Shown in pieces: positions 1 to 64,000 of a DNA stretch of 64,000 nt. The DNA is taken from contig NZ_JAOWCB010000013.1 of NCBI RefSeq assembly GCF_026420845.1, positions 1 through 64,000 of the forward strand. Reading direction: 5' to 3'. Numbering within the stretch: position 1 is the first letter of the stretch; the number at the start of each line of letters is the position of its first letter. The notes under the pieces were generated by a model that was not told the DNA's origin, did no database searches, and worked only from the letters and a program-made list of their open reading frames with translations. The DNA comes from Streptomyces sp. PR69 (GTDB lineage: Bacteria > Actinomycetota > Actinomycetes > Streptomycetales > Streptomycetaceae). A program made the position numbers and the translations under genes.

Positions 1-88
1 CCCGCCGCAGCGCGGCCGCGGCGACCGCGGGGCGGCTGCGCCACCGCCGCGGCGCTCCTCACACAGCCGCGTTCCCTACGATGGCGCG

Positions 89-1813
89 GTGACCAGTACC
101 GCGCCACCGACCCTCAAGGGCATGGACGCCGGGCCCCCGCCGCCCGGCTGGCAGCAGCGGCTGCGCCGATTCGGCTACGCGCCCCGGCCCGTGATCGGCC
201 TCAGGGAACGGCTGACGCCCCCGTACGCCCGCCCGTCCGAGCGGCTGTGGCCGGTGTTCGGCATCCCCCCGGCGGTCGCGGACCGGCTGGTGCGGGCGTC
301 CGCGTGGGGCGGGCCGCTGCTGGTGGCGCTGGTCGCGGGGCTGCTGCGGTTCTGGAACCTGGGCAGCCCCAAGGCGGTGATATTCGACGAGACGTACTAC
401 GCCAAGGACGCCTGGGCCCTGATCAACCAGGGGTACGAGGGCAGCTGGCCGAAGGACGTCGACAAGGCGATCCTCGGCGATCCCTCAAGCGTGGAGATCC
501 CGGCCGACCCCGGCTATGTGGTGCATCCGCCGGTCGGCAAATGGGTCATTGGCATCGGGGAGCAGCTCTTCGGCTTCACGCCGTTCGGCTGGCGTTTCAT
601 GGTCGCGCTGCTCGGCACCCTGTCGGTGCTGATGCTGTGCCGCATCGGCCGCCGGCTGTTCCGCTCCACCTTCCTCGGCTGTCTGGCGGGCGCGCTGCTG
701 GCGGTGGACGGGCTGCACTTTGTGATGAGCCGCACGGCGCTGCTCGACCTGGTGCTGATGTTCTTCGTGCTGGCGGCGTTCGGCGCGCTGCTGATCGACC
801 GCGACCGGGCCCGCGCCCGGCTGGCGGCGGCGCTGCCGGCGGACGCGGAGGGGGTGCTGCGCCCCGACGCCTCGGTGGCGCAGGGCCTGCGCCTGGGCTG
901 GCGGCCGTGGCGGCTGGCCGCGGGCGTGCTGCTGGGCCTGGCGGCGGGCACCAAGTGGAACGGCCTCTACATCATGGCCGCGTTCTGTGTGATGTCCGTC
1001 CTGTGGGACGTCGGCGCGCGCCGCACGGCGGGTGCGGTGCGGCCGTACAAAGCGGTGCTGGTCAAGGACCTCACCCCCGCGTTCCTCGCCACGGTGCCGG
1101 TCGCGATCGCCACGTATGTCGCCTCCTGGACCGGCTGGATCGTCACCGACAGGGGGTACTACCGCGACTGGGCGGCCACGGAAGGCAGGGACAGCAGCTG
1201 GAGCTGGCTGTTCCCGGACTGGTGGCGCAGCCTGTGGCACTACGAGGTCAAGGTCTTCGACTTCCATGTCGGGCTCACCTCGGGCCATACGTACGAGTCG
1301 AACCCGTGGAGCTGGCTGGTGCTCGGCCGCCCCGTCTCCTACTTCTACGAGGACCCGGTCGCGGGCACGGACGGCTGCCCTGCGGACGTTGCCGACAAGT
1401 GCGCCCGCGAGGTGCTGGCGCTGGGCACCCCGCTGCTGTGGTGGACGGCGTGCTTCGCGATCTGCTTCGTCCTGTGGCGCTGGCTGTTCCGCCGCGACTG
1501 GCGCGCGGGCGCGATCGCCTGCGCCATCGCGGCGGGCTGGGCGCCCTGGCTGCACTACCAGGAACGCACCATCTTCCTCTTCTACGCCGTGGTGTTCGTG
1601 CCCTTCCTGTGTCTGGCGGTCGCGATGCTGATCGGCGCCCTGCTGGGCCCGGCGGGCTCCGACGACCGCCGCCGGGCGATCGGGGCGATCGGCTCGGGTG
1701 TGCTGGTGCTGCTGATCATCTGGAACTTCATTTACTTCTGGCCGCTGTATACGGGGACGCCGATTCCGATAGAGGAATGGCGCAACCGGATGTGGCTCGA
1801 TACGTGGGTGTGA
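89..1813 (+). CDS. pmt: protein O-mannosyltransferase (dolichyl-phosphate-mannose-protein mannosyltransferase)
   Basis: Membrane GT39 enzyme of 574 aa that moves mannose from polyprenyl-phosphate-mannose to Ser/Thr of exported proteins. A cytoplasmic N-terminus rich in Pro and Arg (about 70 residues) is followed by about ten membrane segments. The essential acidic pair of the family is Asp100-Glu101 (FDETYYAKDAW) in the first outside loop, and the conserved HPPVGKW motif follows. The length is normal for actinobacterial Pmt. The start is GTG at 89. In Streptomyces this gene usually stands head to head with rsmI; the 88 bases before it are too short to show that gene. Confidence 0.93.
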   Translation: MTSTAPPTLKGMDAGPPPPGWQQRLRRFGYAPRPVIGLRERLTPPYARPSERLWPVFGIPPAVADRLVRASAWGGPLLVALVAGLLRFWNLGSPKAVIFDETYYAKDAWALINQGYEGSWPKDVDKAILGDPSSVEIPADPGYVVHPPVGKWVIGIGEQLFGFTPFGWRFMVALLGTLSVLMLCRIGRRLFRSTFLGCLAGALLAVDGLHFVMSRTALLDLVLMFFVLAAFGALLIDRDRARARLAAALPADAEGVLRPDASVAQGLRLGWRPWRLAAGVLLGLAAGTKWNGLYIMAAFCVMSVLWDVGARRTAGAVRPYKAVLVKDLTPAFLATVPVAIATYVASWTGWIVTDRGYYRDWAATEGRDSSWSWLFPDWWRSLWHYEVKVFDFHVGLTSGHTYESNPWSWLVLGRPVSYFYEDPVAGTDGCPADVADKCAREVLALGTPLLWWTACFAICFVLWRWLFRRDWRAGAIACAIAAGWAPWLHYQERTIFLFYAVVFVPFLCLAVAMLIGALLGPAGSDDRRRAIGAIGSGVLVLLIIWNFIYFWPLYTGTPIPIEEWRNRMWLDTWV

Positions 1814-1956
1814 TGCCTCACTCGCCGGTCCCGGTCCGGTAACACCCGTCTCATTCCTTCCTGCTGTCCCGTAGAGTTCCCGGGGTTCATTTGCTTGAAC
1901 GTGTTCAAGTTATGCAACGGGGTTGAGAAAAGCTCAAGCGGAGGGGGAACTGCGCG
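1814..1956. promoter_or_regulatory. intergenic region with a perfect palindrome before the penicillin-binding protein gene
   Basis: The palindrome CTTGAACGTGTTCAAG (1894-1909) has 7-bp arms and a 2-bp centre. It lies about 50 bp before the ATG at 1957, in a clearly AT-richer patch, which is where an operator would overlap a promoter. The architecture resembles TetR- or MarR-type sites; the regulator is unknown. A GGAGGGGG ribosome site precedes the ATG. Confidence 0.5.
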
Positions 1957-3603
1957 ATGCGTGACGGAGCGAAAATCGCCATCATCGGGGGCGTGTTCGC
2001 GGTCGCGACCGTGGGGGTCGGATACGGCGCGTACGCCACACTCCTGGACGGCGGTTCGAACGACGGCGGGAGCGACGGGGCGAGGACCACGTCCCAGTCA
2101 GGTCCCAGAGCGTCCGGGCCGCCCACGGCCGACGAGATCGAGAAGACCGCCGCGGACTTCCTTGCGGCCTGGGCGGACGGCGAGGCGGCGAAGGCCGCGC
2201 AGCTGACTGACAACGCGGCGGACGCCCAGCCGCTGCTGGCCGGCTACCAGAACCGGGCGCATGTCTCCAAGGCCGTGATCACACCGGGGAAGCCGAGCGG
2301 GGCGAAGGTGCCGTTCACGGTCGAGGCGACCGTTTCGTACGACGGCAAGAGCAAGCCCTGGTCGTACGCGTCCGAACTGACCGTGGTGCGCGGGGTGACG
2401 ACCGGCAGGCCGCTGGTCGACTGGCAGCCGACGGTGATCCACCCGAAGCTCGCCAAGGGCGCGCAGCTGACGACGTCGGAGGCCAAGGCCCCGCCGATCA
2501 GGGCCGTGGACCACGCGGGCGTGGAGCTGACGAAGGAGCAGTACCCCTCGCTGGGCCCGGTCCTGGACCAGCTCCGCAAGAAGTACGGGGAGCAGGCGGG
2601 CGGCACGCCGGGCGTCGAGCTGGCCGTCACGTCGTCCGATCCGAACTCCGCCGACCAGACGCTGCTGACGCTGACGGAGGGCAGGGCGGGCACGCTCCAG
2701 ACGACGCTGGACGCGGGGGTGCAGGCGGCTGCGGAGCAGGCGGTGAAGCGGTACGGCGGGGCGTCGGTCGTGGCCGTCAAACCGAGCACCGGTGAGATAC
2801 GGGCCGTCGCCAACAGCAGTCCGGACGGCTTCAACACGGCGCTGCAGGGCGGACAGGCCCCCGGCTCGACGATGAAGATCGTGACCGCGGCGATGATGAT
2901 GGACCGGGGGCTGGTGAACGGTCCGGGGTCGACGGTGGAGTGCCCGGCGACGGTGTCCTGGGAAGGCGTCGTCTTTCATAACCTGAACGACTTCGCGTAC
3001 CCGACGACGTCCTTTCGGAACGCCTTCGCCCAGTCCTGCAACAGCACCTTCATCAAGCCGATCAAGCCGCTCGGAGCGAGCGCCCACAGCGCACTGGGCG
3101 AGACCGCGCGCAAGTACTTCGGCATCGGCGAGGTCTGGAACACCGGAGTCGTCACCTTCGACGGCGACGTCCCGGTCTCCGCGGGCGCCGAGACAGCCGC
3201 CTCGTACATCGGCCAGGGCAAGATCCGGATGAACGCCCTCAATGTGGCGTCCATCGCGGCGACCGCGAAGAGCGGCTGGTTCAAGCAGCCGGTCATCGTG
3301 CCGAAGTCGCTCGACAACCGCGACATCGCCACCGCTCAGCCGCTGCCGGGCTCGATCGCGCAGTCGCTGCGGACGATGATGAAGGCCACGGCCGTCTCCG
3401 GGACGGGCAAGGGAGCGATGAGCGGCGTGTCCGGCGACAAGGGCGCGAAGACCGGCTCCGCGGAGATTGACGGACAGGGCTCGTCCAACAGCTGGTTTGC
3501 CGCGTACGCCGGCGACCTCGCCGCCGCCGCGGTCGTCCAGGCCGGCGGGCACGGCGGGGACGCGGCGGGCCCGGTGGTGGCCTCCGTGCTCAACGCCCGC
3601 TGA
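1957..3603 (+). CDS. class B penicillin-binding protein with NTF2-like N-terminal domain
   Basis: Peptidoglycan D,D-transpeptidase of 548 aa, anchored by one N-terminal membrane segment (residues about 7-30) with the rest outside the cell. An NTF2/MecA-N-like domain (about 50-165) and a dimerisation linker precede the transpeptidase domain. The three penicillin-binding motifs are complete: S304-T-M-K307 with Ser304 as nucleophile, S360-C-N362 and K498-T-G500. The start is ATG with a GGAGGGGG site. The gene follows pmt in the same direction and has its own upstream region with a palindrome. It is of the type that crosslinks septal or lateral wall in streptomycetes; the precise paralogue cannot be assigned. 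Confidence 0.92.
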   Translation: MRDGAKIAIIGGVFAVATVGVGYGAYATLLDGGSNDGGSDGARTTSQSGPRASGPPTADEIEKTAADFLAAWADGEAAKAAQLTDNAADAQPLLAGYQNRAHVSKAVITPGKPSGAKVPFTVEATVSYDGKSKPWSYASELTVVRGVTTGRPLVDWQPTVIHPKLAKGAQLTTSEAKAPPIRAVDHAGVELTKEQYPSLGPVLDQLRKKYGEQAGGTPGVELAVTSSDPNSADQTLLTLTEGRAGTLQTTLDAGVQAAAEQAVKRYGGASVVAVKPSTGEIRAVANSSPDGFNTALQGGQAPGSTMKIVTAAMMMDRGLVNGPGSTVECPATVSWEGVVFHNLNDFAYPTTSFRNAFAQSCNSTFIKPIKPLGASAHSALGETARKYFGIGEVWNTGVVTFDGDVPVSAGAETAASYIGQGKIRMNALNVASIAATAKSGWFKQPVIVPKSLDNRDIATAQPLPGSIAQSLRTMMKATAVSGTGKGAMSGVSGDKGAKTGSAEIDGQGSSNSWFAAYAGDLAAAAVVQAGGHGGDAAGPVVASVLNAR

Positions 3604-3637
3604 GGCGCCGGGGGACGGCGGGACGCGGCCCGGGCAT

Positions 3638-4024
3638 TCAGGCCGCGCCCGCCGCCGTCAGCCCTGCCACCGGCAGCAGCAGCATCCACTGCGGCAGCCG
3701 CAGCAGCGGCTTCGACCAGCCGGCCGCCAGCGTCACCGCCAGGAAGGCGGCCGCGTAGACGGCGAAGTGAGCGGCTATCAGCCAGGCCATGGCGTCGCCG
3801 CCGGGCCGGTCCGACAGTGCCAGCCAGATCAGCGCGGCGGCGGCCAGCGCCAGGTCGGCGCTGACCATATGCCAAACGGCGTGCAGGGTCCGGCGCGGCT
3901 CGGCGCTGATCGCGCCGGCCAGGAGCGGCCGGACCACGTCACGTCCGCCTGCGACGATGTGCACCGCCGCGACTCCCGCGGCGATGACGCCCGCGGTCAG
4001 ATACCAGCCGTTCGTCACCATCAT
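3638..4024 (-). CDS. small four-helix membrane protein
   Basis: Protein of 128 aa made almost wholly of four predicted membrane helices with short loops, which fits small DUF4345/DUF4267-like membrane proteins, though I do not recognise the family with certainty. Its start overlaps the stop of the upstream TetR gene by 4 bp (ATGA), so the two are translationally coupled. It is the likely target of that regulator. It ends 34 bp from the converging penicillin-binding protein gene. Confidence 0.75.
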   Translation of the reverse strand: MMVTNGWYLTAGVIAAGVAAVHIVAGGRDVVRPLLAGAISAEPRRTLHAVWHMVSADLALAAAALIWLALSDRPGGDAMAWLIAAHFAVYAAAFLAVTLAAGWSKPLLRLPQWMLLLPVAGLTAAGAA

Positions 4025-4620
4025 CGTGCCTCGATTCCCCGGCCGACGAGGGCGGCCAGTCGGTCGGCGAGCTGCGGGCCGGCGGGTTCGCCGACGAGCC
4101 CGGTGTGGAAGAAGACGGCCCCCGCGAGCGTGTCGAGCACCAGGTCGACCGGGAGGTCGGGGGCTGCCTCTCCGCGCTGCGCCGCCCGCTCGAACACCTC
4201 GACCAGGCGCTCCTTGGCAGGGGCCAGGAAGTGCGAGCGGATACGGGCCCGCAGCTCGGGTCGGGCGGCGAAGTCGGCCAGCAGGCCGGGCAGGGCGGCT
4301 GCCGCGGCCGGAGCGGTGAACTCCTGGACCAGGGCGTCCACAAGCACGGTGAGGTCACCCCTCAGCGTGCCGGTGTCCGGCACGGGGACGGTCTCCGTCT
4401 GGGTGAACACCGCCTCGTACACCAGCTCCGCTTTGCCGGACCACCGGCGGTAGACGGTGTCCTTGCCGACGCCGGCCCGGGCCGCCACCGCGCCGATGGA
4501 GGTCGCGGCATAGCCTGCCTCGGCCAGCAGATCGGCCGTGGCGGTCAGGATCGCTTGATGGGCGCGGCTGTCGCGCGGGCGTCCGCGCGGTGCGTCAGGG
4601 GTTGCCATGGGCATAACCAT
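4021..4620 (-). CDS. TetR/AcrR family transcriptional regulator
   Basis: Protein of up to 199 aa. The helix-turn-helix is in residues about 20-65 (SIGAVAARAGVGKDTVYRRW) and the rest is a helical ligand-binding domain of the TetR_C_11/16 kind. It is cotranscribed with the coupled membrane protein downstream. In-frame ATGs lie at 4620, 4614 and 4608. A palindrome at 4617-4638 covers the first ATG, so either the mRNA is nearly leaderless or translation starts at 4614 or 4608. Autorepression is likely from that layout. Confidence 0.9.
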   Translation of the reverse strand: MVMPMATPDAPRGRPRDSRAHQAILTATADLLAEAGYAATSIGAVAARAGVGKDTVYRRWSGKAELVYEAVFTQTETVPVPDTGTLRGDLTVLVDALVQEFTAPAAAAALPGLLADFAARPELRARIRSHFLAPAKERLVEVFERAAQRGEAAPDLPVDLVLDTLAGAVFFHTGLVGEPAGPQLADRLAALVGRGIEAR

Positions 4621-4638
4621 ACAGGTCGACCCGTATGG
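4617..4638. promoter_or_regulatory. 22-bp near-perfect palindrome, candidate TetR operator
   Basis: CCATAC and GTATGG arms flank a central GGTCGACC palindrome, giving a 22-bp dyad with one mismatched pair. It overlaps the start of the TetR gene and lies in the divergent region toward the YbaK gene at 4712, as an autoregulatory operator would. Confidence 0.65.
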
Positions 4639-4711
4639 CTACCAGCCCCGGGCCCCCGGGCGGCGGGAAAGCGGGTCGCGTGCCCACTGCAACGACCGCT
4701 AGCGTGCGCCC

Positions 4712-5206
4712 ATGAGCGACGCGGAGCCCCTGCCCCATGCCCACCCCCGGTTCGCCGCCGCCCTGCGCGAGCTGAACCTGGTCGTCGAGGTACGGCGTTT
4801 CCCGGACGCCACCCGGACCGCCGCACAGGCCGCGGCGGCCATCGGCTGCACGGTCGGCGAGATCGTCAAGTCGCTGATCTTCGAGGCGGACGGCGCACCG
4901 GTGCTGGTGCTGATGGACGGGGCGTCACGGGTGGACGTCGAGCTGGTGCGGCGGGAGCTCGGCGCGGACTCGGTGCGGCGGGCGGGCGCGGAGCTCGTGC
5001 GGGAGGCCACGGGGTACGCGATCGGGGGCGTGCCGCCCTTCGGGCACCGCACCAGGACCCGGGTGCTGGCCGACCGCCGTCTGCTGGACCACGAGGTGGT
5101 GTGGGCGGCGGCCGGAACGCCGCACACCGTGTTCCCCCTCGACCCCAAGACGCTGATCGCCCACGCGGGCGGGACTCTCGTGGACGTGCGCGAGCGTACG
5201 GCGTGA
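4712..5206 (+). CDS. YbaK/EbsC family aminoacyl-tRNA deacylase
   Basis: Cytoplasmic single-domain protein of 164 aa of the YbaK/ProX superfamily, which hydrolyses mischarged aminoacyl-tRNA such as Cys- or Ala-tRNA(Pro). The family signatures visible are TVGEIVKSLIF around residue 50 with the conserved Lys, TGYAIGGVPPFGH around 100, and a C-terminal HTVF segment. The length is normal. Its stop overlaps the start of the EamA transporter by 4 bp (GTGA). The exact substrate cannot be read from sequence. Confidence 0.9.
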   Translation: MSDAEPLPHAHPRFAAALRELNLVVEVRRFPDATRTAAQAAAAIGCTVGEIVKSLIFEADGAPVLVLMDGASRVDVELVRRELGADSVRRAGAELVREATGYAIGGVPPFGHRTRTRVLADRRLLDHEVVWAAAGTPHTVFPLDPKTLIAHAGGTLVDVRERTA

Positions 5207-6060
5207 CGCCCCTCGTCGCGGCTGCGGTGCTGCTCGCGGCGTTCACACACGCCGCGTGGAACGCCGTCGCCCACCACATCAAGGACCAACTGGTCGCCTT
5301 CACGCTGATATCCGGCGGCGCGGCGGCGCTGGGGCTGGTGCTCGCGTGCTTCACCCCGCTGCCGGCCGCCGCCTCCTGGCCGTATCTGGTCGCGTCGGCG
5401 CTGCTGCACGTCGGCTATCAGTCGCTGCTGATGCGGTCGTTCAGCCTCGGCGACTTCGGGCAGATGTATCCGATCGCCCGCGGCACCGCCCCGCTGGTCG
5501 TCACCGTCCTCGCGGCGGTCTTCGTCGGCGAGACGCTGCACGGCTGGCAGCTGGCGGGCGTCGCGGTCGCCTCGGCCGGTCTGGTGGGCCTCGCGCTGTG
5601 GGGCATCCGGGGCCGTGCGGGCGCGGCCCGCCCGCACGGCCCCGCCGTACTCGCCGCGCTGGCGACCGGCCTGATGATCGCCGCGTGCACGGTCGTCGAC
5701 GGCGTGGGGGTGCGCGCCTCCGGCACCCCGCTGGGGTTCATCGCCTGGCTGATGGTCCTGCAGGGCCCGCTGATCCCGGGGTACGCCGTGTTCGTCCACC
5801 GCGGCGCGCTCCCGCGCCTGCTGCGCCCGCACGCGGGCCGCGGCCTTCTCTGCGCGGCCCTGGCGATCGCCGCGTACGGGCTGGTGCTGTGGGCCCAGAC
5901 GCGCGCCCCGCTGGCCCCGATCGCGGCCCTGCGCGAGTGCTCCATCATCGTCGGCGCGGCGATCGGGGCGGTGTTCTTCAAGGAGCGGTTCGGGGTCCAC
6001 CGGATCGCGGCGGCGGGCGTGATGGCGGCGGGCATCGGCCTGATGCTGCGCTCCGGCTGA
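5203..6060 (+). CDS. EamA/DMT superfamily transporter
   Basis: Membrane protein of 285 aa with about ten helices formed by two EamA repeats, typical of drug/metabolite transporters that export amino acids or small metabolites. The GTG start at 5203 overlaps the YbaK stop, so translation is coupled; the reading frame is open far upstream but that part is antisense to a TetR gene. The late GAAIGAVFFKERFG segment is typical of the second EamA repeat. The substrate is unknown. Confidence 0.88.
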   Translation: MTPLVAAAVLLAAFTHAAWNAVAHHIKDQLVAFTLISGGAAALGLVLACFTPLPAAASWPYLVASALLHVGYQSLLMRSFSLGDFGQMYPIARGTAPLVVTVLAAVFVGETLHGWQLAGVAVASAGLVGLALWGIRGRAGAARPHGPAVLAALATGLMIAACTVVDGVGVRASGTPLGFIAWLMVLQGPLIPGYAVFVHRGALPRLLRPHAGRGLLCAALAIAAYGLVLWAQTRAPLAPIAALRECSIIVGAAIGAVFFKERFGVHRIAAAGVMAAGIGLMLRSG

Positions 6061-6067
6061 CGCCAGC

Positions 6068-7252
6068 TCAGTACAGCCCGGTGAGATACATCCCGGAGGC
6101 TCCGTAACCCGTCGTGTTGTGACAGGCGTAGTCCCCGTTCGCCTGGCCGTGGATGAGCGCCAGGCACCGCTGCTGGGCGAGCTGGCCGTAGTGGTTGGGG
6201 TGCATGGACTCCTGGATGGGCCCCTGGGTCTCGTCGCTGTCGATCCACCGGGCCCATTCACTGGTGACGGACGACGGCGGCTGGCTCGCGCTCACCAGAC
6301 GGCTGGCCCCGGCGCACACCTCACGCCCCTGGAGCATGTCCCGCAGATCCAGGAACTGCGCGCCCTTGGCCGCGGCCACCGCCTTCAGCCGGTCGGCGAG
6401 CTGCGGAACGAGCCCGTCGCGCGCCCAGTCGGCGTCCTTGTCCCAGAACGGGCAGCCGCCGCTGTGGACTCTGGACCAGCCGCTCTCCGAGTAGCGGTTC
6501 TCCGCGCCGCGCGGGATCGGGGACGGGTACGACTGGAGGACGATCCGGTACGCGGAGGAGCTGTAGCCCGCGCCCGACATCACCGCCCGGATCTCGTCGA
6601 CGGCCTTGCCGACGTCCGCCATCACCGCGTCGATCTTCGAGTCGACCACGGCCTGCTGGTCGTCGTGGCAGTACGAGTACCAGATGATGTAGTCCTTGGC
6701 GCACTTCTCGATGATCGAGGCGAAGCCCAGGTCATTGCCGCCGATGGACAGCGCGATCGTCCTGACGTCGTACGAGGCGGCGATGCCCGCGAGCTGATCG
6801 GCCTGCGGGGCCTCGCCCTTGTACCACTGGCCGCCGTTCGACGCCCGGAAGACATTGCGCGTGGCCGCGCCCGAGCAGGCGATGTTGACGACCGTGTCCG
6901 CCGCGCCCGCGACGCCGTGCACCTCGGCGGAGTCGGAGCGGTGGCATCCGTTGGCCGCGGTCTCGCCGTACACCAGACTCGGGTCGTATCCGCTCCCGGT
7001 CCACGCCCGGTCTGTGCCGTCCCGGCTGCCGCTGTTGGTCAGGCTGTTGCCCTGCCAGCGGCCCGCCTCGCCGGAGACATAGCTGTCCCCCATCGACACG
7101 ACGGCGGTGGGCCCATAGCCGGGGCTGGCCGCGGCCGCCCCCACCAGACCCTGACCGAGGGCCGCGAGCCCCACCCCGGCCGCGAGAACCGCCCGGACCC
7201 AGGCCCGTCTCCGGCGCGAAACCGATCTGCTGACAGTGCGAAATCCGGACAC
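6068..7252 (-). CDS. secreted SGNH/GDSL-type hydrolase (lipase/esterase)
   Basis: Exported esterase or lipase of about 394 aa. The N-terminus has an Arg-rich n-region, a hydrophobic core and an Ala-rich cleavage region, as in Sec or Tat signals. SGNH blocks are present: SMGDSYVSGEAGRW (nucleophile Ser), GGNDLGF (block III) and HPNHYGQ (block V Asp/His region). Several Cys suggest disulfides outside the cell. I chose GTG 7252 because it leaves a standard signal peptide; the frame stays open to an ATG at 7315 that has no visible ribosome site. It converges on the EamA gene. Confidence 0.88.
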   Translation of the reverse strand: MSGFRTVSRSVSRRRRAWVRAVLAAGVGLAALGQGLVGAAAASPGYGPTAVVSMGDSYVSGEAGRWQGNSLTNSGSRDGTDRAWTGSGYDPSLVYGETAANGCHRSDSAEVHGVAGAADTVVNIACSGAATRNVFRASNGGQWYKGEAPQADQLAGIAASYDVRTIALSIGGNDLGFASIIEKCAKDYIIWYSYCHDDQQAVVDSKIDAVMADVGKAVDEIRAVMSGAGYSSSAYRIVLQSYPSPIPRGAENRYSESGWSRVHSGGCPFWDKDADWARDGLVPQLADRLKAVAAAKGAQFLDLRDMLQGREVCAGASRLVSASQPPSSVTSEWARWIDSDETQGPIQESMHPNHYGQLAQQRCLALIHGQANGDYACHNTTGYGASGMYLTGLY

Positions 7253-7505
7253 GGCAGAACCCCATCGTTCGACCACGCCAGAGGTCGCGAACAGGACACC
7301 TCTGACGTCAGGCATACGGATATGACGAGGCCGCCGGCCGGTGGCATGCGGGAATCTCGCACGCCATGGCTTGTTACCGCTAGGTACGGTCAGGTCTCTT
7401 TTCGGTCACGCGGACCGTCGTACCCTGGCCGATGGACGCGTCCTACCGTGCGCAAACGCGCATGTGAAAGGGTTTCGACAAGGCTCGACTGCAAGGAGGC
7501 CACAG

Positions 7506-7739
7506 GTGGCAGGTTTTTTGGACCGGGCTAAGGAACAAGCCCAACAAGCCCTGAACCAGGGCAAACAGAAAGTCGACGAAGTCCAGGCGCAGCGGGCCGG
7601 AAACGACCTGCTGAAGAAGCTCGGGGCCGCCTACTACGCGGAGCGCAGGGGCAGCGGCTCCACGGACGCCACACAGCAGGCGCTGAGCGCCCTTGAGGCC
7701 CACATCTCCGCCCACGGGGACGGCTTCCTGCGCGGCTGA
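7506..7739 (+). CDS. small conserved helical protein
   Basis: Protein of 77 aa, Gln/Lys/Glu-rich and predicted mostly alpha-helical, beginning VAGFLDRAKEQAQQALNQ. It has no membrane segment or known catalytic motif and looks like a conserved Streptomyces hypothetical protein. The GTG at 7506 was chosen because AAGGAGG lies 6 bases before it; the frame is open further upstream without a good ribosome site. The function is unknown. Confidence 0.8.
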   Translation: MAGFLDRAKEQAQQALNQGKQKVDEVQAQRAGNDLLKKLGAAYYAERRGSGSTDATQQALSALEAHISAHGDGFLRG

Positions 7740-7786
7740 CCCGCCCCACACCCGCCCGGCCGGCGAAGCAACCGCCGCCCGGCATG

Positions 7787-7824
7787 GGCAGGCCCTCACA
7801 GCCTCATGGCCGTGAGGGCCTGCC
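7787..7824. terminator. 13-bp perfect hairpin, candidate bidirectional terminator
   Basis: GGCAGGCCCTCAC at 7787-7799 pairs perfectly with GTGAGGGCCTGCC at 7812-7824 across a 12-base loop, 47 bp after the small-protein stop. There is no T-tract, as is common in Streptomyces terminators. Confidence 0.7.
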
Positions 7825-7903
7825 TGCCGGCTGCCTCAAAGGCGAACAGACCGGGCCATGGCAACCAGCGGCGGCGATCCCGGAGAAGGGGTTTGCCGGT
7901 TGA

Positions 7904-8164
7904 ACGGTCCGCCTCTTCGAGGCCACCACCCGCGGCGCGACCCGGGTGCAGGACATGGAGTCGCTGGCCGGGCGGGACGTCGTGCCGATGAGCAAGAGAC
8001 TGGTCGTGGACTTCGACGACCTGGGCCTGTCCACCGTCGACAACACGGAGGGCATGACCTGGGGACCGGTCCTGCCGGACGGTGAACGCACCCTGCTCCT
8101 GGTCAGCGACGACAACTTCGCCGAGGAGGAGGTCACCCAGCTCGTCGCGCTGGGCATCCGCTGA
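7904..8164 (+). pseudogene. 3' remnant of an esterase-like phytase family gene
   Basis: The frame encodes about 86 residues that read as the C-terminal end of the phytase-like esterase family (PF13449-like): LFEATTRGATRVQDMESLAG, then VDNTEGMTWGP, then LLLVSDDNF and VTQLVALGIR before the stop. A TGA at 7901-7903 in the same frame and the hairpin at 7787-7824 close off the upstream side, and no signal peptide or propeller portion is present. Full-length relatives are about 400 residues. This is what is left after deletion of the 5' four fifths; expression from the internal ATG at 7946 is unlikely. Confidence 0.7.
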
Positions 8165-8252
8165 CCACCCCGCGACGGCACGGCCCCGCACCCGCGCCCC
8201 CCGGCAGACGGGGAGTGAACCGCGGACCGGCCGTCGCGCGTCCCTGCACAGC

Positions 8253-9035
8253 ATGGGGACGGTCTGGTACGGGATGCGGCAGCTGTTGCGCTTCGGGTGG
8301 ACGCAGGCGCGGTGCTGTGCGTTTGCCGTGGCGCTGGTCGGGGGGATCGCCGTGTCCGGGATGCTGCCCGAGATGCCGGTGGCGCGCTACGACCTTGTCC
8401 TGGTGTACGGGATCGGGCTGAGCGTGCTGGCGTGGAAGGTCGGGTGGGATGAGGCGCGCGATCTCGCCGTCATCGGCGGGTGCCATCTGATCGGACTGCT
8501 CTTTGAGCTGGTCAAGGTGCAGATGGGGTCGTGGAGTTATCCCGAGGAGGCGTGGACCAAGGTCGCCGGGGTGCCGCTGTACGGCGGGTTTCTGTATGCG
8601 GCCGTGGGGAGTTACGTCTGCCGGGCGTGGCGGCTGTTCGGGCTGCGGGTCGACGGGTACCGGCCGCGGGTGATGACGGTGCTGGCCGCCGCCGTGTATC
8701 TGAACTTCTTCACGCATCACTGGCTGCCGGACGTCCGCTGGGCGCTCGCCGTGCTGCTGCTGGCCGCGGCCGCCGGGACGTGGGTGCGGTTCACGGTGGG
8801 GGCGCGGGAGTACCGGATGCCGCTGGCGCTGTCGTTCGTGCTGATCGGGTTCTTCCTGTGGGTGGCGGAGAACGCCGCGACGTTCGTGGGCGCGTGGAGC
8901 TATCCGCACCAGCTCGGCGGCTGGCAGCCGGTGTCGGCGGCGAAGTTCGGGGCGTGGGCGCTGCTGATCAGTGTGACGTTTGTGCTGGCGGCGGGGTCGG
9001 GGGCGCGGCGGCTGCCTCGGCGGAGCCCGTGCTGA
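8253..9035 (+). CDS. DUF817 family integral membrane protein
   Basis: Membrane protein of 260 aa with about eight helices. The DUF817 family signature is visible in FELVKVQMGSWSYPEE, in YLNFFTHHWLPD, and in the C-terminal WSYPHQLGGWQPV. The role of the family is unknown. The start is ATG 8253; ATG 8274 is an alternative, and the ribosome site is weak in both cases. It ends 48 bp from the converging serine hydrolase gene. Confidence 0.85.
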   Translation: MGTVWYGMRQLLRFGWTQARCCAFAVALVGGIAVSGMLPEMPVARYDLVLVYGIGLSVLAWKVGWDEARDLAVIGGCHLIGLLFELVKVQMGSWSYPEEAWTKVAGVPLYGGFLYAAVGSYVCRAWRLFGLRVDGYRPRVMTVLAAAVYLNFFTHHWLPDVRWALAVLLLAAAAGTWVRFTVGAREYRMPLALSFVLIGFFLWVAENAATFVGAWSYPHQLGGWQPVSAAKFGAWALLISVTFVLAAGSGARRLPRRSPC

Positions 9036-9083
9036 CGGCGGGCGGGCCGCCGTCAACGCGGAGCGTGGCGCGGCCGAAACGTC

Positions 9084-10286
9084 TCACAGGGCCGACCGTA
9101 CCGCCCTGATCAGCGCCTGCGCACGGGGATCGGCCGTGACCGACGTGCGCATGCCGTTGGTTGTGTAGCCGAAGGCGATGCCGGACTCGGGGTCGGCGAA
9201 GCCGAGGGGGCCGCCGCGGCCGGGGTGGCCGAAGGAACCGGGGCCGAGCAGCGGGGAGGCCGGGCTGTGGAGCATATAGCCGAGGCCGAAGCGGGTGGGG
9301 ACGACCAGCACCCGGTCCGGTCCCGCGGATTCCTCCGCGCGGGCGAGGGCGAGGGTCGCCGGGGCGAACAGCCGGGGTCCGCCGTCCGCCTCGCCGATCG
9401 TGGCGGCGTAGAAGTGGGCGAGGGCGCGGGCGGTGGAGATGCCGTTGGAGGCGGGGAGTTCGGCGGCGCGGTAGGCGGGGGTGTTCTCGTCGGGGAGCGG
9501 TTCGACGGCGGCGAAGGCGCGCCGGGTGAGGGAGCCGGGGTCGCGGTAGGCGTCGGCGACGGAGCGCTTGGGGCGCAGCCGCAGTCCGCCGCCGTCCGCG
9601 GCGGCGGGCTCGGCGACGGGGCCGATGCGGCCGACGCGGTGCGCCTCGGCGTCCGGCAGGCCGATCCAGAAATCGAGGCCGAGGGGGTCGGCGATCTCCT
9701 CGGCGACCCAGGCGCCCAGGGTGCGTCCGGTGATCCGCCGCACGAGTTCCCCGAGCAGCCAGCTGAAGGTGTGGGCGTGGTAGCCGTGTGCCGTGCCGGG
9801 CTCCCAGGCGGGCGGCTGTGCGGCGAGCGCGGCCGGGCCGCTCTCTCCGTCGAGCGCCTCGGCCACGGTGAGCGGGCGGTCCAGGGCGGGCAGTCCGGCG
9901 CGGTGGGTGAGCAGATGCCGGACGAGGACCCGTTCCTTGCCCGCGGCCTTGAATTCCGGCCAGTACGTGCCCACCGGCGCGTCCAGGTCGATCTGGCCGC
10001 GCTGGTGGAGCAGGAGGAGCACGGCGGCGGCGACGCCCTTGGTGGCGGAGTGGACGATATGAGCGGTGTCGGCGGTCCACGGCTCGGCGCCGTCGGCGTC
10101 GCGTGTGCCGGCCCACAGGTCGACGACCTTGCGGCCGTGCCGGTAGACGGCGACGGCCGCGCCGCGTTCGCCGCGCTGGAGGAAGTTGCGGAGGAATGCC
10201 TCGCGGACGGCCTCGTAGCCGTCCGCGACGCTGCCGCGTATGTCCGATATATCCGTGATGTCCGTAGCTGCTGCCGTACCGCTCAT
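9084..10286 (-). CDS. serine hydrolase of the beta-lactamase / family VIII carboxylesterase type
   Basis: Protein of about 400 aa with the class C beta-lactamase fold (PF00144), probably an esterase or peptidase rather than a beta-lactamase. The nucleophile motif S-x-x-K is in HSATKG, the Tyr motif in YHAHTFSWLLGEL, and FGHPGRGG stands in the position of the KTG/HxG triad. No clear signal peptide is seen. Starts at 10286 (MSGT) or 10301 (MHHG) are possible; longer forms would overlap the nikO gene. It follows the nik operon by about 56 bp on the same strand. Confidence 0.87.
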   Translation of the reverse strand: MSGTAAATDITDISDIRGSVADGYEAVREAFLRNFLQRGERGAAVAVYRHGRKVVDLWAGTRDADGAEPWTADTAHIVHSATKGVAAAVLLLLHQRGQIDLDAPVGTYWPEFKAAGKERVLVRHLLTHRAGLPALDRPLTVAEALDGESGPAALAAQPPAWEPGTAHGYHAHTFSWLLGELVRRITGRTLGAWVAEEIADPLGLDFWIGLPDAEAHRVGRIGPVAEPAAADGGGLRLRPKRSVADAYRDPGSLTRRAFAAVEPLPDENTPAYRAAELPASNGISTARALAHFYAATIGEADGGPRLFAPATLALARAEESAGPDRVLVVPTRFGLGYMLHSPASPLLGPGSFGHPGRGGPLGFADPESGIAFGYTTNGMRTSVTADPRAQALIRAVRSAL

Positions 10287-10342
10287 CAGACCATGGTGCA
10301 TGCCGCCGCCGACCGCCCCTCGCGGGGGGCTCAGCGGAGGGC

Positions 10343-11113
10343 TCAGCGTACGGCCGTCCTCGGGTCGAAGCCGAACGGCAGCTCCAGCCGGTGCGCGCGC
10401 ATCAGCTCCTCGTCGGCGAGCAGCTCCCCGGTCCGGCCGTCCGCCGCGATCACGCCGTCGCTGAGGATCGCCGCGCGCGGGCACAGCTCAAGCGCGTACG
10501 GCAGATCGTGGGTGACCATCAGCACGGTGACGTCCAGAGACCGCAGGATCTCGGCGAGTTCGCGGCGCGAGGCGGGGTCGAGATTGGAGGAGGGCTCGTC
10601 GAGTACGAGGATCTCCGGCTCCATGGCGAGCACAGTCGCCACCGCGACCCGGCGGCGCTGTCCGAACGACAGATGGTGCGGGGGCCGGTCCGCGTACGCG
10701 TCCATGCCGACCCGGCGCAGCGCGGTCGTCACGCGCTCGTCCAGCGCCGCGCCGCGCAGTCCGGCGGTCGCGGGCCCGAAGGCCACGTCCTCCCGGACGG
10801 TCGGCATGAAGAGCTGGTCGTCCGGGTCCTGGAAGACGATCCCGACGCGCCGGCGGATCTCGGCGAGATGGGCCTTGGCGACGGGCAGCCCTGCGACGGT
10901 GACCGTGCCGACGCCTCCGCCCAGGATGCCGTTGAGGTGCAGGACGAGGGTGGTCTTGCCCGCGCCGTTGGGGCCGAGCAGGGCGACCCGCTCCCCGCGC
11001 CCGATGGTCAGATCCACGCCGAACAGCGCCTGATGGCCGTCGGGGTAGGCGTAGGCGAGCCCCTTGACCTCAAGGGACGGCGGGGTCGGTGAGTCGGCGG
11101 CGGCGGTTGTCAT
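10343..11113 (-). CDS. nikO: ECF-type nickel/cobalt transporter ATPase (CbiO/NikO)
   Basis: Cytoplasmic ATPase of 256 aa that energises the metal importer. Walker A GPNGAGKT, Q-loop FQDPDDQLF, the signature LSFGQRRR, Walker B ILVLDEP and the switch His in THD are all present. The ATG overlaps the nikQ stop (ATGA), so it is the third gene of nikM-nikQ-nikO. The family transports nickel or cobalt; the Nur-like box ahead of the operon favours nickel. Confidence 0.92.
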   Translation of the reverse strand: MTTAAADSPTPPSLEVKGLAYAYPDGHQALFGVDLTIGRGERVALLGPNGAGKTTLVLHLNGILGGGVGTVTVAGLPVAKAHLAEIRRRVGIVFQDPDDQLFMPTVREDVAFGPATAGLRGAALDERVTTALRRVGMDAYADRPPHHLSFGQRRRVAVATVLAMEPEILVLDEPSSNLDPASRRELAEILRSLDVTVLMVTHDLPYALELCPRAAILSDGVIAADGRTGELLADEELMRAHRLELPFGFDPRTAVR

Positions 11114-11874
11114 AGTGTCGTCCAGCCCAGCAGACAGACCGCGAGCGCGGTCAGCGGAAGCGCCGCGGCCCCGGCCCACTGGGCCCGGCTCACGGCGGTG
11201 TCGTCGGTCAGCGGCATGGTCCCGGTGTAGCCCCGGCTGACCATCGCCAGATGCACCCGCTCGCCGCGTTCGTAGGAGCGGATGAAGAGCGCGCCGGCCG
11301 TCTTGGCGAGCACGCCCCAGTGCCGTACGCCGCGCGCCTCGAACCCGCGCGAGCGGCGGGCGATCGACATCCGGCGCAGCTCGTCGGCGATCACATCGCC
11401 GTAGCGGACCATGAAGGAGGCGATCTGTACGAGCGCCGGCGGCAGCCGCAGCCGCTGCAGGCCGAGCAGCAGCTCGCGCAGTTCGGTCGTGGAGGCGAGG
11501 ACGACGGACGCGGCGACGCCGAGGGTGCCCTTGGCGAGGATGTTCCACGCGCCCCACAGGCCGGGCACGCTGAGCGAGGTCCCCAGAGTCTGCGTCTGTT
11601 CGCCCGGCACGACGAACGGCATCAGCAGCGCGAAGGCGACGAACGGGATTTCGATCAGCATCCGGCGCAGCAGAAAGCCGGGCGGGATGCGGGCCGCGGC
11701 CGCGACCGCGCCGAGCAGCGCCGCGTACGCCCCGAACGCCCACACCGCCTCGCGCGGCGTGGAGACGACGACCAGGACGAAGCAGAGGACGGCGACGAGC
11801 TTGCAGTGCGCGGGCAGCCGGTGCACGGGCGAGTGCCCGTGCCGGTAGAGCTTGTGGGCGTGGCCCGCGCCCAT
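11110..11874 (-). CDS. nikQ: ECF transporter transmembrane component (CbiQ/NikQ)
   Basis: Membrane scaffold protein (T component) of 254 aa with about five to six helices. The cytoplasmic coupling motif is ARRSRGF, in the SIARRSRGFEARG segment that docks onto the ATPase. It begins 9 bp after nikM and overlaps nikO by 4 bp. The N-terminus GHAHKLYRHGHSPVHRL is His-rich, as in many metal ECF transporters. Confidence 0.92.
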   Translation of the reverse strand: MGAGHAHKLYRHGHSPVHRLPAHCKLVAVLCFVLVVVSTPREAVWAFGAYAALLGAVAAAARIPPGFLLRRMLIEIPFVAFALLMPFVVPGEQTQTLGTSLSVPGLWGAWNILAKGTLGVAASVVLASTTELRELLLGLQRLRLPPALVQIASFMVRYGDVIADELRRMSIARRSRGFEARGVRHWGVLAKTAGALFIRSYERGERVHLAMVSRGYTGTMPLTDDTAVSRAQWAGAAALPLTALAVCLLGWTTL

Positions 11875-11883
11875 GTCAGGACG

Positions 11884-13068
11884 TCACCGCGCTTCCGGTA
11901 CGCGGACGTCGGCGGGCCCGGCCTCGGCCGAGCGGCGACGGCGCACAGCCCAGAAGATCCCGGTGCCGGCGGCGACGGTCAGGCCGACGCCGACGGTTCC
12001 GGCGAGCGCGCCGGAGAGCCGGGCGTCGTCGATGTCCTTGACGCCGTAGTCGGCGAGCGGGGAGTCCGCAGCGGCATGCTCCTCGACCGAGGCGTCGAAG
12101 CCCTTGTCGGAGGCGACCTTCTCCAGGCCGTCGGGGTCGCCGGAGGCGTAGAAGGAGACGACCCCGGCGAGGACGAGCGAGGCGGCGAGGCCCGACAGCC
12201 AGAACGTACGGGTACGGGCGCGGGTCCGTGCGGGGGCGGGCGCCGCCGTCCCGGCCCCATGGGCCGTGCCCGCGGCGGCGTCTGCGCCGTCCGCGGCTGA
12301 GCCGGGGCGGACACCAGGCCCGGCCGGGGCGGCCGGGTCGCCGGACGCCGGGCGCGCGCGGTCCGCGTCCGCGTCGATCAGCTCGCCGCCCACGCGCAGC
12401 TTCAGCGGGGCCGCCAGATCCCGTGCCCCGTACACCAGGTCGGGCCGCACCGCGAGCACCGCGCCGACCGTGGCCATGGTGATCAGGGCTTCGCCGATGC
12501 CGATCAGCACATGGACCCCGACCATCGCGGTCAGCACGGAGCCGATCGGCACCTCGGTGACCCCGCCGATCGCGTACAGCAGGGTGAACGCCGCGGCGGA
12601 GGCCGGTACGGACACCAGGGCGGCGGCGAAGGAGGCGGCGGTCACCGAGCGGCGGGTGCGCGGCAGGACCCTGACCAGCGCGCGGAAGAGCCCGTACGCC
12701 ACGACGACCGTGACCACGCCCATGACGGTGATGTTCACGCCGAGGGCGGTCAGCCCGCCGTCCGCGAAGAGGAGGCCCTGCATCAGCAGGACGACGGCGA
12801 GGCACAGCACGCCCGTATACGGCCCGACGAGGATCGCGGCGAGCGCCCCGCCGAGCAGATGGCCGCTGGTGCCGGCCGCGACGGGGAAGTTCAGCATCTG
12901 CACGGCGAAGATGAACGCGGCGACGAGGCCGGCGAGCGGGGCGAGCCGGTCGTCGGCGCCGCCCAGCTCACGGCGGGCGCCGCGCAGGCTGACCGCCACC
13001 GCGCCGGCGGCGACGACTCCGGCGGCCGCGGACACGGGGGCGTTGATGAATCCGTCGGGTACATGCAT
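11884..13068 (-). CDS. nikM: nickel/cobalt ECF transporter substrate-binding component, CbiM/NikM fused to PDGLE (CbiN-like) domain
   Basis: Protein of 394 aa. The mature start MHVPDGFIN carries the Met1-His2 metal ligands of CbiM/NikM. Six to seven helices of the S component (residues 1-220) are followed by a charged linker (about 225-285) and a C-terminal two-helix PDGLE domain (GDPDGLEKVASDKGF), the NikN/CbiN equivalent. The start at ATG 13068 is fixed by the requirement for His2. The gene leads the operon and has a Nur-like box 59-75 bp upstream. No cobalamin riboswitch was seen. Confidence 0.93.
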   Translation of the reverse strand: MHVPDGFINAPVSAAAGVVAAGAVAVSLRGARRELGGADDRLAPLAGLVAAFIFAVQMLNFPVAAGTSGHLLGGALAAILVGPYTGVLCLAVVLLMQGLLFADGGLTALGVNITVMGVVTVVVAYGLFRALVRVLPRTRRSVTAASFAAALVSVPASAAAFTLLYAIGGVTEVPIGSVLTAMVGVHVLIGIGEALITMATVGAVLAVRPDLVYGARDLAAPLKLRVGGELIDADADRARPASGDPAAPAGPGVRPGSAADGADAAAGTAHGAGTAAPAPARTRARTRTFWLSGLAASLVLAGVVSFYASGDPDGLEKVASDKGFDASVEEHAAADSPLADYGVKDIDDARLSGALAGTVGVGLTVAAGTGIFWAVRRRRSAEAGPADVRVPEAR

Positions 13069-13126
13069 GGCGGGCTCCGCTGTGGTGGGACAGGCGGCCG
13101 GGCGAACCGTTCGATGATGAGGCCAC

Positions 13127-13143
13127 CTGCAAACGGTTTGCAA
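13127..13143. promoter_or_regulatory. Nur (nickel-uptake regulator) box
   Basis: CTGCAA, five bases, TTGCAA matches the Streptomyces Nur consensus tTGCaa-N5-ttGCAA in 11 of 12 positions. It lies upstream of nikM on the minus strand. Nur is a Fur-family repressor that shuts nickel import when nickel is plentiful. Confidence 0.75.
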
Positions 13144-13315
13144 TAGCGGAGTGGTTACGAATAGGCCCTCAGCCGAGCCGTCCGGGCCGGAAGACGGACC
13201 CTCCGGGCCGGGGGCCGGGCCGTCCGGACCGGGAAGGCAGCCGTTCAGCCCAGGAGCAGAGGCGTCGAAACGGGGAACACTGGGGATGAGCAAGGTGAGC
13301 GTGAGGAGCTGATCC

Positions 13316-13663
13316 ATGTCCCCCACCGTCGAAGAACACGCCAGGGCCCGGATCGTCACCGACGCTCCCCAGCACCGCTCGGTACGCGTCACCCTCGGCT
13401 ACGACCCGGCCGGCCACCCGTCCGAGGTGCGCTTCTCCTTCCCCTCCGGCCGCGCCTGGGAGTTCCCGCGCGATGTGCTGGAGCAGGGGCTCCGCGGGCC
13501 GGCCCGCAGCGGCGACGTCGAGGTCTGGCCGTGCGGCCGGGTGCAGACCGTGGTCGAGTTCCACACCCCGGACGGAGTAGCGGTGGTGCAGTTCGACTCC
13601 TCGGAGCTGAAGCGCTTTCTGCGCCATACGCGCGAGGCGGCCGGGCCCGCCACCCGAGGGTGA
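13316..13663 (+). CDS. SsgA-like sporulation / cell-division protein (SALP)
   Basis: Soluble protein of 115 aa of the SsgA family, found only in sporulating actinomycetes, whose members control septum site selection and wall remodelling. The family-type strand pattern is visible: a YDPAGHPSEVRFSF strand, then WEFPRDVLEQGL, then FHTPDGVAVVQFD and SSELKRFL. It is shorter than SsgA/SsgB (about 135-140 aa). GAGGAG lies before the ATG. It stands alone between the nik operon and an MMPL gene, so its partner is unknown. Confidence 0.88.
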   Translation: MSPTVEEHARARIVTDAPQHRSVRVTLGYDPAGHPSEVRFSFPSGRAWEFPRDVLEQGLRGPARSGDVEVWPCGRVQTVVEFHTPDGVAVVQFDSSELKRFLRHTREAAGPATRG

Positions 13664-13696
13664 CGGACCCGGCCGCCGGGCGCGGGACCGTCGGGC

Positions 13697-15928
13697 TCAG
13701 ACCCGTGCCAGCTCGCGCTCCTCGTCCGGGTCGTCCTGCTGACGGCCGGAGTCCGCCAGCTCCTTGTGCAGCTTCTCGCCCTCGACGTCCACATTGGGCA
13801 GCGCCCGGTCCAGCCAGCGCGGCAGCCACCACGCCTTGTGGCCCAGCAGCGCCAGCACCGCGGGCACAATCGCCATCCGCACGATGAACGCGTCGAAGAC
13901 GACCGCGATCGCGAGTCCAAAGCCGATCATCTTCACCATCTGCTCGCTGGAGCCGATGAAGCCCGCGAAGACGGAGATCATGATGACGGCCGCGGCGCTG
14001 ACCACCCGCGCCCCGTGCTTGAAGCCGGTGACGACCGCCTCGCCGGGCCCCTGCCCGTGGACATACGCCTCCCGCATCCGGGTGACCAGAAAGACCTCGT
14101 AGTCCATGGCCAGACCGAAGACGACGCCCACCATGAAGATCGGCATCATCGACATGATCGGGCCGGTCTGCTCCACGCCGAACAGCGAGCCGAGCCAGCC
14201 CCACTGGAAGACGGCGACGACCGCGCCCAGCGCCGCGACGACGGAGAGCAGGAAGCCGAGCGCCGCCTTGAGGGGCACCAGCACCGAGCGGAAGACGACC
14301 GTCAGAAGGAGGAAGGCGAGTCCGACGACGAGCGCCAGATAGGGCATGAGCGCGTCGTTCATCTTCTGCGAGAAGTCGATGTTCATCGCGGTGGCGCCGG
14401 TGACCAGCACATCGTCGCCGTTGGCGTCCCGGATGGAGTGGACGAGCTCCTCGGTCTGGGCGGACGACGGCCGGTCCTTGGGCACGACCGTGATCATCGC
14501 GGTGTCACCGGCCTCGTTCGGCGTCGGCGGGGTGACGGCGGCGACGCCGTCCAGCTTCCGGATCTCCTCGGCGGTGCGGTCGGCCGCGGCCTGGTCACCG
14601 TCGACGACAACCATCAGCGGACCGTTGAAGCCGGGGCCGAAGCCCTCGGACAGCAGGTCGTACGCCCGGCGCTGGGTGGTGCTGGTCGGCTGCGAGCCGT
14701 CGTCGGGCAGGCCCATCTCCAGCGAGGAGACCGGCACGGCGGCCGCGCCGAGGCCGACGACGGCCACCAGCAGCACGGCGACCGGACGGCGCAGCACGAA
14801 CCGGGCCCAGCGGGTGCCTAGATTCGGCTTCCCTGCCGGCTCCGGAGAGGCCTTCTGAAGCGAGGGCTTGTCCCCCGCCTGCGCGGCCTGCGCCGCCTCC
14901 GCCGCCTTGCGGGCCTTGCGCCCCACGACGCGCTTGCCCGCGAAGCCGAGCAGCGCCGGGATGAGGGTGAGCGCGATCAGCACGGCGATCACGACCGTGC
15001 CGGCCGCCGCCACACCCATCTTGGTGAGCATCGGGATATTGACGACCGCGAGGCCGACCAGGGCGATGACGACGGTCAGCCCGGCGAAGACGACCGCGGA
15101 GCCCGCGGTGCCGACCGCCCGGCCCGCCGCCTCCTCCCGCTCCCGGCCCTCGGCCAGCTCGGCGCGGTAGCGGGAGACGATGAAGAGGGCGTAGTCGATG
15201 CCGACCGCCAGGCCGATCATCATCGCGAGCGTCGAGGTGGTGGAGCCCAGGTCGAGGACGCTCGCCAGCGCCGTGATCGTGGAGACGCCGATGCCCACGC
15301 CGATGATCGCGGTGAGCAGCGGCAGACCGGCCGCGACCAGCGAGCCGAAGGTGATGACGAGGACGACCGCCGCCACCAGCACACCGATGATCTCGCCCGC
15401 CCCGTTCTCCGGGACGGTCTGCAGCGCATCGCCGCCGATCTCCACGGTCAGCCCGGCGTCACGCGCCTCGGCGCCGGTCTCCTTGAGGGCCTCGCGCGTA
15501 TCGTCGGTCAGCTCCATCGAGTTGACCTTGTAGGTGACCGACACATAGGCCGTGGAACCGTCCTGTGAGACGGCCTTGGCGGCGTACGGGTCGGCGACGG
15601 AGGCGATCTGGTCGGAGCCGGACTTCAGCTCCTCGACCGCCTTGTTCACCTCGGCCTTGTGGCCGGGTTCCGTCATCTTCTCGCCGTCGGGGGCCTTGAA
15701 GACGACCCGTGCGGTCGCGCCGTCGGCGCTTGCGGCCGGGAAACGCTCTTCCAGCAGGTCGAAGGCCTTTTGGGCCTCCGTGCCGGGTATCGAGAAGGAG
15801 GCCGAGGTCGCGGTGGGCGCGGTGGCCGCGCCGACTCCGGCGAGTACGAGGAGCGCCACCCACAGCAGGGCGACGAGTCGGCGCCGCCGGAAGGCGGTCC
15901 GTCCGAGTCTGTAGAGGAACGTGGCCAC
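13697..15928 (-). CDS. MMPL family (RND-type) transporter
   Basis: Membrane protein of 743 aa with the MMPL layout: one N-terminal helix, a large outside domain, five or six helices, a second outside domain, then a second helix block. The first helix bundle carries GLAVGIDYALFIVSRYR and the second GLAMDYEVFLVTRMRE, each with the Asp-Tyr of proton relay in this superfamily. Substrates are usually lipids, glycolipids or drugs. GTG start at 15928. It lies 121 bp after the TetR gene on the same strand, so the two form an operon under the TetR gene's palindromes. Confidence 0.92.
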   Translation of the reverse strand: MATFLYRLGRTAFRRRRLVALLWVALLVLAGVGAATAPTATSASFSIPGTEAQKAFDLLEERFPAASADGATARVVFKAPDGEKMTEPGHKAEVNKAVEELKSGSDQIASVADPYAAKAVSQDGSTAYVSVTYKVNSMELTDDTREALKETGAEARDAGLTVEIGGDALQTVPENGAGEIIGVLVAAVVLVITFGSLVAAGLPLLTAIIGVGIGVSTITALASVLDLGSTTSTLAMMIGLAVGIDYALFIVSRYRAELAEGREREEAAGRAVGTAGSAVVFAGLTVVIALVGLAVVNIPMLTKMGVAAAGTVVIAVLIALTLIPALLGFAGKRVVGRKARKAAEAAQAAQAGDKPSLQKASPEPAGKPNLGTRWARFVLRRPVAVLLVAVVGLGAAAVPVSSLEMGLPDDGSQPTSTTQRRAYDLLSEGFGPGFNGPLMVVVDGDQAAADRTAEEIRKLDGVAAVTPPTPNEAGDTAMITVVPKDRPSSAQTEELVHSIRDANGDDVLVTGATAMNIDFSQKMNDALMPYLALVVGLAFLLLTVVFRSVLVPLKAALGFLLSVVAALGAVVAVFQWGWLGSLFGVEQTGPIMSMMPIFMVGVVFGLAMDYEVFLVTRMREAYVHGQGPGEAVVTGFKHGARVVSAAAVIMISVFAGFIGSSEQMVKMIGFGLAIAVVFDAFIVRMAIVPAVLALLGHKAWWLPRWLDRALPNVDVEGEKLHKELADSGRQQDDPDEERELARV

Positions 15929-16049
15929 GAGGGCTTACTCCCGGGTGTGAGACGAACAAGGACATGGGGAGCCGGCCCGACGACGAGAGCGGCGCGCGTC
16001 AGGTGCTGTGCGTGTACGGGGAGGTGCGGGTGAGGCGGATGGTGCGGGG

Positions 16050-16625
16050 TCACGCGCCGAGGGCGGGGAGGACCACGGCGTCCAGATAGTCGCTGACGAA
16101 TGCTTGGTCGGGGTTGCGGTCTTCGATGAGCTGCCGGGCGATGAACGCGCCGACGAGCATGTGCGGCACGAAATCCAGGGCCCGGTTGTCCGCGCGGACC
16201 TCGCCCCGCTCCACGGCCCGTCTGAGCATCGCGTCGAGTCCGGTGATCTCGGGCGCGATCAGCAACTCCCGCAGGGCCTTGTGGAGGTCGGGATTCTGGT
16301 GGATGGCCTGGGCCAGACCCCGCATCAGCGCGGAGTCCTTCTCCAGCTGGCAGTCGTCGGTGCGGGCGAGCATCGCACGGAAGTCGCCGCGCAGGGTGCC
16401 GGTGTCGATGTCGTGCATGTTCACCGGCTTGTTGTGCCGCAGCGCCGTGGCGACCAGCTCCGGCTTGCTCCGCCACTGGCGGTAGAGCGTGGCCTTGCTG
16501 GAGCGGGTACGGGCCGCGACGGCGTCCATCGTCAGCGCGTCGTACCCCACTTCGCGGAGCAGATCGAGCACAGCCTCGTACAGCTCTGCCTCGCGTTCGG
16601 GAGTGAGCCGGCTTCTGGCGGTCAT
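16050..16625 (-). CDS. TetR/AcrR family regulator of the MMPL operon
   Basis: Protein of 191 aa with an N-terminal helix-turn-helix (MDAVAARTRSSKATLYRQW) and a TetR_C_16-like C-terminal domain. ATG 16625 follows a strong GGAGAGGAGGGG ribosome site; the frame is open further upstream but that part is antisense to the tricorn gene. It precedes the MMPL gene, and two palindromes at 16681-16744 lie between it and the divergent tricorn gene, as expected for an autoregulated efflux repressor. Confidence 0.92.
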   Translation of the reverse strand: MTARSRLTPEREAELYEAVLDLLREVGYDALTMDAVAARTRSSKATLYRQWRSKPELVATALRHNKPVNMHDIDTGTLRGDFRAMLARTDDCQLEKDSALMRGLAQAIHQNPDLHKALRELLIAPEITGLDAMLRRAVERGEVRADNRALDFVPHMLVGAFIARQLIEDRNPDQAFVSDYLDAVVLPALGA

Positions 16626-16680
16626 ATCGGCCCCTCCTCTCCTGCCTGTGTGCCGCGGTTGACAAACGAAACAGCACCGA

Positions 16681-16695
16681 ACGAAACGGTTTCGT
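16681..16695. promoter_or_regulatory. palindrome 1, candidate TetR operator
   Basis: ACGAAAC-G-GTTTCGT is a perfect dyad with 7-bp arms. It lies 56-70 bp before the TetR ATG. One extra half-site ACGAAAC stands at 16666-16672. Confidence 0.65.
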
Positions 16696-16724
16696 ACACC
16701 GGCAACTGTACTCCGGGGGCACCC

Positions 16725-16744
16725 GCGAAACGAAATCGTTTCGC
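16725..16744. promoter_or_regulatory. palindrome 2, candidate TetR operator
   Basis: GCGAAACGA-AA-TCGTTTCGC is a perfect dyad with 9-bp arms, sharing the GAAACG core with palindrome 1. Its centre lies about 46 bp from that of palindrome 1, so both could be bound by the same regulator. It may also affect the divergent tricorn promoter. Confidence 0.65.
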
Positions 16745-16829
16745 TTGTGGCGTCGGTCACCAGATCAGGGGCACGGCGGGTGGACGTGCCCGAGTTGCCG
16801 TGCCCCGCGGGCGTGGAAAGCATTGACGA

Positions 16830-19800
16830 GTGAGCCATGACGTCGCGTATCTCCGCTTTCCGCATCTGCACGGCGACATGCTGTGCTTCGCAGCCGAGGA
16901 CGACCTCTGGATCGCTCCCCTGGCGGCCGAGGGCACAACTCCCGGCCGCGCCTGGCGGCTCACCGTCGACCGGACGCGGATCGGCCATCCCCGCTTCTCC
17001 CCCGACGGCCGCCATATCGCCTTCACCACCTGGCGCAGCCTCGACCCCGAGGTGCATCTCGCGCCGGTCGACGGCGGCCCGGCGCGGCGGCTGAGCTACT
17101 GGGGCTCGACGGACACCCGGGTGTGCGGCTGGACCCCCGACGGCCATGTCCTCGCCGTCTCCTCGCACGGCCAGCCGTTCTCGTACTTCTCCTGGGCGTA
17201 CACCGTCCCGCTGGACGGCTCGCCCGGCGGACAGCTGCCGTGGGGGCCGTGCTCCGACATCGCGGTGGCCGACGTCGACGGCGTACGCAAGACCCTGCTG
17301 CTGACCGGGAAGCCGCCGCACGAACCGGCCTCCTGGAAGCGATACCGGGGCGGGGCGACGGGCCGGCTGTGGCTGCACGGAGAGCGGCTGCTGCCGGATC
17401 TGGACGGCCATCTGGACTGCGCGATGTTCGTCTCCGGCGCGCGGGCCGGGCTGCGGATCGCGTTCCTCTCCGACCACGAGGGCGTCGGCAACCTCTACTC
17501 CTGCCTCCCCGACGGCAGCGATCTGCGACGCCACACCGACCATGACGCCTTCTATGCCCGCCATGCCTCAAGCGACGGTCGCAGGGTCGTGTACCAGTGC
17601 GCGGGCGATCTGTGGCTGGTGGACGATCTGACCGTCCCGGACGCCGCCCCGCGCAAGCTTGAGGTGCGGCTCGGCGGGCCGCGCGCCGGACGCCGCCGCT
17701 ACCAGGTGCCCGCCGCCGGCCATGTGAACGCCCTCTCCGTCGACACGACCGGACGCGCCAGCGCCGTCTGCGTACGCGGCAGCCTGTACTGGCTCACCCA
17801 TCGCGACGGCCCCTCCCGCACCATCGCCGACACACCGGGGGTGCGGGTCCGGCTGCCGGAAATGCTGGGCGCCGGCGGGCAGGTGGCCTATGTGACGGAC
17901 GCGGAGGGCGAGGACGCCATCGAGATCGCCTATCTGCCGCGGGCCAGCGGGCACCGGCCGCCGCGGCGGCTGGCCTCCGGGGAGCTGGGCCGGGTGCGGG
18001 AGCTGGTGGCCGACCCGGACGGGGAGCGGCTGGCGATCGCCTCGCATGACGGCCGGCTGCTGCTTCTCGACGCCGCGGAGGACTCCGCCGGGGAGGTGAC
18101 GGAGCTGATCCGGTCCGTCAACGGGCCGGTGCGGGATCTGGCGTTCTCGCCGGACGGGGGCTGGCTGGCCTGGTCGCAGCCGGGCGTCGGACGCTCGCTG
18201 CGCCAGATCAAGCTGGCCCGGATCGCCGACCGTACGATCGTGGACGTCACGAACGGCCGCTTCGAGGACGAGAACCCGGTCTTCACGCGCGACGGGCGGT
18301 ATCTGGCGTTTCTGTCCTGGCGCGGCTTCGACCCGGTGTACGACGTGCACACCGGCGATCTGTCCTTCCCGCTCGGCTGCCGCCCGTATCTGGTGCCGCT
18401 GTCGTCGGCGACGCCCTCGCCGTTCGCGCTCTCGCCGGAAGGGCGGCCTGCGGCCGGCGGCCTCGATCCGCTGGGCGCGCCGGGCGAGGGGACGGTGACG
18501 GTGGAAACCGAGGGGCTGGAGAGCCGGGTGACGCCGTTTCCGGTGGCCGCCTCCAAATACTCGTCGCTGCGGCCGGTGGCCGGGGGCGGCCTCGTCTGGC
18601 TGCGCTGGCCGATCTCCGGCGCGCTGGGCGAGACCTTCGTCAATCCGGCGGACACCTCCGGCCGCCCCACCCTGGAGCACTTCGACATCAGCAAGGCGCG
18701 GCGCACCGAACTCGTCGGGCATCTCGACTCGTTCGCCGTCAGCGGCGACGGGACGCGGCTGGTCGTCGTGGACGAAGGCGATCTGCGGGCCGTTCCGGCG
18801 ACGGAGCTGGGCGACGCGGACTCCACCGTCTATCTGGACCTGCGGCGGATCATGCACGAGGTGGATCCGGGGGCCGAGTGGCGACAGGCGTACGAGGAGG
18901 CGGGGCGGGTCATCCGCGCGTACTTCTGGGACCCGGGGATGTGCGGGATCGACTGGGACGAGATCCTCGACCAGTACCGGCCGCTGGTCGAACGGGTCGC
19001 CTCACCTGACGAGTTCGCGGATCTGCTCCGCGAAGTGCTGGGCGAGCTGGGCACCTCGCACGCGTACGTCACTCCCGCGCGGCGCAACGAGGGGCCGCCG
19101 CACTACCAGCGGGCGATTGGGCTGCTGGGCACGAACCTGGTGTGCCGGGACGGCCGGTGGACGGTCAAGCGGATTCTGCCCGGCGAGTCCTCCGACTCCA
19201 AGGCGCGGTCGCCGCTGGCGGGCATGGGGGTGCGGGAGGGCGCGGTCCTCACCCATGTGGACGGCCGTCCGGTCGATCCGGTGACCGGCCCGTATCCGCT
19301 GCTGGCGGGCGCGGGCGGCACGACCGTGGAACTCACCTTCCAGGCGGCGCAGGACGGGGAAGCCGCGGAGGGCGGGGCTGGTTCGGAGCGCGGGGCTGGC
19401 ACGGAGGGCGGGGAGGCCGCGGCTGCCGCTGAGAGCGGGGGGCGCGGGGAGCGCGTGGGGCGCGCCCGGCGGGTGGCGGTGGTGCCGCTGGTGGACGAAC
19501 GGCCGCTGCGGTACCAGGACTGGGTGGCCAAGCGGCGCGCCGTGGTGCGGGAGCTGAGCGGCGGCAAGTGCGGCTATCTGCACATCCCCGACATGGGCGG
19601 CTCGGGGTGGGCGCAGTTCAATCGCGATCTGCGGCTGGAGGTCTCCCGGCCCGCGCTCATCGTGGACGTCCGCGGCAATGCGGGCGGGCACATCAGCGAG
19701 CTGGTCATCGAGAAGCTCACCCGGAAGATCCTCGGCTGGGACCTCACCCGCGACGCCCAGCCCGTCTCATACACCTCGAACGCACCGCGCGGACCGGTGG

Positions 19801-20195
19801 TCGCCCTCGCCGACGAGGCCACGTCCTCCGACGGCGACATGATCACGGCCGCCTTCAAGCTGCTGGGCCTGGGGCCGGTGGTGGGCAGCCGCACCTGGGG
19901 CGGGGTGGTGGGGATGACGGGGCGGCACCGGCTGGGGGACGGGACGGTGATCACGGTGCCGATGAACGCGGCGTGGTTCGACGCGTACGGGTGGTCGGTC
20001 GAGAACCGGGGCGTGGAGCCGGACGTCGAGGCGCTGAGGACGCCGCTGGACTGGGCGGAGGGCCGGTATCCGGTCCTGGACGAGGCGGTGCGGATCGCGC
20101 TCGGCCTGCTGGCGGAGCGCCCCGCGGCCGAGCCGCCGGGCTATGACGCGCTGCCGGACCGCCGCCGCCCGAAGCTCCCGGGCCGCGAGCGCTAG
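16830..20195 (+). CDS. tricorn protease homologue (S41 family)
   Basis: Large cytosolic protease of 1121 aa that trims peptides released by the proteasome. N-terminal six- and seven-bladed propeller blades span residues about 1-670 (repeated FSPDG and DG-R motifs). The C1 mixed domain, PDZ and C2 catalytic domain follow. Likely catalytic residues are Ser743-His744 (GTSHAYVTP), the nucleophile Ser1000 (SSDGD), and a late Glu in VENRGVEPD. An Ala/Gly/Glu-rich insert (about 835-875) interrupts the region after the PDZ and looks like a local expansion. GTG 16830 was used. A perfect hairpin follows the stop at once. Confidence 0.93.
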   Translation: MSHDVAYLRFPHLHGDMLCFAAEDDLWIAPLAAEGTTPGRAWRLTVDRTRIGHPRFSPDGRHIAFTTWRSLDPEVHLAPVDGGPARRLSYWGSTDTRVCGWTPDGHVLAVSSHGQPFSYFSWAYTVPLDGSPGGQLPWGPCSDIAVADVDGVRKTLLLTGKPPHEPASWKRYRGGATGRLWLHGERLLPDLDGHLDCAMFVSGARAGLRIAFLSDHEGVGNLYSCLPDGSDLRRHTDHDAFYARHASSDGRRVVYQCAGDLWLVDDLTVPDAAPRKLEVRLGGPRAGRRRYQVPAAGHVNALSVDTTGRASAVCVRGSLYWLTHRDGPSRTIADTPGVRVRLPEMLGAGGQVAYVTDAEGEDAIEIAYLPRASGHRPPRRLASGELGRVRELVADPDGERLAIASHDGRLLLLDAAEDSAGEVTELIRSVNGPVRDLAFSPDGGWLAWSQPGVGRSLRQIKLARIADRTIVDVTNGRFEDENPVFTRDGRYLAFLSWRGFDPVYDVHTGDLSFPLGCRPYLVPLSSATPSPFALSPEGRPAAGGLDPLGAPGEGTVTVETEGLESRVTPFPVAASKYSSLRPVAGGGLVWLRWPISGALGETFVNPADTSGRPTLEHFDISKARRTELVGHLDSFAVSGDGTRLVVVDEGDLRAVPATELGDADSTVYLDLRRIMHEVDPGAEWRQAYEEAGRVIRAYFWDPGMCGIDWDEILDQYRPLVERVASPDEFADLLREVLGELGTSHAYVTPARRNEGPPHYQRAIGLLGTNLVCRDGRWTVKRILPGESSDSKARSPLAGMGVREGAVLTHVDGRPVDPVTGPYPLLAGAGGTTVELTFQAAQDGEAAEGGAGSERGAGTEGGEAAAAAESGGRGERVGRARRVAVVPLVDERPLRYQDWVAKRRAVVRELSGGKCGYLHIPDMGGSGWAQFNRDLRLEVSRPALIVDVRGNAGGHISELVIEKLTRKILGWDLTRDAQPVSYTSNAPRGPVVALADEATSSDGDMITAAFKLLGLGPVVGSRTWGGVVGMTGRHRLGDGTVITVPMNAAWFDAYGWSVENRGVEPDVEALRTPLDWAEGRYPVLDEAVRIALGLLAERPAAEPPGYDALPDRRRPKLPGRER

Positions 20196-20246
20196 CTCCT
20201 CAGTCGCCGGAGGGGCCCCATTGGGGCCCCTCCGGCGACTGAGGAG
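20196..20246. terminator. 25-bp perfect inverted repeat, strong terminator
   Basis: The arms 20196-20220 and 20222-20246 are perfectly complementary with a single-base centre (about 23-24 bp in practice with a 3-base loop). The hairpin begins on the base after the tricorn stop codon. It could also end minus-strand transcription coming from the left-pointing genes downstream. Confidence 0.85.
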
Positions 20247-20315
20247 CGGGGGCCTGGGGGCGCGGAGCCCCGGGAGTTACGGGAGGCGGGGCCCACGCCC
20301 CCGCCGACACCCGCG

Positions 20316-20534
20316 TCAGGCGTCGTAGTCCATGTTCAGCCGGTCCAGCTCCTCCTGCATCGCCCGCCGCGTCTCATCGTTCTCCGTCTGCTGCGGCTTC
20401 CTCTGCCGCTGCTGTTCCTGCTCCCGCGCGCCGCCCTTCGCCTTCCGCGAGCCGCGTTCGGCCGGCTTCGGCTCTTGTGCCTGCTCCTTGCCGCGGGTCC
20501 GGGGCTGGGGCTCGGGCTGGTCCTTCATGCCCAT
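20316..20534 (-). CDS. small charged hypothetical protein
   Basis: Protein of 72 aa, very rich in Gln, Glu, Lys, Arg and Pro, probably disordered, with a short amphipathic C-terminal helix (AMQEELDRLNMDYDA). ATG 20534 or 20528; GGAAG lies before them. It has no known motif. Streptomyces genomes carry many such short proteins, and the function is unknown. Confidence 0.6.
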   Translation of the reverse strand: MGMKDQPEPQPRTRGKEQAQEPKPAERGSRKAKGGAREQEQQRQRKPQQTENDETRRAMQEELDRLNMDYDA

Positions 20535-20630
20535 GGGGGTTCACTTCCTACACGAGTGGGGGGAAGCCGCAGGGCGTATCACCCCGTGGCGGGACCAGCC
20601 TGGCATGTGCCGGCATACCCCGCATTTCGA

Positions 20631-21533
20631 TCATTCGCGGAGGGTACGGGCGCCTTGCGCGGCCCCCCGGGCCGCCTCGTCCGCCGCGCCGCCCGCTCCC
20701 ACGAGCCCGGTCCGCACCGCCCCCAGCCGCGGCTCGACGCGCCGCATCTCGCGCTGGCCGGCCAGACCCACGAGCGTGGGCAGATATCCGCGCAGGGACT
20801 GCATACCGCGCAGCCACCCCTGCCCGTACACATGCGCGGAGCGGCGCTCGATCCCGGCGACGAGCCGGTCGACGGCCGGGCCCAGGGGATAGGTGCGGTT
20901 CGCCGGCCACGGCAGCCGCTGCCGCAGTTCGCGCATCACCTCGTTCTGGTCCGCGCCGCGCACCATGTCGGTGTCGGTCCAGGACAGATAGCCGACCCCG
21001 ACGCGGACGCCCTTGTAGCCGGCCTCCGCGCGCAGGCTGTGCGCGAACGCCTCGACGCCCGACTTGGAGGCGCAGTACGCGGTCATCATCGGCGCGGGCG
21101 TGATCGCCGCCAGTGAGGCGATCTGCAGGAAGTAGCCGCGGCTGGCCGTCAGCGCGGGCAGGAAGGCGCGCGCCGTGACCGCGCTCCCGATCAGATTGAC
21201 CTCGATGACCCGCCGCCACGCCTCCGGGTCGGAGTCGGCGAACGGCCCTCCCGCGGCGACGCCCGCGTTCGCCACGACGATGTCGACCTTGCCGAAGCGT
21301 TCCTTGACCTCTGCCGCGACCCGCGCCATCGCCTCATGGTCGGTGACGTCCGCGAACCAGTGCTCGCTGTCGGTGTGCAGCCGCTCCGAGACCCTCTTGA
21401 GCTCCTCCGGCTCCAGACCGACGAGCGCCACCGTCGCGCCGCGCGCGGAGAGCTTGCGGGCCAGCAGCTCGCCCACGCCCCGTGCCGCGCCCGTGACGAC
21501 GGCGACCTGACCCTCCAGGGACACCCTGCTCAT
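20631..21533 (-). CDS. short-chain dehydrogenase/reductase (SDR)
   Basis: NAD(P)-dependent oxidoreductase of 300 aa. The cofactor motif TGAARGVGE is near residue 14, NAG is present in VVANAGVA, and the active site YCASK is preceded by a Ser-containing strand (LQIASLAAI). It is coupled to the upstream hydrolase gene by a 4-bp overlap and is the last gene of the monooxygenase-hydrolase-SDR operon. The C-terminus is longer than in typical SDRs, as in those that accompany Baeyer-Villiger monooxygenases. Oxidation of an alcohol or ketone in the same catabolic route is likely. Confidence 0.9.
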   Translation of the reverse strand: MSRVSLEGQVAVVTGAARGVGELLARKLSARGATVALVGLEPEELKRVSERLHTDSEHWFADVTDHEAMARVAAEVKERFGKVDIVVANAGVAAGGPFADSDPEAWRRVIEVNLIGSAVTARAFLPALTASRGYFLQIASLAAITPAPMMTAYCASKSGVEAFAHSLRAEAGYKGVRVGVGYLSWTDTDMVRGADQNEVMRELRQRLPWPANRTYPLGPAVDRLVAGIERRSAHVYGQGWLRGMQSLRGYLPTLVGLAGQREMRRVEPRLGAVRTGLVGAGGAADEAARGAAQGARTLRE

Positions 21534-22480
21534 ATGACCCGCTCCCCCTCTGTTTCTGCCGCTTCTTCCACTGCTACCGCTGCTTCCGCTCCGGACACAT
21601 CGATGCGCGTGACATACGCGCGGACGAGATCACGGAGCCTGTTCGTGATCACCTCGGGGGCCTCCACCGGAGTCATATGGCCCACTCCCGTCAGCTCGAC
21701 CAGCTCCCGGCACTGCGGCAGCGCGGCGGCCAGCCGCCGGGCGTGGACGGGCGGGGTGAGCCGGTCGGCCGTGCCCGCGACCACCACGGCGGGCGCGGTC
21801 AGCTCCCGTACGCCCGCGTCCAGGTCGAGCCCGGCGAGCACCGCGGACCAGGCGACACGGGTGGCGCGCGGGCAGGCGTGCACGATGCGGGCGCACGTCT
21901 CGACCCGCTCCGGCGCGGAGCCGGGGCTCATGGTGGCGTACTTGAGGATCCGCCGGGAGACGGGGGTGACCGGGCCCATCGGGACGCGCGCGCCGAGGAC
22001 GACTCCGGTGAGCCGGGTCCGCAGCCGTCCGGGCCGCAGCGGCAGCACCCGTGACTCGTCGACGAGGCGCGAGCTGCCGGTGCTGCACAGGAGCACCGCG
22101 GCGGCGTGCTCGGCGAAGGCGGGCCGCCCGGCCGCGGCCATCAGCGTCATGCCGCCCATGGAGTGCCCGCCGAGTACGGCCTTCTCACCGGGCGCGAGGG
22201 TGGTGCGCAGCACGGCTTCCAGATCGTCGGCGAGGACCCCGGTCCCGGTGGCGGACAGCGCCGTACGGCCGTGTCCCCGCTGGTCGTAGGCGATGACCCG
22301 GCGGCCGTCCGCGGCCAGGTCCCGTATCTGCGCGGCCCAGAACCGTGTCGAGCAGGTCCAGCCGTGGGCCAGCACGACGGCCGGCGCGCCCTCGGGGCCG
22401 TACACCTCGACGTGTATCCGCGACCCGTCGGCGGAGCGGGCGGTCAGCTCCCGGCACTCCGGCGGCGGTGCGGCGGTCAT
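21530..22480 (-). CDS. alpha/beta hydrolase
   Basis: Soluble hydrolase of 316 aa. The oxyanion HGW motif is in VVLAHGWTCS, the nucleophile elbow in GGHSMGGM, the acid in the GTADRLTP strand, and the catalytic His in GVGHMTP. ATG 22480 overlaps the stop of the monooxygenase gene (ATGA), and its own stop overlaps the SDR start. In this operon it would hydrolyse the ester or lactone made by the Baeyer-Villiger enzyme. Confidence 0.9.
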   Translation of the reverse strand: MTAAPPPECRELTARSADGSRIHVEVYGPEGAPAVVLAHGWTCSTRFWAAQIRDLAADGRRVIAYDQRGHGRTALSATGTGVLADDLEAVLRTTLAPGEKAVLGGHSMGGMTLMAAAGRPAFAEHAAAVLLCSTGSSRLVDESRVLPLRPGRLRTRLTGVVLGARVPMGPVTPVSRRILKYATMSPGSAPERVETCARIVHACPRATRVAWSAVLAGLDLDAGVRELTAPAVVVAGTADRLTPPVHARRLAAALPQCRELVELTGVGHMTPVEAPEVITNRLRDLVRAYVTRIDVSGAEAAVAVEEAAETEGERVI

Positions 22481-24027
22481 GCGACCACCGCGCGGGCGCC
22501 GGCCTGCTCGGCCTGCCCGGCCTCGTCGGATTGCTTCGGCGCGCGCAGCACCTCGTACTCCGTGAGGTCCACGCGCCGGGTGGCGTTGCGGAACTCGGTC
22601 GTCGTGCCCGGCCAGAGGGTGGTGTTGCGGCCGTTGGCGTCCAGGTACCAGCTCTTGCAGCCGGTGTTCCAGACGGTGCGTTCCATCCGCCGCTGGACGG
22701 TGCGGTTCCAGGCGTGCACGGCGGAGGGGCGGGGGGCGAGCGCCGCGCGGCCGCCGAGGACGGTCAACTGCCGCATGAAGTCCGCCAGATAGTTCAACTG
22801 GGACTCGATCATCAGGATCATGGAGGAGTTGCCGAGGCCGGTGTTGGGGCCGATGACGGTCATCCAGTTGGGGAACCCGGCGGCGGTCGCGCCGCGCAGC
22901 GATTCCATGCCGTCCTTCCACGCCTCCGCGAGCGTGTTCCCGTCCGCGCCGACGACCCGTTCCGCGATCGGCAGTTCGGTGACATGGAACCCGGTGGAGA
23001 AGACGATCGCGTCCGCCTCCGTCTGTGTGCCGTCCGAGGCGACGAGCGTGCTGCCGCGCACCTCGGCGAGGCCGGATGCCACCAGATCCACATTGGGGCG
23101 GGTGAGCGCCGGGTAGTAGTCGCTGGAGAGCAGGATGCGCTTGCAGCCGATGCGGTACGACGGCGTCAGCTTGGCCCGCAGGGCCGGGTCCTTGACCGCC
23201 CTGTTGAGATGGGACTTGGCGAGCGCCTCGATCAGGCCGAGCTGGTTGGGCCGCTTGGTGAAGGCCTGGACCTGGAGTTCGCGGATGCCCCACAGCAGTC
23301 CGCGCCGGGCGGCCGCGGTGAAGGGCAGCTGCCGGTGCAGCGCCCGCTCGGCGCGGCTGATCGCCCGGTCCTGCTTGGGCAGCACCCAGGCCGGGGTGCG
23401 CTGAAAGAGGGTCAGCCGCCCGGCCTGCGGCTGAATCGACGGCACGATCTGGATCGCGGAGGCGCCGGTGCCGATCACGGCGACGCGCTTGCCGCTCAGG
23501 TCGTAGTCATGGTCCCAGCGGGCGGAGTGGAAGACCTTGCCGGGGAAGCCGTCGAGGCCGGGGACGTCCGGGAGTCTGGGGTCCGACAGCGGCCCGGTGG
23601 CGGAGACGACGACGTCGGCCGTCAGCTCCCCGCGCGAGGTCTCGATCTCCCAGCGCAGTGCGTCCCCGTCCCAGCGCATCATCAGCACCTCGTGGCCGAG
23701 CCGCAGATGCGGGCGCAGCCCGAAGGTGTCCGTGACGTGCTCCAGATAGGCCCGGATGTGCTCCTGGCCGGAGAAGGTGCGGGGCCAGTCCGGGTTGGGC
23801 GCGAAGGAGAAGGAGTACAGATGCGACGGCACATCACAGGCGCAGCCGGGGTAGCTGTTGTCACGCCAGGTGCCGCCGACGGAGTCCGCGCGCTCCAGTA
23901 CGACGAAGTCGGTGATGCCTTCGCGGCGCAGCCGGACCGCGGCGCCCAGCCCGCCGAACCCCGACCCGATCACCGCGACACGCACATGCTCCCGTTCGCT
24001 CGACCGCCCACTCCCGTGCTGACTCAT
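22477..24027 (-). CDS. FAD-containing Baeyer-Villiger type monooxygenase
   Basis: Flavoprotein of 516 aa. The FAD-binding motif GSGFGG begins at residue 21, and the Baeyer-Villiger fingerprint F-x-G-x3-H-x3-W is exact in FPGKVFHSARW. The NADPH-binding motif GTGASA follows it. ATG 24027 was chosen because GGGGAGG lies 6 bases before it. The enzyme inserts oxygen next to a carbonyl; with the hydrolase and SDR it forms a ketone-degrading operon. It is divergent from a MerR regulator with palindromes between them. Confidence 0.92.
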   Translation of the reverse strand: MSQHGSGRSSEREHVRVAVIGSGFGGLGAAVRLRREGITDFVVLERADSVGGTWRDNSYPGCACDVPSHLYSFSFAPNPDWPRTFSGQEHIRAYLEHVTDTFGLRPHLRLGHEVLMMRWDGDALRWEIETSRGELTADVVVSATGPLSDPRLPDVPGLDGFPGKVFHSARWDHDYDLSGKRVAVIGTGASAIQIVPSIQPQAGRLTLFQRTPAWVLPKQDRAISRAERALHRQLPFTAAARRGLLWGIRELQVQAFTKRPNQLGLIEALAKSHLNRAVKDPALRAKLTPSYRIGCKRILLSSDYYPALTRPNVDLVASGLAEVRGSTLVASDGTQTEADAIVFSTGFHVTELPIAERVVGADGNTLAEAWKDGMESLRGATAAGFPNWMTVIGPNTGLGNSSMILMIESQLNYLADFMRQLTVLGGRAALAPRPSAVHAWNRTVQRRMERTVWNTGCKSWYLDANGRNTTLWPGTTTEFRNATRRVDLTEYEVLRAPKQSDEAGQAEQAGARAVVA

Positions 24028-24066
24028 TCCGCCTCCCCATACCCGCGCCCATGCGCACGCCCACGA

Positions 24067-24158
24067 TGCCAGCAATCACTGGCACTATTCATGGCCAGGA
24101 GACTAGAGCAGCGCCATACCGAGCGGTAGGGGTACGACAGCCGAAGTTACCGGCGGTA
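24067..24158. promoter_or_regulatory. three palindromes in the MerR / monooxygenase divergent promoter
   Basis: TGCCAG-n6-CTGGCA lies at 24067-24084. TACCG-AG-CGGTA (24117-24128) and TACCG-G-CGGTA (24148-24158) share the same arms, with centres about 31 bp apart. They lie between the monooxygenase start (24027) and the MerR start (24185) and are candidate MerR sites for the two promoters. Confidence 0.6.
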
Positions 24159-24184
24159 CGTCAGCACGGCATAGGCTGGCCGCC

Positions 24185-24865
24185 GTGACGGACGAACAGC
24201 CAGGCGAGCCAGACGACCGGGCAGGCCGCGAGTACCGCATGGAGGAGCTGGCCAGAAAGGCCGGCATCACGGTGCGCACCCTGCGCTTCTACCGTGAGCG
24301 CGGGCTGATTCCGCCGCCGCGCCGGCAGGGCCGTATCGCCTGGTACGACGAGCACCATCTGGCCCGGCTCCGTACGATCGCCGCGCTGCTGGAGCGCGGG
24401 CACACGCTCAACGGCATCGCGGACCTGGCCGCCGCGTTCGAGAGCGGCCGGGATGTGGGGGAGGTGCTCGGCCTTGGCGAGCCCACCGAGGAAACGCCCG
24501 TACGGCTGACCCCGGAGGCACTCGCCGACCACTTCGAGGGCGAGGTCACCCCGGAGAACCTCGCCCTGGCGCTGGATCTGGGCTATCTCGCCACCGACGG
24601 CGACGAGATAGTCCACATCAGCCGCCGGCTGCTGGACGTCTCGGCCGCGCTGGTGCGCGAGGGCGTGCCGCTGGCGGCGGTCCTGGCGGCCGGCCGCGAG
24701 GTCCGCGCTCACGCGGAAGCGCTCGCGGAGCTGTTCACCGAAATGCTGCGCACCCACACCGCCGAGGCGGACGCGACCCGGCTGCGCCCGCTGGCCAAAA
24801 GCGTCGTGGACGCGGAACTCTCCCTGGCCCTGGACCGCCGCCTGCGCCGCGACGCCTCACCCTGA
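24185..24865 (+). CDS. MerR family transcriptional regulator
   Basis: Protein of 226 aa. The winged helix-turn-helix is at residues about 18-85 (YRMEELARKAGITVRTLRFY, then a wing around GRIAWYD). The C-terminal part is helical without the Cys ligands of metal-sensing MerR proteins, so it probably senses an organic ligand. GTG start at 24185. It is divergent from the Baeyer-Villiger operon and is the likely controller of it. Confidence 0.9.
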   Translation: MTDEQPGEPDDRAGREYRMEELARKAGITVRTLRFYRERGLIPPPRRQGRIAWYDEHHLARLRTIAALLERGHTLNGIADLAAAFESGRDVGEVLGLGEPTEETPVRLTPEALADHFEGEVTPENLALALDLGYLATDGDEIVHISRRLLDVSAALVREGVPLAAVLAAGREVRAHAEALAELFTEMLRTHTAEADATRLRPLAKSVVDAELSLALDRRLRRDASP

Positions 24866-24908
24866 GGGCGACGGACCTCACCCTGAGGGCGGCGGCCCCC
24901 GCAGTCCC

Positions 24909-25475
24909 TCACCTGTCCGGGGAAAGGGCGACTTCCAGCGCCTTGGGCAGCGGGTAGACCCGCTCCGCGGGGAGCAGCCGCTGCGCCTGGGCGGCGCGCC
25001 CGGTGCGCACCAGGTCCGCGGCCTTGCGGACCGTGGGGGTGAGGTCGGCGAGGCCGACGGTCCAGTCGTCCGCGAAGGCGCGGATCAGCTCGCGGCCGAT
25101 GCCGACCTGGATGCTGTAGTGGTTCAGCGCCGCTCCCCGCGGCGAGCGCTCCGGGTCCCACTGGACATGTACGGCCGCCTGCGCCACGTCCGCCGGGTCG
25201 GCGGTCGTCAGCACGGCCCGGGACAGCGCGTCCTCCCAGCCCTCCCGGGTCATCCGCACCGCGAGGACGCGTTCCTGCCCGGGCTTGCGGGCCCAGTTGC
25301 TGCGGTGCATCAGCCACAGGAACGACGGCTTGATCCATGTCATGCGGCGGAACGAGAACGGCGCGACGAAGCGGCCCGCCCGCAGCGCCGCATCGGCGAC
25401 GGCGGGCGCGTAGGCCTGGTAGACCGTGATTGTGTGGGCGTCGTAGTCGGCACGTATCTGGTACTGGGGGGCCAT
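24909..25475 (-). CDS. DUF4291 domain-containing protein
   Basis: Soluble protein of 188 aa. The family pattern is clear: [16 protein letters not shown] near the N-terminus, [20 protein letters not shown], and a WDPERSPRG segment. The role of DUF4291 is unknown. ATG 25475 fits the usual family start although its ribosome site is weak; the frame stays open upstream into the neighbouring hydrolase gene without family similarity. Confidence 0.87.
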
Positions 25476-25533
25476 GTTCCGGCACCCTGCCACCCGCCGC
25501 GCCCGCGCCGCGAGCCATTTTCGAGGACGCCCG

Positions 25534-26397
25534 TCAGGGGCGTGCCGTCCCGCCCCCGGCGCCCAGGAAGTCCGCCAGCACCCGGTTGAGTTCGGCGGGC
25601 CGCTCTGTGGGGATCGAGTGGTGGGAAGCGTCCGGCAGCGTGACGACCCGCGCATGGGGCATCAGCCGAAGGGCGTTCGCGGCGGCGCGCCGCGGGTCAT
25701 GGGCCCGGCTGCGCCCGGCCAGGAGTACGAGGGCGGGCACGGCGCAGTCCGTCAGCTCCTCGGCCTTGGGCCGGCGCATGGCGACCACCTTGGACGCCCG
25801 CACCCCCGCGGTGCTGTCCAGGAACGCCCGCCACGCCGGGTTCTCCGTCTCCTGCCCCGTCTCCCACCGGTGAAAGGCCCGCACCCGCCGGGCAGTCGGC
25901 CTCAGCAGCGAGGGCAGCGCCCGCAGCAGATACCGCGGGCTCATCCCGGCGAAGCAGCCGACCGGGTCGAGCAGCGCGAGCCCCTTGACCCGCCGGGGTG
26001 CGGCGAGCGCGTACCTCAGGGCGATCCACGCGCCGTACGAGTGCCCGCACAGCCGCGCCTCGCCCAGCTCCAGCCCGTCGAGCACCGCACCCAGCCAGGC
26101 CGTCAGATCCGCCGCCCCGCGCAACGGCGCGCCGTCGTTCACACTGCGCCCGACATCGCCCATCAGATCCACGGCGTACACCCGGCAGTCACGGGCGAGC
26201 GCCTCCACATTGGCGAACCACACCGCCGACGTCACCCCACCACCGGGCAGCAGCACGATCGGCTCCCCGCCCTGCCGCCCGCAGACCTGCACGCGGGTGC
26301 TCCCGTACGGCGTCGCCACCTCGACGCCCCGCACCTGACCGGGCCACGCGCGCAACACCGCGTCATACGCCCCAAAGAACGCCGCCTCGCCGCCCAT
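25534..26397 (-). CDS. alpha/beta hydrolase
   Basis: Soluble hydrolase of 287 aa. The nucleophile elbow is GHSYGAW, the oxyanion segment LLPGGGVTS, the acid in the AGRSRAHDP strand, and the catalytic His in [17 protein letters not shown] lies before ATG 26397. It is close to, and on the same strand as, the DUF4291 gene, which may be cotranscribed. The substrate is unknown. Confidence 0.85.
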
Positions 26398-26481
26398 GGC
26401 TCCCCCTGCCGGTGCCCGACCGTCCGTCAGAACATCATCGCGGACGGTGCCGCCCCGCGACATGCATGCGACAGCAGGCGC

Positions 26482-26916
26482 TCAAGAGTGTTCCTCGGCG
26501 TAGCGGATGAGTGCCCATGCGCTTGCCGCCCACAAATGAACGCATGCGACACCCGTCTCGTCCGGGCTCTGGCCGGTGCCACGGATGACGTGATGCACCG
26601 GTCCTGCGATGTTCGTCGTGACGGTGACGTCCCCCCAGTCGCCGCCGAGGGCCGCCATCGCGGTTCTCAACACGGCTCCTGGGTTGTCGGCGTCCCCGTT
26701 GACCGGCCCCAGCACCGCGTCTGCGCCGTCGTTCTCCCCCTGGATGCGGCAATCCGGCTGGTCGAGTCCTGCGCGGATTCGCTCGGCGAGCCGCACGGCC
26801 GCCCCTGCCACGGGCGTCTCCGCCTCGACCTTCACCGAAACCATCAGCCCCATCAGGTCCCCCAGCAATCTGGAGAGCTCGCCGGCCTCCTCGGCGGAAA
26901 GTCCGTTCCCGTCCAC
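26482..26916 (-). CDS. hypothetical protein
   Basis: Acidic soluble protein of 144 aa when read from GTG 26916, which follows a purine-rich GAGGAAGAAGA site. A longer form from ATG 26991 is possible, but its extra 25 codons use AGA, CTT, AAA and GAA codons rare in this genome and look like untranslated leader. The N-terminal half is helical, the C-terminal half has a V-H-H-V-I-R strand and a final helix. I do not recognise the family. Confidence 0.6.
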   Translation of the reverse strand: MDGNGLSAEEAGELSRLLGDLMGLMVSVKVEAETPVAGAAVRLAERIRAGLDQPDCRIQGENDGADAVLGPVNGDADNPGAVLRTAMAALGGDWGDVTVTTNIAGPVHHVIRGTGQSPDETGVACVHLWAASAWALIRYAEEHS

Positions 26917-27057
26917 CGTCTCTTCTTCCTCGTTTTCTTTCTGCACAAGGACCACTCTCGCGGGATCTCTGAATGGCAGCGCGAACGCCATGCTTCTGGA
27001 CCGACCGCAGCCGTCGCCTCCAGACGGATCTGCGCTTTCAGGGTCGCCGAGCTGGGC

Positions 27058-27332
27058 TCAGGATTGCTCCACCTCAGCCATGAGAAGCCGCAACGTCAGA
27101 GAGTGCTTCTCGAGCGGCAGCGCATCAAGGGCACCCCGCGCGTACGCCACTCCGTTGGACACGTCGCCGGATCGGGCAAGCATGGGGCCCCGATGCATCT
27201 CAAGGTGCGTAGCGAACCGGGGAAGCTCTGTGGGCAGCTCACGCCGTGCCGCATCCTGGGCAGCTACCGCTGTGTTCTCGTCTCCTAGGCGGGCTTCGTG
27301 CGCAGGTCTCTGATCAGTTCCCCGATGGCCAT
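27058..27332 (-). pseudogene. collapsed XRE-type regulator (5' and 3' ends only)
   Basis: On the minus strand ATG 27332 opens with MAIGELIRDLRT, the usual beginning of a Cro/C1-type helix-turn-helix domain, and stops after 15 codons. Immediately afterwards another frame reads HLEMHRGPMLARSGDVSNG, YARGALDALP and LTLRLLMAEVEQS, like the C-terminal helical repeat end of Streptomyces XRE regulators. The middle, several hundred residues, has gone. Two pairs of direct repeats in the upstream region (27343-27413) were probably its operators. Confidence 0.6.
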
Positions 27333-27342
27333 GGGCCCATCT

Positions 27343-27413
27343 TGCCCCTGCGCCTGCCCCTGGACAGCGCAAGTCGTGCCACGGACGGCCCACTTGCCCC
27401 TACGGATGCCCCT
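27343..27413. repeat. four TGCCCCT direct repeats, candidate operator array
   Basis: TGCCCCT (AGGGGCA on the other strand) starts at 27343, 27355, 27395 and 27407, giving two pairs with 12-bp spacing that lie 52 bp apart. They stand between the collapsed XRE gene and a divergent small gene with an in-frame stop. The 12-bp spacing is near one helical turn. Confidence 0.65.
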
Positions 27414-27473
27414 ACTCCGCGCGCGTTGGACGGCCGAAGGTGCGTGGTACTGGCCAATGGCGGAGGGACAGCA

Positions 27474-27746
27474 ATGACCGACCCGACCCGATACAGCATC
27501 GCCCCCGCGACGACGGAAGCGCCCCAGCGGACGATGGACGGCCGTTACTGACGCTCCGGGCGGACATGGGGCGCTGAGACGGTCGTCCGCAGCACGGAGG
27601 ACCTGACTCCGCTGCTGTCCTCCGCGTGGCCGCTCTGCGAGTGCCCGAAGTGCGGCAAGCACCCGCAGGGCCTGCCAGCGGCCCCGTCCGGCGACGGCGA
27701 GCAACACAGCCGGGCGGGGCTCTCCGCTGCCGCCGCTACAGGTTGA
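27474..27746 (+). pseudogene. small CxCPKC protein gene broken by an in-frame TGA
   Basis: ATG 27474 is preceded by GGAGGG. The frame runs MTDPTRYSIAPATTEAPQ ... MDGRY, then TGA at 27549-27551, then continues open for 64 more codons as RSGRTWGAETVVRSTEDLTP, SSAWPLCECPKCGKHP and a Ser/Ala-rich end to TGA 27744-27746. Reading the internal TGA as Trp (TGG) gives a coherent 90-residue protein with a Cys-x-Cys-Pro-x-Cys site that could bind zinc. It is divergent from the collapsed XRE gene. I do not recognise the family. The last 11 bases overlap the 3' end of exonuclease III. Confidence 0.55.
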
Positions 27747-28533
27747 ACACCGCCGTCACGGGCGCGTGGTCGCTCCACCGCTCCGCGTGGCTGGCGGGCC
27801 GTTCCACGTATGCCTTCACGCACCGCTCCGCCAAGCCGGGCGAACTGACGATAAGGTCAATGCGCCAGCCGGAGTCGTTGTCGAAGGCGCGGCCGCGGTA
27901 GGACCACCAGGAGTAGGGGCCCTCCTGGTCCGGGTGCAGGGCGCGGACCACGTCCGTGTACTCCGCCTCGTCGAAGACGCGGGTCAGCCACTCGCGCTCC
28001 TCCGGCAGGAAGCCGGAGTTCTTCTTGTTGCCCTTCCAGTTCTTGAGGTCGGCCTCCTGGTGCGCGATGTTCCAGTCGCCGCAGACCACGACCTCGCGGC
28101 CGTCCGCCGCCGCCCGCGCCTTCAGCTCCTTGAGGTACGGCAGGAACTCGCCCATGAAGCGCATCTTCTCGTCCTGCCGCTCCGTGCCGACCTCGCCCGA
28201 GGGGAGGTAGAGGCTGGCGACCGTGACGCCGGGCAGGTCCGCCTCCAGGTAGCGGCCGCTGCCGTCGAACTCGCTCGACCCGAAGCCCGTCCGCACCCGG
28301 TCCGGCTCACGGCGCGTGTAGAGGGCGACGCCCGCGCGCCCCTTCGCGGCGGCCGGGGCGTACGCCGTGAACCAGCCGTCCGGCTGCCGGACCGCGTCGG
28401 GCAGCTGATGGGCTTCGGCCCGCACCTCCTGCAGGCACACCACATCGGCGGGGGTCCCGGCGAGCCACTCCACGAAACCCTTCTTGGCGGCTGCGCGGAT
28501 GCCGTTTACATTCACGGTCGTCACGGTGAGCAT
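27736..28533 (-). CDS. xth: exodeoxyribonuclease III
   Basis: DNA-repair enzyme of 265 aa with AP endonuclease and 3'-5' exonuclease activity. Family catalytic motifs are present: CLQEVRAE (metal-binding Glu), CGDWNIAH (Asp-Asn) and SDHAPV (final His). The N-terminus LTVTTVNVNGIRAA is standard. ATG 28533 was used; the frame is open far upstream but only as antisense of other genes. It is divergent from a GNAT acetyltransferase gene with 63 bp between them. Confidence 0.94.
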   Translation of the reverse strand: MLTVTTVNVNGIRAAAKKGFVEWLAGTPADVVCLQEVRAEAHQLPDAVRQPDGWFTAYAPAAAKGRAGVALYTRREPDRVRTGFGSSEFDGSGRYLEADLPGVTVASLYLPSGEVGTERQDEKMRFMGEFLPYLKELKARAAADGREVVVCGDWNIAHQEADLKNWKGNKKNSGFLPEEREWLTRVFDEAEYTDVVRALHPDQEGPYSWWSYRGRAFDNDSGWRIDLIVSSPGLAERCVKAYVERPASHAERWSDHAPVTAVFNL

Positions 28534-28596
28534 TCCGGCACCATACGACACCTTTTTCAGACCCCGACCACAACGCATAGATGTACGATACCCAGC

Positions 28597-29082
28597 ATGA
28601 TTATACGCCCTATGCCCTTCGATCACCCCGACGCCGTCAAACTCAATGACCAGGTGCAGCTCGAATACGCCGAGCGGTACGAGTCCGACGGCGACGCCAC
28701 CCCCCTCGACCCCTCGATGTTCACGCCGCCGCGCGGCCTGTATCTGCTGGCGTACGACGAGCAGGGGCGTCCGGTCGCGACGGGCGGCTGGCGCGCCCAG
28801 GACGCGAACCCCGAGGGCTACTCGGACGGCGACGCCGAGCTGAAGCGCATGTATGTGATCCCCGAGGCGCGCGGCCTCGGCCTGGCGCGCCGCATCCTGG
28901 CGGCGCTGGAGGACGACGCACGGGCGGCCGGCCGCGTCCGGATGGTGCTGGAGACCGGCGACAAGCAGCCGGAGGCGATCGCCCTCTATCTGTCGAGCGG
29001 CTATGAGCCATGCGCGAAATTCGGCCACTACCGCGAGTACGAGGAAAGCCGCTGCTTTGCCAAGATGCTCCCCCGGTTTTGA
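28597..29082 (+). CDS. GNAT family N-acetyltransferase
   Basis: Soluble acetyl-CoA-dependent acetyltransferase of 161 aa. The acetyl-CoA binding motif A is EARGLGLARRIL following the LKRMYVIPEA strand, and motif B is in AIALYLSSGYEPC. ATG 28597. The substrate is not predictable. It precedes the secreted protease but a 140-bp gap with a separate ribosome site suggests separate transcription. Confidence 0.9.
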   Translation: MIIRPMPFDHPDAVKLNDQVQLEYAERYESDGDATPLDPSMFTPPRGLYLLAYDEQGRPVATGGWRAQDANPEGYSDGDAELKRMYVIPEARGLGLARRILAALEDDARAAGRVRMVLETGDKQPEAIALYLSSGYEPCAKFGHYREYEESRCFAKMLPRF

Positions 29083-29224
29083 CGCGCCCCTGACATAATC
29101 GCGCCTTCCGTGGCACCCTGCCTCACGCACGCCGATCCGCACCGCCGCCTTATCCCCCACCCATGCCCGCGCGCAGCCGGCGCACGGCCCACGCACGGGT
29201 ATGGCACGGCAGAAGGAGACATGC

Positions 29225-30247
29225 GTGAGACGCCATCGCACTGCCGCCGCCGGAGCCGCCGCCGCGGCCGGCGCCCTGCTCGCCGGCGCACTCTCGGCCA
29301 CCGCCGCCACCGCCGCCACACCCTCCGCCCCTCCCGCCTCCACAATCGCGTCCTTCACCCAGCAGCAGACGCAGCGGCAGGCACAGGACTTCTGGACCCC
29401 GGAGCGGATGCGCAGCGCCACCCCGCTCGACGCGCTTCCGCTGGACGGCGGCGCGCTCAAAGCCCTGAAGGCCCCCAAGACGCTCAAGGCCCCCGGCGCG
29501 CAGGCCGAGACGACCGTCGTGCCGCCCACCGCCCCCGCTTCCTCCAGCACCCTCGGCCCCGCCGCCTTTCCGCAGGCCGGCGGCGCCTGGAACGACGGCG
29601 GCGCGGTCGTGAAGACCTCCGGCCGGGTGTTCTTCACCTTCCAGGGCCGTACCGCATCCTGCTCCGGCAACTCCGTCACCAGCGCCAACGGCAGCACCGT
29701 GATCACCGCCGGGCACTGTGTGAAGTACCAGGGCAGCTGGCACACCGACTGGATCTTCGTGCCCGCGTACGACAACGGCCAGGCCCCGTACGGGCAGTGG
29801 ACCGCCACCCAGACGATGGCCATCGACCAGTGGGCGTCCAGCGAGAACATCAACTACGACGTGGGCGCGGCGGTCGTCGCACCGCTGAACGGCAAGACGC
29901 TGACAGAGACGGTGGGCGCACAGGGACTGGAGTTCAACGCCGGCTACAACAAGCGCATGTACGCCTTCGGCTTCCCGGCCGCCGACCCGTACGACGGCTC
30001 AAAGCTGATCTACTGCAGCGGAAACAGCAGCAAGGACTGGCTGTTCTCGCAGGATCACAGCCTGGGCTGCAATATGACGGGCGGCTCCAGCGGCGGCCCC
30101 TGGTTCACCTCGTTCGACGAGGCGACGGGCACCGGGCTGCAGACCTCAGTGAACAGCTTCGGCTATGTCTTCCTGCCGAACCGGATGTTCGGGCCGTACT
30201 TCGGCAATGAAGCCAAGGCCCTGTACGACAAGGCCCAGGTTTCGTAA
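29225..30247 (+). CDS. secreted trypsin-like serine peptidase
   Basis: Exported protease of 340 aa. A twin Arg start (VRRHRTAAAG) and an Ala-rich hydrophobic stretch form the signal peptide. A propeptide-like region (about 35-110, rich in Lys-Ala-Pro) follows. The chymotrypsin-fold triad is His in TAGHC, Asp in NYDVGAAV and Ser in GGSSGGPW. GTG 29225 is preferred because AAGGAG ends 6 bases before it; ATG 29201 would put that site inside the gene. Similar to bacterial V8/glutamyl-endopeptidase-like extracellular proteases. Confidence 0.9.
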   Translation: MRRHRTAAAGAAAAAGALLAGALSATAATAATPSAPPASTIASFTQQQTQRQAQDFWTPERMRSATPLDALPLDGGALKALKAPKTLKAPGAQAETTVVPPTAPASSSTLGPAAFPQAGGAWNDGGAVVKTSGRVFFTFQGRTASCSGNSVTSANGSTVITAGHCVKYQGSWHTDWIFVPAYDNGQAPYGQWTATQTMAIDQWASSENINYDVGAAVVAPLNGKTLTETVGAQGLEFNAGYNKRMYAFGFPAADPYDGSKLIYCSGNSSKDWLFSQDHSLGCNMTGGSSGGPWFTSFDEATGTGLQTSVNSFGYVFLPNRMFGPYFGNEAKALYDKAQVS

Positions 30248-30287
30248 AAGGCACCCTCGAATCCGCCGGGCCCGGCGGGGGCGTCCC

Positions 30288-30333
30288 CTCAGCCCTCGCC
30301 GGGCTCGCGCAGCTCAGCCCTCGCCGGGCTCGC
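30288..30333. repeat. 21-bp direct duplication at the 3' end of the TetR remnant
   Basis: The same 21 bases (beginning CTCAGCCCTCGCCGGGCTCG) occur at 30288-30308 and 30313-30333, a 25-bp period. The second copy contains the stop codon of the TetR remnant, so the first is a tandem duplication beyond the gene end. Confidence 0.8.
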
Positions 30334-30764
30334 CCAGCGCGATCGCGAGCAACGCCCGCACCTCCGGCAACAGTTCACGGGAGCCGCCCCGGTCGTCCAC
30401 CAGCCGGCCGAAGACCAACCCGTCGACGCAGTGCAGAAAGGTCACGGTCCGCCCGGCCGCCTCCGCCCGCGGCACCCCGTGCGCGACGAGGAACGCCTCC
30501 ACGCCCGCGCGCCGCGTTCTCGCGCGGGCGCAGGATCTCGCGCAGCTCGGCGTGGTGCACGCTCTCCACGACGCAGGCGTAGCGGGCCAGCGCCCGCCGC
30601 CGTCCGGGGCCGAGCTGGTCACGGCAGAACGCGGCGATGAGCGCGGCCAGTTCGTCGGGGTCGCCGGGGGGCGACGCGCCCGCTCCGGCGGCCTCCAGCT
30701 CCGCCTGGTCCAGCTGGACGAGCCGCGCCACGACGGCGGAGAGCAACGCCGCCGGCTCTCCCGT
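30314..30764 (-). pseudogene. TetR-family regulator remnant, no HTH, one frameshift
   Basis: On the minus strand a C-terminal ligand domain is readable in two frames. First comes AALLSAVVARLVQLDQAELE followed by ALARYACVVESVHHAELREI; then, after a shift near 30500-30540, GVEAFLVAHGVPRAEAAGRT, FLHCVDGLVFGRLVDD and RELLPEVRALLAIALGEPGE before TGA 30316-30314. The N-terminal DNA-binding domain is absent because similarity begins only where the divergent monooxygenase similarity also begins, near 30765. It is not functional as it stands. Confidence 0.65.
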
Positions 30765-31700
30765 ATGGACGGGGCCGCGCTCGAACGCGCCCTGGGCGCC
30801 TCGATCATCGGCATAGCGCGCTCCGCGCTGCACGCCGCGCTGCGCGACGCCCTCCCGCCGGGCGCGCTCCGCACGGGCGTCGAGGTCACCGGGGTCGATC
30901 CGCACCCCGCGCCCCGGGTGACGTACAGGGAGTGCGGGGAGTGCGGAGAGGACGGAGAGCGCGAGGAGGGCGCAGCCGTCGCGGAGGCCGATCTGGTGGT
31001 CGCCGCCGACGGGGTGCGCAGCGCGCTGCGCTCCCGGCTCCTCCCCGGCGCGCCGGGCCCGGTGCACAGCGGCGCGACCGTGCTGCGTGCCATCACGGCA
31101 CGGCCGGCCGGGGTGACGGAGGACTTCGAGCTCACCTGGGGCCGGGGGTCGGAGTTCGGCCATATGCGGCTGCCCGGCGGGGCGGCCGAATGGCATGCGG
31201 TCCTCCGCGCCCCCGCGGGTGTGCGCTACCCGGACCCGCTGGCCGAGATGCGCCGGCGTTTCGGCCGCTGGCATGACCCGGCCCCCGCGCTGGACGCCAC
31301 CGACCCCGCGTCCGTGCTCCACCACGACATCGCCGAACTGGCCGTGCCGCTCCCCTCCTTCACGGCGGGGCGCACCGCGCTGCTCGGCGACGCCGCCCAC
31401 GCCATGACCCCGCATCTGGGCCAGGGCGCCTGCCAGGCGCTGGAGGACGCGGTGACCCTGGCCGCCGCCGTCGCCGACGAGCCGTCCCTCGACACGGCCC
31501 TGGCCCGGTACGACGCGGAGCGCCGCCCCCGCGCCCGGGCGATCGCCCGGGCCGCCCGGCTGGCGGGGCGGTTGGGCCCCCATCTGAGCAACCCCCTCGC
31601 CGTAGCCCTGCGCAACACGGCGCTGCGGCTGACCCCTTCGCGGGCCATGGTGGCGGGGGTGCTGCGGCACGCCGACTGGACCCCGCCGGCCCGCCGGTAG
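30765..31700 (+). pseudogene. FAD-dependent monooxygenase lacking its N-terminal FAD-binding region
   Basis: Starting from an internal ATG 30765, 311 residues match the later two thirds of PHBH-fold FAD-dependent monooxygenases: MDGAALERALG, the VVAADGVRSALR (DG) motif and ALLGDAAHAMTPHLGQGAC (GD motif). The first 90-100 residues with GxGxxG are missing. The gene abuts a headless TetR gene on the other strand, so one deletion appears to have removed both 5' ends and the shared promoter. The remaining frame is intact to TAG, so the loss may be recent. Confidence 0.7.
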
Positions 31701-31759
31701 CATCGGCGGACACAGGGGGCCCAGGGGGCACAGGGGCGGCAGGGGAGGCGGATACGGCT

Positions 31760-33600
31760 GTGGCGCGGCTGAGGGTTCCGGTGGGTGCGGACGCGGAACG
31801 GTGGGTCACGCGCGCCGGATGCCGCCGGGTGCTGCTCGTCGTCCACAATGTGACCTCCGCGTCCCGGCTGCTGGATGTACTCCCGCTCCTCGGCGGTGAT
31901 CTGCGGCTCCAGCTGCTGGCCACCTGCACGGGGTCCTCGCCCTTCCTGGCGGGCGTGCCGGAGCTGCTGGCAGAGGCGGGGCTTCCGGTCCTGCCGTGGG
32001 AGCAGGCGAAGCGGACTCCGGTGGATCTGGCGGTGTCGGCCAGTTACGGGGGCGAACTGGGTCTGCTGCAGGGCAAGTTGGCCGTACTGTCACATGGGGT
32101 CGGTTACAATAAGAGACTGGCGCGACCGGCGACCGGCGACCGGCGACCGGCGACCGGCGACCGGCGACCGGCGACCGGCGACCGGCGAGCCCCCTTCATG
32201 GCCCTCCCTCCACGCCTCCGCCCGTTTTCGGGATGTCGCCCGACTGGCTGCTGCACCACGGCCGCCCGCTCGCGACCGCCACGGTCCTCTCCCACCCCGA
32301 GCAGCTCGAACGCCTCGCCTCCGCGTGTCCGGAGGCCGCCCCCACGGCCGTACTCGCCGGAGACCCCTGCTACGACCGCATCCTCGACGCCCTCCCCCAC
32401 CGGGAGCGGTTCCGCCGCGCCCTCGGCGTCTCGCCGCACCAGCGGCTGGTCCTCGTCAACTCCACCTGGTCGCCGCGCTCGCTCTTCGGCAGTGAGCACG
32501 GCGAGAAGGAGGGGGACGAGCTGCTGCCCTGGCTGCTGCCGCGCCTGGCGGCGGAGCTGCCGGCCGACGAGTACCGGAGCGCCGCCGTGCTCCACCCGAA
32601 CATCTGGTACGGGCATGGCCCCGGCCAGCTGCGGGCCTGGCTGGACCGGGCCCGCCGGGCCGGGCTCACCCTGGTCCCGCCGCTCGACGGCTGGCGGCAG
32701 GCGCTGATCGCGGCGGACTGCGTCATCGGCGACCACGGCAGCGTCACGTACTACGCGGCCGCGATCGGCGTCCCCGTCGTGCTGGGCGCGTTTCCGCACG
32801 ACGACCTCGACCCCGGCTCGCCCGTCGCGGCCCTCGGCCGTACGGCCCCGAGGCTGCGCCGCGACACCGCGCTGCGCCCGCAGCTCGACGCCCTGGTCGC
32901 GACCCATCGGCCCGACCGCTACACGGACCTGGCCGGTCAGGTCAGCTCGTCGCCGGGAGACTCGGCCCGACTGCTGCGCCGGCTGTTCTACGAGCTGATC
33001 GGCATCCCGGAGCCCACCGCCCGCGCGGCGCTGCTCGACCGGCTCCCCCTCCCCTCGTACGAACCCGCCGAACGCACCGCGCCCGTACGGGTCCTCACCC
33101 GCGTGCTCACCGCCGGGCCGCCGCCCGAGGTGGCCGTCACCCGCTATGCCGACGTGGACGGCGAACCCGAAGGCCCGGACGACGCGGCCGTGCACACGGC
33201 GGTCCACGAGGACACCCAGGACCCCGGCCGGCTCCACCTCGCCGATGTGATCGTGCGCCACGGCGCCCCGGACGACCCGCGCCTCGGCCCGCCCGCCGCC
33301 TGGGCCGCGGAGGTGCTCGCCCGCCACCCGTACTGCGGGCTCGCGGCCTACGTCGACGGCCCCGACCGCTGCACCGTCCGCACGCGGGACGGCGCGCTGG
33401 TCCGCCTCACCGCCCGCCCCGACCCATCCGGCCGCCCGAACCTGTGCGACCCCGCGGCGTACGCCTCCGCCCTGCATGCGTGGCTCGCCTCCGGCAAGTC
33501 CCTGGCGGAGGCGGCGCCGGAGCTGGTCGTGGTCACGGGGGCGGGGAGGCACGGGGTGAGGCTGGAGGCTTCTGTTTCCCCTCCCCGCCCCTTCCCGTAA
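31760..33600 (+). pseudogene. glycerophosphotransferase-like (GT-B) gene split by a frameshift at a 7-bp tandem repeat; possibly phase-variable
   Basis: GTG 31760 (GGGGAGG upstream) opens a frame with VLLVVHNVTSASRLLDVLP, LATCTGSSPF and AVLSHGVGYNKRL (to about 32120). The continuation lies in another frame from about 32200: VFGMSPDWLLHHG, CYDRILDALPHRERFRRALG, VLVNSTW, AAVLHPNIWYGHGPGQ and VIGDHGSVTYYAAAIGVP to TAA 33600. The order of motifs (HG-x-G, CYDR, NSTW, GDHGS) recalls CDP-glycerol glycerophosphotransferases. The two halves meet at nine copies of GCGACCG. Read as drawn, the product is cut off; internal ATG 32233 could yield only the C-terminal half. Some annotations of similar proteins as translation factors seem unjustified. 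Confidence 0.7.
32122..32184. repeat. heptanucleotide tandem repeat, GCGACCG x 9
   Basis: Nine perfect copies with a broken tenth (GCGAGCC). A 7-bp unit leaves all three frames open, encoding the same heptapeptide cycle (A-T-G-D-R-R-P). Each gain or loss of one unit shifts the frame by one. Confidence 0.95.
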
Positions 33601-33692
33601 CTGGGGGCAAGCCCCCAGCCCCCCGTACGGCCTTCGGCCGTGTCCTCAAGCTCCCCCAGACTTCGTCCGGGAGGTGCCCCTGGGGGCACCTC
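33601..33692. terminator. three tandem hairpins between converging genes
   Basis: CTGGGGGC-AA-GCCCCCAG (33601-33618), ACGGCC-TTC-GGCCGT (33627-33641) and GAGGTGCCCC-TG-GGGGCACCTC (33671-33692) are all perfect stems. They follow the stop at 33600 directly and would end transcription from both sides. Confidence 0.8.
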
Positions 33693-33711
33693 CGTGGGGG
33701 CACCGCCCAGG

Positions 33712-33757
33712 GGTAGCTGGGGGAGATTGAGGCGCGGGGGCCCGGGGGCGGAGCCCC
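33712..33757. repeat. dispersed intergenic repeat, copy A
   Basis: A 46-bp sequence containing GTAGCTGGGGGAGATTGAGG recurs at 63688-63733 with two differences. Both copies lie where two genes converge. A diverged relative of its G-rich half is at about 20247-20277. Confidence 0.8.
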
Positions 33758-33763
33758 CGGGGA

Positions 33764-36199
33764 CTACGACGCCCCCAGCTCCGCCAGCCTCCCCCGCACC
33801 CGCGCCGCCGACACCCCGTCCCCCGCCCGCCCGTACAGCTCCTCCGCCACCCGCAGATCCGCCGCCTCCTCCGCCCTCCGGCCCAGCCGCCGCGCGCAGC
33901 GCGCCCGCAGCTCCGCCGCGTCGGCGTGCTGGAGCTCGGCGCCTTCCCTGCCCATGGTGGAGATGGCCTCGTCGAGGCAGACGCGGGCGAGCTCCGGGTC
34001 GCCCGCGTCGAGATGGGTCTCGCCCAGACTCATATAGACGCGGCCCTCGTTGTAGCGGTCGCCGCCGCTCTCCAGCGCGCGGAACTGCGCCAGTGCTTCG
34101 TGCAGCAGCCGCACGGCGTCCTCATAGCGCTCCTGTCCGCGCAGGGCGCGGCCGATGTGATGGGCCAGCAGCGCCCGCGCACGCGGCACGTCCCGCTCAC
34201 CGTCGTCACCGGGGCGGATGCGCTCCAGGGTGCGCCGGGCTTCCCGGAAGCAGGCTTCGGCGTCCCGGTGCCGCCACTGCTTCAGCCTCAGCAGCCCGAG
34301 CGCCTCGACGGCGCTCGCCCGCCCGCGATGGTGGCCCGCCGCCCCGTCCACCTCGGCGGCTTCGGTCAGCGCCGTCTCCGCCTCGCTCACCCGTCCGACG
34401 CCCATGTGCGCGAAGGCGAGCTGGACGAGGACCCTGGCCACGGCGCGCGGATCGCCGAACTCGTCCTTGGCGCAGCGGCGTGCCGCGGCCACCCCGCGCC
34501 GGTGGGTGTCGGTCCACTGTTCATGGAAGCCGAGGCGCAGATGCAAGCCCCACATGGCCTCGCACAGCTGCCACGCCAGCGCGTCACAGCCGTACTGCTC
34601 GGCCGCCCTGACGGCCGCGGCCAGGTTCTCCCGCTCGCGGCGGAGTTCGGCGAGGGCGGCGCGCCCGTCCTCGGGGTCGCGGCTCCCGGCGGCCGTCAGC
34701 CCGGTGTACGCGGGGCCGAGCCGCCAGCGGCCGGGGATGACGCGGACGTCGGCGGCCGCGGCCGACCGCAGCTGTACGGCGACGGTGCGGCGGATCGCGG
34801 CGGCGATCGCACGCTGCCCGTCCACCGCCTCCGCCTTGCGGCGGGCGTGCGCGCGGACGACGTCATGGAAGCGGTACCGCTCCTCGGCGACCTCCTCGAT
34901 CAGATGGACGTCGGCGAGCTCTTCCAGCAGCGCCCGCGCGCGGGCCTCGCCGACGTCCGCCGCCTTCGCCGCCATCGGCACGGTGACGGCGGGCCACGCC
35001 CAGACACCCGCCAGCCGGTACAGCCGCGCGCAGTCGTCGCTCAGCTCCGCGTACGCCTCGTCATGCACACTCTCCACCGGCGTGCCCGGCACCGGCACAG
35101 GCACAGGCACACCGGGATCGGGGGAGGCCGCCTCGGACAACTGCCGTTCCACCGCCTCCCAGGTGAGATGCCGGCGTACGGCGACCCGCGCGCCGGTCGT
35201 GCACAGCGCCAGCGGAATCCCGGCGCACCGCGCGGCGACCCTGGCCACCGCCCCCAGCTCCTCCCGCGGCTCCTCCCCCTCCTCCTGCGCGCCGCCCGCG
35301 ATACGCGTGAGCAGCCGTACGGAGTCGTCGTCGGACAGCGGCCCGAGCGGAATGTGCCGCGCGCCGAAGTGGGCCACGAGCGGGTCGAGGCGACGGCGGC
35401 TGGTGACGATGACCAGGCAGTGGGCGGACGCCGGCAGCAGCGGCCCGACCTGCGGCGCGGAGGCCGCGTCGTCGAGGACGACCAGCAGCCGGCGGCCGGC
35501 CGTGCAGTCGCGGTACAGCTCCGCCTGCCGCTCCTGCCCTGCGGGCATTCTGCCGGGCGGCACACCGAGCCGGTCCAGGAACCGTACGAGCACCTCGGAG
35601 GGGGCCAGCGCGGTCGCCTCGGACGCCCCGGCGAGATCCGCGTACAACTGGCCGTCGGGGAAGCGTTCCTTGAGCAGATGCGCGGTGTGCGCGGCGGTGG
35701 CGCTCTTGCCGATCCCGCCGGGGCCGGTGAGCAGGACGACGGCGGGGGCGCCGTCGGCGCGGTCCTCGCCGGCCGCCGCCTGTGCGATCCGGCCGGCCAC
35801 GTCGGCGCGATCGGTGAAGGAGGCCGTGGCGGGCAGCAGCATCCGCGGCCGGGAGACGGCATGCGTGCCATGGACGACGGCTGGAATGGCGCGCGGGCCG
35901 AGCAGTTCGGCCTCACGCGCCCAGTCCGCCACCTCGCGGGCGCGGTCCGGCGAGCTGCGGGCGTACCGCACCAAGCGCTCCGCCAGCGCGCGCCGTTCAG
36001 CCTCGGTGACGGGCAGCTCAGGCTCGCCCTCCCGGCCCTCCTGGCCGTCGTCGCCTCCCTCGTCTCCGCGGTGGGCTCTGCGCACCAGCCCTAACAGCGC
36101 CTCGGAGCTGCGCCGTCCCATCTCGCCGGTCGCGCCGTCCAGGGCGCCTGCGCTGACGGCGCCCAGCGCCGACAGCACCACCGTGAGCAACGCTTCCAC
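33764..36199 (-). CDS. STAND NTPase: NB-ARC domain with C-terminal TPRs
   Basis: Protein of 811 aa. A hydrophobic N-terminal helix and charged linker (1-100) lead to the NB-ARC ATPase: P-loop GPGGIGKSA near residue 160, Walker B LLVVLDDA near 240, an RNBS-type VIVTSRRR, and GIPLAL. A winged-helix region (YRFHDVVRAHA) and at least five TPR-like repeats follow from about 570. Unlike AfsR/SARP proteins it has no DNA-binding domain, so it is an AfsR-like switch with an unknown effector part. It could be a regulator or a defence NLR; the sequence does not decide. Confidence 0.85.
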   Translation of the reverse strand: MEALLTVVLSALGAVSAGALDGATGEMGRRSSEALLGLVRRAHRGDEGGDDGQEGREGEPELPVTEAERRALAERLVRYARSSPDRAREVADWAREAELLGPRAIPAVVHGTHAVSRPRMLLPATASFTDRADVAGRIAQAAAGEDRADGAPAVVLLTGPGGIGKSATAAHTAHLLKERFPDGQLYADLAGASEATALAPSEVLVRFLDRLGVPPGRMPAGQERQAELYRDCTAGRRLLVVLDDAASAPQVGPLLPASAHCLVIVTSRRRLDPLVAHFGARHIPLGPLSDDDSVRLLTRIAGGAQEEGEEPREELGAVARVAARCAGIPLALCTTGARVAVRRHLTWEAVERQLSEAASPDPGVPVPVPVPGTPVESVHDEAYAELSDDCARLYRLAGVWAWPAVTVPMAAKAADVGEARARALLEELADVHLIEEVAEERYRFHDVVRAHARRKAEAVDGQRAIAAAIRRTVAVQLRSAAAADVRVIPGRWRLGPAYTGLTAAGSRDPEDGRAALAELRRERENLAAAVRAAEQYGCDALAWQLCEAMWGLHLRLGFHEQWTDTHRRGVAAARRCAKDEFGDPRAVARVLVQLAFAHMGVGRVSEAETALTEAAEVDGAAGHHRGRASAVEALGLLRLKQWRHRDAEACFREARRTLERIRPGDDGERDVPRARALLAHHIGRALRGQERYEDAVRLLHEALAQFRALESGGDRYNEGRVYMSLGETHLDAGDPELARVCLDEAISTMGREGAELQHADAAELRARCARRLGRRAEEAADLRVAEELYGRAGDGVSAARVRGRLAELGAS

Positions 36200-36244
36200 G
36201 GGTCATCCCCCCAACTCGCCGCCGTCCCCACCGTATCGGGAAGA

Positions 36245-38476
36245 TCAGCCCTTTCGCTCTCCTTCGGCGTCGATGTGCGGCAGGATCCGGTCGAGCCAAT
36301 GGGGCGTCTGCCATGCGGCCTTGCCCAGCAGGGTCATCACGGCGGGCACCAGCAGCAGCCGCACCACGGTGGCGTCGATCAGCACGCTGACGGCGAGGCC
36401 AAGGCCGAGCATCTTCACCACGATGTTGTCATTGATGACGAAGGCCGCGAACACGCTGAACATGATCAGCGCGGCGCAGGTGATGACCCGTGCGGTGATC
36501 TCCAGGGCGTGCGCCACGCTCGCCTTGGGGTCGCCGGTGCGCAGCCATGCCTCGTGGACGCGCGAGACGAGAAAGATCTCGTAGTCCATGCTCAGCCCGA
36601 AGATGATGGCGAACATCATCATCGGCACATAGCTCTCGATGGGCACGGTGCCGGAGACGCCGAGCGCGGGCCCGCCCCAGCCCCACTGGAAGACGGCGAC
36701 GACGACTCCGTACGAGGCGCCGATCGACAGCACGTTCAGCACGGCCGCCTTGACGGCGATCAGCACGCCCCGGAAGACGATCAGGATGATCAGGAAGGCG
36801 AGGGCGACGACGACGGCGATGATGTACGGCAGCTTGCTGGAGACGATCTCCAGAAAGTCGACCTGGGCCGCGGTCGTGCCGGTGACATATCCCTTCGCGG
36901 CGGTGCCGGAGACGGCCTGCGGCAGGGTGTCGCCGACGAGCCGGTTGACCAGGTCGGCAGTGACCTCGCTCTGCGGCCGCTCGGCTGAGTAGGCGGTGGC
37001 GATCAGCACATCGCCGTCCTGTGTCGGCTGCAGCGGGGTGATGACGGCGGCCCCGGGCACGTCGGCAAGCGCCTGCTGGGCCTGGGAGGCCAGGTCCGAG
37101 CGGTCGGCCGCGGGCACGGACGACTGGTCGATGACGACGGTCAGCGGTCCGTTCGAGCCCGGTCCGAAGGCGTCGGTCAGCAGATCGAAGGCGCGCCGGT
37201 CGGTGAAGCTCGTGGGGTCCGCGCCGTCGTCGATGTGCCCCAGCTGAATGGAGAACAGCGGGATGGCGAGCACGGCGATGACGGCCACCCCGCCGGCCAG
37301 GAAGTGCCAGGGCCGGCGCTCGACCCGCTGGGCGTACCGGTGCCACGCGCCCGACTCGACGCCGGCTTCCTCCTGCACTTCGGCGATCGGCTTGCGCACA
37401 TGGAACCGGTCGATGTTCCGGCCGATGAGACCGAGCAGGGCGGGCACGAGCGTCAGGGCGCCGAGGACGGCGGAGACGACGGTGACGGCGGCGGCCACAC
37501 CGAGTTTGGCGATGAAGCCGATGCCGGAGACCGAAAGACCGGTCAGCGCGATGATCACGGTGCAGCCGGAGACGAGGACCGCGCGCCCGCTGGTGGCCGC
37601 CGCCCGCCCGGCCGCGCGGACGGGGTCGACGCCGTCCATCAGGGCCTGACGGTGGCGGGTGAGCAGGAAGAGCGCGTAGTCGATGCCCACCCCCAGGCCG
37701 ATCATGGTGGCCAGGGTCGGGGAGACGGTGGCGAAGGTGAAGGCCGCGGCGAGCAGGCCCAGCCCCGCCAGTCCGACGATCACGCTGATCAGCGCGGTCA
37801 GCAGGGGAACCCCGGCGGCGATGACACTGCCGAAGCCGACCAGCAGCACCAGGATCGCCACCCCGAAGCCGATCGCCTCGCTGAGCCGGTCGTCGGCCTC
37901 GGGGCGCGCCAGGTCGCCGAGCGGACCTCCGTACTCCACCTCCACCCCGGCGGAGCGCAGCGGCTCCACGGCCTCGTCGACACCGTCCAGATAGGAGCTG
38001 CCCAGCGTCGAGGGCGGTACGTCGAACCGCACGGTGATGTACGCGGTGGCCGCGTCCTGGGACAGCGGCCCGACGTCCTGCTCCGACTGCCCGTCCTGCC
38101 CGTCCTGTTCGTCCTGCGGGGGCGGTGCCTGCTGCGTCAGCGGGTTTTGCGCGGAGAGCACATGGGGCAGCTGCTGCAGACCACCGACGGTGTCGGACAT
38201 CTGCGGTCCGAAGTCCGTCAGGGGCCGCTCGGCGTCATGCAGCACGATCTGACTGCTGTATCCGCCGGCCGCGGGCTCATGCTCCTTCAGCACCTGCAGC
38301 CCCTGATAGGACTGCGTATCCGTGAGCGTGAAGTTGTCGGAGTAGTCGCCGCCGTAGATCCGGTCCAGCGCCTGTACGCCGCCGACGGCGGCCAGCCACG
38401 CCACGATGACCACGACCCAGTGCCGCGCACACCACTCCCCCAGCCCTCGCAGCGCTCCCGCGCGACCCGACGCCAT
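36245..38476 (-). CDS. MMPL family (RND-type) transporter
   Basis: Membrane protein of 743 aa, about the length of the MMPL protein at 13.7 kb but not a copy. Motifs are GLGVGIDYALFLLTRHR in the first helix block and GLSMDYEIFLVSRVHE in the second. The first outside domain has a Gln/Asp-rich insert (PPPQDEQDGQDGQSEQDVG). ATG 38476. No regulator is coupled to it; it is divergent from the copper ATPase across 202 bp in which I see no clear operator. Substrate unknown, probably lipid or drug. Confidence 0.9.
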   Translation of the reverse strand: MASGRAGALRGLGEWCARHWVVVIVAWLAAVGGVQALDRIYGGDYSDNFTLTDTQSYQGLQVLKEHEPAAGGYSSQIVLHDAERPLTDFGPQMSDTVGGLQQLPHVLSAQNPLTQQAPPPQDEQDGQDGQSEQDVGPLSQDAATAYITVRFDVPPSTLGSSYLDGVDEAVEPLRSAGVEVEYGGPLGDLARPEADDRLSEAIGFGVAILVLLVGFGSVIAAGVPLLTALISVIVGLAGLGLLAAAFTFATVSPTLATMIGLGVGIDYALFLLTRHRQALMDGVDPVRAAGRAAATSGRAVLVSGCTVIIALTGLSVSGIGFIAKLGVAAAVTVVSAVLGALTLVPALLGLIGRNIDRFHVRKPIAEVQEEAGVESGAWHRYAQRVERRPWHFLAGGVAVIAVLAIPLFSIQLGHIDDGADPTSFTDRRAFDLLTDAFGPGSNGPLTVVIDQSSVPAADRSDLASQAQQALADVPGAAVITPLQPTQDGDVLIATAYSAERPQSEVTADLVNRLVGDTLPQAVSGTAAKGYVTGTTAAQVDFLEIVSSKLPYIIAVVVALAFLIILIVFRGVLIAVKAAVLNVLSIGASYGVVVAVFQWGWGGPALGVSGTVPIESYVPMMMFAIIFGLSMDYEIFLVSRVHEAWLRTGDPKASVAHALEITARVITCAALIMFSVFAAFVINDNIVVKMLGLGLAVSVLIDATVVRLLLVPAVMTLLGKAAWQTPHWLDRILPHIDAEGERKG

Positions 38477-38678
38477 GTCATCACTAAAGCCGCGGGCGTG
38501 GCGGACGGCCAGCACACCGGAGCCGAACCAGTGAAGCGCCGCCGCAGCGCCCCGCCGCGCCTGCCTGCGGCGGGTCCGGGGCCGGACGGTCCAGGGCCTG
38601 TGGGCCGTTCCGCCCCCTGCGGGCGGGGGCGCTTCGTCGCAGAGTGGAGGAAGGAGCGACAAGGGAGGCGAGCGGCTC

Positions 38679-41300
38679 ATGGGCGCCCTCGACGTCGTGG
38701 TGGTCCTGGCCGCCGCGCTGCTGATAGCCGGGCTGGGCTGGTTCTTCTTCGGACCGCGCCGGGCCGGCGCCGCCAGGGTCGAGGGCGGGGTGCAGCGGGT
38801 GCAGATCACGGTGCGGGGCGGCTACAGCCCCGACCTGATCAAGGTCCGCCAGGGGGCGCCGGTGGAGCTGGTGTTCGACCGGCGGGAGGCGGGTGAGTGC
38901 ACCTCCCGCGTCGTCTTCCCCGACCTCAAAGTCGGCGCCGGGCTGCCGGCCCACACACGTACCACCGTGCGGCTGTCCCCGGACCGGCCCGGCTCCTATG
39001 GCTTCGCCTGCGGCATGAACATGATCCATGGCACGCTCCTCGTCGAACCCGCCGACGGCTCCACGGGCGCGCCGTCTGCCCCCGACGGCCATGGCCGCGT
39101 CGCCGAGCCTGAGGGGCCGGCGGCCGGAGGGCCTCCCGGAGAAGAAGTGCCTCCCGGAGGAGCAGGGCCTCCCGGAGGAGCAGGGCCTCCCGGAGGAGAG
39201 GAGCGGACGGCCGCCGAGGCGGAGGCGGCGGACGCCGCGGAGCGGCAAGCGGAGATCGCGGATCTGACCCGCAGGGTGCTGGTGGGCGCGGTGCTGACCG
39301 CCCCGGTGCTGTTCGCGGTGATGGCGCATGAGCTCTTCGGCGTCGGCTGGGTTCCCGGCTGGATGCTCAACCACTGGCTGCAGCTGGCGCTGATCACTCC
39401 GGTGATGTTTTACACCGGCCGGCCGATCCATGTGACGGGCTGGCTGACCCTGCGCCACCGCTCCGCGGACATGAACAGCCTGATCACTCTGGGCACGAGT
39501 GCGGCGTACGGCTACAGCCTGCTGGTCACCCTCGCCCCCGGCCTGCTGCCTGAAGACGTACGCGAGGTCTACTTCGAGGCCGTCGGCGTCATCCTGACCC
39601 TGATTCTGCTCGGCCGGCTGCTGGAGGCGCGTGCGAAGGCGGGCACCGGCGAGGCGATCCGTACGCTGCTGGGCTTTCAGGCCCGTACCGCGCGTGTCGT
39701 ACGGGACGGCACGGAGAAGGAGATCCCCGTCGAGGACGTGATCGTCGGGGACGAGATCGTCGTCCGACCCGGAGAGAAGATCCCCGTCGACGCCGAGGTT
39801 CTCTCCGGCTCGTCCGCCGTGGACGAGTCGATGGTCACCGGTGAGCCGATGCCCGTCACCAAGCGCGCCGGGGACGCCGTCGTGGGAGCGACCGTCAACG
39901 GCACCGGCTCCCTGCGGGTCCGCGCGGCCAGGGTCGGCGCGGACACGATGCTGGCCCAGATCATCCAGCTGGTTCAGCAGGCCCAGGCGTCCAAGGCCCC
40001 GGTCCAGCGGCTCGCCGACGCGGTCTCCGCCTACTTCGTCCCGGCGGTCATCGCCATCGCGATCGGCGCCTTCGCCCTGTGGTTCACGATCGGTCCGGCG
40101 CCCGCGCTGACCCTTGCCCTGGTCTCCGCGGTGGCCGTGCTGATCATCGCGTGCCCGTGCGCGCTGGGCCTGGCCACACCGCTGTCGGTGATGGTCGGCA
40201 CCGGCAAGGGGGCGCAGGCCGGCATCCTGATCCGCTCCGCCGAAGCACTGGAGACGGCTCACAAACTGGACACCGTCGTACTGGACAAGACCGGCACCGT
40301 CACCGAGGGCACACCGGTCCTGACCGACGTCCACCCGGCCGACGGCGTCGACGGGACCAAGCTGCTGCGCCTGGCAGCGGCTGCCGAGGCCGACAGCGAG
40401 CACCCGCTCGCCCAGGCCATCGTGGCCGGTGTCCGCGAGCGCGGGCTGTCCTGGCCGGCCGCGACCGGCTTCGACTCGGTCACCGGCAAGGGCGTCCAGG
40501 CCGCCGTCGACGGGCACACGGTGCTGGTCGGCACGGCCCGGCTGCTGGGCGACTCCGGGATCGACGCCACCGCACTCGCCCGCGTGGCGGCGGACTTCTC
40601 GGCCGAGGGCAAGACGCCCGTCCTCGCGGCCGTCGACGGCCGCCCCTCCGGCGTGCTCGCGGTGGCGGACACGGTCAAGGGCGACTCCGCCGCCGCCGTC
40701 GCCGCCCTGCGGCGCCTGGGCGTCGATGTCGTGATGCTCACCGGGGACGACGCCCGCACCGCCGCCGCCATCGCCGCCCAGGTCGGCATCGGCCGGGTGC
40801 TGGCCGAGGTGCTGCCCGAGCACAAGGCCGACGAGATACGCCGACTGCACGCCGAGGGCCGCACGGTCGGCATGGTCGGCGACGGCATCAACGACGCGCC
40901 CGCCCTGGCCGCCGCCGATGTCGGCCTCGCCATCGGCACCGGCGCCGACGTGGCCATCGAGGCCGCGGACATCACCCTCATCTCCGGCTCCCTGAGCGGT
41001 GTGGTCACGGCGATCCGGCTGTCGCGGGCCACCATGCGCAACATCCGGCAGAACCTGTTCTTCGCCCTGATCTACAATGCCGTCGGCGTCCCCCTCGCCG
41101 CAGGCGCGCTGTACCCGCTGTGGGGCATCCGCCTCAGCCCGATCATCGCCGCCGCCGCCATGGCGCTCAGCTCGCTGTCGGTGGTCGCCAACTCCTCCCG
41201 CCTGCGCCGCTGGCACACCTCCGCACTGCCGGACACCCGGCCCCCGCGCGTCCGGCCTCACGTGGAGTCGCACGCCGACACCAGCGGCGAACACCGGTGA
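38679..41300 (+). CDS. copper-translocating P1B-type ATPase with N-terminal cupredoxin-like domain
   Basis: Metal-export pump of 873 aa. After a first membrane helix (about 5-25) there is a cupredoxin-type domain (about 35-125) with candidate ligands Cys74, His96-region, Cys111, Met113 and Met115. A Pro-Gly-rich repeat linker follows, then eight helices. The P1B core has CPC at 492-494, phosphorylated Asp536 in DKTGT, an HP motif (SEHPLAQA) and GDGIND at 734-739. CPC means Cu(I)/Ag(I) class. Usual CopA enzymes have a CxxC ferredoxin-like domain instead. AAGGGAGG precedes the ATG. Confidence 0.92.
39131..39202 (+). repeat. 18-bp tandem repeat x 4 in the copper ATPase linker
   Basis: GCCTCCCGGAGGAGCAGG units start at 39131 (diverged), 39149, 39167 and 39185 (end diverged). 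They encode a G-P-P-G-G-A repeat joining the cupredoxin and ATPase parts, in frame, so copy changes would only alter linker length. Confidence 0.9.
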
Positions 41301-41424
41301 CCGCCGCCCCGCCGCCCACGAGGCCGCTTCCTCACCAGCGGCCACCCGGCTTCCGGCTCCGACGGCCCGGCCCAGTTCCCTGCGGCCAGGCCCAGGGCGC
41401 GGTCCACCAGGTGAGCCGCAGAGC

Positions 41425-41469
41425 GATCGGACGGGATCTCGTCAACCAATCCTGAGCGAACTCAAGAAC
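41425..41469. repeat. 45-bp direct repeat, left copy (att-like)
   Basis: Shares 41 of 45 bases with 44094-44138: GATCGGACGGGATCTCGT, seven partly variable bases, then TCCTGAGCGAACTCAAGAAC. The pair encloses a 2.67-kb segment with a broken hipA, a DUF2867 gene and a TetR gene. Confidence 0.8.
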
Positions 41470-41747
41470 GCTCCGTCAGTGGGGTGTTCACGAGTGAGTC
41501 GGATCAGGGACGACCCAGCAGTCTAAAGATCGCCTCCCAGGAGGCGGTGATCGTTCCCCGCCAGACAGTCAGCGACTGCGGAGTCCCAGCCATCGAAGCC
41601 GCGAAAGTCCTGGGCCAGGCAGCGGCGATGTTTTGAGGTACGGCCTGACCGTCAGGGCCTGGCCACCAGCGAGCCTTGAGTACCGCGAGTGGCAGCTGAG
41701 CAGTACGCGCATCGGCTCTCGACGAGGGCCGAGCTGTCCGGTCATCG
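41470..41747. other. non-coding stretch beside the hipA remnant
   Basis: About 280 bp in which I see no supported gene. Local G+C is lower than in the surrounding core genes. A frame on the minus strand is open but shows no family similarity. It may be eroded mobile DNA. Confidence 0.5.
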
Positions 41748-42383
41748 TCAGGGGCTGTTGAGCAAACGCCGCGCGGAATCGGTGATCCATGTCCCGATCG
41801 TGGTACGCAGGCTCTGGTTGTCCGCGAGGTGTTCCTCGAACTGCGGCCAGTGGACGCGGGTCCGCTCGATGGTCTGCGCAGCCTCCTCTCGCAGCCGGGC
41901 ATCGCTCGTACCGAGACGACGGTCCAGGGCACGTTCAAGCCGGTCGAGTGCGGCGAGCCGTACCCGTTCGGGACGCGGCGGTCACGACAGATCAGGGACC
42001 GGTTCTTCAAGTGGGCATCTCCATTGCCCACCACCACGGAAAACGCGATACGACGGGAAGCCTCGCGCAGCGAATCCACATCGTGGCCGCGATAGGCGAT
42101 GGCCGCGACCGTCTCAAACGACGACTGGTACTTGTCCTGCGGATACTTGTCCCCTGACCTGAGCGAAGTCCTCAACGTGGACGGGTGTGCGGTGCTCATC
42201 TCCGGTCCGGTCGAAACGGCGGACGGCGCAGGCCCAATGTTCGCCGTTCGGCCACATGCGGTCGGGCAGACCTTCGAGCTCGTCGCGGTGCATGAGGCGA
42301 ACGTCCGGGATGTCCAGGCCTGCGGCCCGGGCCAGAGACATGATCGTGAACTCGTTGCGCGGGACATCTGGGTAGCGGTGGTC
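41748..42383 (-). pseudogene. hipA toxin-kinase remnant (C-terminal half, several frames)
   Basis: Minus-strand pieces of a HipA-type Ser/Thr kinase occur in order. From 42383: DHRYPDVPRNEFTIMSLARA, then GLPDRMWPNGEHWACAVRRF; a shifted frame has FETVAAIAYRGHD and the kinase catalytic loop VVGNGDAHLKN near 42020; a third frame has RLGTSDARLREEAAQTIERT, HWPQFEEHLADNQSLR and the stop at 41748. About 60 residues between the catalytic loop and the C-terminal helices are missing, as is the N-terminal half. No hipB antitoxin is seen. Confidence 0.75.
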
Positions 42384-42386
42384 GGG

Positions 42387-42416
42387 AGCCCCTGCCGGAT
42401 CTCTCCGACAGGGGCT
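42387..42416. terminator. 12-bp hairpin downstream of the DUF2867 gene
   Basis: AGCCCCTG-c-CGGA and TCCG-a-CAGGGGCT pair with one mismatch around a TCTC loop. It lies about 100 bp beyond the DUF2867 stop and just before the hipA remnant. Confidence 0.6.
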
Positions 42417-42517
42417 CTGACGTCTGTCGGGTGTTCACGAGCGCTCGCCACCTGCGATGCCGCGCCGCCCTGAAGATCCTTCCCCGTCCGCCGAGTGATC
42501 GTTCTCCGGAAGCAGGC

Positions 42518-43126
42518 TCAGCGTGCCGTTCGCCGCGTCGCGTTCTCTCGCCACTCCCGGCCGATCGATCGCATCAGGGCCGGGTACACCCCCAGGTGCC
42601 TGAAAGGTTTGATGGCGAGCATGTACAGGGAGCCGAGGCGACCGTTGGGCTTCACCAGGACGGCCATCTGGCCGCGATAGCCGCCTTCCCCGTCCGAGAC
42701 CCAGCCGATGTGCATGACCCCATGCACGGTCTTGTTGGCGTACTCGGCGGCCCACTCGTCATGCGTCTGGAAGACCGATGTGAAGGGCGCCGCGCTGAGG
42801 TCGGGCCCCCGCGGACCCTCGCGCAGATCGTCCGGCAGCCGGTCGCGGAGCGTCGCCACCCTGCCGCCGACGCCCGAGTCCGGCTTGTCCCAGCCGAGCA
42901 GCGCGCCGAGCTTCCAGCGCACCGCGAAAAGGAAACGGCCCACGCGGTTGTCGCCGTCCGGACCGTCCTTGCCGTCCGCCATCTGCTGGACCAGGTGGTG
43001 CAGGTCGTCCGGGCCGCCCGGCGTCGGCAGCGCCCACACATCCTCGAGCCGGAAGTCGCCCGCTATCTCGTGGATCCGCCAGGGGCGGGACGTGTGGTCG
43101 GTTGAGGGAAGACGCAGTTCGCTCAT
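42518..43126 (-). CDS. DUF2867 domain-containing protein
   Basis: Soluble protein of 202 aa. The DUF2867 pattern is visible: WALPTPGGPDDLHHLVQ, a FLFAVRWKLGALLGWD core, and a C-terminal IKPFRHLGVYPALMRSIGREW. The family is related to lipid/START-like folds and often associated with NAD(P)-binding proteins; its role is unknown. It is divergent from a TetR gene across two palindromes and is the probable target of that regulator. Confidence 0.87.
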   Translation of the reverse strand: MSELRLPSTDHTSRPWRIHEIAGDFRLEDVWALPTPGGPDDLHHLVQQMADGKDGPDGDNRVGRFLFAVRWKLGALLGWDKPDSGVGGRVATLRDRLPDDLREGPRGPDLSAAPFTSVFQTHDEWAAEYANKTVHGVMHIGWVSDGEGGYRGQMAVLVKPNGRLGSLYMLAIKPFRHLGVYPALMRSIGREWRENATRRTAR

Positions 43127-43140
43127 GGGCTGACCCCTGT

Positions 43141-43158
43141 CTATACGGCGACGTATAG
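43141..43158. promoter_or_regulatory. palindrome 1 in the DUF2867 / TetR divergent promoter
   Basis: CTATACG-GCGA-CGTATAG is a perfect 7-bp dyad, 15-32 bp upstream of the DUF2867 ATG. Together with the second site it forms a paired operator. Confidence 0.7.
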
Positions 43159-43176
43159 ATCGAGCATAGACCCGCC

Positions 43177-43192
43177 TATACGGCTCCGTATA
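43177..43192. promoter_or_regulatory. palindrome 2 in the DUF2867 / TetR divergent promoter
   Basis: TATACGG-CT-CCGTATA is a perfect 7-bp dyad sharing the TATACG core with palindrome 1, about 35 bp away centre to centre. It lies before the TetR ATG at 43225. Confidence 0.7.
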
Positions 43193-43224
43193 CTTGGCAG
43201 GAGCAATGTGAGGGGAGACACGGT

Positions 43225-43782
43225 ATGGGCGCGATCCGTACGCCGCGGGACAAGTGGATCGAGGAGGGGCTGCGGGCGCTCGCCGTCGGCGGCCCAGAGG
43301 CCGTCCGGGTCGAGGTCCTTGCCCAGGCGCTCGGCGTCAGCAAAGGCGGTTTCTACGGCTACTTCCGCAACCGCGCCGCCCTGCTGGAGGAGATGCTCGA
43401 CACCTGGGAGCGCGGGGTCACCGAGGATGTCATCGAACGGATCGAGCACGACGGAGGCGACGCCCGCGAGCGGCTCGGGCGTCTCTTCGACTTCGTGGAG
43501 TCCGGCGAGGCTCCCGTGACCAGCGCCGGGGTCGAGCTCGCGATCCGCGACTGGGCCCGGCGCGACGAAGGCGCCGCACGTTGCCTCCGCCGTGCCGACA
43601 ACCGGCGCATGGACTATCTGCGCGAGCTCTACGGGGCTTTCTGTCCCGATGAGGACGATGTCGAGGCCCGCTGCCTGATCACCTTCTCACTGCGCATAGG
43701 CGACCCTCTCATCGCAGCCGACGACGGCCCGCGCAGCCGGACGGAAGTCCTCGCCGCAGTGAGGAAGCGGTTGTTGGGCTAA
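43225..43782 (+). CDS. TetR/AcrR family transcriptional regulator
   Basis: Protein of 185 aa with a helix-turn-helix at residues about 10-55 (VEVLAQALGVSKGGFYGYF) and a helical C-terminal domain. GAGGGGAG precedes ATG 43225. It is divergent from the DUF2867 gene, and two TATACG palindromes lie between them, so it probably represses both. It lies inside the segment bounded by the 45-bp direct repeats. Confidence 0.92.
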   Translation: MGAIRTPRDKWIEEGLRALAVGGPEAVRVEVLAQALGVSKGGFYGYFRNRAALLEEMLDTWERGVTEDVIERIEHDGGDARERLGRLFDFVESGEAPVTSAGVELAIRDWARRDEGAARCLRRADNRRMDYLRELYGAFCPDEDDVEARCLITFSLRIGDPLIAADDGPRSRTEVLAAVRKRLLG

Positions 43783-44072
43783 GCGGAACAAGCCCAGACC
43801 GCAACCAGTCCTGCTTTTGCCGCACTTCAGCGGCGAGTGGTGTCGGGTCGCCCGCCGTTCCACAGGAGGCCTACCGACCCGAGCGAGCGAACATCGAGGG
43901 ACGCTCTGCGATCTTGTTGCGGCTCACCCTACGTTTGGCTTGGGCTTCAACTGCCGTTGGGGCCGTGGTGCCGGCAGGGAGAGGGCGGACCGCGAGGGCC
44001 GACGACCGTCAGGCAACCGCTCCCGGCACCGAACGCGTTCGGACAACACCTCGAACAGACCCCGGAAACGCC
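43783..44072. other. non-coding stretch after the TetR gene
   Basis: About 290 bp with no supported gene; short frames on the plus strand have no similarity I can name. The stretch leads into a perfect hairpin and the right 45-bp repeat. Confidence 0.5.
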
Positions 44073-44109
44073 GAGATCCCGTCCGATCAATCAGATCGGA
44101 CGGGATCTC
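44073..44109. terminator. 16-bp perfect hairpin overlapping the right 45-bp repeat
   Basis: GAGATCCCGTCCGATC (44073-44088) pairs with GATCGGACGGGATCTC (44094-44109) across AATCA. The right arm is also the start of the direct repeat; the left copy of that repeat at 41425 lacks a matching left arm. Confidence 0.75.
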
Positions 44110-44138
44110 GTGAACTCTTCCTGAGCGAACTCAAGAAC
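44094..44138. repeat. 45-bp direct repeat, right copy (att-like)
   Basis: Partner of 41425-41469. It ends 9 bp from the 3' end of the tRNA-Ala gene, a common integration spot for mobile elements. Confidence 0.8.
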
Positions 44139-44147
44139 AGTCGTCTG

Positions 44148-44221
44148 TGGACCTGAGGGGATTTGAACCCCTGACCCCCTCGATGCGAACGAGGTGCGCT
44201 ACCAGTCTGCGCCACAGGCCC
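44148..44221 (-). tRNA. tRNA-Ala (anticodon CGC)
   Basis: A 74-base cloverleaf on the minus strand. The acceptor stem GGGCCTG pairs with CAGGTCC with one G-U. The anticodon stem CCTCG/CGAGG holds the loop TTCGCAT, giving anticodon CGC, which reads GCG. The T arm is GGGGTTCAAATCCCC. Discriminator base A; CCA is not encoded. Confidence 0.93.
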
Positions 44222-44320
44222 TTGCGACGTGAGAAACCTTAGCACCCCATCCGGGATGCTTGGAAATCCGTTCCCCGCTGGTCATCGGGCGGGCGGTCCG
44301 CAGGGCGGAGCGTGTGGGGG

Positions 44321-45394
44321 TCACTCGTTGGCCGCGCGGGGGCGGTCGTCGTCGGCGTACTGGTCGAAGAGGGGGGTGCGGCTGCGGTCCGGGCGGGGGC
44401 GGCGTGGGGGGGCCGGGGTGGGGTCCGCGGGGGAGGAGCGGGCCGCGCTCCAGGTTTCGGGGTCGCCCACCTCGACGCCGCTCGTGGCGCGTGGGGCCAC
44501 GGGGGCGGTGACATAGGTGGGGAGCGGGACCGGGACCGGTTCCCAGCTGTCGCCGCGGGCGGGGCCGCGGTCGCGCTGCTGGTCGAGCCATTCGGCGTGG
44601 TCGGTCTGCTCGACGAGCGCGCGGCGGCCAGCCTCCTGCGGGGAGAGCGCGGGGGCGGGCTCGGGCGCGGGGTGCGGCTCTGGGTCCTCGTCCGGCGGGG
44701 CTGCGGTCTGCGCGGCCGCTTCCTGCTGGCGGCGGGGGCGGCGGCTCTCGCGCAGGCGCTGCGCCGCCGCCTCGGCGCGGCGGCGGTCCATCGTGAACTC
44801 GAAGCGGCGGCGCTCCTGGGCGCGCAGATGCACGATGTACGTGCTGAGCAGCACGGCCGGGATGCCCGGGGCCCACAGGAAGCCGACCCCGCCGACCGCG
44901 GCGACGATCGCGCCGAGTGAGAAGGCGAGGAAGAGGATCACGGTGGTGCGGCGGCGTCGCGCCAGGACCTTGCTGCGGCGGGCACGCTCGGCGGCGGCCC
45001 CGTTCAGCCGCGGTCGGGCGCGCGGGCCGGGCGGGCGCCCCGGGCGGCGCTCCGGGAGGCCGTTGCGGGCTTGGGCACGGCCTTCCGTACGGCCCTCGGC
45101 ACGGCCTTCAGGCGCGGCGAAGGCCCGGACGTCCACGGAGCCCTGGGCTTCCGTGAGTGCGTCCGGGTCCGCGTCGGGTGTCTCGCGCCCTTCCGGCTCC
45201 GCCGTGCGTCCCCGCAGCTCCTTGGCATACCGGCGCTCCATCGCCGCGCGTCCGGACAGCAGCCGGATGGCGGTGGAGAAGCGTTCCGTCGGACGTGCCT
45301 CATTGAGCTCGTCCTGCCTGCGGAGCCACATCGGCACCAAGTAGGCGGCCCAGGCCCCGACGATGACTGCGTAAATGAGGCCGCTGCTGCTCAC
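44321..45394 (-). CDS. glpR: GlpR/SepX-like membrane protein (receptor of gephyrin-like Glp; divisome component)
   Basis: Protein of 357 aa. An N-terminal helix (SSGLIYAVIVGAWAAYLVP) is followed by a charged cytoplasmic segment with RRYAKELRG, a second pair of helices around residue 150-185 and a long disordered Pro/Arg-rich tail. The layout and the position beside rimJ, moaB, moaC and the MoeA-like gene match GlpR of Corynebacterium, whose receptor partner Glp links to FtsZ and Wag31; in Streptomyces it seems to correspond to SepX. An AT-rich region precedes it. A role in septation is inferred from family knowledge. Confidence 0.82.
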   Translation of the reverse strand: MSSSGLIYAVIVGAWAAYLVPMWLRRQDELNEARPTERFSTAIRLLSGRAAMERRYAKELRGRTAEPEGRETPDADPDALTEAQGSVDVRAFAAPEGRAEGRTEGRAQARNGLPERRPGRPPGPRARPRLNGAAAERARRSKVLARRRRTTVILFLAFSLGAIVAAVGGVGFLWAPGIPAVLLSTYIVHLRAQERRRFEFTMDRRRAEAAAQRLRESRRPRRQQEAAAQTAAPPDEDPEPHPAPEPAPALSPQEAGRRALVEQTDHAEWLDQQRDRGPARGDSWEPVPVPLPTYVTAPVAPRATSGVEVGDPETWSAARSSPADPTPAPPRRPRPDRSRTPLFDQYADDDRPRAANE

Positions 45395-45530
45395 GCATCA
45401 CACGGTAGAGGGGTTGGCGCAAGCGCATCGGCCAATTGGCGCGGTGTGTCGCACGATCTGGCTGATATCACGGAACTTTTTTGTGATTGTTCGGATCAGA
45501 CGATGGTCAAGGCCAATCAATTTCGAACAC
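45395..45530. promoter_or_regulatory. AT-rich island upstream of glpR
   Basis: The 136 bp between the acetyltransferase stop and the glpR ATG are much richer in A+T than the surroundings, notably around 45465-45540 with a run of six T. A GCCAATTGGC palindrome lies at 45431-45440. This is the probable glpR promoter and end of the upstream operon. Confidence 0.5.
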
Positions 45531-46139
45531 TTATTTTATTTCTGGTCTGGTCCCAGGTCGTGCCTGGTGCCAGCGGTGCAGCAGCCCCCGCGGGATCTCC
45601 TCGGCCGTCAGCGCGAAGACCAGATGGTCCCGCCATGCACCGTCGATGTGCAGATAGCGCGGACGCATCCCCTCCTCCCGGAATCCGAGTTTCTCCACGA
45701 CCCGGCGGCTGGGGAGGTTCTCCGGGCGAATGCAGACCTCGATGCGGTGCAGTCCGACCGACTGGAAGCAGTGGTCGACGGCGAGCGCCACGGCGGTCGG
45801 CATGACGCCGCGGCCCGCGACGGCCCGGTCCACCCAGTAGCCGATATGGCCCGAGCACATCGAGCCCCAGGTGATCCCGGCGACGGTGAGCTGGCCGACG
45901 AGCTCTCCCCGGTACTCGATCACGAAGGGGAGCATGCGCCCGGCGTTGGCCTCCGCCCGCAGATGGCGGACCATCTGCCGGTAGGTGGGGCGCTGGGTCA
46001 CCGGGCCGCCGGGGGCGGGCGGCGGCACGGTCGCCTCCCAGGGGCGCAGCCAATCGCGGTTGCGCTGGTTGACCTCCCGCCAGTTCCGCTGGTCGCGCAG
46101 CTTTATGGGGCGGAGGACGACATCGCCGTCCGCCAGCAC
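45531..46139 (-). CDS. RimJ-type GNAT acetyltransferase
   Basis: Protein of 202 aa resembling the N-alpha-acetyltransferases of ribosomal proteins. VVLRPIKLRDQRNW opens the fold, GHIGYWVDRAVAGRGV is motif A and ENLPSRRVVEKLGF motif B. GTG 46139 has no good ribosome site. In frame, CTG 46163 lies 6 bases after GAGGGGAG and overlaps the moaB stop (CTGA), so a CTG start is likely, giving MNAPPW- type N-terminus. It belongs to the conserved rimJ position between moaB and glpR. Confidence 0.88.
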   Translation of the reverse strand: MLADGDVVLRPIKLRDQRNWREVNQRNRDWLRPWEATVPPPAPGGPVTQRPTYRQMVRHLRAEANAGRMLPFVIEYRGELVGQLTVAGITWGSMCSGHIGYWVDRAVAGRGVMPTAVALAVDHCFQSVGLHRIEVCIRPENLPSRRVVEKLGFREEGMRPRYLHIDGAWRDHLVFALTAEEIPRGLLHRWHQARPGTRPEIK

Positions 46140-46159
46140 CGCCGGCCAGGGGGGCGCGT

Positions 46160-46843
46160 TCAGCTCGTACTCCCCTCAGTACTCGTACTCCCCTCAGTAC
46201 CCGTACCTGTGTCGGAACCCGTGCTCGTGCTCGCCCCGGGGCGGGGGTGGTCTCCGCCGTGGATCTGGTCGACCGCATGGCGCAGCACCATGCGCAGCAC
46301 CGCGAGGCCGTCGCGCACCCCGCCCGTCGAGCCGGGCAGGTTGACGATCAGCGTGCGGCCCGCGACGCCGGCGAGCCCACGCGAGAGCGCCGCCGTCGGG
46401 ACCTTCCGAGTGCCATGGGCGCGGATCGCCTCGGGGATGCCCGGGATCTCGTAGTCCACGACGGCGCGGGTGACGTCCGGGGTGCGGTCGGTGGGCGAGA
46501 CGCCGGTGCCGCCCGTGGTGAGGATCACGTCGTACCCCTGGCCGACGCCCTCGCGCAGGGCCTGTTCCACGGGTGCGCCGTCAGGGACCACCCGCGGGCC
46601 GTCCACCGTGAAGCCCATCGAGGCGAGGCCCTCGGCGAGGACCGGGCCGCCCTTGTCCTCGTAGACGCCCGCGGAGGCACGGTTGGACGCGGTGACGACG
46701 AGGGCCCGGTACGGGCGGTCCGCGCCCTCGGCGGGTACGGAGGCCGGAGCGGGAGCACCGGCGGTTGCGGAGGCCGAGGCGGAGGCCGGGGCGGGGCCGT
46801 GGCTGTGGACCCGCACTTCGCCCGCGCGCGCCGCCCGGCTCAT
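46160..46843 (-). CDS. MoaB/MogA family molybdopterin adenylyltransferase-like protein
   Basis: Protein of 227 aa acting in molybdenum cofactor synthesis. The molybdopterin-binding core runs from about residue 43 ([20 protein letters not shown]) with the signature [16 protein letters not shown] and LSRGLAG. The Ala/Pro-rich N-terminus is an extension. The C-terminus has a Ser/Thr-rich tail (T-E-G-S-T-S twice) created by an 18-bp duplication. It overlaps the moaC stop by 4 bp. Confidence 0.9.
46165..46200 (-). repeat. 18-bp tandem duplication carrying a Shine-Dalgarno-like motif
   Basis: Two perfect copies (46165-46182, 46183-46200) of an 18-mer that on the minus strand contains TGAGGGGAG. 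It encodes the repeated TEGSTS end of MoaB/MogA and supplies two ribosome sites just before the acetyltransferase gene. Confidence 0.9.
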
Positions 46844-47319
46844 GACCGGCTCCAGTCGCCCGACTTGCCGCCCGTCTTCTCCTCCACCCGCACGTCCGTG
46901 ATCACCGCGCCCTTGTCGACCGCCTTGACCATGTCGACGACGGTGAGGGCGGCCACGGAGACGGCGGTGAGCGCCTCCATCTCGACGCCCGTCCGGTCCG
47001 TCGTCCGGACGGTGGCCGTGATCTCCACGGCGTCGTCCGCGACGGCCAGATCGACCGTGACGCCCGAGACCGCCAGCGGATGGCAGAGCGGGATCAGATC
47101 GGGGGTGCGCTTGACGCCCATGATCCCGGCGATGCGCGCGGTGGCGAGCGCGTCGCCCTTGGGCATGCCCTCGCCCCGCAGCAGTTCCACCACGCGGGGC
47201 GCGACCAGCACCCGGCCGCTGGCGCGGGCGGTGCGGGCGGTGACGTCTTTGCCGGAGACATCCACCATGCGGGCCGCACCCGCGTCGTCGATGTGCGTCA
47301 GCCTGCCTTGCGTACTCAT
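46840..47319 (-). CDS. moaC: cyclic pyranopterin monophosphate synthase MoaC
   Basis: Enzyme of 159 aa of the second half-step of molybdopterin synthesis. [34 protein letters not shown] and the late [20 protein letters not shown] are the MoaC signatures. Normal length. It is coupled to moaB by a 4-bp overlap. A 329-bp gap separates it from the upstream Glp gene in the same operon direction. Confidence 0.94.
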
Positions 47320-47648
47320 CTGCTGTGGCGCTCCCGGTCGGGCCTTGTCAGGCGTGGCCTGGCGGCCGCCCGGCGTGCTGCCGGCGCGGCCTCGCGGCCT
47401 GCGGGTGTGCGGGGCCGCGGGCCTGTGTGGTCAGACACCGTACCGCCACCGTATGCCCGTCACCCGGTCAGTACCGCCGCTGCCGCGCCTGCGCCCGCCG
47501 TTCCCGTCCGCAGGACCCCGCTCACAGGAACCGTCCGCCGGTCCGCCCGCGGGTACCCGCCCGCTGGTCCCACCCGCCGTACCCGCCCGCAGGGCCCCGC
47601 CCGCCGGTCCCGCCGCAGGAACCCGTCCACCGGACCCCGCCCGTCTTG
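47320..47648. other. long GC-rich gap with degenerate 13-14-bp repeats between glp and moaC
   Basis: The stretch 47530-47640 is a loose array of units such as GGTACCCGCCCGC. A frame of 73 codons (47431-47652, minus) starts with GTG overlapping the glp stop and encodes a Gly/Arg-rich repetitive peptide; I do not count it as a gene. Confidence 0.5.
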
Positions 47649-48953
47649 TCACCCGAGCAGGACGACGTCCACTTCCGCGCCAGGCTCGGCGGACGCCTGG
47701 GACTCCGGGATCACGATCAGGCAGTCGGCGTGCGCGAGGGCGGCGATCAGATGGGAGCCCGAGCCGCCCACCGGGGAGACCGTGCCGTCCTGACGGTCGT
47801 ACGTCCCCCGCAGGAACTGGCGCTTGCCCTCCGGCGACGTCAGCGCCTTGTCGGCCTTGAGCACCGCCCGCGCCCGCGGCCGGTGCAGCTCCTTCAGGCC
47901 CATCAGGGCGCGGATCGCGGGCCGTACGAACAGCTCGAACGACACATACGACGAGACCGGGTTCCCGGGCAGGGCGAGCAGCGGGGTGTGCTCCGGGCCG
48001 ATCGAGCCGAAGCCCTGCGGCTTGCCCGGCTGCATGGCGAGCTTGCGGAACTCCACGCCGCTGCCCGGCTCGTCCTCGTCGCCGGCGGAGGAGAGGGCCT
48101 CCTTGACCACGTCATACGCCCCGACGCTTACGCCGCCCGTGGTGACCAGCAGATCGGCGCGGATCAGCTGGTCCTCGATGGCGGCGCGCAGCTCGTCCGC
48201 GTCGTCGGTGACCGCGCCGACGCGGTAGGCGAGGGCGCCCGCGTCGCGCGCGGCGGCGGTGAGCGCATAGCTGTTGGAGTCGTAGATCTGGCCCTCGCCC
48301 AGCGCCTCGCCCGGCTGGACCAGCTCGCTGCCGGTGGACAGCACCACGACGCGCGGCCGCGGCCTGACCCGTACGGTCGCCCGGCCGATGGCCGCGAGCA
48401 GGCCGATCTGGGGAGGTCCGAGGACGGTGCCCGCCGCCAGCGCCACCTCGCCCGCCTGGACGTCACTGCCGCGTGCGCGCACATGCGCGCGTGCCTCGAC
48501 CGGGCGGTGGACCCTGACCTCGCCGCCCGCGGCCTCGGGGGCCCGGCCTGCCGGGAGCATCGTCGAGGCCGCGCCGCCGCCCGCGCCGCCGTCGGTCCAC
48601 TCGACCGGGACGACCGCCTCCGCACCGGGCGGCAGCGGCGCGCCGGTCATGATCCGGGCGGCTTGTCCGGGACCGACCGCCGGCAGGCCTCCGCTGCCGG
48701 CGGCCACATCGCCGATGACGGTGAGGACCGCGGGATACTCCTCGCTCGCCCCGGCGACATCGGCGGTGCGGACGGCGTAGCCGTCCATGGAGCTGTTGTC
48801 GAAGGGGGGCAGGGCGACCGGCACGGTGACGTCCTCGACGAGGACGCATCCCTGGGCGTCGGGGAGCTGGAGCTCGATCGGATCCAGCGGGCGGATCGCG
48901 CCGAGGATGTCCTCCAGATGGTCGTCCACCGACCAGATCGCACCGCTGCTCAC
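47649..48953 (-). CDS. glp: gephyrin-like molybdotransferase Glp (MoeA-like)
   Basis: Protein of 434 aa of the MoeA/gephyrin family. The N-terminus SVDDHLEDILGAI, then FDNSSMDGYAVR, MTGAPLPPGAEAVVPVEW, the cofactor site LVTTGGVSVGAYD and the GFGSIG/LPGNPVSSYVSFE segment are all present. In corynebacteria the operon-linked member is a cell-division protein bound to GlpR. The gene overlaps the galU stop by 4 bp. Whether it also inserts molybdenum cannot be told from sequence. Confidence 0.9.
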   Translation of the reverse strand: MSSGAIWSVDDHLEDILGAIRPLDPIELQLPDAQGCVLVEDVTVPVALPPFDNSSMDGYAVRTADVAGASEEYPAVLTVIGDVAAGSGGLPAVGPGQAARIMTGAPLPPGAEAVVPVEWTDGGAGGGAASTMLPAGRAPEAAGGEVRVHRPVEARAHVRARGSDVQAGEVALAAGTVLGPPQIGLLAAIGRATVRVRPRPRVVVLSTGSELVQPGEALGEGQIYDSNSYALTAAARDAGALAYRVGAVTDDADELRAAIEDQLIRADLLVTTGGVSVGAYDVVKEALSSAGDEDEPGSGVEFRKLAMQPGKPQGFGSIGPEHTPLLALPGNPVSSYVSFELFVRPAIRALMGLKELHRPRARAVLKADKALTSPEGKRQFLRGTYDRQDGTVSPVGGSGSHLIAALAHADCLIVIPESQASAEPGAEVDVVLLG

Positions 48954-49957
48954 GCTTCCTGCATCTCCCCGGTCATGTCCTTCGCCGTGTCCTTCGCCGT
49001 GTCCTTCACCGTGTCCTTCTTCATGTCCTGCTCCATGCCCTCCTTCATGTCCTTGGTCATCTCCTCGGTCACAAAGCCGCGCAGCCAGGTCCGGAACTCC
49101 GGTCCCAGGTCTTCACGTTCGCATGCGAGTCTGACAATGGCCCGCAGATAGTCGCCGCGGTCGCCGGTGTCATACCGGCGGCCCTTGAAGACGACGCCGT
49201 GGACGGGCCCGCCCAGGGACTCGTTCTCCGCGAGCTTCTGCAGTGCGTCGGTGAGCTGGATCTCATTGCCGCGGCCGGGCTCGGTCTTGCGCAGTATGTC
49301 GAAGACGGCCGGGTCCAGGACATAGCGGCCGATGATCGCGAGATTGCTCGGGGCCTCCGCCGGGTCCGGCTTCTCTACGAGGTCGGTGACCCGGACGACG
49401 TCGGCCTCGCCGGTCGCCGTCACGGCGGCGCAGCCGTACAGATGGATCTGCGCGGGGTCGACCTCCATCAGCGCGATGACGCTGCCGCCCTTCTGCTCCT
49501 GGATCTCGACCATGCGGGCGAGCAGCGGGTCGCGGGGGTCGATCAGATCGTCGCCGAGGAGGACCGCGAAGGGCTGGTCGCCGACGTGCGGGGCGGCGCA
49601 CAGCACGGCGTGGCCGAGGCCGCGCGGGTCGCCCTGGCGCACATAGTGCATGGTGGCCAGGTCGCTGGACTCCTGGACCTTCGCCAGCCGGTTGGCATCA
49701 CCCTTGCGGGTGAGCGCCTCCTCCAGCTCGTAGTTGCGGTCGAAGTGGTCCTCAAGGGGGCGCTTGTTGCGGCCGGTGATCATCAGTACGTCGGCGAGGC
49801 CGGCCGCCACCGCCTCCTCGACCACGTACTGGATGGCGGGTTTGTCGACCACAGGGAGCATCTCTTTGGGGGTGGCTTTGGTGGCCGGCAGGAACCGGGT
49901 GCCGAGGCCCGCGGCCGGGATGACAGCCTTGCTGATCCTGGGGTGCGACTGAGTCAT
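48950..49957 (-). CDS. galU: UTP-glucose-1-phosphate uridylyltransferase
   Basis: Cytoplasmic enzyme of 335 aa making UDP-glucose for wall glycopolymers, trehalose and glycogen-linked pathways. The nucleotide motif AAGLGTRFLPATKATPKEML, the IQYVVEEAVAAG segment and EIQLTDALQ are standard. The C-terminus is odd: after about residue 297 there are nine tetrapeptide-like units such as KDMK, KDTV, KDTA and KDMT, made by a 12-bp tandem repeat. Relatives end soon after the fold. The gene heads galU-glp and has ATG 49957. Confidence 0.92.
   Translation of the reverse strand: MTQSHPRISKAVIPAAGLGTRFLPATKATPKEMLPVVDKPAIQYVVEEAVAAGLADVLMITGRNKRPLEDHFDRNYELEEALTRKGDANRLAKVQESSDLATMHYVRQGDPRGLGHAVLCAAPHVGDQPFAVLLGDDLIDPRDPLLARMVEIQEQKGGSVIALMEVDPAQIHLYGCAAVTATGEADVVRVTDLVEKPDPAEAPSNLAIIGRYVLDPAVFDILRKTEPGRGNEIQLTDALQKLAENESLGGPVHGVVFKGRRYDTGDRGDYLRAIVRLACEREDLGPEFRTWLRGFVTEEMTKDMKEGMEQDMKKDTVKDTAKDTAKDMTGEMQEA
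48972..49070 (-). repeat. 12-bp repeat array at the galU 3' end
   Basis: Units of about 12 bp (GTCCTTCGCCGT and variants on the plus strand) repeat eight to nine times in frame, encoding x-K-D-(M/T). The array is purely within the last 35 codons of galU. Confidence 0.8.
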
Positions 49958-50058
49958 GCGGGCACTTTAGCCGGTGGCTATGGGCCGAAGATGAGCTTCC
50001 GGTTAACTTCCAACTCATAAAGCTTCATAAAGCTGGATACGAGAGGTTTGAGGGACGA

Positions 50059-50694
50059 GTGATAGACCCAGACATGGCGGGTACGCACGGAATGCCCGAT
50101 CCTTCCGCCAAGGCAGCCTTGCGGCGTGAACTCCTCGACGCGCGGGGGCGGCTGTCCCCCGATGAGGCGCGGGCCGCCTCCGCGGATCTCTCCCGCCATG
50201 CGCTCGCCCTGCCGGAGCTGGCCGACGCGGGCACGGTCGCAGCATACGTCTCGGTGGGGCGCGAGCCCGGCACCCGGGTGCTGCTCGATGCGCTGCGCGA
50301 CCGCGGCGTACGGGTCCTGCTGCCGGTGCTGCGGGAGGACAACGACCTCGACTGGGCGGTGTACGAGGGGCGGCAGCGGCTGGCGCGCGCCCGCCTCGGA
50401 CTGCTGGAGCCGGCCGGCGAACGGCTCGGCGTGCAGGCCGTGCTGGAGGCCGGCGCCGTGCTGCTGCCGGGTCTCGCCGTAGATATGCGGGGCATGCGGC
50501 TGGGGCGGGGCGGCGGCTCGTACGACCGGGTGCTGGCCCGGCTCGCCGCGGCGGGCGCGGACCCCGCCCTGGTGGTGCTGCTGTACGCGAACGAGGTGGT
50601 CGGACGGGTCCCGGAGGAGCCGCACGACCACCCCGTGCACGCGGTGGTGACGCCCGAGTCGGTCAGGCGCTTCCCTGACGGGCGGCGCGCTTAG
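50059..50694 (+). CDS. 5-formyltetrahydrofolate cyclo-ligase
   Basis: Enzyme of 211 aa that turns 5-formyl-THF into methenyl-THF with ATP. LRRELLDARGRLSPDEA, YVSVGREPGT and the phosphate motif MRLGRGGGSYDRVLARL are present. GTG 50059 with GAGGG before it. It is divergent from galU across about 100 bp that hold two TCATAAAGCT direct repeats (50015-50034), an AT-rich promoter region. The pairing with galU is conserved in actinobacteria. Confidence 0.9.
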   Translation: MIDPDMAGTHGMPDPSAKAALRRELLDARGRLSPDEARAASADLSRHALALPELADAGTVAAYVSVGREPGTRVLLDALRDRGVRVLLPVLREDNDLDWAVYEGRQRLARARLGLLEPAGERLGVQAVLEAGAVLLPGLAVDMRGMRLGRGGGSYDRVLARLAAAGADPALVVLLYANEVVGRVPEEPHDHPVHAVVTPESVRRFPDGRRA

Positions 50695-50755
50695 TCACCT
50701 CTGGCCATCTCTCTGGCCTCCCCGTCGGCCGCCCCTCTGTCCGGCCCTGTTCGCC

Positions 50756-53620
50756 TCACCCCTTCGGGGTGAGGGTGAGCGTGTCGACGGTCGCCGCGTC
50801 GACCGCCTGCTTCCCGAAGGCCCAGTCGAGCAGCTCGCCCTTGGCCCACTTGTCGGTCTGGTCGGTGTAGTGGGCGTGGTACGCGTGCCCCGACGCGCCG
50901 GCCAGATTGATCCAGCGGGACTTGTCCCAGTCGCCGACGGTGACAACCATCCGCATCGACGGCACCCAGACGACGTCGTATCCGGCGGCCGCGTTCCAGC
51001 CGGTGGCGTTGACGGCCGCCTCGCCGCCGCCCAGGTTCCACGGGCCGCGGTTGAGGATGTGCTGCAGGAAGCCGGGCCCCTCGGCGCCGAGGGTCTGGTT
51101 CTTCAGGGTCAGCTGGTGCAGCCGTCCCCAGGTCCAGGTGGAGGCGTCCTTGCCGAGCTTGGCGGTCAGCTCCCAGCGGGCGTCCTTCATGGCCCGCGCC
51201 AGCAGCTCGTCACGGGTGGCGGTCGCCTTGTCCGTACGGCTGCCAGCGGAGCGCCACCACTGGCTGTTCTCGTCCTTCAGCAGCCGGCGCACCACCTCGT
51301 ACCAGCGGTCGCCGCCGTCGGGCTGGGCGGAGTCGCCGTCGCGCTCGCCGCACTCGCGCACCCACTCGCCCAGGTCGTCGTCGGGAGCGGTGTCATCGGC
51401 CGGGCGGACGTTCAGGCACTCGCCCTCGACGCGGACCTCCTTGGGCAGCTTGTTGCCGAAGGACAGCTTGAGGACATTGCGCCAGACGGCGTTGAAGTAC
51501 GCGGCCGCGCCCGAGTCGGGCTCCTGGGTGTAGTCCCAGCCCTCCAGCAGCTTCTGTGCCTCGCGCACATATGGGTCGGAGACGTCGATCTTCAGCAGAT
51601 AGGGAGTCAGCAGCTTGGCGATCTCGCTGCTGTTGTCCATCTGCATGGTGCGCATGTCCTCGGTGGACACCTTGCCGCCGCCCTGGATCTTCGACTCGAT
51701 CAGATCGTTGATCCGCTGGCTGCGCGCGCCGTAGCCATAATCCTCGGTGATCAGATACGGGTACTTCCCGGCGTCGACCACCGCCTGGTTGGCGGTCACG
51801 ATGTAGCCGCGCTCCGGGTTGTACTCGTACGGCAGCTCGTCGAAGGGGATATAGCCCTTCCAGCGGTACGCGGGGTCCCAGCCGGGCGCCGGGGTCCTGC
51901 CGTCGCCCTTGGCTCGCTGGGGGATCTTGCCGGGGGCCTGGTAGCCGATGTTGCCCTTGGCGTCGGCGTAGATCAGGTTCTGGGAGGGGACCTCGAACTG
52001 CTTGGCGGCGGCCCGGAAGTCCTTGAAGTCCTTGGCGCGGTTCAGGCTGAAGACCGCGTCCATGGAGGTGCCGGGCTGGAGCGCGGTCCACTGGAGGGCG
52101 ACGCCGTAGCCGGTGGCGCGGTCGGGGGCGGAGTTGGCGACGGGGGCGCGCTGGCCGACCGACTCCAGCTGGGTGCTGCGGTCGGAGACCAGCGGGCCGT
52201 GCTCGGTCGAGCGGACCGTGATCTTCTTGTCCGCGCCGCCCGCGACCTTGATGACCTCGTCGCGGACGGTGAGCTTCTTCCACTTGTCGCCCACGAGGTA
52301 GTCCTCGCCGTCGAGCTTCTCCAGATAGAGGTCGGTGACGTCCGCGCCGAGGTTGGTGAAGCCCCAGGCGATGTCCTGGTTATGGCCGATGATCACACCG
52401 GGCATGCCGGAGAAGGTGTAGCCGGCGGTGTCGTACGTGCAGGAGTCCGAGGCCTTACGGCAGTGCAGGCCCATCTGGTACCAGAGAGAGGGCAGCTGCG
52501 GGGCGAGGTGCGGATCGTTGGCCAGCAGCGGCTTGCCGGTGGTCGTGTACGTGCCGGAGACGACCCAGGAGTTGGAGCCGATGCCGCTGCCGTTGGGGCC
52601 GAGGAGCTCCGGGATGGCGTCGAGGGTGTCGGAGAGCGCGGCGAGCTGGGAGGAGAAGCCCCCGGTTCCCGCGCCGCTGCCGGCGCCTGAGCCGGACCCG
52701 ACGCCCGTGCCCGTACCGGAGCCCGTGCCGGAGCCCGTTCCCGTACCGCTGCCGGAGGATGAGCCGTCGTCCGATGATGAGCCGTCACCCGAGGGCGAGC
52801 CGTCGTCCGAGGACGACCCCTCTCCGCCCGAGTCGTCGGAGGGCTTGGCGTCCGGGTCGTACTTCTCCGTGACGGGGTCGATCCCGCCCTCCTCGACGAT
52901 CGGCTTGTTCCGGTTGTACGGATACGGCGGGTACAGCTCCTTGATCTGCTTCTCGTCCAGCCTGCTGGTCAGCAGCGAGCGGTCGATCTCGTCCTGCATA
53001 TTGCCGCGCAGGTCCCACGCCATCGCCTTGAGCCAGGCCACGGAGTCCACCGGGGTCCACGGCTCGGGCGTGTAGTCGTTGGAAAACGCGAGCGCCGCGT
53101 ACTCGACCGAGATGTCCCTGCCCTCGCGCCCCTCCAGGTAGGCGTTGACGCCGTCCGCGTACGCCTGGAGGTTCTTCTTGGCCTCGGCGGACAGCTTGGT
53201 GTCGTACTCCTGCTGCGCCACCCGCCGCCAGCCGAGCGTCCGCAGGAAGGCGTCGGTCTCGACCTGCCCCGAGCCGAACATCTCCGAGAGCCTGCCCGCG
53301 GTCATATGGCGGCGTACGTCCATCTCCCAGAAGCGGTCCTGCGCATGGACGAACCCCTGGGCGCGGAAGAGGTCTTCGTCGCTGTCCGCGTAGATCTGCG
53401 GAATGCCGTAGTCGTCGCGCTTGACCTCGACCGGGCCGCTCAGACCCGCGATCTCTATGGTCCCGGTGGTCTGCGGGAAGGACGCGCGCACGGCGCCGAC
53501 GCTCCAGTACGCCCCATACCCGATGCCCGCGATAAGCGCCAGCACCAGGACGACGACTAGCAGTCGGGCGCGTCGCCCCTTCTTCTTCTTGGGGGAAGAG
53601 GCGGTTGTGTTGGAGGGCAT
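50756..53620 (-). CDS. penicillin acylase family protein
   Basis: Exported Ntn-hydrolase precursor of 954 aa. A Lys/Arg-rich start and one membrane segment (about 19-40) form an anchor or signal. The alpha-chain region begins VEVKRDDYGIPQIYA. The autocleavage point and nucleophile are in GSNSW, with the N-terminal Ser of the beta chain (GIGSNSWVVSG). A spacer of about 50 residues rich in Ser, Gly, Asp and Thr stands shortly before that site. GAAGGA lies before ATG 53620. Members cleave N-acyl amides such as acyl-homoserine lactones or penicillins; the substrate is not predictable. Confidence 0.93.
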   Translation of the reverse strand: MPSNTTASSPKKKKGRRARLLVVVLVLALIAGIGYGAYWSVGAVRASFPQTTGTIEIAGLSGPVEVKRDDYGIPQIYADSDEDLFRAQGFVHAQDRFWEMDVRRHMTAGRLSEMFGSGQVETDAFLRTLGWRRVAQQEYDTKLSAEAKKNLQAYADGVNAYLEGREGRDISVEYAALAFSNDYTPEPWTPVDSVAWLKAMAWDLRGNMQDEIDRSLLTSRLDEKQIKELYPPYPYNRNKPIVEEGGIDPVTEKYDPDAKPSDDSGGEGSSSDDGSPSGDGSSSDDGSSSGSGTGTGSGTGSGTGTGVGSGSGAGSGAGTGGFSSQLAALSDTLDAIPELLGPNGSGIGSNSWVVSGTYTTTGKPLLANDPHLAPQLPSLWYQMGLHCRKASDSCTYDTAGYTFSGMPGVIIGHNQDIAWGFTNLGADVTDLYLEKLDGEDYLVGDKWKKLTVRDEVIKVAGGADKKITVRSTEHGPLVSDRSTQLESVGQRAPVANSAPDRATGYGVALQWTALQPGTSMDAVFSLNRAKDFKDFRAAAKQFEVPSQNLIYADAKGNIGYQAPGKIPQRAKGDGRTPAPGWDPAYRWKGYIPFDELPYEYNPERGYIVTANQAVVDAGKYPYLITEDYGYGARSQRINDLIESKIQGGGKVSTEDMRTMQMDNSSEIAKLLTPYLLKIDVSDPYVREAQKLLEGWDYTQEPDSGAAAYFNAVWRNVLKLSFGNKLPKEVRVEGECLNVRPADDTAPDDDLGEWVRECGERDGDSAQPDGGDRWYEVVRRLLKDENSQWWRSAGSRTDKATATRDELLARAMKDARWELTAKLGKDASTWTWGRLHQLTLKNQTLGAEGPGFLQHILNRGPWNLGGGEAAVNATGWNAAAGYDVVWVPSMRMVVTVGDWDKSRWINLAGASGHAYHAHYTDQTDKWAKGELLDWAFGKQAVDAATVDTLTLTPKG

Positions 53621-53806
53621 CGCTGTCCTTCGAGGGGCAGGGTGGTCCTGGAGTGCTGGAGCAACTGTAGGCGCAGCGCCCGGCCCGCCCCCACGGCGGT
53701 GTCCGTAAGACCGGCTGATCCGCCCCTCGCGCCCCGTACACCCGTTCGGACGCATCAGGGAAACGTTAATGATTAGGTAAGGTAACAAAACGAAATACGA
53801 CAACGC

Positions 53807-55351
53807 ATGTGCGTCGGACATGTGCCGAGCAGCGCACCTGACAGGAAGGACCGGCCGCTGACTGTCCACCAGCTCAACGAACTCCTGCTGATGTGCTCGC
53901 TCGTGCTGCTCATCGCGGTCGCCGCGGTGCGCGTCTCCTCCCGGAGCGGGCTGCCCAGCCTGCTGCTCTACCTGGGGATCGGCATCGCGATCGGCCAGGA
54001 CGGAATCTTCAACGTCCGCTTCGACAACGCCGAACTGACCCAGGTGATCGGCTATGCGGCCCTTGTGGTGATTCTGGCCGAGGGCGGTCTGGGCACCAAG
54101 TGGAAGGAGATCAGACCCGCGCTGCCGATGGCGGCCGTGCTGGCGACCGTCGGCGTCGCGGTGAGCGTGGGCGTCACCGCGGCGGGCGCGCACTATCTCG
54201 TGGGGCTGGAGTGGCGGCAATCCCTGATCATCGGAGCGGTCGTCTCCTCGACGGACGCCGCCGCCGTCTTCTCCGTACTGCGCAAGGTGCCGCTGCCCTC
54301 CCGGGTGACGGGCGTGCTGGAGGCGGAGTCCGGTTTCAACGACGCCCCCGTGGTGATCCTGGTCGTGGCCTTCTCCACGACCGGCCCCGTCGACGCGTGG
54401 TATCTGCTCATCGGCAAGATCGCGCTGGAGCTGGCCATCGGCGCCGGGGTCGGCGTCGCGGTCGGCTGGCTGGGCGCGTACGGGCTGCGCCGGGTGGCGC
54501 TGCCCGCGTCCGGCCTCTACCCCATCGCCGTCATGGCGATCGCGGTGGCGGCGTACGCGGCCGGGGCCATGGCCCACGGCAGCGGCTTCCTCGCCGTCTA
54601 TCTGGCCTCGGTGGTCCTCGGGAACTCACGGCTGCCGCACGCTCCGGCGACCCGCGGTTTCGCCGAGGGAGTGGGCTGGATCGCCCAGATCGGGATGTTC
54701 GTGCTGCTCGGCCTGCTGGTCACCCCGCATGAGCTGGTCGACGACTTCTGGCCCGCGGTGGCGGTGGGGCTGGTGCTGACGATGGTGGCGCGGCCGCTGT
54801 CCGTGTTCGGCGGCCTGCTGCCGTTCCGCGTCCCGTGGCAGGAGATGACGCTGATGTCCTGGGCCGGGCTGCGCGGCGCGGTGCCGATCATCCTGGCGAC
54901 GATCCCGATGGTGTCCGGCATCCGGGGCAGCGACCGGGTCTTCAACATCGTCTTTGTGCTGGTCGTCGTGTACACGCTGGTGCAGGGGCCGACGCTGCCC
55001 TGGCTGGCGAGGGCCCTGCGGCTCGGCCCCTCGGACACGGCCGCCGATCTGGGCATCGAGTCCGCCCCGCTGGAGCGGCTGCGCGGACATCTGCTGTCGT
55101 TGTCCATCCCGGACGGGTCGAAGATGCACGGCGTGGAGGTCGCGGAGCTGCGGCTGCCTGCCGGGGCGGCCGTCACCCTGGTCGTACGGGACGGCAAGAG
55201 CTTTGTGCCGCTGCCGACGACCGCACTGCGGCAGGGCGACGAGCTGCTGGTGGTGGCGACCGATCCGGTGCGGGACGCGGCAGAGCGGCGGCTGCGGGCC
55301 GTGGGGCAGGGCGGCAAGCTGGCGTACTGGCTGGGGACGCGTCCCGGCTGA
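53807..55351 (+). CDS. potassium/proton antiporter (CPA1, NhaP2-like) with TrkA-C domain
   Basis: Membrane protein of about 497-514 aa. About twelve helices with the ion-binding ESGFNDAP motif near residue 175 and SWAGLRGAVPIILA near 360 are followed by a cytoplasmic TrkA-C domain (about 440-500, ending near PLPTTALRQGDELLVVA). Family members begin right at the VHQLNELLL helix. CTG 53858 lies 7 bases after AGGAAGGA and would give exactly that start; ATG 53807 has no ribosome site. The gene is divergent from the acylase across an AT-rich promoter. Confidence 0.9.
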   Translation: MCVGHVPSSAPDRKDRPLTVHQLNELLLMCSLVLLIAVAAVRVSSRSGLPSLLLYLGIGIAIGQDGIFNVRFDNAELTQVIGYAALVVILAEGGLGTKWKEIRPALPMAAVLATVGVAVSVGVTAAGAHYLVGLEWRQSLIIGAVVSSTDAAAVFSVLRKVPLPSRVTGVLEAESGFNDAPVVILVVAFSTTGPVDAWYLLIGKIALELAIGAGVGVAVGWLGAYGLRRVALPASGLYPIAVMAIAVAAYAAGAMAHGSGFLAVYLASVVLGNSRLPHAPATRGFAEGVGWIAQIGMFVLLGLLVTPHELVDDFWPAVAVGLVLTMVARPLSVFGGLLPFRVPWQEMTLMSWAGLRGAVPIILATIPMVSGIRGSDRVFNIVFVLVVVYTLVQGPTLPWLARALRLGPSDTAADLGIESAPLERLRGHLLSLSIPDGSKMHGVEVAELRLPAGAAVTLVVRDGKSFVPLPTTALRQGDELLVVATDPVRDAAERRLRAVGQGGKLAYWLGTRPG

Positions 55352-55684
55352 CGAGCGGCTAGGGAGCGGCTGTGGTGACCTGCCAGGAGGATCCGGGCCG
55401 GGCCGGGCCGGGCAGAACGGAACAGGAAGGTTATGTTCCGGTTAATCGCAGGCGGAGATTGATCCATGTCGCCGGTTTCACAGGCGGAACCGCCATGATC
55501 CCTGTACCATGAAGGCACACTGATCGACCAACTCTGCCTGATGCAGAGCTGGCGCGACCGTATGGCGGCCGCGGAGCCCTCTTGAGCGGGCCCCGGTATC
55601 TACCGCAGTTCCGCGCAAGAGGACAGCTCTCGGCTGCTCCCGTCACCCCGGGGAGCGCTACCAGGCGGCAGAAAGGCCAGGGCC
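55352..55684. other. intergenic region before the MFS gene
   Basis: 333 bp without a supported gene. It has AT-richer patches (around 55430-55450 with TTCCGGTTAA) that may be promoter DNA. No strong palindrome was found. Confidence 0.5.
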
Positions 55685-56953
55685 GTGGCATCCACGGTCG
55701 CCACTGAGAAGCGCCCCGGATACGGGCAGCTGCTGCGCACCCCCGGAGCGTGGACCTTCCTGCTCCCCGGCTTCTTCGCACGGCAGCCCTTCGCGATGCT
55801 GACCATCGGCATCGTGCTGCTGGTGCAGCACACCACCGGCTCCTACGGCACCGCGGGCGCCGTCGCCGCCGCCACCGGCGTCTCCATGGCGCTGTTCGCG
55901 CCGCAGAGCGGCAAGCTCGCGGACCGCTTCGGGCAGCGCGCGGTGCTGATGCCGGGCGTACTGGTGCACGCGGCGTCGGGCGGCGCCCTGACCGCGCTGG
56001 CGCTCGCCGACGCACCCCTGTGGGCGCTGTTCGCCGCCGCCGTGCCGACCGGCGCTTCGGTGCCCCAGGTCGGCCCCATGGTGCGGGCCCGCTGGGCGGC
56101 CAGGCTGGAGGGCTCTCCGCTGATGTCGACGGCGGCGGCCTTCGAGTCGGTGACGGACGAGTTCACCTTTGTCGTGGGGCCGGTCCTCGCGACCGCCCTG
56201 TGCACCGGCGTGCACCCGGCCGCCGGACTGATCGCGGAAGCCGGGCTGACCGTCGTCGGCGGTCTCCTCTTCGCGTCCCAGCGCCGTACCCAGCCCGCCC
56301 CGCGCCCCGCCGCCACCGCGTCCGCGCCGCACGCCTCCGCCCTCTCCGTGCCGGGCGTGCGGGTGCTGGCCGTCGCCTTCCTCGGCATCGGCTCGGTCTT
56401 CGGCGGCATGCAGGTCTCGCTCACCGCCTTCTCCGAGGAGATCGGCAACCCCGGCGTCAACGGCCTGCTGTACGGGACCTTCGCGGCCGGCAATATGCTC
56501 GCCGGCATCGCCTGCGGGGCCATCGCCTGGAAGAGCGGCCCGCGGCGGCGGCTGATCCTGGGCTACGCCGCGCTGACCCTCGCCGCCTCCGGGCTGTGGG
56601 CGGTCCACTCGGCGGCGCTGCTCGCCGCGCTCGGCCTGCTGGTCGGACTGTGCATCGCGCCGGCCCTGATCACCGGCTACACGCTCGTCGAGACCCTGGT
56701 GCCCGCCTCCGCCCGGACCGAGGCGTTCACCTGGCTGACGGGCGCGGTCGCCCTGGGGCAGGCCTCGGCGGTGACGGTGGCCGGACAGCTCACCGACGCC
56801 CATGGCTCCGCGGCCGGGTTCACCGTGCCGCTGATGGGCACAGCCCTCGCTCTGGCCACTCTCGTCACCCTGCGCTCGCGGCTGTCGCCGAAGGCGCGGG
56901 GACGGATCGCGGCACGTGGCGTCGGTCACCGCGTGCCCGTGACGGTGGACTGA
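55685..56953 (+). CDS. MFS transporter
   Basis: Membrane protein of 422 aa with twelve helices in two halves. The MFS A-like loop is SGKLADRFGQRAVL, and a central cytoplasmic Ala/Pro-rich linker separates the halves. GTG 55685. It resembles efflux or nutrient permeases of streptomycetes without a clear substrate. Its stop is 68 bp ahead of the Ruc-like gene and about 30 bp before the CIRCE element. Confidence 0.88.
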   Translation: MASTVATEKRPGYGQLLRTPGAWTFLLPGFFARQPFAMLTIGIVLLVQHTTGSYGTAGAVAAATGVSMALFAPQSGKLADRFGQRAVLMPGVLVHAASGGALTALALADAPLWALFAAAVPTGASVPQVGPMVRARWAARLEGSPLMSTAAAFESVTDEFTFVVGPVLATALCTGVHPAAGLIAEAGLTVVGGLLFASQRRTQPAPRPAATASAPHASALSVPGVRVLAVAFLGIGSVFGGMQVSLTAFSEEIGNPGVNGLLYGTFAAGNMLAGIACGAIAWKSGPRRRLILGYAALTLAASGLWAVHSAALLAALGLLVGLCIAPALITGYTLVETLVPASARTEAFTWLTGAVALGQASAVTVAGQLTDAHGSAAGFTVPLMGTALALATLVTLRSRLSPKARGRIAARGVGHRVPVTVD

Positions 56954-56983
56954 AGCAGCGGAATAGGTCACTATGGAGTGTCG

Positions 56984-57010
56984 TTAGCACTCAATGAGTC
57001 AGAGTGCCAG
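56984..57010. promoter_or_regulatory. CIRCE-type element (HrcA operator)
   Basis: TTAGCACTC, 9 bases, GAGTGCCAG matches TTAGCACTC-N9-GAGTGCTAA in 16 of 18 arm positions. It lies just before the ribosome site of the Ruc-like gene. HrcA represses genes under this operator until heat or protein stress. Confidence 0.8.
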
Positions 57011-57021
57011 GAGGAAGACAA

Positions 57022-57345
57022 GTGCCGACCTACCAGTACCAGTGCACCGAGTGCGGCGAGGGCCTCGAGGCGGTGCAGAAGTTCACCGATGACGCCCTGA
57101 CCGTATGCCCCAGCTGCGACGGACGCCTGAAGAAGGTGTTCTCGGCAGTCGGCATCGTCTTCAAGGGCTCCGGCTTCTACCGCAACGACAGCCGCGGCGC
57201 TTCGTCCGGCAGCTCCCCCGCCGCGTCGTCGAAGACCGCGTCCGCGTCCTCGTCCTCGTCGGACTCCTCCTCCGCGGGCTCGTCGGCGGCGAAGTCCTCC
57301 GACGCGAAGCCGGCCGCGGCGGCGGGCTCCGGCGCCGCCGCCTGA
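57022..57345 (+). CDS. FmdB-family zinc-ribbon protein, Ruc-like redox-regulated chaperone
   Basis: Protein of 107 aa. The N-terminal zinc ribbon has CTEC and CPSC pairs (residues about 8-11 and 32-35). The rest is a Ser/Ala-rich disordered tail. This is the layout of Mycobacterium Ruc (Rv0991c), a chaperone switched on by oxidation of its zinc Cys and controlled by HrcA. GTG 57022 follows AGGAGGAAGA; the earlier in-frame GTG 57004 lies inside the CIRCE element. The chaperone role here is inferred from family and operator. Confidence 0.83.
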   Translation: MPTYQYQCTECGEGLEAVQKFTDDALTVCPSCDGRLKKVFSAVGIVFKGSGFYRNDSRGASSGSSPAASSKTASASSSSSDSSSAGSSAAKSSDAKPAAAAGSGAAA

Positions 57346-57467
57346 CTCACGGCCCTACAGGACCTCCAGGGGCCGCAGGCTCTTCAGGGCCCCGTCGTAC
57401 ACCCTGTACGGCGGGGCCCTCGCCATGTGCGCACAGGCGTGCGGAACGTGCGGCTACTGTGACCGCC

Positions 57468-58391
57468 ATGGCGACGACCAAGACGACCGAGACGGCCGGG
57501 GCGACCAACGCGGCCGCGAGCGCGAACACGACCACGGCAGCGGCGGCAGCAGCAGCGGCAGAGACGGCCGAGATCGGTGTGATCGGCGGCTCCGGGTTCT
57601 ACTCGTTCCTGGACGACGTCACCGAGATCCAGGTGGAGACCCCGTACGGCAGCCCAAGCGACTCCCTCTTCCTCGGCGAGATCGCCGGACGCCGGGTCGC
57701 CTTCCTGCCCCGGCACGGGCGGGGCCACCATCTGCCGCCGCACCGCATCAACTACCGGGCCAATCTGTGGGCGCTGCGGTCCGTGGGCGTGCGCCAGGTG
57801 CTGGGGCCCTGTGCCGTGGGCGGGCTGCGGCCGGAGTACGGGCCCGGCACACTGCTCGTGCCCGACCAGCTGGTGGACCGCACCAAGGCGCGCGCGCAGA
57901 CGTACTACGACGGGCTGCCGCTGCCGGACGGCGTCATCCCCAACGTGGTGCATGTGTCGCCTGCCGACCCGTACTGCCCCGAGGGGCGCAGGGCCGCCCT
58001 GACGGCGGCACGCGAACAGGACTGGGAGGCCGTCGACGGCGGAACGCTGGTGGTGGTCGAGGGTCCGCGCTTCTCGACGCGGGCCGAATCGCGCTGGCAT
58101 GCGGCCATGGGCTGGTCGGTGGTGGGCATGACCGGCCACCCCGAGGCGGTGCTCGCCCGGGAGCTGGAGCTCTGCTACACGTCGATCACACTGGTGACGG
58201 ACCTGGACGCGGGCGCGGAGGCCGGGGAGGGCGTCTCCCACGAGGAGGTGCTGAAGGTGTTCGCCTCCAATGTGGACCGGCTGCGCAAGGTGCTGTTCGA
58301 GACGGTGTCCCTGCTGCCGGAGACCGACACCCGGCGGTGCCTGTGCACGCATGCGCTGGACGGGGTGGATCCGGGGATCGCGCTGCCCTGA
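57468..58391 (+). CDS. mtnP: S-methyl-5'-thioadenosine phosphorylase
   Basis: Enzyme of 307 aa of methionine salvage that phosphorolyses MTA to adenine and MTR-1-P. IGVIGGSGFYSFLDD, the FLPRHGRGHHLPPHRINYRAN segment and EGPRFSTRAESR are the family motifs. An Ala/Thr-rich extension of about 33 residues precedes the fold. ATG 57468 is chosen; GTG 57459 is an alternative. It follows the Ruc gene on the same strand with 122 bp between. Confidence 0.92.
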   Translation: MATTKTTETAGATNAAASANTTTAAAAAAAAETAEIGVIGGSGFYSFLDDVTEIQVETPYGSPSDSLFLGEIAGRRVAFLPRHGRGHHLPPHRINYRANLWALRSVGVRQVLGPCAVGGLRPEYGPGTLLVPDQLVDRTKARAQTYYDGLPLPDGVIPNVVHVSPADPYCPEGRRAALTAAREQDWEAVDGGTLVVVEGPRFSTRAESRWHAAMGWSVVGMTGHPEAVLARELELCYTSITLVTDLDAGAEAGEGVSHEEVLKVFASNVDRLRKVLFETVSLLPETDTRRCLCTHALDGVDPGIALP

Positions 58392-58424
58392 TCCCGTCCC
58401 GCGCCCCTCTTGTGGGTGAGGGAG

Positions 58425-58451
58425 TTATCCACAAGGCCCCGCCTGTCCACA
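58425..58451 (+). other. two DnaA-box-like sequences
   Basis: TTATCCACA (58425-58433) and CTGTCCACA (58443-58451) stand in the same direction 9 bp apart, between mtnP and the SAF-domain gene. They fit the DnaA consensus, but two boxes do not make an origin. Confidence 0.6.
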
Positions 58452-58531
58452 GGCCGCTGCGGGCTTTCGGCGGATGGCGGATCGTGAGGGGCGTTCGGTT
58501 CGACGCGCTTCTCACGACGGGCGGTACGGCG

Positions 58532-59242
58532 ATGTCCTTCTCTCCTGCTTCCTCCACTCCTGCTTCCCCCACTCCTGCTTCCTCTGCCTCCTCTATCTCC
58601 TCTGCCTCTGCTTCTGCTTCTGCTTCTGCCGGTCCCAATTCGCCTTCCTCGTGTTCGGCGGCGCACCGGCTGCCGCAGTCGGTGCCGGATCCGGTCAGGG
58701 TGCCGCTGTTCGCCCCTCTGCGGGTACGGGGCGGGAGGCAGCGGCTGCGCAGGGCGCTGCTCCGCCGCCGGAGGGCGCTGGCAGCCGGGCTCGCGGTGAC
58801 GGCCGCGGCGCTGGCGGCTTCGAGCGCGCACGGCCTGGAGGGTACGCGGGGCCCGGCCGGGTCGGGCGCGGACGCCAAGGCTGCGGCAGCGGCGGCAGCA
58901 GCGGCGCATCCGGCCCGGTCGCCAGTGGAGATGGTGTCGGCGCCGGTGCGGATCGCGGATGCGGCGACGGTCAGGCTGCTGCGGCCGGGCGACCGCGTGG
59001 ATGTGATCGCCTCGGCGCTCTCCTCCGTGGGGGAGGCGAGCGAGGCGCACATCGTGGCCACGGGGGTCCGGGTGGCCGAGGTGCCACGGCCGCCGGAGCC
59101 TTCCACTGCCTCGGCGGCCTCGGCCGCTCTGCCCCCTTCGTCCGACGGCGGCGCGCTCGTCGTGCTGACGGCGCCGCGCCAGGTCGCCGCCAAGCTCGCG
59201 GGTGCGGGCGCGACGTCCCGGCTGGCGGTGATCGTGTGCTGA
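58532..59242 (+). CDS. CpaB/RcpC-like SAF-domain membrane protein
   Basis: Protein of about 236 aa. A Ser/Pro/Ala-rich N-terminal stretch encoded by a pyrimidine-rich DNA tract (58535-58632) leads to a membrane helix (about 90-110). A SAF-type segment (PVRIADAATVRLLRPGDRVDV) and a C-terminal strand pattern of the CpaB/RcpC family (ALVVLTAPRQVAAKLAG) follow. Such proteins accompany Flp/Tad pili; no other pilus gene is in this window. ATG 58532 or GTG 58484 may be the start. Confidence 0.8.
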   Translation: MSFSPASSTPASPTPASSASSISSASASASASAGPNSPSSCSAAHRLPQSVPDPVRVPLFAPLRVRGGRQRLRRALLRRRRALAAGLAVTAAALAASSAHGLEGTRGPAGSGADAKAAAAAAAAAHPARSPVEMVSAPVRIADAATVRLLRPGDRVDVIASALSSVGEASEAHIVATGVRVAEVPRPPEPSTASAASAALPPSSDGGALVVLTAPRQVAAKLAGAGATSRLAVIVC

Positions 59243-59389
59243 CGTCCGCGACGGCCGGGACGCCCAGAACTCGTACTGGCGTATCGTCAGGTCACCTGAT
59301 CGCGGGGGCCGAGTGGACAGCGCCGCCCCGCACTGCCGTAGGTTTCGCTTTCGCCGGATGCCACCTTGAACACGAAGAAGGGCCCACGC

Positions 59390-59887
59390 GTGAGCGACAG
59401 CAAGAAGAAGCCGAGCGTCCTGGAAGGCTTCAAGGCGTTCCTGATGCGCGGCAATGTGATCGACCTCGCGGTCGCGGTCGTCATCGGCGCCGCGTTCACC
59501 AACATCGTGAACACGTTGGTGAAGGGCGTCATCAACCCAGTGGTGGGAGCGCTCGGCACCAAGGATCTGGAGTCCTACAGCTCCTGCCTCAAGGGCCCCT
59601 GCGCGGTGGCGGAGGACGGCACGGAGATCGGCATCCGGATCATGTGGGGTTCGGTGCTCGGGGCCACCCTGAGCTTCGTGATCACCGCGGCGGTCGTCTA
59701 CTTCCTGATGGTGCTGCCGATGGCCAGGTATCTGGCGCGCCGGGCAGAGGCGCAGAAGGCGCGGGAAGGGGTGAAGGAGACCCTGGAGGTGACCGAGCTG
59801 GAGGTGCTCAAGGAGATCCGCGACACCCTGGTCGCACAGCGCGGCCCCGGGCAGAGCGTCCCGAGCGGGTCGTCTCCCCAGGGCTGA
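59390..59887 (+). CDS. mscL: large-conductance mechanosensitive channel MscL
   Basis: Channel subunit of 165 aa that opens under high membrane tension. GFKAFLMRGNVIDLAVAVVIGAAFT is standard for the first helix, followed by a periplasmic loop with a two-Cys segment (SSCLKGPC) and a second helix (FVITAAVVYFLMV). The C-terminal helix is charged. GTG 59390 with AAGAAGGG upstream. Normal length for actinobacteria. The loop Cys pair might form a disulfide. Confidence 0.93.
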   Translation: MSDSKKKPSVLEGFKAFLMRGNVIDLAVAVVIGAAFTNIVNTLVKGVINPVVGALGTKDLESYSSCLKGPCAVAEDGTEIGIRIMWGSVLGATLSFVITAAVVYFLMVLPMARYLARRAEAQKAREGVKETLEVTELEVLKEIRDTLVAQRGPGQSVPSGSSPQG

Positions 59888-59891
59888 TCGC

Positions 59892-60113
59892 TCAGAGGTG
59901 GTGGGGCGGCTTCTCGTCGAGGAAGCGCGCCAGATCCGCGGCGCTGTCGCCGCTTCCCGGAGTCCGCTCGCCCCACCCACGGTCCGTATCGTCCGCGGAC
60001 TGCTGGTCCAGCGGATCGTCGAAGATCAGCTTCGGTGTGGAATGGGGATCGGGACTGGTCTTCTGCCGAAGCCGCTCCGCTGCTCGCGGTCCGGGGGCGG
60101 GGGCGGTGCTCAT
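59892..60113 (-). CDS. small conserved hypothetical protein
   Basis: Protein of 73 aa of a Streptomyces-conserved type: SPDPHSTPKLIFDDPLDQQS and a C-terminal SAADLARFLDEKPPHHL. It is polar, with no membrane segment. The function is unknown. It ends 4 bp from the converging mscL stop. Confidence 0.75.
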   Translation of the reverse strand: MSTAPAPGPRAAERLRQKTSPDPHSTPKLIFDDPLDQQSADDTDRGWGERTPGSGDSAADLARFLDEKPPHHL

Positions 60114-60211
60114 ACTGCAAGGGTACGGCGAATCGGGCAGTTCAGCCGCCCTTCGGGTGTCCCGGGGCCGCTCACCGCGCCAAAGCGAAGCCGCTCTGCT
60201 GTGCTGGACGC

Positions 60212-61462
60212 ATGACGTCCACACCACCCACGGGCGGGCCGTCCGAGCCCGGGGAGCCTTCTGGGCCGTCGCCGTCCGCCTCTGCTCCGCGCGGGCCTTG
60301 GCGGAGGATGACAGCCCGCGACCGCGACGAGGCGCACCGCAGCGCGACCCCGCTGGAGCTCTTCTTCGATCTGTGCTTCGTGGTCGCCGTGGCGCAGGCG
60401 GGGGTGCAGCTCGTCCACTCCCTGGCCGAGAACCACGCCGGCACGGGCGTCACCGGGTATCTCTTCGTCTTCTTCGGCGTGTGGTGGGCATGGATGAACT
60501 TCACCTGGTTCGCCTCTGCCTACGACTGCGACGACGTGCCGTACCGGCTGGCGACGCTGGTCCAGATCTGCGGCGTGCTGATCTACGCGGCGGGTGTGCC
60601 GCGCGCCTTCAACGACAACGACTGGACGGTCGCGATCGTCGGATATCTGGTGATGCGCGTCGCGCTGACCGGTCAGTGGCTGCGGGCGGCCGCCTCGGAG
60701 CCGCCGGGTCCGGCCCGGCGCACCAATCTGCGGTACGCGATCGGCCTTGTCATCTGCCAGGCGTCCTGGGTGGGGCTGCTGGCGGCGCCGGACGATATGA
60801 AGCGCTGGCTGTTCCTGGTGCTGGTGGCGGCCGAGCTGATGGTGCCGGTGATCGCCGAGCGGGACCATGAGACGCCCTGGCACGCCCATCACATCGTCGA
60901 GCGCTACGGCCTGTTCACGATCATCGTACTCGGCGAGACGATCACGGCGGCGACGATCGGCGTCCAGTCGGCGCTGGATGAGCATGCCGCCTTCGACGAG
61001 CTGCTGCCGATCGCCGCCGGGGGTGTCCTGCTCGTCTTCTCCGCCTGGTGGATCTACTTCGCGGTGCCGGCGCATGAGCGGCTCGTCTCCAACCGTGAGG
61101 CGATCCCCTGGGGCTACGGCCACTATCTGATCTTCGCGTCGGCCGCGGCGATCGGCGCGGGGCTGGAGGTGACGGTGGAGCATGCCGTCGGGAAGGCGCA
61201 TATCTCGGACATGGCGGCGGCCGCGGCCGTCACGATCCCGGCGGCGCTGTTCATGGTGACCGTATGGCTGCTGCACGCACGGCACTTCAAGCGCGGGGCG
61301 GCCCAGCAGCTGACGCTGCCGGCGGGCGGACTGGGCGTCCTCGCCTGCACTCTCGCCGGGGAATGGGCGGTGCTGGCGGCGGGGCTGGTCGCGGCGGCGA
61401 CGGTGGCGGTCGGGGTGACGCTCACCCATCGGGCGGGCAGCAGAGAGATCCTGCGGTTCTGA
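60212..61462 (+). CDS. low temperature requirement A (LtrA) family membrane protein
   Basis: Membrane protein of 416 aa with about ten to twelve helices. The LtrA pattern is RSATPLELFFDLCFVVAVAQ at the first helix, WAWMNFTWFASAYDCDD, and ERYGLFTIIVLGETI. The family is named from a cold-growth mutant of Listeria, but its biochemical role is unknown. ATG 60212 gives a Pro/Ser-rich N-terminus; ATG 60308 would remove it. Confidence 0.88.
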   Translation: MTSTPPTGGPSEPGEPSGPSPSASAPRGPWRRMTARDRDEAHRSATPLELFFDLCFVVAVAQAGVQLVHSLAENHAGTGVTGYLFVFFGVWWAWMNFTWFASAYDCDDVPYRLATLVQICGVLIYAAGVPRAFNDNDWTVAIVGYLVMRVALTGQWLRAAASEPPGPARRTNLRYAIGLVICQASWVGLLAAPDDMKRWLFLVLVAAELMVPVIAERDHETPWHAHHIVERYGLFTIIVLGETITAATIGVQSALDEHAAFDELLPIAAGGVLLVFSAWWIYFAVPAHERLVSNREAIPWGYGHYLIFASAAAIGAGLEVTVEHAVGKAHISDMAAAAAVTIPAALFMVTVWLLHARHFKRGAAQQLTLPAGGLGVLACTLAGEWAVLAAGLVAAATVAVGVTLTHRAGSREILRF

Positions 61463-61567
61463 GCTCCGCAGGCCGTCAGCCGCCACCCGGTCAACCGCCA
61501 CCCGGTTGCCGCCGCCCGGTCAAGCGCCGTCCCGTCAGGCGCCGCCAGGTCAACCCGCGTGGTACCC

Positions 61568-62677
61568 ATGGGGGTTGTGACGGAGAAGGCTCGGCAGGAC
61601 GGGGACGAGACGGTGCGGCGTGATGCGCTGACGGATGTGGCGGGGCTGCGGGTCGGTCATGCACGGGTGCCGGGCGAGCGGGCGCTCAGCGGCACGACCG
61701 TCGTCCTCGCGCCGGAGGGCGGCGCGGTCGCGGCCGTGGATGTGCGCGGCGGCGGGCCCGGCACCAGGGAGACCGACGCCCTGGACCCCCGCAACCTGGT
61801 GCAGCGGGTGGAGGCGGTCGTGCTGACCGGGGGCAGCGCGTTCGGCCTGGATTCCGCCGGCGGGGTGATGGCGTGGCTGGAGGAGCAGGGGCGCGGCGTC
61901 CGGGTCGGGCCCGGTCCGGGGCAGGTGGTTCCGGTGGTGCCGGCGGCCTGTGTGTTCGACCTGGGGCGCGGCGGCGACTGGCGGGCGCGCCCGGACGCGG
62001 CCACCGGGCGGGCCGCGGTGCGTGCGGCGGCGGCGACGCCGGAGGGGGCAGCGGTCGAGGAGGGGTGCGTGGGCGCCGGGACGGGCGCGCTGGTGGGCCC
62101 GCTCAAAGGCGGCGTCGGCACGGCGAGCACCCGGCTGGATTCGGGGGTCACCGTCGCCGCGCTGGTCGTCGCCAATGCTGCGGGGTCGGTGGTCGATCCG
62201 GGTACGGGAGCGCTGTACGGACGGCTGGAGGACTATGTCGCGGGCCGCGTCGCGGCGCCCTCCCCCGAGACGCGCGCGGCCGCCGAGCGGACACTCGCAG
62301 AGCTGCGGGAGAAGATGGGCCCGCCGCCGCTCAACACCACACTCGCGGTGGTGGCCACGGACGCGGAGCTCACCCGCGCCCAGGCTCAGAAGCTTGCGGG
62401 CACGGCGCACGACGGCATCGCGCGCGCCGTGCGCCCCGTGCATCTGCTCCATGACGGCGACACCGTCTTCACTCTGGCGACGGGCGGCGCGGGTCCCCTG
62501 GACGCCTCGGACCCGCTGGCGCTCAACGCGCTGCTGGCGGCCGGTGCGTCCTTGGTGACCAGGGCGATCGTACGGGCGGTCCTGGCCGCGGAGTCCGTCG
62601 AGGGGCCCGGCGGGACCTTCCCCTCGTACCGCGCGCTGTACGGTCTCGGGCCGCACTCCCCCGGCTCCTCCGACTGA
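61568..62677 (+). CDS. P1/DmpA family peptidase
   Basis: Self-processing Ntn-like aminopeptidase of about 370 aa. The family GGSAFGLDSAGGVMAWL motif, VGAGTGAL, and the LNTTLAVVATDA site holding the nucleophile Thr (autocleavage at N-T) are seen. GTG 61559, ATG 61568 and GTG 61577 are in frame; no clear ribosome site separates them. It follows the LtrA gene on the same strand. Activities of the family are D-aminopeptidase and beta-peptidyl aminopeptidase. Confidence 0.88.
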   Translation: MGVVTEKARQDGDETVRRDALTDVAGLRVGHARVPGERALSGTTVVLAPEGGAVAAVDVRGGGPGTRETDALDPRNLVQRVEAVVLTGGSAFGLDSAGGVMAWLEEQGRGVRVGPGPGQVVPVVPAACVFDLGRGGDWRARPDAATGRAAVRAAAATPEGAAVEEGCVGAGTGALVGPLKGGVGTASTRLDSGVTVAALVVANAAGSVVDPGTGALYGRLEDYVAGRVAAPSPETRAAAERTLAELREKMGPPPLNTTLAVVATDAELTRAQAQKLAGTAHDGIARAVRPVHLLHDGDTVFTLATGGAGPLDASDPLALNALLAAGASLVTRAIVRAVLAAESVEGPGGTFPSYRALYGLGPHSPGSSD

Positions 62678-62823
62678 CCGGAAAGGTGTGGCAGTTGGCC
62701 GGGGGCGCACGGGAACCTCATATGCGCCCCCTTCGTTTTGCCGAACCACAGACGCGTTGTCAGAGCGAGGGGCTACGTTTAGCAATCATCAAGTGACATG
62801 TGGCGACGGCCTGGAGACCGACC

Positions 62824-63579
62824 TTGAACGATCCGCACGAGACAACCGAGAGCCATCTTGAGCGACTTCTGGGTCGGGCGCTCAACTCCTTCGAGCTGCC
62901 CGACGCGACCGTCGAGCGGCTTGATTCGGCGCTGGCGCACGCCAGTTCGCTGCACTCCTCGCACCACAGCGCGGCGCTGCACCGCTCGCTGTACCGGCAT
63001 GCGTATCTCCTCAGCGACGGCAGCTCGCTCACCCTCTGGGAGCTGGTGCACAACACCGGCCGGGATGGCGAGGAGCAGCACGAGCTGTACGAGGTCGAGG
63101 CGGAGGCCCGGCTGGCCGCGTCCCGGCTGTCGCCCGCCTCCCCGGCGGACGGGGACCGCGGCCCGCTGGGCGGGTTCGAGGACGACTTCGACGCGGACTT
63201 CGAGCTGCTCGCCTCACTGATGGCCACCCCGCCGGCCCCGATGCCCCGGATGTACGTCCCGGACGACTCGGCCGACCATGCGCGCCGGGTCCTGCGCCGC
63301 GCGGAGAACGCGGACCGCCCGGGCGAGGAGACGGCCCGGCGGCTGCGGGCGGCCTTCGCCCACCACATCACCCAGGTGTTCGGCCGCCAGTGCCGGGTGG
63401 AGGGCAAAGACGCCGGCTTCACGCTCTACGAGCACGGGTTTCTGCTGCTCGACGGCAGCGAGACAAGCCTGTGGGAGGTCGAGCACACGGCGACGCCCGA
63501 CGGCCGCCATATGTGCGAGGTGTACGGGGACGAGGACAGCGCCCGCGCGGCGATGGAGCACCGCGCGCAGGTGCGCTGA
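62824..63579 (+). CDS. DUF6227 family protein
   Basis: Soluble protein of 251 aa with two similar halves, each with a strand pattern like LYRHAYLLSDGSSLTLWELVH (about 55-75) and LYEHGFLLLDGSETSLWEVE (about 200-220). This indicates an internal duplication. TTG 62824 was chosen because GGAG lies 6-7 bases before it and the resulting N-terminus (NDPHETTESHLERLLGRALN) fits; GTG 62800 has no ribosome site. The function is unknown. Confidence 0.85.
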   Translation: MNDPHETTESHLERLLGRALNSFELPDATVERLDSALAHASSLHSSHHSAALHRSLYRHAYLLSDGSSLTLWELVHNTGRDGEEQHELYEVEAEARLAASRLSPASPADGDRGPLGGFEDDFDADFELLASLMATPPAPMPRMYVPDDSADHARRVLRRAENADRPGEETARRLRAAFAHHITQVFGRQCRVEGKDAGFTLYEHGFLLLDGSETSLWEVEHTATPDGRHMCEVYGDEDSARAAMEHRAQVR

Positions 63580-63585
63580 CTCTCC

Positions 63586-63602
63586 CTGGCCTTCGGGGCC
63601 AG
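63586..63602. terminator. 6-bp hairpin after the DUF6227 gene
   Basis: CTGGCC-TTCGG-GGCCAG follows the stop by 6 bp. A second stem ACCTCC-GT-GGAGGT is at 63625-63638. Confidence 0.65.
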
Positions 63603-63687
63603 AAACCCAGCCCCGCCTGGGGCCACCTCCGTGGAGGTACCCCCGGGGGCACCTCCGTGGGGGTACCCCCGGACGGAGTCTGGGGGA

Positions 63688-63733
63688 GGTAGCTGGGGGA
63701 GATTGAGGCGCGGGGGTCCGGGGGCGGAGTCCC
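63688..63733. repeat. dispersed intergenic repeat, copy B
   Basis: Partner of 33712-33757 (44 of 46 identical). It lies between the DUF6227 gene and the converging MFS gene, the same setting as copy A. Confidence 0.8.
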
Positions 63734-63780
63734 GTGGAACGGGGTCTGGGGCGGAGCCCCGGACCCGCCGCGCAGGCGTC

Positions 63781-64000
63781 TCAGTGCACCAGCGCGGGCG
63801 TCTCCTCCCGCTGCTCGCCCAGGCGCTCAGACTGGGCGTCGTCGTCCAGCGCCCCGCCCTCCACATGCTGCTTCGGCCGCGCCGGAAGAGCGAACATCAG
63901 CAGGAAGATGGCGGCGAGCACGGCGAGCACCCACCACAGGGAGTTCTGGAACGCCTCCGCGAAGGCCGTGCCGATCTGCCCCGGCAGCAGCCGCTCTTCG
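63781..64000 (-). CDS. MFS (DHA2-like) efflux transporter, C-terminal part
   Basis: The last 73 codons of a gene that runs off the window. LLPGQIGTAFAEAFQNSLWW is followed by a final helix (VLAVLAAIFLLMFALPA) and an acidic tail (DDDAQSERLGEQREE). This matches the end of 14-helix drug efflux MFS proteins. The rest is outside the window. Confidence 0.75.
   Translation of the reverse strand, partial: EERLLPGQIGTAFAEAFQNSLWWVLAVLAAIFLLMFALPARPKQHVEGGALDDDAQSERLGEQREETPALVH

Follow-up and report, generated by a model that had tools for sequence, protein, structure and literature searches.

Phase variation driven by repeats is standard textbook material for host-adapted pathogens; for Streptomyces, the published example of phase variation that we came across is the G tract in pglX. 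In a stretch of 64,000 nucleotides from Streptomyces sp. PR69, here called the window, a heptanucleotide array lies exactly where the two halves of a presumed glycopolymer-enzyme gene part into different reading frames. The question that this locus raises is whether the array is a frame switch of a functional gene or a scar in a broken one. Our answer is that the gene is very likely a conserved, slippage-driven phase-variable (contingency) gene of a surface polymer, a reading in which the slippage, the switching within a clone and the surface role are inferred.

The array and the split gene

Only one period-7 row was found by TRF in the 64-kb window, an array at 32122-32188 with 9.6 copies and 100% matches. 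This array is 67 nt long and contains nine full GCGACCG units, the last of which ends at 32184. The features around it are as follows.

30165 to 31700, plus strand: upstream ORF with a match to FAD monooxygenases in its later part only (Pfam, 272-463 of 511 aa)
31760 (GTG) to 33600 (stop), plus strand: the gene split by the array
31760 to 32119, plus strand: N part, about 120 codons, with the conserved C-terminal motif SHGVGYNKRL; its profile and start region are conserved in relatives
32120 to 32223, plus strand: entire N-to-C linker, 104 nt, which is 2 modulo 3 and leaves the halves out of frame
32122 to 32188, plus strand: tandem array (GCGACCG)9.6 from TRF, the proposed frame switch, at the same junction as in relatives
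32224 to 33600, plus strand: C part, from VFGMSPDW to the stop, intact in its own frame, which is +2 relative to the N frame
33764 to 36199, minus strand: convergent NB-ARC/TPR gene with an AfsR-like match below the cut-off

Read from the GTG at 31760, the N frame passes through the array and ends at a stop at 32707, and the C frame has an ATG at 32233 and the stop at 33600. The distance between 31760 and 32233 is 473 nt, or 2 modulo 3, so that nine units leave the gene out of frame; by the same arithmetic, 4, 7, 10 or 13 units would join the halves. The original prediction had claimed both the split at nine GCGACCG units and these four copy numbers, and the TRF call, the ORF coordinates and the offset confirm it on both points. 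Nine perfect copies are not a chance product, and arrays of other units occupy the same site in relatives. No other run of three GCGACCG units was found in the strain's own genome assembly (6.57 Mb, 104 contigs).

The upstream ORF may be frameshifted or mis-started. In the three loci examined, the next gene downstream lies on the opposite strand and is of the NB-ARC/TPR type (the window and L039) or of the TPR/AAA type (L082).

Predicted fold of the in-frame product

Neither half of the window gene matched a family in Pfam, and NCBIfam gave nothing credible for them. Weak matches to PF04464 were obtained with 10 of 28 in-frame relatives at E values up to 1 (best E 0.0016), and by the gathering-score criterion member 1 reached 12.3 bits against 22.1. 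A sequence search of PDB chains with A1 returned one match only, at an E value of 0.56. The fold was modeled by AlphaFold2 for L082, a short-linker relative whose halves are in frame (570 aa, alignment of 28). The model has a mean pLDDT of 86.6, with junction residues 128-131 below 50, and its residues 24-391 match GT-B enzymes. The top match is TagF (Z 22.0, rmsd 3.9 over 328 residues, 10-12% identity), with residues 25-392 of the model placed on 351-722 of TagF; UDP-GlcNAc 2-epimerases are tied with it or near it, at Z 21.5 and below, within 1 Z unit. Judged from the matched ranges, His117 of the model, which belongs to the invariant SHG motif immediately ahead of the array, falls near TagF residue 444, a position given as mutated in PDB titles. 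That this residue is the catalytic base is an inference, made without a residue alignment.

The in-frame product is thus predicted to be a GT-B enzyme with TagF among its best matches. It is probably a cell-surface polymer enzyme, with the function drawn from the modeled fold alone and with both the substrate and the surface location inferred. The idea of a glycopolymer-type enzyme, put forward in the original prediction, is accordingly upheld by the fold (TagF, Z 22.0), while in Pfam the window halves match nothing and the in-frame relatives match PF04464 only weakly.

Sampling and typing of relatives

Using the C part alone as query, which cannot favour a frame, we scanned 84,980 species genomes. 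Of the 119 loci obtained, the best 80 were retained, and 75 of these come from records titled Streptomyces. The best 80 of 119 together with the window form the frame-neutral set, in which 74 loci were usable. Among 392 genus genomes searched with the protein, 171 contained homologues, with matches of 55% identity or more in at least 90 genomes; the remaining rows among the matches listed are 37-48% identical. Most loci with 55% identity or more were taken for typing, members of the family and order were then added, and the junction was typed by profile HMMs of the N and C parts. Typing covered 258 loci in total, 228 of them unique and 211 usable, with one genome per species throughout. They are drawn from two families of the order, and the feature, previously viewed in a single strain, is present in both.

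Left out of the final count were 30 duplicates, 11 loci in which a part was incomplete or another lesion was present (L060, L088, L173, L178, L190, L191, L200, L206, L253, L297 and L300) and six loci with N runs in the linker (L076, L089, L094, L136, L234 and L246). The N-C pair is missing in L083, L105, L129, L197 and L237. Retention by score over-represents in-frame loci in L118-L147, L208-L237 and L278-L282, and the choice of many of L238-L250 and L283-L297 for split N and C matches over-represents out-of-frame loci. Because these biases are opposite, the best 80 C-part loci and the window supply the neutral figure.

Arrays at the junction in relatives

Reading back from the C part, we observed that most of the best 80 C-part loci have heptapeptide repeats at this junction, flanked by SHGVGY(N/T)K(K/R)L and (V/T)FGLSP(E/D)W, and often with the N part in another frame than the C part. 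The 7-nt units in the linkers of relatives include ACACCGG, GGGAGCC, ACACCCA, GAGTCAC, GCCGGAT and AAGGGAC, and a few arrays of 8 or 10 nt also occur in the linker DNA of the best 80. With a threshold of at least 3.5 copies, 163 of the 211 usable loci carry a junction array. The unit is 7 nt long in 145 of them, 10 nt in nine, 8 nt in six, 5 nt in two and 4 nt in one; none of the 163 was assigned a unit length divisible by three (in L107 a 9-nt run and a 7-nt run are equally long, and the locus was entered as 7). After merging of rotations, 40 distinct unit sequences remain. The reverse complement of GCGACCG is found inside this gene in L145, L172, L175 and L191.

The junction is also where such arrays concentrate. 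In 868 kb around 80 loci, 64 perfect period-7 runs of four or more copies lie at the junction as against three elsewhere, and one of these three belongs to a second homologue, in L058, where it occupies the same junction. Among runs elsewhere in the 868-kb flanks, 8 of 14 have periods divisible by three.

Another of the off-junction period-7 runs is a 12-copy GCCGCGA array (L097:8661-8745) just upstream of the start region of another homologue, where it could act on the expression of that gene. A sister subfamily with lower C-profile scores, some members of which come from another family of the order, likewise has non-triplet arrays at this junction (L205, L254, L255, L258, L260, L264-L266, L283-L285, L287, L290-L292, L299 and L058:493-592), with 5-nt units in L283 and L284. 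In L173, an insertion of about 1 kb of foreign-looking DNA separates the N part from the array.

Frame state and its change

The 163 array loci are in frame in 92 cases (ON) and out of frame in 71 (OFF), or 92/39/32 by frame class, and loci without an array are in frame in 46 of 48 cases. The two exceptions are L189, in which a remnant of 3.3 copies is left, and L201, which has a stop and whose C part is broken; the 48 include distant paralogues, all 17 of which are in frame. In the frame-neutral set the classes are 29/17/15 with an array and 13/0/0 without, so that 29 of 61 array loci are in frame as against 13 of 13 (Fisher P 3e-4). The in-frame share of the neutral array loci, 48%, exceeds one third (P 0.02). 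An earlier count under simpler rules had given 27/17/15 with an array and 14 of 14 in frame without.

Close relatives differ in copy number and frame. L038 (out) and L039 (in) are one 10-nt unit apart with flanks 95.6% identical, and L145 (in) and L175 (out) are one 7-nt unit apart, with linkers otherwise identical and flanks 94.0% identical. L099 and L101 (93.8% identical) have different units, GAGTCAC against CGCGATC, in linkers of an equal 51 nt, and some close pairs share the frame, for example L066-L068 and L114/L130. On a FastTree tree of the C part (136 loci, with support below 80 at 50 of the 133 inner branches), 107 array loci show 33 changes of frame state. Shuffled frame labels give a mean of 35.4 changes and a minimum of 27, and 22% of shuffles are as low as the observed 33; on this tree, these 107 loci show no phylogenetic signal in frame state relative to shuffled labels. 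The unit sequence changes at least 38 times on the same tree and the unit length nine times.

Variation of copy number, frame and unit sequence at the junction gives the predicted phase variation strong comparative support. A fixed copy number in all relatives, which would have refuted it, was not found among the relatives typed, and in-frame fusions are present in dozens.

In L060 the array (junction near 4884-4992) is out of frame and a second indel about 30 codons downstream restores the N frame, possibly as a compensating mutation or as a sequencing error.

Selection on both halves

Median dN/dS was calculated from pairs of at least 86% identity. For the C part it is 0.26 in OFF/OFF pairs (17), 0.255 in ON/ON pairs (47) and 0.243 in mixed pairs (34); for the N part the values are 0.15, 0.14 and 0.15, respectively. 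A C frame of at least 393 codons is present in 71 of the 71 OFF array loci used (at least 400 codons in 68 and 393-394 codons in three), with two OFF array loci that have a split C part, L190 and L200, set aside. Purifying dN/dS and intact C frames together indicate that the OFF alleles are no ordinary pseudogenes. Both halves are under purifying selection in OFF alleles, as estimated from pairwise alignments in which branches are shared among pairs and ancestral time, possibly spent ON, is included.

These values bear directly on a neutral explanation, in which the repeat would simply have grown in a loop that tolerates it, the gene being dispensable or in decay, and the frame would be meaningless. 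The junction is predicted to be a disordered loop, with a pLDDT under 50 at residues 128-131, and a few loci carry further lesions (L190, L200, L201, L173 and L060), but dN/dS is about 0.26 or lower in both halves with OFF alleles included, the C frame is intact in all 71 OFF array loci used, OFF is almost restricted to array-bearing loci, and the junction units avoid multiples of three, as against the 8 of 14 flank arrays with such periods. We consider neutral growth unlikely. It is very unlikely that the frame fails to decide expression, through programmed ribosomal frameshifting or re-initiation at the C part. A start codon does occur within the first 20 C-frame codons in 48 of 63 OFF and 54 of 82 ON loci, yet an SD-like motif precedes this early start in only 8 of 63 and 10 of 82, respectively, so that OFF loci are not enriched. 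Programmed frameshifting would use a fixed slippery site and a fixed frame relation, a criterion that is not met since all three frame relations occur; the two out-of-frame classes (39 and 32 of 163) and the 40 unit sequences leave no fixed slippery site, and OFF read-through past the junction stops anywhere from 13 to 483 codons on. The scattered frame ends also rule out a conserved second product in the OFF frames, a candidate that we considered separately.

An error of assembly or sequencing in the array, with the gene truly in frame, might be suspected from the N runs inside the linker in six loci and from the 104-contig assembly of the window. The window array is short, however, at 67 nt, and OFF is also the state of 20 of 46 array loci from genomes of five or fewer contigs (a hand-made list and no neutral sample); error could not yield 40 units at one site, and we give this explanation hardly any credence.

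A proposed frame switch

Three properties of a contingency locus are present instead, and reversible switching within a clone, with a phenotype, is an inference. A non-triplet tandem repeat lies inside the coding sequence (in the window and in 163 of 211 usable loci), its copy number differs among close relatives with a change of frame (L038/L039, L145/L175), and the halves are intact and under selection in OFF alleles (L190 and L200 set aside). In the contingency-gene reading, which we favour, array units would be gained or lost, presumably by slipped-strand mispairing; with a unit length that is no multiple of three, every step of one unit moves the gene into another reading frame. The locus would thereby act as a heritable on/off switch that is thrown at random. 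In one frame of three (ON), the N and C parts would be joined by a floppy heptapeptide-repeat linker into a full GT-B polymer-type transferase, with the repeat loop near the putative active site. In the other two (OFF), the C part would not be made and the donor-side domain would be lost. The sequenced strain would be OFF and one unit away from ON. Selection would preserve both halves and, across the group, the non-triplet unit length, while the unit sequence would be repeatedly rewritten; the benefit is inferred and may be, for example, phage escape or wall variation.

We also think it fairly probable that the target of selection is the arithmetic of the repeat (a unit length that is no multiple of three) rather than its sequence. 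A contingency gene would then have been kept over two families of soil actinomycetes. At a single loop, in a wall-polymer-type transferase as well as in its sister subfamily, arrays would have been lost, rewritten and formed anew with units of 4, 5, 7, 8 and 10 nt.

Comparison with known systems

TagF, a wall teichoic acid polymerase (CDP-glycerol glycerophosphotransferase), resembles the product in predicted fold, at 10-12% identity, and we know of no array in TagF. The contingency loci of Haemophilus, Neisseria and Campylobacter are alike in having frame-toggling non-triplet coding repeats, often in surface-glycan genes; they belong to host-adapted bacteria, whereas the present gene belongs to soil actinomycetes and has its unit rewritten and its length kept off multiples of three. 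The gene would work in the manner of neuO, in which a heptanucleotide repeat in the coding sequence of an E. coli K1 capsule enzyme changes by slippage, with ON in one copy class of three (PMC13001214). The likeness extends to the surface-polymer enzyme, but neuO, a capsule O-acetyltransferase gene of the CUS-3 prophage, is described there with an AAGACTC repeat at its 5' end. The Streptomyces repeat lies about 120 codons in, by the putative active site, with many units, and its product has a TagF-like predicted fold. The pglX gene of the Streptomyces coelicolor phage growth limitation system varies in phase by frame change at a G tract (PMC4365076). It shares the genus and the frame-change principle, and differs in that the tract lies in a methyltransferase gene of a defence system, in contrast to a multi-base unit in a transferase gene.

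Compared with neuO and pglX, this gene differs in where its repeat sits, how varied the units are, how widely it is spread among taxa and which enzyme it encodes. No report of this locus was found in the open-access literature, as far as its texts were accessible, and the available part of a study of frame transitions in prokaryotes names Streptomyces once, with nothing found there on this gene (PMC3711429). If the frame switch is real, its maintenance across many soil species, in a gene whose predicted fold resembles that of teichoic-polymer transferases, would point to fluctuating selection outside hosts, with phage predation as the obvious candidate, and it could explain differences in wall or phage phenotypes from colony to colony. 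The locus would also be a natural experiment on repeat evolution, with many units at one site and a length modulo three that is apparently selected.

GCGACCG outside this gene

A GCGACCG-specific element was considered and ruled out: 0 of 30 kept loci with three GCGACCG units had the strict motif of this gene within 3 kb, and most relatives carry other units. Runs of three GCGACCG units occur in 95 of the 392 genus genomes, and heptamer arrays, including those of GCGACCG, are found elsewhere in Streptomyces genomes (L051:179-249 and loci L008-L037).
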